Both the position numbers and the translations under genes were made by a program. From contig QPFY01000027.1 in assembly GCA_003665825.1 (NCBI GenBank), positions 26,129 through 90,128 on the forward strand: a stretch of DNA of 64,000 nucleotides, in the 5' to 3' direction. How positions within the stretch are numbered: position 1 is the stretch's first letter; every line of letters begins with the position of its first letter. Source of the DNA: Microbotryum silenes-acaulis. Taxonomy: Eukaryota; Basidiomycota; Microbotryomycetes; Microbotryales; Microbotryaceae. Shown piece by piece: positions 1 to 64,000 of this stretch. The notes under the pieces are model-generated. The model was not told the DNA's origin. It did no database searches and saw nothing but the letters and a program-made list of their open reading frames with translations.

Positions 1-1915
1 TGTCCTTGGCCGGCGGGAGTCGATTCGGCCCGCTCTTTCTCCCCGACCCAGACACTTTGAACGTTTCCGGCTTTATGAGGGGCGCTCTGATCAGAGCTGT
101 TCCGTCATCACTCTCATCACCCGCGCCCTTCTCCGGTGTCATCGCGCCGCCGACCTGCCCCGGGTTGGGTCGACCGAAGCCAGCCTTTAACGGCTGCGCG
201 TCCTCGTCGACGAGCTCTTCGCTATCCTCGTCGATCGTATCCGTCTCGCTCGCTTCCTCGGGCGTCGGAACCTGCGCGACCGCGTCTTCGACCACCTCGG
301 CGGATTCGACCGGATCCGAGACCTGCACCGTTAGACGCAGCCACCCGATCAAGTCATTGACTTCGTCGGCGCGCCAAAAGTGCTCGAGCCCTTCGTAGGA
401 ACGGAACTCGACATTGGTGAGTGAGTACGGCGGCAGTTGCAAGGCGTTGGCATCGTCTTCTGCAACCTCCACACTGGTGTTTGGAGGAAGAGTAGACGGG
501 GTGTACGTCAGCACCCGGGTAGGGGGAGATCGGAGCGATCCGAAGAGCGCACGAAAAATAGGGATCCTTCTTCCCGTGACCCCAGAAGATGGGGGTCGAC
601 TTGCGAACCGCGGAGGCGATCTGCGGGTGCGCAACAACGAGATAACTTAATGAGCTTTACTTTCGAAGAGAAGGGTCCGGGTCGGTTCTCACCTCGAGGG
701 CTTTCGAAGGCACAGGGACGTAGCCCGACAGCGCAATCACGGCATCGAGCGGCTCGGCCGAAGTCAATGCACTTAGGATCGCCATGGTCGCACCTGTCCA
801 AATAGTCAGAGAACTGTTGAGCATCCTGCAGAGGAACCAGAACACGCATGCGCCGAGAGATCGGCACACGAACCTTGGCCAAACCCGCCCACGACAATTC
901 TCGGCGTTTCCCCGCGCTGCTCAAACACGCTCCGTTCTCGCTTAATAAGTTGGTTGAGCTGTCGCTGTGTCTCCAACATCCCTGCCCGGTCCTCATCTTC
1001 GTGTATGTCGTGATAGGTCCTGGCGGGCAAAGGAACGACTCGCGTCGTTAGCTCGTGCGAAGGGGTCCGTGCTGTCCATGGGCCACGAGCCACGAGGAGG
1101 AAGAAAAACCTACTTGATGTCGTACCACGCGGGTGAAGCATGGCCTTCATTGGCGGTTATGTTGATCGTGCGTCCCTTCGGATGTATCCTGTGGAAGACA
1201 GACATTGCCCATGGGGGAGGAAAAAGTTGTCCACACGACCGAGCCCGGATCAGTCTCGCTGCCGCGCGCCAAGTCGTTGAACCAAAGTGGGGGGAGGCGC
1301 GTTGGCGTGACGGTCAGAACGAGAATGGAGAACGCACCATTTGACGTAGGGGAGCGCGGCCTTGAGCGGATCGGTCCATTGATTGCGATCGTTGAAGCCA
1401 TGCAGCACGATTGCGGTGACCTTGTGGTCTTGACCGGCGAGCACGTCGTCGACGTATTCCGGCTTGACAACGAGCGAGGCGTGGGGCGCGTCGTGACACT
1501 TGACGTTGAACGCCGCGAAGGGGTGCAAAGGCAGCTCCTGCAAGATTTCGAGGGGGTGGTTGTCCGGCGACTGGGACAGGGAGCTCGACGCAATGAGGAA
1601 GAAGAAGAGGAAGCACGGGATGAGGTATGCGGTCGGGTGAAGGTACAGCAGTCGCCGCAGTGGCGTCGGCAGCCACGAGATGGCCAGCGCTCGCACCCAC
1701 GACCCGGGGCGGGAATGGTGGTAGCCCTGGCCATTGCGGATCGAGTACAAGCCGCCGTTTGAGCCCGGGTTGTAGAGCGACGATGACGAGCGAAACGGCT
1801 CGACCTTGATCGAGCTGAGCGACGTGGCCTTGCGGTGCACCGGACTACCCGACGCGCTACCACTGCTTGAACGTCGAGGCGAGCGACCGCCGACCATGCG
1901 ATCTGCGACTACCAA
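1..1915 (-). CDS. Membrane-anchored acyl-protein thioesterase / carboxylesterase-like protein, probable pseudoenzyme (3' end outside window)
   Basis: Six exons join in consistent phase: 1915-1338, 1188-1114, 1019-874, 793-693, 620-553 and 473 to the left edge, where the frame is still open. The protein starts with a basic, Ser-rich tail and one hydrophobic segment at about residues 94-112, suggesting a membrane anchor. An alpha/beta-hydrolase domain of the APT1/phospholipase-carboxylesterase family follows: an LHGFND oxyanion-loop motif, a V-K-W strand, then the nucleophile elbow, GHGKKD with the usual acid Asp, and GLEHFW with the usual His. At the elbow the sequence reads GGFGQG, where the family has G-F-S-Q-G, so position 265 is Gly instead of the catalytic Ser. 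The three elbow codons lie in one exon, so splicing cannot restore Ser. Asp and His remain. A non-hydrolytic, perhaps lipid- or protein-binding, role is inferred. It is divergent from the GT69 gene. Confidence 0.75.
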
Positions 1916-3022
1916 ACGCGCGATGGGCTGGCTCCTGCTGCAGTCGGTTCAAAGGGGTGTACTTAAACACAGAGCACAGCTAGATCCGTCCGTGTTTTGA
2001 ACCCGCCGGACTTGCTCGGGCCTCGGTTCCGTCGTACACTCTGATAATGATAGAAGAAGGCGAGCGTGGAAGCCAAGCGCGGAGACAGAGAGAGGCGTGA
2101 AGCGCTCGACAAATACCTGCGAATCGCGATCTATCGCGATCGGCCAGGATCGGCCGGTGTCTTCCCTCTCACGGGACCCGCAGGTTCTGAGAAACACCCG
2201 TTCCCGCGGAACGCCGACGCGTTAAAGCAAATTCTCAGTCCAGTGAATGCGACGGAATCATTTCCCGAGCATGAGTGGGCTACTCATAGGGCTTGGCGCT
2301 GAAACGATTGAGAAAATTCTCTCGCGGCGCTCTCTAGTAGCGATCGCATGATCTTCCCCGTTCGGTTTCACGCGACCGCAGCAACCTGAGACGTTTCAGC
2401 CTGAGCAGGCTAAGCCGCTCCGATCTGCAGTAGCACATTCCGTAAGCTCCGTAGATGAGACGATCCGGCTGCCTGTACGATTTTATATATATCTTTCTTC
2501 ACAACTTGTTGGGGGGTTTTTTTTCCGGCAGCTTGATGGCTGCATGGGAGGGCGATCTAGTCTATGGCGAATGTTGAAACGAAACTATGTGGAAGCGCCA
2601 CTTCAAGGATAATTGATGCTCAGATATTGTTGGGGGGTGTCTTGCACATTGGCCTGCATCGCGTTAATCCCCCAGGGCAGGCAAGCCTTTGCACCGGATT
2701 TATAAGGTTTTCGGCCTCAGGAGACGTGACGACCCGTTTCTCAGAGAGCATTCACCTTCGGATGAGCATGTGCATTGTGAATTTCCCGTTCAGAAAAAAA
2801 AGGTGAGTGCTACTCGTGACTGGCCCGGCCGCCGCGCATCGATCGATCGGACAGATTCGGCCGTCTAGCACCAATTACGAGTTGGCTGATGGCTGACAAG
2901 GTCTGGCCGGGCCCGCGCTCTCCGTTCCACGTTCAACTCGATTGCGTGTGCACTTTCACCAACAACTCCACACTCCGAGGTTCTAGCCGTAGCTACGTCG
3001 ACGGATCGTCTGGCTCGAGGGC
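1916..3022. other. Divergent intergenic region with no gene seen
   Basis: About 1.1 kb separates the starts of the thioesterase-like gene (minus) and the GT69 gene (plus), so it should hold both promoters. It contains an A/T-rich patch near 2480-2525 (TTTTATATATAT, then a run of G and T) and a second TTGTTGGGGGG-like motif near 2628. No frame here has coding character. Confidence 0.5.
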
Positions 3023-5151
3023 ATGTCGTCGTCGTACTCTCAGATGCGACCGTTGACCGGTGCTGGCACGGCACCGGGTCATACGGCGAACAGCATGAGC
3101 ACGAGCGGGGCCCAAGGCAGCGGAGCCAACACGATGCGACGGCGCAAGTATTCTTCGATATCTTTGATGCGGGGGAGTCTATCGACGAGCGAAAATAAGG
3201 ACAATTTCCTCGTATACCTCAGGCGAAGAGGAGCTTCGGCCTTGAGCCTGCTGGCCGGAGTCCTGATCGGGCTCATCATTGCGAGTGCGCTGATGGGGGG
3301 TAGCGTGAGTTCGAGATCATCGTCGCCACCATTGCCTGGATGGGGTTGTGACCAAATTCTAAATACATTCGTTTCAATGGAAATCATACTACCAGAGCGG
3401 AGCGTCGAGTTGGCATCCCTCCGGTGGTTCGCTCAGCACGAACTGGAATCCTTGGACGAAACCGACCTCGCTGCCGACACTCGAGCAACGCGAGCGCATC
3501 ATCAAAGTGCTCGGCACCTTGACAGGTCGACACACACGGTTCTGCTTGCGCAAGGCGCAAAAAGCCTATCGACGCCAAGTGTACGAGCGCTACGAGCCCA
3601 TCGTCGGGTACCAGAGGAAGAACTCGCGGCGTGGGGTGCTCTCGCGACTCGTACCCAAGCTTCTCAAGAAGAGGGGTCTCTTCTCGCATTCGGACCATGA
3701 AGAGACCGAGATCAACAAGATCTTTCACTCGGACTCGCGGAATGGGGGCAAAGGCATGTCGCAGGGGCACAAGTACTACTTTGCGATCAACTTGGTACGC
3801 TTCATCGGACTCCGTCATTCGCGTGGACCGCGCTAATTCACCCAACCCACGCACACATGCACGCAGTACAACTCTTTCGACATTATTCCCGATCTCTTTT
3901 CCAACATGTTTCGAGTCTCGGCGATCTTGGGGTACAACAACGTCTTCATCTCCGTCTACGAGAACGGCTCGTCGGATCAAACGAAGGCTCTTCTGCGGGT
4001 CTTTGACGCCCTCTGTCGCTCCGTCGGACTGCGTGTCACGATCCGATCATCGCAGCGTCGACGTGGAGCGTTCGCGCATCGTATCGAGTACCTCGCCGAG
4101 GTGCGCAATGCTGCGCTTGTACCACTCCAAGAACTTCGCGATGCGACGGGCGAAGTCTTTGACTCGATCATCTTCATGAACGACGTCTTGCCCTGCGTGG
4201 ATGACCTGCTCGAGCTCATTTGGCAAAGTCGACGACAAAACGCCGGTATCACCTGTGGTAGTGATTACATCTTCCACGACGAAGTGGTAAGTCATCTCAA
4301 GTCCCCTTCTTTTTAGATTCAAAATTCAGAAGCTTATTTGATCGCTCTCGGCTTGCTCCTCCAGGGTGCCCCGGTCTTTTACGACAAGTGAGTTTGATGC
4401 GTCGGATCGATCAACAAGACCAGCTTGCTGAGGTGCGCCTTCTTTTTCCGCGTTCAGTTGGGTCGCTCGAGACATCAACGGCACCGCTTTGGAGAACGCC
4501 CCCTTCGAGAACGTCTTCCACGACACCGAATCCACGCACCGCTTCCAGCGCCACTTGCCAATTCAGGTACAATCCTGCTGGAACGGGATTGCGATCTTGG
4601 ACCCGGCACCGATGTATGCGCACCCGCACGTTCGGTTCCGCATGGCGAACTTGCCCAAGGGCGAATGCTCGGCGTCCGAATGCTCGCTCATTTGCAACGA
4701 TTACTGGGAGGCGGGCTACGGACGCATTATCATGATCCCGCGGGTGAAGTTGGCTTATGAAGGGGTGAGTTGACTCGTGCTGTCCTATCCGTGCTCTTGA
4801 GCTTACACGAAGAGTGAATCGTCCAAACAGAGCGTCTTCCACCTCATTCATCCCGAGCGAAGGAACCTCACAACGATCCGAGGTTACACCCGCCTCGGTG
4901 GGAACGCCGACGACCCGCATTCAGATCCGCAAGATCGCTCATGGCACGGTCCCCACGACCGACTGTTCCGCCAAGAAGAATCGGAAGCGATCGTGTTCAA
5001 GCAGCCGCCACCTTACGTGTGGTGTTGGGGTTGGGACGGGCCCGGCGATTTGGAAGGTCCGGATGTGGAGCCGATTTGGGAGAAGATGCCGAATCTGACG
5101 TTCGATCCGGTGATTGTGAGACATGATCGTTCATTTGTAGAGCTTGGATAA
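3023..5151 (+). CDS. GT69-family (CAP59/CMT1-like) alpha-1,3-mannosyltransferase, type II membrane protein
   Basis: Six exons give a closed 583-aa frame: 3023-3304, 3396-3794, 3867-4286, 4365-4387 (a 23-nt micro-exon), 4458-4764 and 4831-5151. The protein has a short basic, Ser-rich cytosolic tail, one membrane segment at about residues 71-91 and a lumenal catalytic domain, the layout of a Golgi type II glycosyltransferase. The domain carries the conserved series of the fungal CAP59/CMT1 family: an early ISVYENGSSDQT block, HRIEYLAEVRN, then FMNDVLPCVDD with acidic residues in the metal-binding position, the GSDY...FYDNWVARDI block, and a Cys-containing C-terminal third. GT69 enzymes add alpha-1,3-mannose in fungal capsule or wall glycan synthesis, with GDP-mannose as donor (family knowledge). 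The exact acceptor cannot be told. CAP59 and CMT1 orthology is not separable by eye. Confidence 0.88.
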
Positions 5152-5371
5152 GGTGGTGTGATGCCATACCCTGTGCACGGGTGCAATCCATGTGCCGGAC
5201 CGAAATAATGTTTGCGGGGCCGTTTTTGAGAAGCTCGATGCCGAGACAGGGAATGTGACCTCGCCGTCGGATTCGGTCCAAGAAAGATGATAGTTATTCC
5301 ATTGTTACAACTCTGTTGATACAGCAACTCCTGCAAGCTCTGCGTCGAGCGTCCGGATAGATTCCTCCATT

Positions 5372-6144
5372 CTACTTCTTGCCTCCTTTCTCCCCCTCGC
5401 CTTTACCCTCGCCCTCCCCTCCCTCCTCTCCCTTCCCTTTCCTGACGGCCTCGTGCAGATCCTTGAGACTGTTCTTGTCCTCGAAACCGGCTCCGCCCAT
5501 CATCTGCAGTGCTTTGAAGGCCTGCTTGGGGTCGACTTGGATGCCGGCCGAGCGCAAGGCGACCATGAGGGATTCGGCGGCCGTTCGGAGCTCGGGATCC
5601 CTGTGGGTGGGTGAGAGGGTCCAGGGTCAGAAGGAACATTTCCAACGTGCATCAGGAGCTGGCCACTGAGCCGAATCGAGCCGATTGCCAGAACAAAGGG
5701 GAGTCAAACGAGCGGTCCGTGCCAAGCTGCACCTTCGTCCGTCCTAACACGACGTAGAAGAACTCACTGGGCAAGTTTGTACATCAGGCTCATGGTCGGA
5801 GCATCACCATTCCTCAAGTCGACGCCGGTCTTCTCCTTGACGATCTCCGCGAGTTGTTCGATCGATTGCAGCACTTCAGGATGGCTCTGTAGCCTATCGA
5901 ACATAGGGACTTCGGATTGGAAACCTCTTGCTTCCCAGGGAGATTGCGGAGGCGCTTCGGAGGCGTACGAGGTCGAGGTGGTGGAGAAGGTGCAGCGCAG
6001 GGACGAGGTTGGAAATCGCGAGAAGGTGGTGGCGAGCGGGGTGAAGGACACCGCGGCGCTCGTGGACGGTCGGGTGGGTGTAGAGGCTAATGATCGGAGT
6101 AGAGGAGTCACTCGGGTGAAGCGGGAGGCGGCCATGGTGACCAT
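5372..6144 (-). CDS. Small predicted mitochondrial protein, function unknown
   Basis: Two exons (6144-5768 and 5600-5372) are joined by a GTGAGT...ACAG intron in matching phase and encode 201 aa. The first ~60 residues are rich in Arg, Ser, Thr and Ala with almost no acidic residues, as in a mitochondrial presequence. A compact helical segment follows, with MFDRLQSHPEVLQSIEQL and later MSLMYKLAQDPELRTAAESL, so it looks like a repeated short helical motif. The last 25 residues are a low-complexity Lys/Gly/Glu tail. I do not recognise the family. It lies tail-to-tail with the GT69 gene, whose stop is 220 nt away. Confidence 0.7.
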
Positions 6145-6630
6145 GTGCGAATGGTGGGGGTGGTGGGAGGGTAGGTACGGTGAGAAGGAAGCTGCGGTAG
6201 GTCAAAGGCGAGTTGAAGGCGACGCCGGCTTCACGCTTGCGACGCCGCTCGTGCCCGGCCGCAGTCTGCCGCAGCCCGATCTACGTCAGTCCACGCCAGT
6301 GAGTCAGATTCTCGGCATCGCACGGCTCGCCTTTTTCGTGAGCTCGGGTCGCTCTCAATTCATCTTCGAACAAAGGGGGGTTTGGATTTTATCATCGATG
6401 AATTTGTCGCATTTTCAATTGGAGGCGAGCACACGGATAAAAGGCCAAGTCGCAAATTGAAGCTCACCCCCGCCCGGCAGCGGATCTCCGATGTTTCAGC
6501 CGGACTGGCCGACGTTCGTCCGCTACGCCCGCCTCGTGTCCGAGTCTCACTGCAATACCGCCTGCTCCGCTTCTCACCTCGACCTGGAGTCAAGCGGATC
6601 CTCGGTCTTCTTTCTCCTTAGCTCATCACC
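6145..6630. other. Divergent promoter region with no gene seen
   Basis: About 490 nt lie between the start codons of the mitochondrial protein (minus) and the methyltransferase (plus). No coding signal was seen. It is expected to hold both promoters. Confidence 0.45.
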
Positions 6631-7876
6631 ATGTCCATATTCGCCAAACAGTCCTTCGATGCGATCGGCTATGCGCTGTCAAGACCGTGGGTTATTGGCC
6701 CAGTACCCCTGATGATGTAGCGCCGCTGCGCTGGAGCCCCACTTGACGTCGCAAGCTGACGGTACCCATACTCAAACCAAGCCCTGCTTCCTCATTCGCA
6801 GTGCGTACCCGCCCAAGGTCTATCAGCACATACTCTCTATCGCCTCCATGCCCTCGTCCTCGACAACTTCCACCAGCACCAGCGGTAAGGACTCATTGTC
6901 CGTTTTGGTCGACCTCGGCTGTGGCCCCGGCTTGTCGACTTTTGCCTTTGTACCTCACTTTGATCGGGTACTGGGTCTAGACCCATCCAAGAACATGGTT
7001 CATCATGCAACTGAGATACTCAAGGGGAAGGACGCGTCTACTCAAGACAAGCTTAGGTTCGCGCAGGGCAAAGGTGAAGATTTGTCCCAGGCCGTTCTAG
7101 GTTTGGAAGATCGGTCCGTCGATCTGGTCGTAGCAGGTTCGTATTCCGAGGTTCATATGCATTGAAACGATTTTAGATTTACTGACCGTCTGAGAATCCT
7201 ACACCGCTCCAAAAGGTCAAGCCGCTCACTGGTTCGACGCCCAAGGCGTCTACTCGCAACTCACACGGGTGCTCAAACCGGGGGGCTCTTTTTTATTCTT
7301 CGTGCGTTGAGAAGCAGGCTCATCAGCTCAAACAGTTGTACTCTCCACTCACAACCCGGATTCTCACTGCAGGGCTACGGCGAGATGTTCTTCCCTCAAC
7401 CTTCCTCACCCGAGTTGAACCAACTCGTCCCCGAGTATTCCGGCAACTTGCTCAAAGACTACTGGCAACAACCCGGTCGAGGGATCGCCGAATCCCTGCT
7501 ATCCCAGTACGCCTTCCCTTCTCGCGATTCGGATAAAAAATGGGACACCTCCTCGTTCCGAAGAGACTACTTTCTTCGAGCATCTTCGGACTCTTCTCCG
7601 GCTGGCCCCTCCAACCCGGAGGACCCTCCAAACGTTCAGGTTGAGAAGCACGACTTGATCTTGGAGCACGTATGGTCATTGAAAGAGCTCGAAGCGTATC
7701 TCAGGACGTGGTCGTCGGCGCACACCTACGACGAGAAGCACGGTCCAGGCTCGGACGTGGTCAAGTCTTTCGTGGAAAAGCTGATAACGACAGGGTATGG
7801 CAAGGGTCGAGCAGATGGCAAGGAACGTATTGGTTGGGGGATGGGCATGATTTCGGGCCGTCTAGGTGCCGAATAA
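6631..7876 (+). CDS. Class I SAM-dependent methyltransferase (Tmt1/trans-aconitate methyltransferase-like)
   Basis: Four exons (6631-6686, 6802-7136, 7216-7301, 7373-7876) give a closed 326-aa frame. The N-terminus contains YALSRPAYPPKVYQ, typical of the small fungal methyltransferases related to yeast Tmt1. SAM-binding motif I is VDLGCGPGLST (about residues 55-65). LGLDPSKNMV follows as the acidic ribose-binding strand, then DLVVAGQAAHWFD, and VLKPGGSFLFF as motif III. In this family QAxHWF marks enzymes that methylate small carboxylic acids or related metabolites, so a cytosolic small-molecule substrate is likely; the actual substrate is unknown. The start was chosen because the short first exon supplies the conserved F-D-x-x-x-x-Y-x-x-x-R-P stretch. 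Confidence 0.85.
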
Positions 7877-7906
7877 ACTTGTTGCGATGACACAAGCAAG
7901 GCCAGT

Positions 7907-8978
7907 CTACTTTCTCCGCGTACTTTTGCTCTTCTCCCACGCCTCTTCCCTCGCTTGCTCGGTCCGATTCAAAAAGTCTTGCTTCTCCAAGTATCCGCCC
8001 TTCCTGTTGTGGTTTAAGTCGTCCTGCAGACCTTCCTCCTTGGTGACGAACTGTCCCCAATCCAGTTTGGACTTTTCGAGCGTGTTGAGTTTGACCGGTT
8101 TCGAGGAGAGTGAAGCGGCGAGGGCTCCGAGACCGCCTGATTTGGGTCGACGAGGTGCCGAAGACGTCGCCGGTTTTGTCGTTGCAGCGGGTTCTGTCGT
8201 TGCCGAGGTTGTCGTTGCCGAGCTCGAATCTGCTGTACTCTCCGAGTCGGCGCCGAACAGAGAGTCCAGCTTTGATGTCGTACTAGTCGATGTACCGTCG
8301 GGCTTGGAAGGTGGTGCCGTCGATGGTGTTTGACTTTGTTTGGCGAGCCACTCTCGAGCTTCGGGCGAGTCTATCGGCACTTCTTTCTCTTGCCTGCGTC
8401 AAATTTTTAAGCGCAAGAAGATTGAGCTGGACAGTCAGCATCCAGTTTCTATAGGCTCAGCTAGAGTGCACAACCTACATGACCGTCTCTCCGACAAATT
8501 TGTACTCGACTTGGATCTTGATCGTCTTGGGCTGACTCGACTTTGTTGCCGAGCTCGAGGGTTTCGCCGAGACGTTGTGGGGGGTTGAAGTGGTAGCTGT
8601 CGCTGTGGAGGTCGTAGCTGTTGTAGTTGAGGTGGACGGAGCAGCGTAGGGGTCTGGTTCCGAATTGAAGGAGGCCCATAAATCATCGACATCCTGTTTC
8701 GTCAGGCTGTTAGGACGTGTGGGGGAAATCCAAGCGGACTCGAGTCAGCCTCACAAAAGGCCCCAGCTGGCGGAGTAGACTGACGAAGGTTCTGCAGCTT
8801 GTTCGACATGGGACGTCTTGTTCCTCTTGTTGGGTCGGTCGTCGTCCGAATCGGAATCGGAGCCGGACGAGCCAGCGCCATCAGCATCGTCGTCGAGCGT
8901 AAAGTCGTCGTCGTCGTCGTCCGAGGGAAGCAGCGAGGGGTCATCGGCGGCGATCTTGACGTGTTTGGTGATGGCCAT
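7907..8978 (-). CDS. SWC5: SWR1-complex protein Swc5 (BCNT/CFDP1 family)
   Basis: Three exons (8978-8785, 8706-8479, 8393-7907) give a closed 302-aa frame. The N-terminus is very acidic, with long Asp runs, then KQDVDDLWASFN, the short motif typical of the Swc5 N-terminus. A Ser/Thr/Ala-rich linker follows, with a conserved KFVGETV patch in it. The C-terminus is a BCNT-C domain: KLNTLEKSKLDWGQFV, then DDLNHNRKGGYLEKQDFLNR. Swc5 is a subunit of the SWR1 chromatin remodeller that exchanges H2A for H2A.Z; the acidic region binds H2A-H2B and the BCNT domain is needed for complex activity (family knowledge). The gene ends 30 nt from the stop of the convergent methyltransferase gene. Confidence 0.9.
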
Positions 8979-9633
8979 GGAAGTTCTGGTGTTTTGGTTG
9001 AGGTTGGTGTGTTCTGTCGGGTGGGTGCAAGGCCGGGAATGTGTGGTGTGACGCAGCTGCTCTCCGTCTCGTGCGACGGTGGGCGAGGGTGGCCACCGTC
9101 GCGCGTCCCAATAGTGTCCCAATTACCCCCATTACCCCCTAAAGGTGTTCATAATGGCCCTTTATGGCCCTTTACCTCGCACCACCGCCGCGCGCCAGGT
9201 CTAGCTCTGGCTCTCCTATCTCTGCGTACACCACCAAACAACGCTCACGGCACTCAACATTACTTCGACCCGGCTAACGCGTCAAGAGTGGAGTTAATTC
9301 CCCGGGCCGGCTTGTAGTTTCCTCTCACCCGCACAGCGTGAGTCGGCTGGTCAGCTCGCTTCGTCGTCGCGCGGGCAGTTCGTCGACCACCTCGCGAGTT
9401 TGGGTCGCACCACACCCACATGCTGGAACTCGGACCTGGACATTATCCTTGATCTCCTACGCGTAGCGCACCTGCCCTGAGTAACCGAAGCTGACATTCC
9501 AGTGGTGTCGTCGCCGTCACGCCGTAGCCTTCGCGGTCGCCAGCAGTCAAAATCCGTGCGGACCCGGGACTTACACCGTTCGCTCGACTGATCCACCCAC
9601 CACCCAACATCTTCTTTCTCCGCTCCCGCAACC
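8979..9633. promoter_or_regulatory. Bidirectional promoter between SWC5 and the disordered-protein gene
   Basis: About 650 nt between two divergent start codons. It holds short direct repeats near 9120-9175: two ATTACCCCC-type units and two ATGGCCCTTT units in tandem. They could be factor-binding sites. No coding signal was seen. Confidence 0.4.
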
Positions 9634-12600
9634 ATGTCCTCTTCGATGACCAAGCCCAAACCCAAACCACGCTCCTCTGTGGCCGGCAGCGCCTCCTCGT
9701 CGGTCCCGAACGCGGTCGACCCCAAGCTGATGGAACTCGCTCGCCAAATCGGGATCGCCCGCTTCAACGCGCTCGTGCAGTCCCGCGCGGGCAGCACCAG
9801 TACCTCCACTCCCACAGCACCACCCTTGAACCCAGCTCCAGTTCCAAAGGTGACTAGTGCCCCAACGCCCGAGTCCAGTCGGAGTAAAGCAGACAAGACT
9901 CCTGCGGAGCGCAAACCGACCTCGAAGCGAAAGTCCGTCAACTCGGTGGCCCTTGCTGTAGTCGAAACACCACCGAGCAAAAAGGGCAAGTCGAGGTCCA
10001 AACACGACAAGCATCACAATGACGAAGACGTCAATGGCAATGCTGATGATGCCCCTACCCACGATGACGAGGAGGAGCGCAAGGCTCGAAAGAAGCAGCG
10101 AAAGTTGGACAAAAAGGAGGCTAAACGCAAGGCCGCTCTCGAGGCCGAAGCCGACATGGAAGTGGATGAATTGGAATCGCCCGTCAAGGATCGTAAAAAG
10201 AAGAAAGGCAAGAAGGAGCAGGAGAGGACGGACAAGGAAGTGAAGAAACGGTCGAAGAAGAGCAAGAAGTTGGACAAGGGCAAGGGCAAGGAGGTGAGTG
10301 CGAGATCCCTTTGAAAGTTTTTCGGTGACCCGGAATTGATGATCTCAATACACTTTGTTTGGTCATCGTAGATCGTGCAGGATAACCTGAACGAGTCTTT
10401 TTCATCCGCGGCAAACCACCACCCGAGCCCGCCTCCAAAACCCATCGCAGAGGCCAAATCCAAGTCCAAGTCGAGCAGCAAACGGCCTCGACCTTCCGAG
10501 GTTGATTCCGAAGTCGCGGTGTCGCCCGTCAAATCTCCCCGCAAGAAGCGCAAGCTTGCGAACGGCTCGTCTGCGGCTGTCCCGTCCACCCAAGCCAACA
10601 CCGCCGTTTCGGCCCCTGCCCGCCCGGCAGTGAATGGTCTCCCTTCGACTTCCACCGACTCGCGAGACCTTGAACAATTGTTGGTGCAGACGGTGAACGC
10701 TCTACGCGCGTCTCCTTCGTATGCACATGAATCTGGCGTGTTTGGGGAAGGCATTGTTCAGCTGTTCCAGGCTCTGGTCGCCAAGGTGGCGAGTGCCGAC
10801 ATGCGACCAGAGGCTCCGCCGGCGTCGAACCACGACGACGATGATTCGAAGACACCCGAGGAGGACGAGCACGAGTACGAGCAACATCGTCGATTGAGCC
10901 AGACCAGCGGTCGCGCGCCTTTGAACGGTACCGAAGCTCCTGTGGCCTCGACCTCGTCGTCAACGCGCCCCGCTCTCACCTCGACATTTGTGGCACGCCC
11001 TACCGCCCACCCTACCGCCACCCCTACCGCCGATGCGCCCGAGACTGAAGCCGAAGCCGCCATAAAGGCCCGTGCAGCCAAAGCTGCCAAAAAGTTGCTC
11101 AAGAAGGAACGACGCGAAAAGAAGCAACAAAAGGAGGTAGCCGCCGAGGCGCCGTCGAGCCCACCCGAGGAGCAAGAAGTCGTCTCCCCCGCGCCTGATG
11201 AGGAGGACGGACCCGTGACGCCCCTTTCGTCGCCCGACAAGAACGAGAGGATGAACAAGGATCGGCCAATTCGGAAGCGATTGGGCAAGCTGGAGAAGGG
11301 CGCCTTGAGGTCAATGAGTCAGTCGGCCGGATCCTCGAGACAATCCTCCTTGACGCCAACTTTGACGTTGCCACCAGCTCGAGAGGAGCTCGTGATCAAG
11401 GTGTCGGACTCGCAAGCGGAGGAAGCGGAACGCGCGGCTATTCGAGCGGCCGAAGCAACTACCGAGTCGTCGATCTCTTCTCCCGACGAGGACGGTCCGC
11501 TCAACCACAGCACCGACCCCACCATTCGCTTCCGTGGCGAAGACGACGAGGCTTCAGAGAACGAGATTGATCAACTCGCCTCGACACCCGTGCTGGCGAG
11601 ACCTTCTCACCCCCTTCGTCAGGCTCCACGTTCGACCATCTCGGCCTTCTCTTCCGAGGATGACCCGGAGGAGATTGAACTCTCGCTGAGGACCCATACT
11701 TCCCCACGGAAGGAACGACCGTTGTCTTTGGACCCCGAGGTGGAGTCCGGAGATGAGTCCGAACCCCGGACCGAGGATGACGATGTGGAGGGGAACCACG
11801 AGGAGGAAGACGGCCACGCGAGAGAGAACGTCAATGACGGCTCAGAGAACAGGGGAGAGGAAGATGACGAGCCAACAGCACGGCCCAAGATCGAGCACGA
11901 TGGCGATGCAGCCATGGCCGATGCGCAAGCGCAAGACGAGTCCCACGTCGAGAAGGACGCCGTTCGCCAAGCAAGCCCGATCACGAACGGTGCTGTGCCC
12001 CCTTCGCCGGGCCAACGACAACCCGTCGATCCCGTCAACGTCCCGCTCCCTCCTTCTCCCTCGCCACCACCCCCAATTCGCACTATTGGCCACGATGATT
12101 CCGACGCCAGCTCCTCGTCCGATGACGACGATTCCGACTCGTCGTCGTCGTCGACGGCTTCGAACCGAGCGTATCGCAAACCTTCTCGCCCATCGATCGG
12201 TGCCGTAGCGACGAGTGCCTTTGGCTCGGCGGCATCGATGCGCAAAAATCGCGCCAAGCGTCAGTCGAGCCCGCTCAAGACTTCGTCACTCGCGCGGACG
12301 CTGTCGAGCACCGGTCCGGAGATCGACAAGGACGCCGAGATGGAGGAGGACGTTGACGAGCTGTTGTCGCAACCAGTTCCCAAAAGCGCGGTCCAGAAGC
12401 TGTTGCAAGATGCGGAGGAGGAGGAGCAGCGACTTGAAGAACCCAGGGGCCGGTCGACGTCGGTTTCCTCCTCTGAAGCCGACACGACCACCGCCGGGGC
12501 GGTCGCAGAACCCTCAAAGGAAGGCGCCGTGGAGGTGCAGAGGAACGGAGGTGGCGAAGCTGACGCTGGTAGCACGAAATCCCTCAAGGAAGTCAACAGC

Positions 12601-13447
12601 AGTCTCGAAGCGACGACCGCGGAACCCATGGAAGCGGTAAACCTCTCGGACATCGCAGCGCAGGCGAGCAGCACCCCCGGCACGCCGTTGATGATGGACG
12701 CCCAGGCTTCTCAGTTGGTCCGACTGGACCACCACGGAGTGGACTCGGACGAGAGTCAATACGTGCCCTTGATAAAGAGCCAGCCATTTTTCCTCGAGGA
12801 GACACAGCCGACGCAGCGGCTCCCAGGGTTTGTGGACCACGAGGGCGAGGAGAGCCAAAAGGTACGTTTTGACGTGGCCGGGTGGCCCCAAATATCACAG
12901 GAAGTACATTGGCTGAAGAAGGACCCAAACTTTGTGTGCGCAGTCATCGCAAACTATCCTGAACGGCTCGTCGCAAGTCAAGAAGGCCGTCGATGCCGTG
13001 ACACTGGACGTACCCTCGCAAGCGACGCCAAACGGACGGCTGACCCGAGCTGCCAGTCTCCGTGCGAGGACCGCATCACCCGGCCCCTCGGCGACAGCTC
13101 CATCCGCGAGTGCTCCGTCGTCCAAGAATTCCGTCAGCTCTCGACCACCTTCCGCGTCTCAGCCGTTGCCGACGACCAGCTTCCGAGGGCATGGTCGTGC
13201 TTCGTCGATGCGCGCCTTGTCCCAGCTGGACGAAGCGACCCCTCGACGTTCGATGCGGCATGCCGGTCCTTTGACGAGTCAAGGTTCTACGTTTTCTGCG
13301 AAAGGTGCCGCGGTTCCTGCTTTGAGCTGGGTCAGGAAGGGCGATGCTGGCGAGAACGAGAGCGAAGACGACAGCAGTGAGGACGAGGATCGCAAGGCGA
13401 ACGGCACCTCGACCAGGCCTCGAAAGTCCAAGGTGTTGTGGAATTAA
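9634..13447 (+). CDS. Large disordered, charge-patterned nuclear-type protein, function unknown
   Basis: Three exons (9634-10293, 10372-12861, 12944-13447) join in phase 0 and encode 1,217 aa. Only the first ~45 residues look foldable (PKLMELARQIGIARFNALVQ), plus one short helical stretch near the start of exon 2 (LEQLLVQTVNALRASPSYA). The rest is low complexity: Lys-rich basic blocks (KKKKGKKEQE type) that resemble nuclear localisation signals alternate with long Asp/Glu and Ser runs, and proline tracts. The C-terminal exon is Ser/Arg/Pro rich with two small acidic patches. Such composition is common in chromatin or nucleolar scaffold proteins, but I cannot assign a function. The 3' end of this gene and its flank were copied to 37,884-38,480. 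Confidence 0.75.
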
Positions 13448-13913
13448 TTTTCGAAGTATCTTGTATTTTTGCTTATGCGCAGTGATGGTGATAAGCGAAA
13501 TGTGATTTGGCATTGGCATTGCAAAGCATGTGTAATCAACCGAGGAAGCTATGACGTGCGCCCACGGCGGGCGCCAATGGCCGGTTCCCACAGGCGACGA
13601 ACTGGGAGCATTTCGTGCGAGGAGAACTCTACATGAACAAGGGTTCGACTCCATTCAGTATCATCACAAGTACTCTAACAATTGATCGGGTGCTGGTTTG
13701 CTGATGTTTTTCGAATAGGCATATAATTCACTTCTCGGGCCCGGGTCGTACGCGGACTGAAAAGTCCCAACGCCGGAACCCCGCACGATGGTGAAAAGCG
13801 ATGTGATCTACAAATATTTCGTTGGGAGCGAGGGGAGCACGGGCGAGGCCTGTATACCATGAGCCTTGGTGGGCTATGCCATTGGAAGCAATCACTGCCT
13901 GCTGGCTCTTCCT
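13448..13913. other. 3' flank of the disordered gene; source of a segmental duplication
   Basis: Non-coding. 13,448 to about 13,735 is repeated, together with the last ~300 nt of the preceding gene, at 37,884-38,480 in the same orientation. 13,736-13,913 is unique in this window. Nothing else was recognised. Confidence 0.6.
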
Positions 13914-14193
13914 TAGCATGTACGTCGAATGAACGCATTCGATGGGGGTCATTTCGCACGGTTCGGCTCGAACTCACCCTCTAGCACCCACCCACCCACC
14001 TCAAACAGGGCCCCTGCACAAGGATGACAACATGTAGTCAGAAAAGGTAACCTACGGGTTATAAATTTTTCTCGAAATTTCCTATGAATTCGGGCATCGG
14101 GCATCCCACTTGCAGGGGTTGCATCCCGCAACTCTGTGATGCCAGACCGATTCAACTTATTGCCATCCTCACGGACGCCCCTGACCGTCTGAC
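13914..14193 (+). repeat. Dispersed repeat R1, uninterrupted copy (280 bp)
   Basis: The left part (13,914-14,070) matches 44,084-44,235 in inverted orientation. The right part (14,072-14,193) matches 36,713-36,838, also inverted. Similarity stops at TAGCATGTACG on one side and GACCGTCTGAC on the other, so these mark the outer ends of R1. No coding capacity, terminal inverted repeats or A-tail were seen. The left half has a short CACC-type microsatellite that differs by one unit between copies. Confidence 0.75.
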
Positions 14194-15139
14194 AGACCGA
14201 GTTTAAAGTTTAAAATCATAAATTCCAGCTAGTCTTATTCAAAGACAGAATCTAACAAACGCTAGATCCGCTGGACCACCATAACATATCATATCATACA
14301 CCCATATTGTATACGGGCCATTGCCTCACTGGGAGTAGGACTGATGCCCCCATTTCTCAGGGTTTACACCAGTTTTCCCTCCTCCCCCTCGGCTCCCGGC
14401 TCCTGAGGGTAGATGGGGCAAGCTTGCCACCATCGCCTCCACCAGTGAGGTATACTACTCCACATTCTGTTGGAATGTCCACCACTTTCGCATGCGGCCG
14501 CCCCAAATTCTCCCAGCCCCTTTGATCAGCTCGTGATGCCATACCCGGTCCAGCCGCGTCCGCGATCGCTCGTCTAGAGTCCAGTAGATATCCGGTTTGG
14601 GTATCATTGGCATCGCAAACCACCACAAATGTGCCCTCACCAGTTTGGCAGCAAAGGTACATAACTCCTGTATCTGCAGGCCAGTCCATCCTTGTTGCCG
14701 CGCCTCGAGTTCGCTTCGCGTAGCCCGATACAGTTCCTGACCAATTTTGTCTCGAAGTTCTTGTCCCGATGGGCACTCTCCAAACGCATGTTTCTCTGTT
14801 TCCTCCTCTGCTCCACATATCACACACTCCGGGGAGGTCCCCAGTCTCTCTGAGCATCGCGAAGCAGTAGGCAGAACATGTGCCCGCATTTGGAGCTGTG
14901 TCTGTGCGGCATACGTTGACACTGCGCAAAGATATGGGTACTGCCCCGCTGAATGTCCGACATTCAATAGGAGTCAAACACTGTCGCCTGTCTTCTTCGG
15001 CAACGACTTCAGCTGCCAGTCTTCTTGAAGGAAATCTTCTTGCTGATATTGCCTTCCAGCCATTCGATGTTGTTGGCGGTCATTTTAGCGATCGTCCACT
15101 GCGGGAGAGCGAAGTCGGGGAAAGGCACAATGAGGTCAG
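14194..15139 (-). mobile_element. LINE (non-LTR retrotransposon) relic, 3' portion
   Basis: On the minus strand, 15,139 down to about 14,455 encodes the end of a LINE ORF2-type protein: the last part of the RNase H domain region, then a zinc-finger segment with CVICGAEEETEKHAF and a following Cys (C-x2-C...H...C), typical of the C-terminal finger after LINE reverse transcriptases. Two frame breaks and a stop near 15,010-14,970 show it is degenerate. 14,454-14,194 would be its 3' UTR; it is A/T-rich towards its end. Its upstream half lies at 25,031-26,540, separated by the copia insertion. Confidence 0.7.
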
Positions 15140-24627
<9,488 letters not shown>

Positions 24628-24883
24628 GGAGCCACCCAGCGTACGGGTGAACTCGGACTGTTCGGGCTCGGGGCCAACGCTGAGTTCCCATCGCCCTCCA
24701 ACACCCGTTGGAGTCGATCCTTGGCCGTTCCCCAATTTGTGGCGTCGACATTGCCATACAGGTCGCCCATAAGGCCGCGATGAGTGGCGGACCCGGAATC
24801 CACCGAGGTCGTAGCCATCTTGGATACGCGCTGCGTCTTTTCTGCGTGCGGATCTGTGCCTTGCGGCAATACAGACGCTACCA
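24628..24883 (-). pseudogene. Stranded 5' fragment of element A gag with a 22-bp deletion
   Basis: Minus-strand reading gives the primer site, ATG (24,818) and the start of Gag, up to the point where element B inserted. Against the intact copy, 22 bp are missing at about 24,687/24,688, which shifts the frame. Element A was therefore already non-autonomous, or decayed after B inserted. Confidence 0.8.
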
Positions 24884-25030
24884 AATAAGAGACTGACGAG
24901 CGTGTAATCCAACCGTGGAGAGAAGACAACGGTTGGTGCGCATCGCCAGGCTTCACTAAACAGACGAGCGCTTCTAAACAGATTACCAATGAACGCGCCA
25001 TTCCTAACCCTCATTCCCAACACACCAACT
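24884..25030 (-). repeat. Copia 5' LTR of element A (short form, 147 bp)
   Basis: Matches the LTR at 15,140-15,286 in length and orientation, with the target duplication GTCAG at 25,031-25,035 on its outer side. Confidence 0.85.
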
Positions 25031-26540
25031 GTCAGGCTGTGAATGTCCCTTCTTAGCCGCTTCATCCGCCCTTTCATTTGCACGCGATGCATCGTCCGTC
25101 CGTCCCGTATGAGCTTTCACATGTTGTATTTCGATCGTGTGGTTCGCTGCGAGTAAATGTTCGAGCCATATGTAGTGTGCGAGCGCAGCCCTCGGTTTCT
25201 TCGGTGCAACATCGCCCTGTCTGATCTTCTCGGCAAATCTGACCGATGTCAGATGATCTGCGAGAACCGGAATTGGTGTAGTAGCCCCGAAATTTTAAGA
25301 TTGTAGAGTCAGTGCTGCCATAATCAGGGCTGTCACTTCCGCTTGCATAATTGACGCGCCCGCGAACAAAGCTGCCCGGGCTTCCCAATTCGGTCCCACA
25401 GCTGCTGCGGCCGCGGAGGCGAATCCCGTGGGCAGGACAATAAGTGAGCCATCTGTCGCCCAAATGTCTTGGGCCTGCGCTTGTCTCATTTTAAGTATGG
25501 GAAGAACTACACCCCGAAGCTGATCTTCGACTTCAGTTTGCCGCTCGGCTCTGCTTCGCAGGAGTTGGACTGGTCCCTCGGCCAAAGTCAGTTCGTCAAA
25601 GCGATCCGACCACTGCCGCACCAATCTGGTATTGGGATCTAGCCAATCGGAGAAAAGGTCCGGTAGATCTCTCCGCGGTCCTTTCTTGAGCTCCCGTATA
25701 TCCGTGAGCCGAGCTGGAAGCGCCGCCACTGCCCGCCGTAACTGTGGTTCGTTCCGCCGAGCCCCTCCTGTCTGAAGGTATGCATGCTCCGCACTGACCA
25801 TCGAGGTAAGACGGCTTGATTGGTCGGTCTCCAGCACTTGCAGCTTCCCGCATTGTTGTAAAGCACTAAGAGCCGTGTTCCACGTCTGGGGGACCTTCCG
25901 TTGCGAGTGCGGAAAAGACAGGGGCTTGGGTTCAATGAAAGGAGAAATGCAGCCATGGTGTCGGCATTGGAGATCGGCCAGCGTGATCTTGGCCATCATT
26001 GCAAACGCCGGGATGTGATGATTGAGGTCCCGTAATAATCCGACAACCGCCAGTGCCCCGTTTAGTCGCCATAGGCTGGTAAGCTCGAATCCAAACTTGG
26101 CGACCGGCAAGGTAACCAACTTTGCCGTTGGTGTGAAGACCCATCCATAATACTCCTTTATTTGCTGCGCGACTATTTGATCAAGTCTGAGCGCATCCTC
26201 CGGTCGAATTGGGCACAATGCTAGCCTTGGCCTCAACCTGCTAATTACCTGTTGCTCTATAAACCGTCGCAGTGCTGAGAGCGGAAGCCTCCTAGTCGAT
26301 GTGCTAGGAAACCCAACCGATCGCACAATACTCTCCAGCTGGGTATATTGTCGATCTGGTGCTGCAAACGGCGTTTTGAGGAAGACATGTGCCAGGTCGA
26401 CAGCAACCTGTCGGTCTCCGTGAGGGGTGTTGACCGTCACCCTTCTGGTGGCGCAACCAGTGAGTCTGTTTCTCCCAAAATAATAGCTTATCGGTAACGG
26501 CGAGCAAGCACCACCGAATCGAGGTGCGGTTCAGCATCAT
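25031..26540 (-). mobile_element. LINE relic, upstream portion (post-RT region and RNase H)
   Basis: The minus-strand frame from about 26,440 to 25,295 covers the region after the RT fingers/palm and ends in an RNase H domain that starts DIWATDGSLIVLP and has the Glu of the next motif (MQAEVTAL). After one frame change it continues with HVKAHTGRTDDASRANERAD, the RNase H C-terminal His/Asp motif. Reading on across the copia insertion site, minus one target duplication, leads in frame into the segment at 15,134. No RT catalytic motif is present, so the copy is 5'-truncated near 26,500-26,540, as is common for LINEs. Confidence 0.72.
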
Positions 26541-27051
26541 CTGCGGTGCTTATCTCGGATTAGTCGCCGAAAGGGGTGAGTACAAACTTTCGGTAGCGGA
26601 ATCACTTGCGCATTCTTCTAATATCCGGACCGGTACCTGTGCGAGCCCAGTCAACCATCCCGCCGAGAGCGATGGCGATTTCGGAGTGCTGTTTAGCGAT
26701 GTCTTCCAAAGCATCCGCGACACCAAGTTCGATCATGGGTACACGCGAACCTCGCTTCCGATGATACTCCTCGCTCTGTGTTTGAGTGGGCTGTACGGAA
26801 TAGACGACCCCGGTGTCGACACGGTCAACAAGCTGTTCGAGGAGGCTCGTTTCGCCGAAGAGGTCGTCCCGCCGGAAACGACTGCTGAAAGCAGCTCCGA
26901 CTCGTCAGCCTCATACTATCCGTCTTCGACCAACACCAACTCTTCCTTCAAGACCGGGTCCTCTCAAGGAGACACGGATCATATGGATCTGGTGGTGAGT
27001 CTCTGGCTTGACGCCCATCCTCAAGTGTCCTCGTGCCCCGCAGCGACTTGA
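26524..27051 (+). other. Orphan open frame, possible remnant of a host gene
   Basis: A 175-codon frame with an amphipathic stretch (YTRTSLPMILLALCLSGL) followed by an acidic, Ser-rich tail. It begins where the LINE stops, so it may be the 3' part of a gene broken by the LINE, or chance. No family was recognised. 27,052-27,640 shows nothing clear. Confidence 0.25.
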
Positions 27052-27639
27052 AAATGACTGAAACCGTCGGGTCCTTGTCGCATGCGCAGTGATTGTGGCA
27101 GAGGGTACTTTGTTGGGTTTTCGTTCGGGGGGTATTTACAAGGGTTCCAAGCCTGCGTTGCATTGTTAAAAAATCGTTCAGTCGTGACCGTTCAGTTCTC
27201 CCCCGAACTGATTGCGCCGTGAGAACTTGCTGCCTTGCACAAAGTGAGCGCAGAAGATGGGGATTTTTTTTCCTATTTGCGACGTCGACATGTTGCTGGG
27301 TACAAAACAAATGAGAAAGATGGATGATGCTACAGCAAATTCATCACGCCTCCAGCCATTCATTGACCCCTCGCCTCCCAACCCGATGCGAACGCGTCCT
27401 CTTTAGCGTAGGCTTCCCCTTCGTATACTTCCCTCATCCTTCACCTTGGCCGCCCCCAATAACCTCTACCACTCGCGCAGGAGATGTAAGTGACGGACCC
27501 TTCCCGCCCTTTCTCCATTTCTTCAACATCCTCGACTCGTCGTACAGCTCCTTCGCTCGATCCAAGAAGTTCTGACGACCGACATCTTGTGATCACGAGG
27601 TCGAGGCGGAGGTTAAGGTCGACGCAAGATGAGCGTCAA

Positions 27640-29230
27640 TGCCTTCCCGTAGGGATTGTTCCCAATCTTTCGTTGAGGTGATCAACGTCGCAGAAGGGGC
27701 TGAGGAAGGTTTCGAAGAGTGAAAGTGAAGGTCCTCGTAGCACTGATGAGATTTGGCTTGATAACAATGACCGAATCCGACCCCGACAGCCCTGCAGCGG
27801 ATTTCGCTCCTCCCGTCGACTTGGAAGGGGAAGCATTCGACGTCGTCGTCGTCTGAGCAACTGCTTCCGAAGGGGGTCTTCGAACCGGTCCCAAAACCAC
27901 CGATCCTTGAGGCAGGGTGGGATGGGCGACCGAATTCGTAGAGCGGCTGCCAGGACAGGGAGCAGCGTCGGGGCGGCAGTAGGGCGGATGATGTAGGTGA
28001 GGTGGTTGTTCGTTTCGCAGCGAGCTTATTGACGAGCAAGGACCTTGGTCGTCGGGATGTATTGAAGCGCTTTGTAGTCCGTGAGGGTCATGAACGGAAC
28101 TCCTTCGCATGAGTGTCGCCAGAGTTTGATGCATGCGACGAGGCGAATAGCTCCCTGTCGTGGATCTCGTAGTTCTGGGCAGGGATCATCTTGCTAGGAA
28201 ACAGCGCATCAGGGCGAAGCTGAGAATTGACCGACTGGGAGAGGATCGCCCTCACGGCGTAAATAGACACACTGGCCTCAATGACGCAAGGGATCGAAGC
28301 TTCGTGGTGAAGATGGATGAGATCGGATGCGAAGGACGACTTGGGACGACCGAAGGCGGCGAGGGCCGAGGAGTCGAAGTTGATGGCGGCACCCTTCTGG
28401 AGAAGCGAGTGAGAGGCGATATACTGCGAGAAGCGCCGGTAAAAATTGGCGAAGCCGAGAGACTGTTGCAACTCCTTGAAAGTGGTCAGTCGGAGCTGGC
28501 TGCTGCTGGCCAGGAAGTGATGGGATCCACCTTCGAAGGAGCCATCGAGAGGGGAGGCTTGCTCTGAGGTCGAGAACAAGTACGAGTGCGCTGGATCGCG
28601 ATTGCTCAGCCCAAGGTAGGGCTCATCGACCAACCTTTGATCGAAGGCGGAGGAGACGAGGGCGACGCCAGACCGAAATCGGGCGCCGAGTGAATCGAGT
28701 GTACGAGTGGGAGGCCCTGAAGACTGACGTCTAATGCGGTTGAATGTCCAAGAGTGCATTGCGGGCACGAAAACGTAAGCGTAATGTCTGTCCAGGTGAT
28801 GGAAGGAGGGCAGAGACGTATGTCACGTGACCATGTGGTGCCGAGCACCAGCGTGCAGGCCTCCAGCCCTGAATAATTTGAGTGTCCTTCGAGCGAGATC
28901 GTGAGGCGAGCGAAAGTGGGTGTCGTGGCCGGACACGATGAGGGAGCCATCGATGGCGAAGGGTAGGATTGGGGTCGAGTAGGGACTCAGGACAGACGAG
29001 GCCACGACGAGACATGAAGGAGTCATCGGGGAACAGTGAGCAGCGAGGTCGCACCCCACCCGAGTCGACGAGAGTCGAGCCTGAGACCGAAGTCTCCAGG
29101 CAGAAGTCGAGGGGTGGTTGGAATGATCGAAAGGCTGTGTGTCGAGTGTGGATGCCCAAAGTGTAAGAAAGTGGACCGGTGAAAGGGATGCAGATGGGTG
29201 TCTGCGAGGTTCCGCGAGAATCCGCGAGTG
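27640..29230 (-). mobile_element. Degenerate Ty3/gypsy retrotransposon relic
   Basis: Minus-strand fragments in several frames follow gypsy pol order. 29,200-28,770 resembles a retropepsin, with a D-S-G-like start and a later LGTTWSRDI motif. 28,768-28,088 contains the end of the RT and the RNase [18 protein letters not shown], an AILSQSV patch, and [12 protein letters not shown]. Below 28,088, frame-shifted sequence resembles the next RNase H segment ([19 protein letters not shown]). Stops and frameshifts throughout show an old copy. No LTRs were identified. Confidence 0.65.
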
Positions 29231-29293
29231 TCGAACTCACGAACTAGCACAGCTATAGCTAGCTATGACGTCCACGGGGGAGAAAGGATCCGT

Positions 29294-29326
29294 GCGCGCG
29301 AGTTGCGCGCGAGTTGCGCGCGAGCC
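29294..29326. repeat. Short GC-rich tandem repeat
   Basis: Three near-perfect units of GCGCGCGAGTT (11 bp). Confidence 0.7.
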
Positions 29327-29404
29327 CTCGCGAGCCTGAATCGGCGCGTCAAATGTGCCGAGCCTGCATGACTAACCCTGCTTTACCAGTGCGTCACGAC
29401 TTCT

Positions 29405-31905
29405 TTGCCCGCCCTCGACGCGCTAGACGTCAGAACAACGTGCGCACTTGGAGAGTACTTCGATCGTCATAGGCGCCGCCGGCCCCCAGCTCCTCGGATC
29501 ACGATGCAAGAACAGTTCTTCCAGTCTCGGTACACGATGCTACCCGTTGGTGAACGCTCGGTGCACGATCCTTGCGGTGGGCCAGATGACTTGAGCTATC
29601 GTGCGATCGGCGTTCCTTTCGAGGGAGCACCCCTTCCGCCCTCATCTCAGGTGCCAGTCTCAGCAATGTTGGACAAGTCGCTCTGGGATCGACTACAAAG
29701 CTCGGCTGTCGAATTTTTTGCTCAGCTCGACTTGGTGGACCCCGTGCTGAGAGAGGCGACCGCACTCCTGACGAGCATGTGAGAGGAACGACTCTTCTGT
29801 ACGAACGCACCCGAGTGCACCGTCAGTGTCCACGATCTGCGTATACGCGTATTCGAACCCCTCGTGAAATTTGTGCTGAAGCAGTATGATGACAAGACTG
29901 GCGAGGCTGGCACGACCGCGAAGGAGGACGGTTGGTATCTTCTCCAACACCGTCCTGAAGACCCCACGCAGACCCTACTCCCTCGCGGTATCACGTTCGC
30001 TCTGAGGCACACCCATACGAGGGTGGCGTCCAACATGGTCATCTCGTTCGAGGAGGACACCAGCCTCTTGACTTTCGGACCTCAGCCGGACCTGTTTGCG
30101 CGCGAGGACGAGTGCAAGTTCTTCCTCCACCAGCGTGGGCCGATCCCGCTCGATCTAAGCGGCAGGAGCCACGGCGCGCAGGCGATGCTGAACAAGGTGA
30201 GCATGTGGCATTCCGTTCTAAATTCGTACAATGGGCACATTCATGCTGACCACCGAAGATCCTGTCTCTGTAGCTTGCCTGGAGGATGCACTCCGCGGTT
30301 CAGCGTAATGCGGCGACCGGACAAGTCGAGGTTCCCGTGCGCTTTGGCTTGATCATGAGCACTCGCCTCGCGATCCTGGCCGAGTCCGGTAGGTCGTCAC
30401 CCGCCTGTCGAACTGCACCGGACTGGAGCTGAAAACTGTCTGCGTTTTTCGGGCAGTTGAGAACCCGAATAATCCGCAAGAATGTGGACTGCTCTACACC
30501 CCCATCTTCCGAACGGTCTACCCGAGCTACTTGTACCAGGGCGAAATCCCATTTTCGTTTCAGCAACGATCAGTTAGTCTCATATTTTTGGCATCCATCC
30601 TGGACTACCTCATGCACACACCCGGTCCTTCTTCCGGCACCCTCGACTCGCTTTTTGGTGCCCGGCAAGAGCCGTCAGATCCGCATCGCGATGGTCAATC
30701 TCTCACAGACGCGCAGCCTGCGGGCGGGGCTGTCTCCAAGTCGCCGTGCGCAATTCCCTCCGATGTGTCCAAAGATATCAGTCGAAGTTCCTATCGAGTG
30801 AGAAACCAGCCCACACCATATCCGAATCTCGTCGACGCGTGGAGGTCTAGCAACTTCATTGTTAAGACGAGGCTGAACACCACATCATGGCCGGTAAGCC
30901 TCGACCTTGATACAGAACCAACGCCAGCACCATAACTGCTGCTTCATTTGTTTTACGGTAGGCGGATGGGTGGGGTTTCTCTCGTGTATGCTGGCTAACC
31001 CACATGCTCTGCGTCCAACAGCCGCGTTTCGGCTTCGTCAAACTCGAGTGGCGGCACGAGTATACCCCCATGGAAGCCGTAGTTTTCGAAGTCGGTTGGA
31101 AAACGAAGGGACGCTCTAAACCTTTACGATACAAGCCGAGTCGCCGGCTCAGCCAATTGTCATCTGCACTGCTGTCTTATCTATCCGAACCGCTAGTCGA
31201 AGAGGATGGACGCCCTGCGAGAGGGATCGCCAAGTTGTCGGATCTGAACAAGGTCAAATTCGATTCCCTGCCCAGGTTGGAAGCGGTCCAACTTCTGGGC
31301 AAAGGTGGATTCGCTTCTGTCACCGCTGGCCAACTCAAAGTCGGGGCGCCCGCCGACAACGACAAGACCTTGGACGGGGACTCGGAGACGCGACGGACCT
31401 CGATCACGACCGACCAGCCAGTGGTGATCAAGCTGTTCGATGACGACGTCCACACGGAAGCGGGGATACGAGAATCGATTTTTTATGAAACGGTGTTCCC
31501 TGTACTCCCGAAGGAAACTCGCGCATTTCTCCCGCACTATTATGGAACCTATCAATCAAGCGGCGGTCGAACGCTCGTTTTGATCATGGGTTACGCCGGC
31601 AATCCAATCCCCTTCGCTGAGAGGTCGGACGACAAACTTCAGCAACAGATATGGTGAGCTCTCACGGGAAGGTGGGCCATACTGTCCTACTTCTACAGGT
31701 CACTGATGCGTGCGATATGGTTCTCCATAGCGACGCCTACAAACTGTTCGAGAAGTATGGGATCGATCATTCGGACCGGAAGCTTCGCAACGTCATGCGA
31801 CGCCGCGACGGCTCGTTGTGCTTGATCGACTGGAATCTTGCGACCCTCAACTTTAGTCCCCACTTTCGGGGACTGAAGAAGGCCAAGCCGGATCCCGAGG
31901 GTTAG
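29405..31905 (+). CDS. Kinase-fold protein of an apparently lineage-specific family, copy 1
   Basis: From 29,783 the gene has good GT-AG introns in matching phase: exons ..-30196, 30274-30388, 30457-30893, 31022-31653 and 31731-31905. The ~350 N-terminal residues are unrecognised. The C-terminal third is a divergent protein-kinase fold: a Gly loop LLGKGGFASV, the VVIK lysine, a catalytic loop GIDHSDRKLRNVM (H-S-D...N), and a metal site LIDWNLA in place of D-F-G. Substrate is unknown. An in-frame TGA at 29,780-29,782 separates the first 125 codons, where the paralogue at 36.1 kb has a sense codon. Either the start lies downstream, an unseen intron removes the stop, or the gene is newly broken. 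It faces copy 2 in an inverted pair. Confidence 0.6.
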
Positions 31906-33772
31906 AGTCGATGTCACCAGCGGCAAAGCCTTAGCCAGGCGCCAGCTTACACCGACCTCGGCTCACCTTCCGTCTGCGAGGAGCTCACCATCTATCTACT
32001 CGATAAGTCAGGCGTCAGACGTCAGACTCGGCAGAGAGAGGGAGCAAAACTCGGCAGGCCCAACAGAATGCAGGTTACTTTGGCAAAGCTGCCTCCCTCA
32101 TTTTCAGCACCAACGTGGTGACAACCAAATTCAAGGAAATCTGTTGCAATCTTACAATCAAGTCTCAATATCTCAGGATTTTAGATGTGCATGCCGCACG
32201 GCCCGTTCGACGCACGAATTGCATGTGAAATTGTCGACGACAGTAGAGTTGCCGAGAAGAATTTTCGGGTTGAGGCGGAAAGCTGGGCCAGTGTTCTGTT
32301 GAGACTGACGATCCAGATGTTCCTATTAGCAACTCAGGTAAATATGCTTAGACGATTGGACTCACCGCCTTCACCGACTGCCTCACATGTGCCTGAACCT
32401 CGGCTGCGAACTCGTGCCCAGGAAGAGAGGACAGTCAGCGACGCCCTACCGCCGGCCGGATCGGAGAAAGGCTGCTCATCTCGACTGTCTTGAACCGCTA
32501 TTCTGTGACCGTTCAACACTTGACGCCGAAATCTTGAACCGCTCTCTCAGACCCTCGATGTGACCGCTGTGCATCGTCTGTGACCCAGTCGAAATGGATG
32601 CTTACCTACTCAATGACAACTGGCTCGGCAGGCTTCAACTCGAAGAGAAGTGTCTTGTTGTCCACCTGATATGGAATCTGGCAGACCGAGAAATGCAGCA
32701 CTTCCGATTCGAGTTTTGGACGTCGCAATGAGAGTTAAAAGCGAGAAGCGGACCGGGTGGCGCTTGAGGTAGCCAACATGACCTCGACGAAAATCCGGAA
32801 GGCCGGTGGCAAAAGCCGTCGCATGCACCGGTGACGGCTCCTCTAATCATTTGAACGTCAGCGCAGAGCAAAGTATGAATGAAACTCACGTGCTGAGCAG
32901 CAATCGGACATTGCCCTCCTCACTCATGCCAAGTGTCGGACTGCATCTGATTCAAAAAGAATCAGATCAGCATCATTGAGACCGTCACCCCAATCCGAAA
33001 TCAGTCATAGGCATGTATCATGAATCATTTGGAGGCGAAAAAGGCCCAAACACCACAATGTCCAGGACCGCGGTCTAATGCCAGCTGAGAACACGATGTC
33101 GTTCCTCACTTTGACACCCCGACACAGAGTCGGCAATTGGCGACCCATGAGGAACTCGCAGAGCAACTCAAGATCGTTCAATCGAACCTGACGCTCGCCG
33201 AGGTCGGTCTCTGACAACTCCTCGGATCGTGAGCGGAGTCGAAGCAGCCCAAGCAGACGTGCCTGCGTGGCCGCATCGTGATCGCGTAACCTGCTGGGAC
33301 CGTCTCCGGACTCCCCGGGTCGTCGATTGAACGCCGTCGAACGTCGGCGCGATTTTGGGCTCCTAGCCGCCGACGAATGCGCTGAGGAAGTGGGCGACAC
33401 CCGCTACTAAAGTTGGCTCGCTGACTAATTCTGAAACGTCTCCTTCCGAGTTTTTGAGCCGTCTCTCCACGAGCAGTGACGTCAAGCCACCTGATTCGTC
33501 CCTTTGTTTTGTTTGGTGATAGTGTAGATTAGATACTATTAGTGAAAGTTAGTAAATTACCATGTGGGTGCAGAAACTAAGCAAGCCACTTCCGTCAAGG
33601 CAACCAGACATGACAGGCAATCTGTAATCCCTGCCGAGCTTTGCTTGCACGCTGTCGAGTCCGTTTTTCGAGCGGATAGTGTTGAAAGTCTCTTGCGGAG
33701 GACAAGTAGTAGTAAGGTATGGTCGATGTGAGCTAGCTCCTGGATGAGAGGATGCCGGTGATGACATCATAT
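31906..33772. other. Intergenic region between the two kinase-like paralogues
   Basis: About 1.9 kb with both flanking genes ending into it. A 131-codon minus-strand frame (33,400-33,005) with Arg/Leu-rich composition is the longest but has no recognisable motif. Nothing else is supportable. Confidence 0.4.
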
Positions 33773-36191
33773 CTATCCTGTTGGGACCACCTTGGACCTT
33801 TTCACTCCCCGGGAGTGCGAGGTGAATTTGAGAGTGGCGAGGTTCCAGTCGATCACGCACAGCGAGCCGTCATCGCGCAGCAACACGTCACGAAGCTCCC
33901 GATCCGAGTGGTCGATCCCGTACTCGTCGAAAAGACGGTAAACGTCGCTGTGGAGAACCGGATGTCCCATTAATCAGCGGCCTATAGAAGAGTTAGGTCG
34001 AGAATGCGCTTCCAGAATTGTGTAACTCACGCGACCCTCTGTCGGAGTTCCTCGTTCGATCTCTCGGACCGCGGGATCGGCCGGCCTCCGTAGTCCATAA
34101 TCAACGCGATTGTATGATCACGAGCCGATCGGAAGGTCCCGTAGTAGGAGGGTAGGAACGCACGAGCCTTCTCCGGAAGGAGGGGGAAGACGTGGTCGTA
34201 GAAGAGCGATTCGCGAATGCCAGCCTCCAGCTGGTCGGCTTCGAACAGCTTGATCACCACGGGTCGGTTGGTCGGGATCGAGCTCGATCTTGAGTCGGTC
34301 GAGTCCTCATTGCGAGCTCCTGCAGGTGAACTTCCCACTTCAGGAGCCTTTGAGCTGCCATCCCTGGATCCGCGTCTACTATTACGGCAGTGTTGGCCAC
34401 TAATTTGCCAGCGGTCACGGAGCCGAACCAGTTGGTGTGTTGGGAATGAGGGTTAGGAATGGCGCGTTCATTGGTAATCTGTTTAGAAGCGCTCGTCTGT
34501 TTAGTGAAGCCTGGCGATGCGCACCAACCGTTGTCTTCTCTCGACGGTTGGATTACACGCTCGTCAGGTACGCATGTTTAGCTTCACAGCCACTTTCGTT
34601 GCAATTAACTGACGGTTGGATTACACGCTCGTCAGTCTCTTATTGAACCTGCCTTTCCCCAGGAGTTGCGCCGCAGCGAGCACCGGTAGAGTGTTGAGTT
34701 GGACCTCGTTCAAATCGGACAAGATGACAGAGCTCTTTCTTCGCCCATAAAGCTCGCCCAGGGGGCGGGAAAGGTAATACACTAACGCGGGGGGAAGGTG
34801 GACAAGGTCATGACTGGGGTTGTGTCGAGGAGTCTTCAACGGTTGGCCCGGCTTGCTGACGACCTCGAAGCTGACGGCTTCGATATGTGTGCCCCGTTTG
34901 ACCCAATTCCCTCGATCAAATTTGTAGAGAGTTATTCGTGGCTAAACGTCAGCAAGAAATCCTTGTCAGTCACCCGCAGTGAATGTCGGGGAAGACGCCG
35001 AACGACTTCCATCCTCATCCGATGGTGATCGAGATGACTTACCGGCCACTGTTCAGCGTCGCTTAGACAGCGAGTTGCTTAGTGGTCCATACGTCATGGG
35101 CGGATGGTTCCGGAGGTCGCTTGTTTTGCGGCTCGCTTGGCTCGCTTGGCTCACTTGTTCTCTGTCCTTTGTCCTCTAGACCAGTTGGCTGTTTCCCGTC
35201 CTCTGAGCGTTCAAGTTTGGTTTGGCCGTCGACACCCAAGTCTCCACTAGAATCGTCCGTATGCTTCCCCTTACCAAAAAGGAAAGTGAGAACCTCGTCG
35301 GGCGGAGGTGGGACCTTGACGAGATAGTCTAGTATAATCGCGAGGAACAAAAGCGGAATGGATTTTGGCCGGAAATCGAATGCATATCGATCCCGATCCT
35401 CGAAGTCATTGCCGGTTTTGAAGATGGGGGTGTAGACGAGCCCAGCTTCTTGATCTTTGCTCGGGTTAACGACTGTCAGGATATCAGAAGGTGACTTAGG
35501 GATGAGCAAACTCAACTTGTCATGACCAGTCCAACTTACTCGACTCGGCCTGAATGGCAAAATGAGTGCTCATGATGATGCCGAAGCGCACCGGTACCTC
35601 GACTTTACCCGTCTTTGGGTTACGTTGAATTGCAGACTGCATCCTCCAGGCAAGCTGGAGGCCCAAAGAAAGATACAGTTAGCAATCTAGCGACCATTGA
35701 GCGAAGCACGAGTAAATGCAAGATGCTCACCTTGTTCAGCATCGCCTGCGCGCCATGGCTCCTGCCGCATGGGTCGAGCGGGATCGGCTCACCCTCGTTG
35801 AGGAAGAACTTGCACTCGTCCTCGCGGGCAAACAGGTTCGGCTGACATCCAAAGGTCAGAAAGCTCGAGTCTTCCTCAAACGATATGGTCGTGTTGGACG
35901 CCACCCCCGTTATCGTGTGCCTTAGAGCAAAGGTGATCCCGCGAGGAAAATGGGTTTGATCAGGGTCCTCGGGGCTGGACTGAAGAATGTAACGACCGCC
36001 GTTCGACTTGTTGACGTCCTCGCCAAGCTGGGCATGATACTTTGCAGCACAAACATGACGAGGGGGTCAAGTAACCGTGTACGCAGCTCGTGCACGCTGA
36101 CTGTGCACTCGGGTGAGTTCGTACAGAAGAGTCGTGTTCCCCCCATATGTGTCATTCGTATATGGTCATAATGGGTTGTCCCGTCCTTCAT
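33773..36191 (-). pseudogene. Kinase-fold family paralogue, copy 2, interrupted by a solo LTR
   Basis: Parallel to copy 1 along its length, with the same exon pattern at the 3' end (last exon 33947-33773, 175 nt as in copy 1; the preceding exon ends at 34,031). It retains YGIDHSDRELRDVL and VIDWNLA. Two lesions are visible. A 215-bp copia solo LTR sits within the Gly loop, between LLGKGRF and GSVTAGK. A 1-nt loss near 36,045 (CAAAG where copy 1 implies one more base) shifts the frame in the N-terminal region. Otherwise similarity to copy 1 is clear, so inactivation seems fairly recent. Confidence 0.75.
34430..34644 (+). repeat. Solo copia LTR with 5-bp target duplication
   Basis: 215 bp, nearly identical to the element B LTR, flanked by GAACC at 34,425-34,429 and 34,645-34,649. 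Left by LTR-LTR recombination. It fixes the LTR ends as AGTTGG... and ...CTTATT. Confidence 0.92.
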
Positions 36192-36354
36192 CTGATTATT
36201 GTTCCTATTATGGTACTTGGGATTGAGCCTAGCGGCGTGTCATTCACTCCTTAGTCGCTCAATCTCCCTACTTTACTAGTCTCTAATCTCTCTCCTTATT
36301 AGCTTTACGCTTCACTTTCTACCCTTCCGCGAGTCTGTCCCTTAGTCTCTGGCC

Positions 36355-36474
36355 ACTCTGTTCTCGTCCCTGTTCATTGGACTGAGTCGTGGTCATCATC
36401 AGGTCAGCTCTTTGGAATCTTACCTTACTCTGTTCTCGTCCCTGTTCATTGGACTGAGTCGTGGTCATCATCAG
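36355..36474. repeat. 48-bp direct repeat, period 72 bp
   Basis: 36,355-36,402 and 36,427-36,474 are identical or nearly so, each starting ACTCTGTTCTCGTCC and ending CATCATCAG. Non-coding. Confidence 0.8.
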
Positions 36475-36712
36475 TTACCACTCGAGAACATTTCTGCGAC
36501 AATATGCATCTTCAGTTCCCTCTTTATGGGGCTGACACCGGTTGAAGCAAGATGTATTCCCCATGCCTTGCCCGGCACCTGCGAGGCCGGAGAGCGATCT
36601 CGTGCCTCTCAACTTGGCGCCGGCGGCTCTCTCGCACTGGAATGCCGCGCTTCCCGCTTTCCGTCGGCGTCGGCATGTCCAGCCTTGGCGCGCGTTCAGT
36701 TTTCCCCCGACA

Positions 36713-36838
36713 GTCAGACGGTCAGGGGCGTCCGTGAGGATGGCAATAAGTTGGATCGGTCTGGCATCACAGAGTTGCGGGATGCAACCGCTGCAAGTGG
36801 GATGCCCGATGCCCGACTTCATAGGAAATTTCGAGTAG
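36713..36838 (-). repeat. R1 repeat, 3' half, inverted
   Basis: Matches 14,072-14,193 in reverse. It ends inward at TTTCGAG (36,829-36,835), exactly where the uninterrupted copy continues into the part found at 44,084. Confidence 0.8.
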
Positions 36839-37883
36839 AGTGATGTGCTGTGTCGTGTTTGAAAGCACGTGACTCTCTAGCTGCAGGAGCGTCCACAATC
36901 CTCGATATCCATACCATCATCTCCAGAGGAGTGAAAGGGTAATCATCCAGAATGTGCATGAGTACTGCGACTCGGCTGAGTGCGGGGGAATAGGTCCGCA
37001 CATGAAATTTGCAGTCGGCACATGAGAATTTCAAGCGTTTCCTGCGGTTGTGGGCGCCGGGCGGGGTCGATTGCGCGTGCGAAGCATCAGCGCGTTATCG
37101 CACCTCGCATCTTGAACATCGTTGACCACGCGCAAACTCGCCCTGGCTGCTCGTCCGCACGCCTCCAGACCATCACATCACAACAAGGATCACCCTATCG
37201 GTGAGAGCTCCTGCACATCCCATGCCGAGGCCCCTCGTCCCCCTGCTCAGAGCGCCGTGATAGCGCGACGAAGACCCACGTCAGCGACGCGTCATCCACT
37301 TCGGTCCAAACCGGCTTCTTCAGGTACAGGACGAGCCCGTGATCTCGTACGTGTATCTTCATGTATTAATTCACGGTCTGATGTTTTCAATGCCTCATCG
37401 AACCTCGTCTCTACGGGGGTACCGAGCACCAACGCCGCCCAGGATCTTGACCGAGGCCGACTCGAGTCAGCTCAAGCCGAGCTCGGGTTGTCACGTTCTT
37501 CGTCCAACCTGGGTCGTAGCTCGTACGTAGTATGTTGTGAGCTTACAAAGTTGGATGGGGCGATGTAGGTTAGTAGTATCTCTGACCTGGACGAACGAAC
37601 TGACATACTTGGCTATCGTCTAGCAGCGGACAACGACGATTACGAGGCACATGTTGGTGATGACGCTGGTGGGGAATTCTTTTGGTGGCAATGAAAGAGG
37701 TCTGTCAAAGGTACGCTCGGTAGCGTGATTGACCGATCGACTCACGGCTCTCTGTTCTACTGAACCAAATGCTCCACCCGCGCTACGGCTTTACTGGAGC
37801 TCGTGAGTTTCGGTTCGAGGGACGTCTCGCTTCTGACGTCTCTCTTCATCAGCGGAGTGAGCCGAGCAAGGTCCCATGTCCTC

Positions 37884-38480
37884 TCACTCGACCACCTTCC
37901 GCGTCCCAGCCTTTGCCGACGACCAGCTTCCGAGGGCATGGTCATCCTTCGTCGATGCGCGCCTTGTCCCAGCTGGACGAAGCGAGCCCTCGACGTTCGA
38001 TGCGGCATGCCGGTCCTTCGACGAGTCAGGGCTCTGCGCTTTCTGAGAAAGGCGCCGCAATTCCTGCTTAAGCTGGGTCAAGAAGGCCGATGATGGCGAG
38101 AACGAGAGCAAGGACGACGGCAGTGAGGCCGAGGATCGCAAGGCGAACGGCACCTCGACCAACCCTCGATAGTCCAAGGTGTCGTGGAACTAATTATCGA
38201 AGTGTTTTGTATTTGCGGCTTGTACGTGTGCGGTGATGGTGATCAGCGAAATATGACTTGGCGTTGACATTGCAAAGCGTATGCAAAGGACCTGAAGGAG
38301 CTATGACGATCACGCACTGCGGGCGCAACTGGCCGGTTTCCACAGGCGACGAACTGGGAGCATGCGATGAGAACTCTATAAGAGCAAGGGTTCGACTCCA
38401 TTCAGTATCACCATAAGTAGTCTAATAATTGATTAGGTGCTGGTTTGCTGTTGTAATGCGAATAGGCATCTTTTTTCGCT
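37884..38480 (+). pseudogene. Duplicated 3' end of the disordered-protein gene plus its 3' flank
   Basis: Closely matches about 13,140-13,735: first the coding end (SFRGHGHPSSMRALSQLDEA), then the stop region and ~290 nt of downstream DNA. A 1-nt loss and a substitution (GCTTAAGC against GCTTTGAGC) create a stop and frameshift, so it cannot encode the original C-terminus. It has no 5' part or promoter of its own and retains no poly-A, so DNA-level copying, not retroposition, is likely. Confidence 0.85.
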
Positions 38481-38694
38481 CCTCTGGGTCGCGTACGCGG
38501 GGACATTTGCCGCCGCCGGCCCGTACGCGGCCATATCCCCCAGACGAGGCCAGAGAGACTAGGTACGAAAGTTTCTCCGATCAATATCATAAACTAGATC
38601 GCAATTCCTGGCAGATTCGACGGTTCGTCACCTCATCTTCACAGGGCGGGCAACGCTCAGAGGACCGAGCTCCAAGCTCCACGGAGAAGCGCAG

Positions 38695-38703
38695 CATATA
38701 AAG
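38695..38703 (+). promoter_or_regulatory. TATA-like box upstream of the protease-recombinase gene
   Basis: CATATAAAG, about 165 nt before the ATG at 38,868, followed by a CT-rich tract (38,718-38,756) as is common near fungal transcription starts. Confidence 0.4.
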
Positions 38704-38867
38704 TTCGGGCGCCAAAATGCCTCCTCTCGTCCTCCTCTCGCTCTCCTCTCGTTCACCTGGTGCGCATCGCCCTCCACTGTCACCAAACTACCTCGAACCC
38801 TTGCACGCCTCCAACAACCCGCCGCCACATCGATCGACCTGCCCGCGATCCGTCGACGCGATCGCCA

Positions 38868-41800
38868 ATGATGGCTACTGGTGTCCCGCCTCCGTCATCG
38901 GTGCGACCGGTGGGACTCCCCAACTTTGAGCGATCCTGCTGGGCGAACTCGTTGCTGCAGTTCCTCCGCGTAGACCCGGATTGGGTTCGCAGTGTGCGAG
39001 AACTTGCACGGGCCAGAGCCGACGAGTTGGAGACTGCGAGCGGTAGGGTTCTCCGCTCCTGGTGCTAAGTGGGGCGACCAACGCGCCCGATCGCTCCACT
39101 GACTTTTCGACCGTCGGACTCGTTCGGACCTGCAGACGGGCCCATGGCGGCTCTCGAGGGGATGCGCATGGTCCTTGATGGAGATGCGGCTGGCGTTGTA
39201 CCGTTCCGTCGATTCCTCTCCGGTGAGTCGCACGCGATCGGGCGACCCGGGAGCCTCGGTCACCTCGCCGCGCTAGCGCACTGACCCCTCTCCCCCCCCC
39301 ACACGACGCGTCGTCCATCCCCACCCGCAACAGGCGCAATGACTGCGACCGGCGGGCAACCCATCGCGGCCGGCGATGCCGACCCCATTGATGCGCTCGA
39401 CGCGCTCGTGCGAGAATTTCCGGAGCTGGCCCTCCCCGTCGAACGAAGTGCGAGCCTGCTTGCCCTGCATCGAGGCGCGGAACCCCGAGCTCGCCGCCAA
39501 GCTCCGACGACGACAGGAGCGCCTCGGCAGCTGTGTGGACGGCCCAGTCCAATTATTTGAGGGGTACCACCACCCCTTGGTCGCGCGCTCGACCCCAAGT
39601 CCTGGCGGATCTACCGGAATGCACCCACCAAAGGTACGTCGTGAGCGGGACCTTGCTTCTCGTGTGGCACCGCAACTGGCCCTCCGACCGACCACCGCAT
39701 TGCGACCCCCGTCAGGTGTTGCTTCCGGGAAGGACTTGCCCACGTCGAGGCAAAGCTCGCTCGCGGAACCTCGCCCATCATCGTCTGCCTTGGTCGAGCC
39801 CCCGGATTCGTCGGCGACCGGTTCAAGACGATTCCCCTCCCTTGCCCGACCCCCATCGCGGTCGCGCCGGCCCTCGACGCCCGAGGCGAGGATGCGTCGA
39901 CAACGCCCCCGGTGCAGTCGGCGCACCTCATGAGCCTCCTGCTCTACCATCCGACCCGTTCCCACTACACCTGCGTCGTGCGATCAGGGGACCGCTGGTT
40001 CCACGTCGACGACTCGAACGTCGAAGAGGTCACCCAGCCGTATTCGTGTCACTCGATGGACATCCTGCGACTCTATTCGCGCGAACCCGTGCGTACCATG
40101 GTCCAATAGCGCCGTGGGGGGGTCGAGCATCGCTGCGTGATCTGATCCTCGAAATTTCGACTTCCATAGGCCGGCGAACTCTTCCACCTCGACCGTCCGT
40201 TCGCTCCCACACTTGCTCCAGCCCGCCCGTCCCCAATTGGCTCTCGCGCCCTCGCTGGCTTGGAAGAGCCAGACTCCGTCGCCGTGGATCATGAACAGGA
40301 GGGGCTGTCGGAGGCAGGCGACGAAAGCGTCTGGACTCGCGGACTGTCGGCGACGCTTACCGACATCATCGGCAGGACGGTGCGGCCCCTCTCGGCCATC
40401 GACGAGCTCCCGATCGGCGGCATCCTGCACCACTTTCTCGTCACGGCCTTCGAAGGGCAAGACATGGAGACCGAAGTTCAGCGCATCGTCGCTCTGATGC
40501 GGGAGTCCCTGTCGACGATCGGGGTCGTCGAAGGGGAGCTCCACGAGGACGGGGTCGGGGTCGTCGTCGCGATCGTCGCTACTCGACTCGGGGGCGCCCG
40601 CGCCTGGTCGGCAATGCGTTTCGACCGCAATGGAGCCTCACCGGCGATGCAGGCCAGTTCGCAGGGGAAGGCGCACGCGGGCAAGGTCACGCAGGTCCGG
40701 CTCGAGGTTCACCCGACAGGTCCGAACGGCGTAGCTGCCCCGAACGCGGCGCAACCGGCGACTCTCGCGGCGCCGCTCTCGCGCGCCTAGAGGACCACGC
40801 TCGACCGCGAGCTCTACGCCCTCCGCGAGATGCGCGGCGTTGACCCCTCGCGTGCGCGCTCCGCGCTCGCGCTGTGGCACGGCACCCCGGACGTAGATCG
40901 GTTTTCTCTACGGGTCCAGGACCTCCTCTTCGCCTCCGGCCGGCTCGACCCTTTGACGCGCACTCTACTCGAGCGACCGCATTCAGCCTACGTCAACGCC
41001 GCGGAGGCGTACTGTCGAGGCTTCCAGTCGAATGGTGTCAAAGGGTCGATTTGGCTCTACGGACTCGGGGGCTCGATGATCGACGAGCCCACGGTCCTCG
41101 CGCTCGATGGGATCGGCCCGGTGCTGCTGCTGCACTGTCGCGTCGCGCAGCATCGGGCGCACCACGTCGTCCTACCCGTGGTGGCGAGCCAGTCGGGCGA
41201 GCCGCCCGCGGCCGCGTCGATCGCTCGACTCGTTCGTGAAGCGATCCGAGGCCTCGGCTACGCGGCGACCTTTGATCGCGTCGACGAGCCGCTTCTCGTC
41301 GAGTCGGCCCCGCCGCTCTTGCACCGACTCAACGGTCGCCCGAACCTCTATGTCATCGACCGCCACGTCACGCCCGTGGTCGAGCGAGCCATTCGTCGCC
41401 AAGCGAGGGGCCAGAAGCTCGAGTTCTCGTTTGGGCCAGGTCGTACTACCGCCGGTACCGAGGGTCGATCCGCACCCACCCCACAAAATGTCCTCTTGTG
41501 GGCGCGACTATCGGACGAGGACGCCAAGACGGCCGACTCCCGGGAGATCATCCTCAAGCAGTTGCTCGAAATGGTCGAAGCCTCGACCGAGTTGGGGGGA
41601 CCCGTGTTCCCAGCGGTGCTAAACCTCGACATCGTCTTTGAATTTGCTTCCAGCTTTCGTCACCCGCTGGCCACGCGCAAGGCCTATCGGCACGTCCTCG
41701 ACATCATCGCCTCGAGACCGACGACGATTCTGATGGCGAACCTCGACCGGCTGTCGCGTCGCGCCGCGGAGATCGAGACCGCGCTGGACAAGTTTGAGGA

Positions 41801-43587
41801 GCTAGGTGCGCGCTTCGCCGTGCCGACCTGCTCTCTGCTGCCCGAGAACCCGGCTGCTGGCGCGGACGTGGCTGCGAGCGATCCCTCGTCGGCGTCTTTG
41901 GGGTCATCCACGAGCTCGGCCTGGACCTGGTTCGACAGAGAAATGTTCGCCGACGACGGCCGTCGTCAGCTCGAGCACTCGCTGGCGTTGTCCGCCGAAC
42001 AAGGATTCTATTCGTCCTCGACCGTGGTCGTCGACAGCGCCCTCGCAACCGCCAACGTCGCGCTCGACGCCGGGCGTCACCACCAGGTCATCGAGTTGCG
42101 CAGCGCGCTCGCCGACTACGCCGCACGACACGGTCTCGACAAGGTCGTCACCTTCGCTCGCTCCTCGACAAACCACCTGTCGGAAGGCTCGCGGATGCGA
42201 CAAAAGGCGTTCTTAGGCTTACTGAAGCCTCGGGCACTCGCGGGCACCCACATCGAGCTCGCCGAGTCCGCCGAGTCCGCCGTTCTGCAGCGGGAGCTCC
42301 GCTCGAGAGGAATCTCGCAGGCACTCGTGTTTGTTGTCTCCGTCGACCGCGCCCTCCGCCATCCCGAGCACTACGACGCGCTCGCGCGAATGGCCGGGGA
42401 GCAGGGGTTACACGTCGTCGCCATGGTGTGGCCCGCCGACTGCGCGTCCGAGTTGGCGGGGCAAATGGTCACTGCTCAGGGGTCCACCGGGTGAGCTCGA
42501 TACTTGGGCGAAAGGGCGCGTAGCCCAGCCGGTGGGAATCCCACCACTGACACAGCAAACTACGGGGTGACTTTTGCTCGACAGGTTGTTCTACCCGCCC
42601 GCGACGTGCGCTTGGTTCGGCGGACTTTTGCCGCGTCTCCAGGCGGGCCTGAGCCGCCCGACGATCCTCCCCGCGGTCCTCATCAGCCCAACTTTGACCC
42701 CCGCGCCCATGTTACAACGCCGTGTCCAGGCCGGCAAAAGCTTCACTCAAGGCTTCAACGCATCGTCGCATCGCCTCGAGTCAAACAAGGTCGTCCCGGG
42801 GAGCTTGATGGAGGTGTCTCTGAGCTCGGACGAGTCGACTGCGGAATGGATCAAGACGATCCAAAGATGGTTGCTTGCGCAACTCGAATGCGCGACCCTC
42901 AACCTCACCTGTTTCGAAGGTTTGGGTTCCTACATCTGCGCTTGCTCGGCGTCGCCGGCCCCTACCTCCCATCCGAGCGAATGCACGTGCGGCTGTCCTC
43001 TTTGCGCGGGTCTGCGCGCCGCGACGTGCTCGTACCACACCGCGGGCGACCCGGAGGAGCGTAGGTATCTCGACTGGTGCACGTGCACGTGCACCGACCA
43101 CCCCTCCCACCTCGAGCAAGCGGGGTATGCTCGTACGTCGAAGGAGCGCGCGTACCAACGACGCAAGTCACCCCCGACCGACGCCACCACTAGCGTCATC
43201 GTCGGTACATGCGCCATCTGTTTGGGGCCGGTCCGGGTCGATCCGCCCAAAAAGGTCTCGCGCAAGATCATTTATTGCACTGAGGAGTGTCGTAAAAGCG
43301 CCTCCAACAAACGACAAGCCGGGATGTGTCGCAAGCGCGTGGACGGCCAAGAGTGCGGCAAGATCGCCGCATGGAACGGTGTGCCGGATTTCTGCTCGGA
43401 GCATCAAGATTTGTCGGATATCGACCTGGCGCAACGCCCCGATCTCGACAGGTGCGGTTTTGTTCGTTCGGAAAGTGTTTCTCATGGGAACGCGAAGAAG
43501 AAGACGGGTCCTTGCATGAAGGTGAAGAAGAAGACATTGAGGAGCTGCGAGGCGTGTCATCGTTGGATTTCGTGCGACGTAAAGTAG
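38868..43587 (+). CDS. Ubiquitin-specific protease fused to two serine-recombinase-like domains and a Cys-rich tail
   Basis: Eight exons close one 1,375-aa frame: 38868-39042, 39136-39222, 39334-39447, 39531-39633, 39716-40100, 40170-40730, 40791-42490 and 42585-43587. Residues 1-288 resemble a USP (C19): Cys box GLPNFERSCWANSLLQFL (Cys24), a PIIVCLGR strand, and His box HYTCVVRSGDRWFHVDDS (His243). Residues 289-700 are unrecognised. About residues 709-825 match the resolvase fold: VLLWARLSDED (Arg714, Ser716 as R-x-S) and ILMANLDRLSRR (D-R-x-x-R, Arg795/Arg798). About residues 927-1020 repeat the pattern: TFARSST (Arg932, Ser934) and FVVSVDRALRH (Arg995/Arg998). The tail (1043-1375) has many Cys pairs, suggesting zinc binding. 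The TAG at 40,788-40,790 is the 3' end of a 60-nt intron. The exon 3/4 and 6/7 joins are least certain. Confidence 0.65.
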
Positions 43588-44083
43588 AGGGTCGCGGGGG
43601 TGACCATTTGGGTGCATGCACCGTGGGTGAACACCTTGTGCAGATGATTTGTTGTAGTGACCACTTGAATCAAAGATGATTTTTGTGGGGGGCGTCTCGT
43701 TGGCAACCCTTCGTAACAGGGCAGTGAATTCCAGGAGCCAGGGTCTGGGCGTCCGCAGTTGCTTTGTATGAGCTAGAACCCTAGAACAGCGAAGACAAAG
43801 TTACTCTGACACTGCAGTGTGACCCCACCCAGGCTCGGAGACCTGGCCATCGGATTCGCGGATTCGCACCCGAACACCTTCGGGCGCGGGCCCGTTTGAC
43901 CGGGGTCGGGGCTTTCCCTACTTTCCACTGCCGCCTACACCCTTTGCGCACCTGGGCCCGCAACTTTGCAGTTGAGCCCGGGCCGGAAGTTGAGCAACCG
44001 CACGTACTACATCCAGGGAGTACCTCAGCATCAGCAACATCCCGATGTCTGCCCGATGCCGAGTTCCTGGAAACCGGAATCTA

Positions 44084-44229
44084 AAATTTTATAACCCGTA
44101 GGTTACCTTTTCTGACTGCATGTTGTCATCCTTGTGCAGGGGCCCTGTTTGAGGTGGGTGGGTGCTAGAGGGTGAGTTCGAGCCGAACCGTGCGAAATGA
44201 CCCCCATCGAATGCGTTTATTCGACGTAC

Positions 44230-44235
<6 letters not shown>
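44084..44235 (-). repeat. R1 repeat, 5' half, inverted
   Basis: Matches 13,914-14,070 in reverse, with one GGGT unit fewer in the microsatellite. Its inward end is at the right boundary of the 7.2-kb segment. Confidence 0.85.
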
Positions 44236-44261
<26 letters not shown>

Positions 44262-45017
44262 ATGTTAGCCAGGCCACCAAAGTGGCCGGCGATCAAGCAC
44301 CACGCTGCTCTCTCCTGCCTTCCTCGAGGCGCGACCAAGGAGAAAGCGCGCTTGTGGTGAAATACGGAGCGTCGTCCAGTTTGGAGGCCGCCCTGGGGGA
44401 CTTTGCTGGCCGGTACGATGCATGGGTGTACACAACCTATTCTCGCACTTCATTTCTGGCGATTTTTGTTTTGGAAAACCCCGAGTTGCACTGTACTGTA
44501 CATACATTCGTATTGATCTGTTATATAGTGACTACAGCAGTCCCGGTCGACAAGTGGGTTCAGCCCACAGGGACACCGAGACGCCAAAGAGGTCTCCGGA
44601 CGAGCCCCTTTTTTTTGCAATTTCTCTCTCCCAAAGCTGATGCATCGCACCACTTGATGTCCGGATCCAGTTTGGTGCTGAGCTCGTGTCTTCGGATAGA
44701 TGACCTGCTTTCGTCGTGGTGGTACGACGTTCGCAGCCGAGTTGTATGCCCATTACTTCCGACCCTAATGCAACGGGTGCCGTCACGAGGCCTGGACAAT
44801 CCCTCCTTTCATGTCTACTATCCTCTCCTTGTTGGCTTTCACGGCGAAGCGTGCATCATATGCCCTTGAACACGGGAGAGCTGTATGCTTTGGATGCTTG
44901 ATGGACAACCTCGATACTAAAGTCCTGGTGAAATTTTGTGCAAAATGCACATGCGTACAACTGCAACACACGTCACAAACAGTGCTAGCCTTCTGAAAGC
45001 TCAGAGCGTAAAGGTTC
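44236..45017. other. Intergenic stretch with no supported gene
   Basis: A 195-codon plus-strand frame (44,282-44,869) exists but has no family features, and its composition is unlike the neighbouring genes. Nothing else was seen. Confidence 0.4.
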
Positions 45018-47515
45018 TCACCCCACCTCCTTCTTCCACCTCTTCACCACCGCCGGTTGACTAGGAACGAAAGCCTTGAATCCATCGGGGAGGCGCAGCC
45101 AATCCAGATCCATTTCCACGTGCTCGACTTGGGCCACACCAGGGGCAGGTAGGAGGAGCTCTGCAAGGTTGAGTTCGCGGGCCCTTTTGGTGGTGGAGGC
45201 TGTAGGAGGGGTAGGTATGGGTTTGATGTCTTCTTCGAATATCTTCGGTGTAGGGTCGTGCAGTATTGGTGTAGGATGGGCTGAGGTGTGTCGAGTGGCT
45301 CGGATCGTGGATGCCTCGCTTGTTGGGCCGGAGGTGGCGATGATCGCGGCGGTGGCTGTGGCTGTTAAAGACGGTGGCAGGTTCGTGAACGGTGACGAAG
45401 CCGCCCTCCCGTTCGGTCGAGAGGACTCGCTAGGAACACTCCAAAGCCAGTCAGCCCTCGGTCTTACACAACAAGTTTCAACGCCAAACTTACGGCTGCG
45501 TTGGCGTAAACGAGCCTCTTCTCCCCTGCCCCTGTCCAGCACTCGGTTGGCCCTCAACCTGCGTAACCATTTCCAAAGGTAGGATTCCCGACAGTTGCGT
45601 CGAATCGTCTTCGTCTTCTAGCGGCGTCAAAGGCTCGAATGTCGCAGTGGGCATTTGACCCGGCCTCGGCATCTGCGACGATCGGAATGATGATGCTGAA
45701 AGGTCGCCGAGGTGCCTTTCCGTGGCAGGTCGTAGCGGAGGAACTCGTTCAGTTATGATGGTATCCATTTTCCGTGGTGGTTTTTCATCTGGAGCGAGGC
45801 GCGCTCGTTTTTTAGAATACCCTTCCTCCCGGGACAAGAGCTCGAGATGCTTGCCCTTGATCTTGATCGTCAAAGGCTTGACGTCCTCTTTGAGTTGAGA
45901 CGAGCAGGAACTGGCTCTTGAAAGGCGTTTCGAACGAAGCGCACTTGACGACGATAATGCCGATTCATCCTTTTCGTCTTCGGATGGATGGAGGTCGTCG
46001 ACGTCCATCCTGTCATCGTCCGCCATCGTCGCTGCTGAGCTCGGGTGCCGTCTGGCAATTGAAGTCGAAGAGGAGTAGGCAGAAGAAGAAGCGGACCTTC
46101 GCCTTTTTCGTTTGGGAGGTGAGGACGGCGTCCAATCCTCGTAGAACTGTTCTTCGACCTCTTTGAGCGAGGAGATGACTTCGGAGAGAGAGGATGAGGC
46201 GGCGAGGGGTTTCGACGATTCCTTCTTGGGGATTTTGGGAGGCGAGTCAACGGGAGGCACGCGAACGGGCTCGACGACGGTCATAGGGGCTTGGAATGGG
46301 TCGGCGTTAGCTCCAGGTTCAACGGCGGGAGCGGGATTGCACACCGTCTGGACGGTTGACATCAGGGTGGGTGCTCTGGAGGTAGAAGCGACCGGGTGGG
46401 GCTCGACGGTTTGCGCAGACAAGGCAGGCGCAGCAGTCGCTGGACTTTCGGCCTTGGTTCGATCTCGGGGACTCCAATGACTGGGCTGTGCGGCGAAAAG
46501 TAAGGATAGGCTTCAGATAAAGTCAACCCGTAAAGGTGCTACAAACAGCCCGTACTCACCGCAGTAAACTGTGGCAAAGTCCAGTTGACCGCTCGGAGGT
46601 AACCGTTCAGAGGCGGTTGCTGCTTGATCCCCTCAGGTTCGCGTGCTCCCCCAACCCTAACTTGAGCCGCATCGACACCCAAACGTGACCCCAACGAGAC
46701 ACGAGTTTTGGGATGCGGATACAGTTCGGGCAAGGTCTCCAACGACGCCTGACACGAATGAGCCTGCTTCAAGAGTTGAGCCTGATTCGAAACCTGGGCG
46801 GATTCCCGGTTGCTGTGTTCGATGCGTTCGATTGACCGATATAACTCCGGATGTCCACTCTTTTCGGATCTGTAGTCCCTGACGGACTTGTCGGAGTGAC
46901 GGGAGGCGAGACCCCTGTAGAGACCGTAATGGCGGAATTCGAGGACGCGGAGTACAAGGCGTGGGGACAAGGCCTCGAAGCGTTTGGCGGAGAGGTTGTA
47001 GCCGACCGGACTGGCGTAGACGTAGTCGTACGAGGTGATGGTGAAGATGTGTTCCTTCAGTGCGGTGAAAGCTTCGGCGCTGTCGCTGTTCGAGGGGAAA
47101 AAATCGAAGCAGGAGGTAGGTGAGGAGTCAGTCACTTGACGTTGGGTACGACAGGGGAGAGTGGGACTGACTGGTTGTTAAAGGTGCGCACCACGTCGAG
47201 TGGGATGGCAACGTGGATCCAGAGATCACTGTCGGTCATGGTAGCCCACAAGTGGACGTTGTCGATGCCCGTATCGAGTCCGGAAGTCTGGTCGGAGAGA
47301 AAAGAGGTGGCGAGCGACGCGTTTCGACGCGACGGTCAGCACTTTGGTCCGATCTGCGTGGCCTGGAGGTGAAGCTGGAGTCAGCTCACCTCTATGAGCT
47401 GCAGCTTGCGTTGCTTGTCCATGGTCGCGCCGAGCTGAAAGTTGTATTCTCGGCTGTAGGTGATCGTGTCCTGCGCGATCCACGCCTTGATCGGCGACTC
47501 GCCCGGACCGACCAT
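45018..47515 (-). CDS. Unrecognised 723-aa protein: folded N-terminus, disordered acidic/basic C-terminus
   Basis: Five exons (47515-47390, 47287-47172, 47085-46560, 46485-45494, 45429-45018) join with GT-AG introns in matching phase and close a 723-aa frame. The first ~130 residues look folded (IKAWIAQDTITYS, NVHLWATMTDSDLWIHVAIP, IFTITSYDYVYASPVGYNLS) and alternate beta-like hydrophobic strands. A Gln/Glu/Arg-rich helical stretch follows, then ~450 residues of Ser/Pro/Lys/Asp-rich disorder with a probable nuclear signal (PPKRKRRR) and a short KPLTIKIKGKHLELL motif. The last ~35 residues (EMDLDWLRLPDGFKAFVPSQ) look like a conserved short motif. The small beta domain recalls an OB fold, but this is weak and no name is offered. 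It is divergent from CDC26. Confidence 0.65.
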
Positions 47516-47809
47516 CTTGGATTTGGGGTGGGCTCACTCCACGAAGACGACTCGACTCGGAGGTCACGGTCGAGTGAGTCAGTAGCTGCCAGAGAGGCGA
47601 CGACCCACCGTACGATCGCTTGACCACTTCAACCGACCTGACCGAGATGTCTAGCGGCAGAGATGTCGAGAGATGTCTAGCGCAAATGTTGAGCGTCGTG
47701 GTCTCACGCGCGTCCTCGAGCTCACTTCGCGCATCCGTCTTTCTTCCTCGTGCTCATCTACCGACCCATCGACCACACCACCTCCGACGCCGAGCCCAGA
47801 CGTCCAACC

Positions 47810-48073
47810 ATGTCGATCCGTCGTCCGCCCACCTTCATCACCCTCAAGCCCTCTGACGTAGCCGAAATGCAAGCGTTCGTCCAAGCCCGTCAGGAAGCTC
47901 AAGAAGCCCAACCGGACGATCAACCCACCTCGGATCCTGATGCCCCTACTTCCTCGACAGCGGCCGATCATAATGATGCCAAGAGGAAGAAAAAGATGGG
48001 CGGCGCGGACGGGATGGCGAATGATACGCAGAGTGAGACGATCAGGGCGAGGAACGAGCGGATTGGCCTTTGA
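47810..48073 (+). CDS. CDC26: Anaphase-promoting complex subunit Cdc26-like
   Basis: A small 87-aa single-exon gene. The N-terminus MSIRRPPTFITLKPSDVAEM fits the Cdc26 pattern M-x-R-R-x-P-T-x-I-x-L-x-x-x-D-x-x-E, the part that inserts into the TPR groove of Apc6/Cdc16 and stabilises it. The middle is acidic and disordered, then KRKKKMGGADG, and the end ETIRARNERIGL resembles the family C-terminus. APC/C is the nuclear ubiquitin ligase for mitotic cyclins and securin (family knowledge). Normal Cdc26 size is about 80-125 aa. Confidence 0.78.
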   Translation: MSIRRPPTFITLKPSDVAEMQAFVQARQEAQEAQPDDQPTSDPDAPTSSTAADHNDAKRKKKMGGADGMANDTQSETIRARNERIGL

Positions 48074-48412
48074 GTCCGCTGAGACAGCTCGTCCTGAGCA
48101 CGATACGATGGGTGGGACCGTATCACGAACTGTAGTTGGGAGGGTCGCATTTCGGGTGAGTGTCTCTTTGTTGGTGGCAGGGTGCTACGAGTCGAGCTCC
48201 ACGCGGTTTCATTCCAGCAGCTGATGACAGCCCCTCGAGCACGTGACCAGACCCGAGCGCTCGCCGCCCGAGTCAAACGCGGTCCACGGCCAAACCTCGT
48301 GCGACCACACCTCCTCAACGCTTTCCCATCCGCACCGATCTATGCACAAACCAAAGAAATAGCACTCTATCCCATGGACCAGACTCTACATCATTATCGA
48401 TCGATCGCGGTA

Positions 48413-50352
48413 CTACTCGTCCTCCTCGTCATCTTCACTACCCAACCCCTCCAACCGCCGCACCACTTCTTTGACCCTCTTCTCCAACCCCTCCAAATTC
48501 CCCTTCATTCTCCCTTCGTTCTCCTCCAGACTCATCCCAAACCCTTCCACCACCTCCTTCAACCCCGTTTCGGCCTCCGTCAACCTCCCGACTTCTTCCC
48601 TCAACTGAGCAAGAGTGGAGCCGAATTCGTGCGCCGAGGTGTGCAGGGTTGAGAGGGAACGAAGACGGTTGAGCACGCGAGGCGCGAGAGGTAGTAAGGG
48701 GTCTAGACGAGGTAAAAGCGCAAAGAGCGCGTCGATCTTTTGTAGAGCGTCGGGAGGGAGTTGGGTCGAAGACGTCGCCTGGGGTGGGTGGGACACTGAA
48801 CCACCGAGCACCGAGGCCGTGTTCGTCGTTGTAGGACCCTTGTCGGCGGATGATGCGGCGCCGTTCGAGACGGTCATCCCACCCGACAGAGCAATGTTCA
48901 AAGGACGTGTATCGCCTAATTTACGCCGCGATTCGTGGAGACGCTCGAGTTCAGAGACGAGTACTTTGACCCGACGAGAGATCGAGTCGAGGTGGCGCGG
49001 TTGGGTCAAGAGCGTTAGGAGATGGTCGAGCCGCCCGATGGTCGTCAGTAGAGGGGGTGGGATTGGATGGGCCTGTGCGCGCAGTCACGTGGGAGAGTTT
49101 AAAATGTCAAATACGAGTATAGCCACGCGAGCATGCTTTGCCCGGACCACTCACCTCGTCGACATCAGCCTCACTCGCCCCGACGAGCTTCTCAATCTCG
49201 GCCACCCGTCTCTCCAAATCACCCCGATTCGTCGAACCCTGATCCTCGACCCTGCCCACCGTAGTGACACCACCTTGAGAAGTCGATGCGCGCGGTGATA
49301 TTCCACTCGTGGCCGTCCCCAACTTTGCGAGCAGACTGGAAGAATTCTGCACCTTTTCCGACAGTGCGCTTCCCGGTTCGACCTTTTGCCCTCCGCCGTG
49401 CAACACATTCGTTCCGATCTCTTCTTCGTTCACTTGTAATGCCCCCAGATCGCCTCTGAGCATTTGCAGTTGTTGCAACAGTACGGCGGGGGAGACCTCG
49501 CGTTGAACCTTTTTCCTCTTGCCCTTGAGATCCGTCGGTTGACTCTCCCCTGGTGCTTGACCTTCATCGCCTGTGGCCTCGAAAGGTGATTTCTGTTCGT
49601 GCTGTGCTGCTTGCTCTTTCCTGACGTCCTCCTCCAATTCGGTGATCTCGAATCGAAGCCTCCTCAAGCGCTCGAGCGTGGTTTCGGGTTCGTGATTCCC
49701 TTCTTTGAGCGAGGGGGAAGCGCCGAGCGCGTACGTTGATGTAGTCGGCAAACGACGCGACGACGACGATGATGATTTCTTCTGACTCCTCGACGAATCT
49801 GTGCGCTCGTCCAAGTTTTGATAGAGTATAAGTTATTCCGGGTCACGCTTTGCACGAAAAGTGCACGGTCCCCCCCTCCTCTCTGTCCTCTTCCTGATCG
49901 ACGAAACTGACCTCTCTCAAATCGAGCACCTTGGAACCTCCTCCTCGCCTCGTGCGCATCCAACCTTTTCCCAACGAGATTCTCGTCCTCTGGACTGTGC
50001 GTTCGATTGTTGGAGGAGGAAGGACCGGCGCTCGGGTGGGCGGGGTTGAGGGCGCCTCGACGTGTCGAAGAGGGTGAACCGGCTCGAGGGGGGAGGAGGT
50101 CAGAGTCCGAGTCGCTGTCGAGCTGCGGGATGGCAAGGAAACGATTAGAGATAGGTTCGTTTCGATTGATTTCGCTCGACAAGTGGTATGGTACTTACGG
50201 CGTGTGTCGCCTCGAGAGGGACGTCGGCGGTTTCATAAACGTCCGGTGCGGTGTCCTGCAATGGAGGAGCGGAGCGAGGTCAGACAAGATTTTTGCAACG
50301 ACACCAAGCTGGTACTTGCAATGTCGGGCAGGGACGAGTATTTGGATGACAT
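48413..50352 (-). CDS. JNM1: Dynactin subunit 2 (dynamitin)
   Basis: Start MSSKYSSLPDIA, then DTAPDVYETADV, the conserved dynamitin N-terminus. Exons: 50352-50305, about 50255-50200, 50122-49912, 49798-49155 and 49072-48413. The C-terminal half is helical and coiled-coil-forming: TTLERLRRLRFEITELEEDV, DLERRVAEIEKLVG, and LPLAPRVLNRLRSLSTLH, the best conserved family motif, ending with a long Glu/Lys heptad region and an acidic tail. Dynamitin forms the shoulder of dynactin and links it to the dynein motor. All joins but one are in phase. Exon 2 to exon 3 is out of phase with the strong GTAAGT donor and works only with a weaker GTCCTC donor at 50,222, or if one base is missing from the sequence. 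Confidence 0.85.
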
Positions 50353-50641
50353 GACGGCTCGTCCGAGGTTGGATGAACGCGTGTGAAACAGTCGAGTCGA
50401 GCTGGATCCTCTCGAGCTGGATCCTCGATCCTCAGCTCGACGCGACGGAGCGCGCGTGGATTTGACCACGAGCCTTTACCCCAATTTGTAATCACGCTTT
50501 CGAGTCAAAGCTAATGCCGCACCTCCCCGCTCTCTCCCGCTCTCTCCCGCTCTCTCGGTCCGCGGCTGCACCTCCCTCACCGAGCCAACAACAGCCAAGC
50601 TGGAGGACCGATCGCTGATCCCACCCTTCCGGTTCGGGCAC

Positions 50642-52091
50642 TTGGCCTCTTCAGCCCTACCACAGCATGTAACCTCCTCCGAGCCTACAGCCGCGAGCTC
50701 TTCCTCCCCCTCTTCCTCCCCCTCCTCCTCGACCAACTCGTCCTCCTTTCCCCTCTACAGAGGTTCACTACCCCGATGGCACAACCTCCCTTTCCTCGAT
50801 ACGCTCCACCTCCGCACCATCATCTCCCTCACGCCGAAACCCATCTCGACCTACGAAGAGAATGGCGAGCTGGTAGGACCGAGTGGGGCCGCGACGAAGC
50901 CGACCGAGCCAGGACCGGGCAAAGGAAGCCCGTCTTTGACGACCTGGGCTCGACAAAGGGGGGTCAACTTGGTGCATGTCAAAGTGGGTAAAGCCAAGGA
51001 TGGTGCGATCCCTGTTACGGCTGCGACGGTCAAACTTGTACTCGAGGTCAGTCCCGGTCGTCATTCTACCACCCCCGAGCTTTTTTCCTTTCCCCCCCCC
51101 TCGGCTGATCCTGATCGTCGCACGAACACAGCTCTTGATCAATCGGACTGGATACCCTATTTATATTCATGATTTGGACGGATCGGACGTGGTGGCCATG
51201 ATGGGTGCGGCGCTGAGAAAGTTACAAGGATGGTCCGAGGGCGCTTGGTCCGAAGAAATGTCCAGGTTCGTGTGCACGGCAAAAGTCAAACCTTGCCTTC
51301 CCAGTCGCTAATCACTCGCTCTGGACCACAGATACCTGCGACAACCCCCGCCCGAACCCGAACATCTCGCCTTCCTACGTCGGCTCTTACCCCCGACCAC
51401 CCACACCTCCAACAACACCGCTTCGTCGACCGTGCCTCCTTCCTCATCCTGCAACCCAACCCCTACCAAACCCCTCCCCTCCTCCTCCACCCTACCCGAC
51501 GGTATCTTTGTCCCCAAACCTTCGTCCCGTGTGCCTTGGTTATGGCCCCATGGCTTTCCGGGAAAAAAGGGCGTGCATGCGAGTATGAAGGTCATCGTCG
51601 AACATGATCCGACTGCAGCAGCTGCGCACGGACATGGGGCGGAGGAAGGAGGGGAAGGGAAGAAAGTTTTCGAGAAGGGACGGACGGGGAAGGAGTTGAA
51701 CGGTGGGGGTGGGGGTGGGGCCGGAATTGGGATAGGGATTGGGATTGGATCTGGCGTGGGGGGCGGGGAAGGGGCAGGGAAGAGTAGGTATGTCGTTGCT
51801 GGTGGAGTTGGGGAAGAAAGAGCCGTTCATGGATCGAAGAGTCGCAGTGGGGAGACCGGCGAAGGCACTGGCACGGGCGGCAGACAGAGGGAGGCCTTGG
51901 GGAATGGTTCGATAGTGGGTGGATTGGAGAAGGCCGAAGGAGAAAAGAGTGTGTTCCCAGTCGAGCAAGAAGAGGGACGTGGAGAAGAAGGGGACGACTT
52001 TGATGAGGATGAAGAAGACGAGGAAGAAGATGACGATGATGAGGATTTACAGGTCTCGAAAACCATCGAGGCGTTGGATTTGGGGCTTTAA
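50642..52091 (+). CDS. OCA4/OCA6-type tyrosine-phosphatase-like protein lacking the catalytic Cys (start unresolved)
   Basis: Exons ..-51046, 51132-51265 and 51332-52091 join in phase. The fold follows the Siw14/Oca family: IPPFRFGHL, LYRGSLPRWHNLPFLDTL, HLRTIISLTPKPI, then a P-loop strand and ALRKLQGWS. Active members have H-C-x5-R in the P-loop. Here the stretch reads YIHDLDGSDVVAMM, with Asp for Cys and no Arg, so phosphatase activity is not expected, as in yeast Oca4 and Oca6. The C-terminal 200 residues include a conserved VPWLWPHGFPGKKGVHASMK segment followed by Gly-rich and acidic low complexity. Upstream of 50,642 the frame continues (RSLIPPFRFG) without a clear ATG, so a 5' exon is probably missing from the model. 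Confidence 0.75.
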
Positions 52092-52468
52092 TTGTCGTAT
52101 AAAGGTTCATAATACGTGTTGTAGACATTATCAGCGAAGATGGTTTAGGTATATTCGGGTGATTCCGAGCGAGAGCACTTTTGGCAAAAGGCTCAGTCCG
52201 CGGCCCGAGGCCCTCGCGCCGAGCAGCTGATGTTTCTTATCCTCATTTTTGTAATGTGGTGAATTGGAATGATCATGGAGCCAGATCACTTCGCAGAAAA
52301 TGGGCCAGAATATTTGGTCATCGAAGCTCGCCCTCTGCAGAGTATCTGAATCTTCAAAGCCCTGGCACTCCCAGATTCCCAAGCCCACGCACGTTCGCCA
52401 CGGGTTCGGCTCTCGACGTGGCGTCGCTGCACTTTGTCGCACCTCGAAGTGCCCCCGATGCACCAGGC
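52092..52468. other. Intergenic region between the OCA-like gene and ATG22
   Basis: 377 nt between a stop and the ATG22 start, both on the plus strand. The ATG22 frame is open upstream of the chosen ATG, but that part lacks family similarity. No other feature was seen. Confidence 0.4.
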
Positions 52469-54794
52469 ATGACCTCGTCTAAAGTCTCACCCCACTTGAC
52501 GCCGATCCAACGGGCCGACATCGTGGGTGTGCCCGAGCTGCCGCCCGCCGATGGTGACGAGGCCTGGTCCCTCTTGGACGGCAGCGTTACGACCCCACAC
52601 CCTCACGCCGAACTGGGCGAGCCTCGTTCCACAAGCGATGGATCGTCAAACGGCGTGTACGGCAACAAGAAGAACAGCAGTCATCGAAAGAGGTTGCTCA
52701 AGGGTTTCTATGCCTACTCGATCGCGAGTGAGGTGTATGTCACCGTCGCAGGTTCGTCGCCCGAGTCCACTGCTGGCAGCTGGCAGCTTGGTGTCTGACG
52801 TCTGGGGCTCACCGGCTCACCCCCACTTGTTTCGCACCATCTCGACCGAGCTCGACGGACTGACCTCATTACCGGAATCGCTGGCCCCGATTAGGCGGTC
52901 TCTTCTTACCCGTCATACTAGAAACCTATGCTCGAGAAAATGGTCGTCTCGGCCCTTCGTACCTCCTACCCTGTCCCCCTTCGTCCGAAGTCCCCTCTGA
53001 CGGCGGTGGAACGACCGATTCGACTCGTTGCGCCGTTCGCCTCTTGGGGCACTACCTCGACACCGCTTCGTTCTCGCTCTATACTTACTCGGCTAGTGTG
53101 GCAGTTCAAGCGCTGACGGTCATCTCCATGGGCAATTGGGCTGATGAACGTGCGTATCGGTAGATGAAGCATTTTCGTAAGGCAACGAGTGATGAGACGC
53201 CGAGCTGACTTTTTGGGGACTGGGCACAGCGAGGGCAAGGCATCGGCTGCTCGTCGCGTTCGTGACGATCGGCACGATCTGCACCATGGGTTTTTTGGTC
53301 GTACCTGCGCAATCACCCGTGTGGCTACTGTGCATCCTCCTTGCAATCGGGGCCAACGTCGCGTTCGGCGCTGGATCGGTCTGCCTCAATTCCTATCGTG
53401 AGTGGTCTCGCAGTTTCATGAGGCTCAGAAGAGTGAGAGCGAGATCATAGAAAGTGCGCGGCAATATTCACAGTTCCTGATCTCGGAAGGTCATCATCCC
53501 ACGTCCTCGAGCTTCACAACACCCTCGACTCGGCGCGACGGCATCTCGCCTCTCTGCGACCACCTTCGACACCCGGTGGTCCTCGTTCAGCGAATCGATC
53601 CTCTTCCAAAGTCCCCGGCGAAGTCCTCTTGTCGGCCTCGCAGGCCTTTGTTCGCGCAAGGGACGAATACATTCAAGCCAAGGCGCTCGCTACGGCCGCG
53701 ATTTCGTCCAAAGGGATCGCAGTCGGGTATACGAGTGGGATCCTTGCGCTCGTGTTGGCGTTGGTCCCGATTGGGATAGGGGGTGGATCGTCGTGGGGGA
53801 TGAGGATGGCGATCGCTGGTGCGGGCGCCGTGTGGGGTGGTGGTACCATACGTGAGTCCATATCACAAGAGTCGAGTCGAATCAATTTTACTGATCGCAC
53901 TCAAACTCCTTGTGGATGCCTCATGTAGCGGCGGCGATCTGGCTCCGTCCTCCGAAAGACTACACGCTCTCCGAACACCCCCCACCCAATATCCCCATCC
54001 GCACGCGCGTCGCAGAAGGTTGGCGAGCGCTCGATCGCATGCTCCGCGAATGGCGTCGACTCCCCGCGACCTTTACCTTCCTAGCCGCCTGCTTCTTCCT
54101 CAGCGATGCCGGGTCGACGATCACTTCGACGGCGATGCTGTTCGCCAAAACGACGTTGGGCCTCCCCACTGCTGCCTTGATCGCGATCGCTGTCATTTCG
54201 CCCGCTGCGGGGATCGTGGGGGCGATTACAGTGCCCAAGGTTCAAAGACGTTGGGGTTGGTCGAATTTGAGGACGTTGATGGCGTTGGCGATGGGGATGT
54301 GTGTGATTCCTTTCTGGGGGATCGTCGCGCTCCGAACTTCCTGGCAGATTTACCCGCTCGCGTTCGTCTTTGGAGGTGGGTCGGTGAAGATGCAGGGTTC
54401 TACTTTGAAGTGTTCTTTTCGATTGACTGACGCAACCGCCTTTTCATTTTTCCCGACTCATCAAAACAAAAACAAAAAAGCCCTCTACGGCTCCCTCCAA
54501 GCCTTCATCCGCACCTGTTTCTCCGAAATCATTCCCCCTTCGCGCTCCGCGCAATTCTTTGGTCTCCTCAGCATCACGGACAAATCCTCCTCCTTCCTCG
54601 GACCGATGTTGGTCGCCATCATCACGAACGCGACGGGTCAAATCAGGTACGGGTTCGTGTTGATTTTGGTCATGTTGGTCGGGAGTTTGCCCGTTTTGAG
54701 AGCGGTGGATATGGAGAGTGGGAGAGGGGATGCGGAGGGTTTTGAGAGGGAGGAATTGGAGGGGGTTGGAGAAGGGGTGGGCGAGTGGGACTAA
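52469..54794 (+). CDS. ATG22: Atg22-type vacuolar amino-acid exporter (MFS-like)
   Basis: Six exons (52469-52751, 52895-53149, 53230-53397, 53474-53851, 53929-54375, 54481-54794) give a closed 614-aa frame with every join in phase. After a disordered N-terminus comes LLKGFYAYSIASEVYVTVAG and LFLPVILETYARENG, the hallmark opening of Atg22. About twelve hydrophobic segments follow, with a longer cytosolic loop in the middle. The late motif SRSAQFFGLLSITDKSSSF and then TGQIRYGF are strongly conserved in the family. Atg22 sits in the vacuolar membrane and exports amino acids released by autophagic breakdown (family knowledge). The loop after transmembrane segment 4 carries a Ser-rich insertion. 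Confidence 0.88.
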
Positions 54795-54889
54795 GCGGGA
54801 GAGGTAGATGTTGTTCGGAGTGAGGTATAGATTGATTATTACAACATGGACCTTTTTCCTACTTCCGAGTTCGTCTAACACCAAGAGGG

Positions 54890-56027
54890 CTATGATCGCT
54901 GCAACAGATCCCTCCACTCCTTTTCCCAAGGTCTCCCTTCAATCTTCCTAGCCACCACATCTCTCGAGACGTTTGAATCGGCCGATCCTACCGGTGCAGG
55001 TGCAAGGTACCATAGTTCTTGAAGACCCATTTCGACGAGATAGGAATAAGTTTGGTCGTAGTGTAGTCCTACGGCTTGAGGACCGTGCGAGTCGTCCGAG
55101 AGGGTGAAGCGACCGCCGAGGGATTGGATCAGCTGTAGAGGTGGGTTTGTTCGGGTCAGGTAGTCCGTTCTGTTGTTTCTTGTGGGCGGTTCGCCCTCAC
55201 TTACCTCAAAGACATCCCGGCCCGGATAAGGCGTCTTCCACCCCTTCCGAAAAGCCGAAGCGTTGATTTCAAACAAGGCGCCGTACCCAATCGCCTGTTT
55301 GACATTCCTCTCAACCTTGGCCCAAACTTGGGGATACTTTTTAAACTGTTGATCGGGGTCATACAACCGACACAGATCGAAATGGCCTATCACTTCGGGT
55401 TTGAACCGCACGAGGAGGTCGTATTGCGCGTCAAAGTAGGAGGAGAACAGGAGGGTGAGTCGAGTCTCGCTTGTGGGAGCGGGGAGGGAGGAGAGGAGGG
55501 TATGGTACGTTCGTTGATCGAAATCGATGGGTGTCTCGGAAATGTGGTGGATCGAACCGACGAGGTATTGGATCGGACTTGACGGGTCCGAAAGGAGAGA
55601 TTCGAGTTCATCTAGGGTGAGAGGGTGTATGGATTCGGTTTCGAGGCCTATGAGGAGGGTGATTTGGGAGGAATAGTGAATCTGGAGTCGTAGGGCTTCG
55701 GCGAGGTAGGAGGCGAACGTGGTGGTGAGGTCCTCGGGGGTCAGGTCGGCCTTTTTGCAAAAAAAAAGTGGGGGTCGTCCGGGTGGGGGCGGAGGTATGG
55801 GCGAGAGAGAGAGAGTCAGCGTCCAGCTCGGTGTAGGTCGAGTACACCGATGACCTGCCATCACTCACCTCCTCGGGATACAAATCCTGCACTCTTGACC
55901 TGGGCACATGTTCGGTCAAGCCAAAAGTGGTGAATCCTTTCGCGATCGCGGTCTGGACGACTTGTTCGAGCGTCCCATTGGCGTGGAGGCAGAACTGGCC
56001 CGAGTGGGAGTGGTGCGAAATCGTCAT
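54890..56027 (-). CDS. HIS2: Histidinol-phosphatase, PHP family
   Basis: Three exons (56027-55869, 55750-55205, 55132-54890) in phase 0 encode 315 aa. The PHP metal-binding pattern is present: SHHSHSGQFC at the N-terminus, TTFGLTEHVPR as the second motif, LLIGLETES with the Glu ligand, VGSIHHI, the late IGHFDLCRL, and FTLSDDSHGPQ near the C-terminus. The enzyme removes phosphate from L-histidinol phosphate in histidine synthesis, in the cytosol. Length fits fungal His2 (about 300-340 aa). The start was chosen at MTISHHSHSG; the frame is open upstream but unlike the family. It is divergent from the glucosidase II gene and convergent with ATG22, whose stop is ~95 nt away. Confidence 0.92.
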
Positions 56028-56454
56028 TGGCTGTGTCTGGGGGAGGGTCAGGGTGGGTGTCGATTGAGGCGAAGAGAGGGCAAAGACTCGAGCACCGCGA
56101 GGACGGGACGAGCACGGGGACTGCGAGCGGAGGAACTGTGGAGGAGTTGGCCCCCCGAAATAAAGGGAAATGATGATCAAGTTCCCCAGGCCGAGTCGGT
56201 GCAGTCCTTGGTATTTTCTACACCCTCATGTGATCACATGTAATTCTCTGCAATACGGTGTGCCCCTTGGCGGCTCCCGGTGCGGATCGATAATGCTCCG
56301 CAGTGCTCCGCTGGGCCAGGTGCGGTCGACGTCTGTCGACGTGGCCGGCAAGCGGCACTGACTGGCTTGGCTCTGCGCGACTTCCCACGTTTCACCCACT
56401 CGCGGGCGCTACATCGAACCCAGGAGGCTCTACTCTGCCCCACCCCCGACGACC
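56028..56454. promoter_or_regulatory. Divergent promoter region between HIS2 and glucosidase II
   Basis: 427 nt between two start codons on opposite strands. No coding signal and no clear TATA box were seen. Confidence 0.45.
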
Positions 56455-59400
56455 ATGGCACGAACGCGACCCGCGGCCAAGAAAAAGCCGTCTTCCACCT
56501 GGTCCCGTCGCCTCTCTGTACTGCTGCTCGTGTGGGCCGCGATCGCCAGCGTGGACGTCGTCATCGCGGTCAAGAAGCAGGACTTCAAGACGTGCGAGCA
56601 ATCTGGCTTCTGCAATCGCAACCGACAACTCGCCGACCGAGCGATCGACGCTTCCTCTACTTGGAAATCGCCCTACTCGATCGCTAGCCCGCCCCGCTTC
56701 GAGGCAGGGCGCTACATCGCGTCGGTCAAGAACGCGCTGTTCCCTTCAATCAGCTTCCGGCTCGAGATCCGCTTCCAGAACGATGGCTTGGCGCGCGTGA
56801 TCGTCGACGAGGTCGATGGATTGAGGCAGAGGTACAACGAGACCGCTTCTTGGGCCTTGGTGCAAGAACCTGTTCTTGATCTCGACGACGCTCATTATTC
56901 GGTCGAGATCGATGCCAAGCAATCGACCATCTCGTACGGTCCGCCCCAGCACGGCCAACAGGTCCAGGTCCAACACGACCCATTGCTCATCACCTTCCTC
57001 CGCGATGGACAGCCCCACATCGTCCTCAACGAGAGGGGCTTGTTCAACATGGAACACTTTCGCGTCAAACCCATCGCCGGCCAGGACCAGGGCGAGGTCG
57101 TCATTCAGGACCCGGACCATCCGACCGAACAGACCGTCATCGTACCCGAAAAGGCCTACCCGGGCTTTTTACCCACCAGCGACGACGGCATGTGGGAGGA
57201 GAATTTCAATGGCAAACAAGACTCCAAGCCCAAGGGTGAGTGCGCGTCCTCACGCGTTAGATTTGCACTCGGCTAAAACTTAGCTTGCCCGCGCACGGAA
57301 ACAGGCCCCGAATCGCTCAGTCTCGACATCAACTTCCTTGGTTACGAACACGTCTATGGTATTCCCCAACATGCCTCGACGCTGAGTCTCAAGCAGACCA
57401 GGTACGTCAGCGCATCTGCAACAAGCTCAAAGAGAGCAGCCCCCAAACTAACCGAACAACCCAACACAGGGGTGGCACGAACGCTTACACCGACCCTTAC
57501 CGCCTCTACAACCTCGACGTCTTTGAATACGACGCAGACTCGGAGATGGCCATCTACGGCTCGATCCCCTTCATGAAGGCCCACCGCGCCGGATCGACCG
57601 TCGCCGTCTTTGCCGCCATCGGATCCGAGATGTGGATCGACATCACCAAGAGCTCGACCCCCAAGCTTATCACCTCGGCCTTCAAGAAGAGGTCCAGGGA
57701 CGGCGCGTCGACGGATGCGGGTCCTTCTCCGGTCACAACGTCGACGCATTGGATCGCCGAATCGGGCATCTTGGACCTTTTCGTCTTCTTGGGGCCTTCG
57801 TCGCTCGACATCTTTGACCAATACACGACCTTGACGGGCAAGATCCCCATGCCGCAATACTTCGCTACCGCCTACCACCAATGTCGATGGAATTATGTCA
57901 ACGAAGAGGACGTGCAGGAGGTGCAGACCAAGTTCGACGAGTTCGACATCCCCATGGACGTCATGTGGCTCGATATCGAATACGCCGAGGAGCATAAGTA
58001 CTTTATTTGGAACAAAGACTACTTCCCCACACCTGAAAAGATGCAGCAGAAGTTGGTCGATCGAGGGCGTCAGGTAAGCATGACCATTAACAAAGCGGAC
58101 TCGCGGTGACTTGGATCATTGATATCTTGAGTATCTGAGTATCTCCAGCTCGTCGCGATCGTCGACCCGCACATCAAGCGCACCTCGTCGCTCCACGTCT
58201 ACAAAGAAGCGCAAGATCTTGACGTGCTGTGCAAGGACCGCGACGGCAACGAGTTCCGCGGATGGTGCTGGACCGGCGACTCGGCTTGGGTCGATTTCTT
58301 CCACCCCAAGAGTTGGGACTGGTGGGTTTCGTTGTTCAGGTTCGACAAGTTCGTCGGCTCGACCAAGAATTTGTACATTTGGAACGATATGAACGAGGTG
58401 GGTCTCGCGGTCGTCGGCGAGTGAGCGTCTGGAGTAGGCAACTAATTTGTTCTCAATGCCCGCCTACCTTAGCCTTCGGTCTTCGACGGACCCGAGATTA
58501 CGATGCATAAGGATGCGATCCACTACGGAGGATGGGAACACCGCGATGTGCACAACATCAACGGCATGCTCTACGTACGTTCCCGGAGTCGTCGCAGCTG
58601 ATCGGGGCGATCGAGCGATCACTGACTGCCGAGACTCCTTGCACCCGCAGCAAAACATCACCGCCCGGGGTTTGGTCGAGCGTGAACCCGTGCCCAGGCG
58701 CCCCTTCGTGCTCACGCGCGCCTTCTTCGCGGGTTCTCAACGCTTCGGCGCCATGTGGACCGGTGACAACCTCGGCCGTTGGTCACATCTTCAATCAACG
58801 CTGCCGATGCTGCTGACGAACGGTATCGCGGGCATGACCTTCGCCGGCTCGGACACGGGAGGTTTCTTTGGTGACCCCTCCGAAGAGATGATGACGCGTT
58901 GGTACCAAGTCGGCGCCCTCTCACCCTTCTTCCGCGCCCACGGTCATCTCGACACCAAGCGTCGCGAACCTTACCTCTTTGCCGAGCCTTACCGCTCGAT
59001 GATGCGCGAATCGATTCGCCTGAGGTACAAGATCTTACCGGCGATGTACACGGCCTTTTACGAAGCGAGTCGCACGGGTATCCCCATTTTGCGGCCACAG
59101 TACGTCGTCTTCCCCAACGATCCCAAGGGTTTCGACATGGAGGATCAGTTCTACCTCGGTTCGACCGGATTGTTGGCCAAACCCGTCGTCCACGAGGGGG
59201 TGACGCAAGCCGAAGTCTACATCTCCGACGATCAGCCTTACTACCACTACTTCAACCACGATCTTTATTTCGGTGTCGCGTCGGGTGGAACGACGATCAA
59301 GGTCGCCGCGCCGCTCGATTCGACCCCTCTCTTCCACCGTGGTGGTTCCATCTTCCCTCGCCGCGATCTTGTTCGTCGCTCGTCGATCTTGATGTGGAAG

Positions 59401-61612
59401 GACCCCATCACCCTCGTCGTTGCCGTCGACTTGACCGGCACCAAGGCCGAGGGTTCGCTCTACCTAGACGATGGCGAGTCCTTCGACCACGAAAAAGGCG
59501 ACTTTGTCCACCGAGGTTTCCAGCTCGCCCCTGCGTCGCCGGACAGCAAGTCCCTCGTCCTCTCTTCGCGCTCACTCGTCGACCCGTCGGCCGTCGGCTT
59601 GCAAAAGTACGATGCGACCTCCAACGCCTGGGCCAAGAAGATCGAGGATGTCGTCGTTCGAGAGATCCACGTCCTCGGTCTCGCGAGCAAACCTACCTGT
59701 GTCCGACTCGCGGGTACGCAACAAGGCCTCGAATTCGACTGGATAGACGGCCTGGCCGCCTCGAGTGCTCGTCGACGCGGTGGAAGACGTTCGGCCGAAC
59801 TCGTCATTAAAGATGCCGGAGTGCTCGTCGTGCAAGACTGGGACATCACCCTCAACTTTGGAGGCAACGCATGCCCGACCGTTCCTGCCATCGACCATGA
59901 AGCTCGCTTGCAATCTCCCGAATGCGCCCCCGGTCAGTTCTACTGCCAGAACCAAGGTTTCACACCCAACTGTATCCTTCGTTCGCGCGTCAACGACGGG
60001 ATCTGCGATCCTGAATGCTGTGACGGTTCGGACGAAACGGACGGCAAAGCCAAGTGCGGTAACTTTTGTGCTGAGCTCGCAAGGGAGAACGCGAGGATCA
60101 TGGCGGAAAAGAAGAGGAAGCATCGTGTTGGCGCTGCGATTCGTCGGGATTACATCAAATTCGGCGTCAAGGAAAAAGCGAGGCTACAGGATGAGATCGA
60201 AAAGGGCCAAAAAGAACTCGAACGATTGACGGTCAAGCAACAGTCGTCGCAGGCCACTTTGGAGAGATTGGAGAATGAGGCGGCGGGGGATATTCAGCGC
60301 AAGAAGGAGAGCTTGTTGTATAAGAAGATCGTCAAGATGCAGCATGCGATCGAGGCTCTGCAGAAACATCGTCAGAACCTCGAAGGGCATATCGTCGAAC
60401 TGAGTGGAGTGTTGGCGGATCTTTCGGTGAGTTCATCGTGCGGACTTCGTGGGAAGTACAGAACATTGGCTGACTCTTATTCCGTTCGTGCTTACTTGTG
60501 TGCAGCGCGACTTCAATCCCAACTACCAAGACATGGCCGTCCTCGGCGCCACTCGAGCGTTCAAGGAATGGCAAACGACGAACAACCTCCTCGACGAAGA
60601 TGGCAAACCCTACCAAATCGAAGGCGAGATCCTCCAGGTCCCCGTCGCCAACAACATAGTCGACTTGACCGATGACCAACTTAATGCGCTGCGCAACGAG
60701 GACCCGCTCAACCTCATCGATAGCTTGTCGACTCGCGTTGGCGAGCGGGTTATTCCGAGCTCTTCCTCGACGAGTAAGTTTTGGAATATGGGCAAGCGTG
60801 TACGTGTGGGTGCAAGCTCCTACATGCTTACGTTATCTCGTGTTTGGCGCAGTCTTCAACATCGGCGAGTACATCCCCGACAAGTTCAAGCCGCGCTACG
60901 ATGCCTTCAAGAAGAGCTTGATGGATGTGCTCGTCAGCACGGGCATCATCTACCCTTCCGCGTCGACGGAGGGTGCCGAAACGGCTGGTGAGTACATTCG
61001 GACGGAGCTGCTTCCCTTCCTACGTACCGTTATTGACAGTACATGCATATCTTGGTAGAATTGACGTCTGCACGCGCGGCTGTCAGCGCTTTGGTAGATG
61101 AGAAGGGTCGACTTGAAGAGCGCATCTCGTCGGCGCAGGGTGACCTCAACCGCGACTACGGACGCGATTGGGAATGGAAAAAGCTGGCCGAAACATGTCT
61201 TGAGAAAGATCACGGAGGGCGAGTTATGCTTCAAGCATTTGATCACAGTGTCACTAGATCACTCATTGTACTTGTCCTATAAAATCACAGGTTCGAGTAC
61301 AAGGTCTGCTTCTTGGACAAGGCTGAACAGATTCAACACGGTGTGCCGACGTCACTTGGCACCTTCTCCGGCTGGTCCCCGACCGCGACCGTCGGAACGG
61401 ACGAGTACTACCTCGAACAGAGCTACAGCGAAGGAGCGCGATGCTGGAATGGACCCGTGCGATCGTCGAGGGTTTTGTTGACCTGTGGGACGAAGAACGA
61501 GCTCGTGTCGGTGACCGAACCGGACAAGTGCTTGTATCTGTTCAAGATCAACACACCCGCCGTTTGCTTCGAGGAGGCGACTAACTCGTCGAACGAGAAG
61601 GATGAACTTTAG
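56455..61612 (+). CDS. Glucosidase II alpha-beta fusion (GH31 catalytic subunit joined to MRH-domain beta subunit)
   Basis: Ten exons close a 1,497-aa frame: 56455-57235, 57305-57401, 57470-58073, 58149-58397, 58473-58574, 58651-60426, 60506-60773, 60853-60987, 61059-61218 and 61291-61612. The last intron appears to be GC-AG. A signal peptide ([16 protein letters not shown]) precedes [14 protein letters not shown], typical of glucosidase II alpha. GH31 motifs follow: [20 protein letters not shown] (nucleophile Asp), MWTGDN (acid/base Asp). The alpha part ends near residue 1,030. In the same exon, [13 protein letters not shown]...[17 protein letters not shown] starts the beta part (one LDLa-like module), then a coiled coil, and an MRH domain ([29 protein letters not shown]) ending in KDEL. 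Glucosidase II trims glucose from N-glycans in the ER. Normally the subunits are separate genes. Confidence 0.9.
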
Positions 61613-62532
61613 ATGAAGGGGATTGATTATATGAAGTGTCTCGTTAGATGAACGTGCAACGTCGAAATAACTGTGCCCTAGCATAAGGACGACGCTCGCG
61701 AACCGTGGGCAGATTCTGTGGTGCTCTCTTGGTCGTAGTAGCGACGGCTGGTGAACGGCCGTCGCGACAATCGACTCGTTATCCGCAAGGCTCCACCTTC
61801 GTATTTGGGCTTATCGGGGGTGAGAAGTAACTTGGCGAGCTTGACGATCACTTGGACAGTTCTCGCTTTGATGTTGCAAGTTTTTCAATCTCTTGGTGGA
61901 TCGCCTCTTCTGAGTCGGCGTGGAACCTCTCTTTCGTAGCCGGCAAGGGACTCTCACGCTTCTGGTACCAAGCATCCCTAGCGTCATCTTCGGCGACTCT
62001 CAAAGAACCGGCATCGTGTTCGTCCTTGTGGGCCTCCGCCGACGCCTACGAGTCGAATTCTTCGCGACCGTGCCAGTCTTGATTGACCTCTGGCATCGCA
62101 CACGAGGGAGCGTCCACGCGTACCGCCAGCGTCTGGTCGAACAGGGGCGCAAATTGCGGGAGAAGATGCGGGCGATTGTGTCGTACTAGTTTTCGTGGTT
62201 CCCGGATGCAGAATGCCACCCTTTACGGAACCGAAATACTATATATCTCGTACAAGACGAGGCAAATGAGGCCATGGGGACCGCGCATGCGCAGCACTTA
62301 TAAGCCGCTCACCTCGCCGTCGCTCTCGCCACATTCCCACGAAATTCGCAAACTGGATACTTGCAGAGCAAACAGTCAATCTATAACTAATATTACTATG
62401 TGACACGAATGGTCAGATTGTGCACGAACCACACGCAGACCTAAACACACGCATTACGGTGGAACCCCCCATGACTGGACGACGGGCGCAAGAAGTGAAA
62501 CCAAGATGGTTGGAGTCGGACATCTTTTTTTC
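61613..62532. other. Intergenic region between two convergent genes
   Basis: About 920 nt with short frames only. None has recognisable motifs. Both neighbours end here, so it should hold terminator and poly-A signals. Confidence 0.4.
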
Positions 62533-64000
62533 TTAGACACGGGCAGAAGCCTTGGGAGGGGCGATGAACTCGTCTTGTGACTCGTTGGAGAGCTCCTCGA
62601 GTGACTTGCCCTTGGTCTCGGGAATGAGGAAAGTCGAGAAGAGACCCGTGAGCATGAAGAGCGCAAAAATCTGGAGCACGTGGTTGACCCAGTTGTTGGA
62701 ACCGGGGGCTCCTCCACGTCCTTGAGCTTGAAAGCCATGATCTGAGCAACGATGGCACCAAACTTGCCCGAGGCGGCACTGATACCGTGCGCGGTCGAAC
62801 GGTATCGGGTAGGGAAGACCTCACCGGGGACGACGAAGGTGGTGGTGTTGGGGCCAAAGTTCTGGAAAAAGTTGGTGAGGCAGTAGAGAGCGACGAAAGC
62901 ACCGGGGGCGTTGTCCTTGAGCTTGTGGTAACCGAAACCCATGGATGAGAGAGTGACGACGAGGAAGCAGAAGCCCATGATCTGGATGGCTTGCGGCCCC
63001 ACGAGTCGATGAAGAGGAAGGAGACCCAGTAGCCCGGGATGAGGCCGGCCACGGACAGGATGATTGTTGCCGATCGAGAGATTGTGAAGGGTCTGGTAAC
63101 GGATGAATTGGGGGGTTCCGCTGCTGACGTTGCCGTAGCCGATGGCACCGAGAATGATGGACGAGTTGAGACCGAGACCGTAAAAGGCGACGTCGAGGGC
63201 AAACCACGAGTAGGCGCAGCCGAGGAGGACCTTGCCGTTCTCCCACTTGGAGAAGTGGCAATGAAGTCACGGCGGCTGGCGACGGGGGCCTCAACCTTGA
63301 CGGCCTGGGGTTGTTCGTAGTCGTGAACGTAGCCACCAGTCGAGAGGAAGGCATCGACGTCGGTCGAGGCCTGCTTGACGTTGCGCTCGATGTCCATGGT
63401 GAAGCGAGGGGTCTCGGGGATCGTGAGACGGAAGTAGAGGGCGACACCACCGGGGACAGCACCGAGACCGATGAGCAATCGCCAGACAAAGTCGAGATGG
63501 CGGGGGTAGAGAGGGTCGTCGGCCAAAATTTGCTTCTTGAATGCAGCAAGGCAGACGAGCGAGACGAGGGCGGCCGAGAGCTGTCCCCATCCTTGCGAGG
63601 CAAAGACCGCGGTCATCATGCGACCACGGATGCGTGTCGCAGCGAACTCGGACGTGATGGTGGCGGAAAGAGGGTAGTCGCCACCGATTCCGATACCCAT
63701 GAGTACTCGCCAGAAGATGAGGACGCCGAGGAGGGAGATACCGGGGCCTCGACCGGCGACGGCTTGGCCGACGGTGGCGATGATGATGACCATGAGCTCG
63801 ATACCGTACATCTTCTTGCGACCGTACACATCGGCTAGGTACTGTGGAGTAGTGGTCGTGTCAATGACCGTAAAATTTCCAATTTAAATGCTATAGGACT
63901 ACACCCAAACCGAGTTGACCGAGCAAGGTGCCGACGGGCGTGGCGACCTTGAGACCGAGATCTTGGTTGGCCGTAAGCGCTCCACGGGGCTTGGCGAGGG
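62533..64000 (-). CDS. Pho84-type inorganic phosphate transporter (MFS, PHS family), 5' end outside window, several frame breaks
   Basis: The gene enters from the right edge: ALTANQDLGLKVATPVG, an intron at about 63,842-63,902, then LADVYGRKKMYGIELMVI, the MFS loop motif. GGDYPLSATITSEFAATR is the PHS-family signature. A central loop, IPGYWVSFLFIDSWGRK, the SSMGFGYHKL and NFGPNTTTFVVPGEVFP motifs, and the tail ending at 62,533 complete a normal Pho84. These transporters sit in the plasma membrane and import phosphate with protons. The protein is readable only if four small deletions are allowed, near 63,257, 63,065, 62,990 and 62,713. All are 1-2 nt losses. Similarity is otherwise high, so either assembly errors or a very recent pseudogene. 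Confidence 0.82.

Follow-up and report, generated by a model that had tools for sequence, protein, structure and literature searches.

A fungal locus that appears to join a ubiquitin-specific protease-like part to a serine recombinase domain, in decayed or erratically modelled form

The locus and its reading frame

The locus occupies positions 38868-43587 on the + strand of the window, by which is meant the whole stretch of 64,000 nucleotides that was analysed (positions 26129-90128 of contig C27). Its parts are, in order, a region resembling ubiquitin-specific proteases (USPs), a middle region, the catalytic domain of a serine recombinase (R1), a second and weaker stretch (R2), and a cysteine-rich tail (Table 1). 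Exon numbers follow an earlier eight-exon model, and the sole comparison protein throughout is BQ2448_4753 (989 residues) of Microbotryum intermedium (Basidiomycota, Microbotryomycetes), whose alignment with the window runs collinear between exon 2 and the beginning of R2.

Table 1. Positions in the window of the parts of the locus and of the surrounding candidate segment
Feature	Position	Strand	Observations
Possible empty site or deletion product	13913..14193	-	Flank halves at 97.6% and 95.6% (BLAST), meeting at 14070/14071
Possible inserted segment holding the gene	36836..44082		7,247 bases; copies of its flanks adjoin elsewhere
Exon 1	38868..39042	+	USP Cys box, Cys24 codon 38937-38939; UCH 13.2 bits alone, profile 1-39
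Exon 2	39136..39222	+	GT-AG intron 39043-39135 with CTGAC branch site; kept in BQ2448_4753
Exon 3	39334..39446	+	Conserved in BQ2448_4753 up to ...VER; conserved frame lost near exon end
Exon 4	39442..39633	+	Peptide NEVRACLPCIEARNPEL...YHHPLVAR; identical to BQ2448_4753 at 32/58 aligned residues
Exon 5	39716..40088	+	USP His box, His codon 39963-39965; UCH 18.8 bits, profile 211-241
Exon 6	40170..40787	+	No Pfam match; 46% identity to BQ2448_4753
In-frame TAG, exon 6/7 boundary	40788..40790	+	Nonsense codon or weak-intron end
Exon 7 middle region, fold unassigned	40791..41462	+	No Pfam match; 53% identity to BQ2448_4753
R1, serine recombinase catalytic domain	41463..42146	+	Pfam Resolvase, catalytic columns, model and PDB comparison
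R1 catalytic codon starts	Arg 41505, Ser 41511, Arg 41676, Asp 41745, Arg 41748, Arg 41757	+	
R2, possible degenerate recombinase-like stretch	42072..42488	+	R-S-S 42159, D-R-A-L-R 42345
Exon 8, Cys-rich tail	42585..43587	+	Cys pairs read from sequence; zinc binding possible

Introns I1, I2, I5, and I7 carry a CTRAY branch site and I4 does not (four of five). Comparison with BQ2448_4753 places the next conserved peptide after exon 3 in a different frame, and the conserved peptide of exon 4 does not plainly fit in phase with either exon 3 or exon 5 (the latter via intron 39634-39715). A sequence-only reading had reported that eight exons close into a single frame of 1,375 codons. Such closure is no evidence: keeping exons 1, 2, and 6-8 constant, along with the end of exon 5, leaves 5,642 closing chains of GT-AG introns, and 18 of these have exactly 1,375 codons. 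Two of the 18 use GTACGT at 39634, which is the best donor for intron 4: in one, exon 4 is read in a frame that loses the peptide conserved by BQ2448_4753, and in the other, intron 3 measures 37 bases and exon 5 lacks its start.

The in-frame TAG at the boundary of exons 6 and 7 bears on whether the locus is one gene at all. Introns that would remove it use the donors GTCCGG, GTTCAC, or GTCACG, or the passable GTAGCT at 40731; a CTRAY branch site is absent from every one of these candidates, and the GC pattern of the stretch 40695-40790 is coding-like (0.81, 0.62, 0.78). Exons 7 and 8 are open throughout and joined in phase, the intron between them (42491-42584) being of GT-AG type with a CTGAC branch site. 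All this suits a split into neighbouring genes, one for a USP that stops at the TAG (40790) and one for a recombinase whose start lies within exon 7. Against such a division, BQ2448_4753 reads through the matching place in a single annotated chain, and the donor at 40731 would yield a 60-base intron that takes the TAG out; two genes are an unlikely alternative. The TAG may be read either as a nonsense codon or as the last bases of a weak intron.

The quality of the assembly can be gauged from contig C16, of which positions 827455-849825 match window positions 41632-64000 with 99.92% identity over 22.4 kb. The 17 differences comprise 14 gap columns—mostly single bases in short one-base runs—and three mismatches. 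On the simplest reading, these are overlapping, unjoined ends of C27 and C16 with one-base assembly errors about once per 1.6 kb, allelic differences being the weaker reading; the C16 match was accordingly rejected as a paralogue and taken as the overlapping end of the same region. Given these differences, assembly error is plausible for the one-base breaks in the gene and less so for an isolated in-frame stop. The copy at 38868-43587 is damaged or misassembled, and is probably inactive unless its frame has been spoiled by assembly errors. BQ2448_4753 is damaged or mis-modelled as well, at sites other than those of the window copy; both copies may be decaying, or both may reflect errors of assembly and annotation.

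Conservation between two fungi

BQ2448_4753 is the only relative found when the recombinase half and the USP half were each searched against 5.8 billion proteins; about 8,000 candidates were scored per search, and distant relatives may escape. No relatives were confirmed in IMG/VR, prokaryote genomes, plasmids, or phages.

Identity to BQ2448_4753 is highest in the R1 core (56/71 residues, 79%), in the helix that follows (46/60, 77%), and at the start of R2 (23/30, 77%). It falls to 54% in exons 2-3, 55% in exon 4, and 48% in exon 5 (exon 6 and the middle region: Table 1), and to 21% in exon 1 (7/33). Within R1, the first third (6/20, 30%) and a linker (11/28, 39%) are also low, the former because the annotated model of BQ2448_4753 seems there to be in another frame; by our reading, its peptide matches another frame of the window. 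Nothing in BQ2448_4753, which ends at the R2 start, corresponds to the remainder of R2 or to the tail. Judged by these segment identities, the recombinase core seems to be the part held most strongly by selection. That the USP and recombinase halves belong together follows from the collinearity of BQ2448_4753 across both: at the level of sequence, the linkage of a USP part to R1 is seen in two fungal genomes, with the recombinase part the most conserved. The union of a USP with one serine recombinase domain in a single gene, which was part of the original proposal, is supported by the Pfam matches and by this relative; the pairing looks genuine and uncommon.

The serine recombinase domain R1

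The Pfam Resolvase profile (PF00239, cut-off 23.3) matches 41433-42488 with 30.4 bits and the whole exon 40791-42490 with 28.6 bits; the former match covers profile positions 48-100 of 145 only. The R1 score lies well above those of shuffles and decoys. Residues R15, S17, R72, D95, R96, and R99 of R1 align to columns that are invariant in 28 other rows, the reference positions in gamma-delta resolvase being R8, S10, R45, D67, R68, and R71. This column test used an alignment without BQ2448_4753, whose inclusion misplaced the N-terminal columns, we think because of its long upstream part. An F-R-H-P-L segment falls on the resolvase R-P position, as had been noticed from the sequence. R1 is, on these comparisons of sequence, homologous to the serine recombinases and keeps their catalytic positions.

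As to the long helix E of serine recombinases and its conserved E-R region, a helix is predicted at R1 residues 150-180 (pLDDT about 43-55), and the E-R-E pattern aligns only partly, past an insertion. Foldseek with the R1 model lists serine recombinases mixed with Argonaute and other alpha/beta folds, none reaching E <= 0.001, and an AF2 model of R1-R2 built from a two-row alignment was uninformative. Searched against the PDB by sequence, exon 40791-42490 gave no match at E <= 1 and a two-row profile none at E <= 10; the sole NCBIfam match was XisF (10.5 bits, E 0.21).

The second stretch and the tail

The pattern R-x-S followed by D-R-x-x-R does occur twice in exon 40791-42490, with spacings of 80 and 62 residues, and it was on this pattern that two serine recombinase domains had been proposed. 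The first of these is R1, borne out by Pfam and the catalytic columns; the second, R2, did not fare as well, having no Pfam Resolvase match at E <= 10 and a score near chance. On our own recombinase profile, R2 (whose tested stretch overlaps that of R1) reaches 5.8 bits, beaten by 1 of 500 R2 shuffles and 1 of 500 R1 shuffles. The bare motif pair arises in 361 of 50,000 R2 shuffles, and the pair with its hydrophobic context—a context picked after viewing the sequence—in 3 of 50,000. A PDB sequence search with R2 returned one row, which was irrelevant. R2 may be a worn second catalytic domain.

These figures also bear on whether the motifs are an accident or artefact in an arginine-rich protein. 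The bare double motif is found in 56 of 20,000 shuffles of exon 40791-42490, and both this frequency and the score of R2 would suit an accidental origin. For R1, however, chance is opposed by the above-cut-off Pfam match, by the gap separating it from shuffles and decoys, and by the catalytic columns, and conservation peaks over the motif region; R2 taken by itself is still compatible with chance. As an account of the locus, chance is very improbable.

The tail had been likened to the zinc regions of large serine recombinases. In the TP901-1, A118, and phiC31 integrases, too, a long C-terminal part with cysteine pairs comes after the catalytic domain; they differ in that a USP part precedes the domain here and a second recombinase-like stretch follows it. 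The cysteine pairs stand, and a family match does not: PF07508 (Recombinase) and PF13408 (zinc ribbon) are absent after R1 at E <= 10, and no Pfam family matches the exon 8 tail above its cut-off.

The ubiquitin-specific protease part

Both the Cys box (Cys24) and the His box reported from the sequence are present. A conceptual join of exons 1-6, which reads across frame breaks, matches Pfam UCH (PF00443) in two stretches with 26.1 bits, above the cut-off of 23.9 that no single exon passes (13.2 and 18.8 bits). When the exon with the His box is compared with the PDB by sequence, the best five of seven rows are USPs, with E-values that are weak (0.056-0.38). The order of Cys box and then His box, and the score of the joined exons, are as in ubiquitin-specific proteases (peptidase family C19); the differences are that a recombinase domain follows and that the catalytic His is not kept in the relative.

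A working deubiquitinase, as had been suggested, is another matter. Activity is doubtful: BQ2448_4753 has Asp at the position of the USP catalytic His and no visible Cys box at its annotated start (the window copy keeps both Cys and His), and the USP exons of the window hold frame problems. Because of these two departures in BQ2448_4753, deubiquitinase activity would not appear to be conserved, in so far as a pair of copies allows a judgement.

Copy number and surroundings

Searches of the 29.85-Mb genome (88 contigs; counts are lower bounds) place the gene at one locus. A third Resolvase match, on contig C3, scored 15.0 bits, below the cut-off, and was rejected; by our reading, the end of its frame is SUN-domain-like.

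A single hint of mobility is that the gene lies within a candidate insertion. The flanks 36713-36835 and 44083-44236 occur side by side and inverted at 13913-14193, so that 36836-44082 may have been inserted without target duplication, or deleted from the other copy; serine recombinases insert without target duplication. In a gapped alignment, the right flank carries weaker similarity to the left piece across the junction 14070/14071, which speaks against a clean insertion. The insertion reading is further complicated by a weak second copy of the left flank piece beside 44082 (score 39, reached by 0 of 200 shuffles). Just upstream of the gene, 37887-38500 is an 85% copy of 13140-13755—the 3′ end of the ORF 10372-13380 plus flank—and this displaced ORF end makes the segment 36836-44082 composite. 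A match at C27:23152 was set aside, being limited to a short stretch of the right flank at 81%.

The proposal that the gene is transposon-encoded was not confirmed: the gene is single-copy, and none of three pairs of ends compared for inverted repeats stands above shuffles, their scores being reached by 95, 32, and 145 of 200. Single copy, conserved recombinase core, and ends of this kind would also suit a host gene that captured a recombinase domain long ago and now serves some purpose other than recombination, without any mobile element. An old and widely kept gene is, however, disfavoured by the finding of one relative only among 5.8 billion proteins (about 8,000 candidates scored per search), and the possible insertion boundary at 36836-44082 also counts against it; we consider such capture possible, although less than even in our judgement. 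Somewhat doubtful, too, is a new class of eukaryotic mobile element, a deubiquitinase-fused tandem serine recombinase on a segment of about 7 kb (36836-44082), inserting without target duplication and present as decaying copies in two fungi.

Repeats and other genes are found elsewhere in the window. About 200 bases within 36300-36522 match more than 40 places in the genome, many at 97%-100% (at least 46 rows; best 40 of 68 candidates), and a different repeat family adjoins at 14194-14400. Two near-identical Ty1/copia-type polyproteins, inverted and with overlapping ends, lie at 15260-20716 (-) and 19946-24439 (+), with zinc knuckle, protease, integrase, and reverse transcriptase motifs read from their sequences. 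At 58438-60675, glycosyl hydrolase 31 and PRKCSH-like (glucosidase II beta) domains share one open frame, which may combine the glucosidase II alpha and beta parts in one protein.

A probable new architecture and its possible meaning

Serine recombinases are rare in eukaryotes, and the transposases of the IS607 family are small. Here, by comparison, the catalytic domain follows about 750 residues that include the USP part. IS607 transposases have an N-terminal DNA-binding domain (PMC6188088), the fungal serine recombinases described are IS607-type genes acquired by the yeast Saccharomyces kluyveri (PMC2715888), and certain eukaryotic and large-virus elements carry IS607-like serine recombinases together with Fanzor2 (PMC3627910). 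A Pfam scan of eight frames of the window gave no TnpB/Fanzor family match. Among the matches listed from the literature (titles and abstract starts, mostly of non-subscription papers), none describes a fusion of a USP with a serine recombinase.

The locus is best read as the relic, or the erratic model, of a new serine recombinase architecture: a new arrangement within a known enzyme family. It probably descends from one ancestral fungal gene composed of a USP-like part, the middle region, R1, the weaker R2, and the Cys-rich tail. Such a protein would have served a segment that is, or once was, mobile as its recombinase, with R1 cutting and rejoining DNA through its serine (codon 41511), and with R2 and the tail perhaps aiding pairing or contacting DNA or partners. 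The USP part could have spared the protein, or nearby or target chromatin, from ubiquitin-dependent loss, or have changed that chromatin. If the fusion is true, a recombinase of prokaryotic type would have been refitted with a eukaryotic control module, and the gene would be a naturally occurring case of recombinase adaptation to chromatin.
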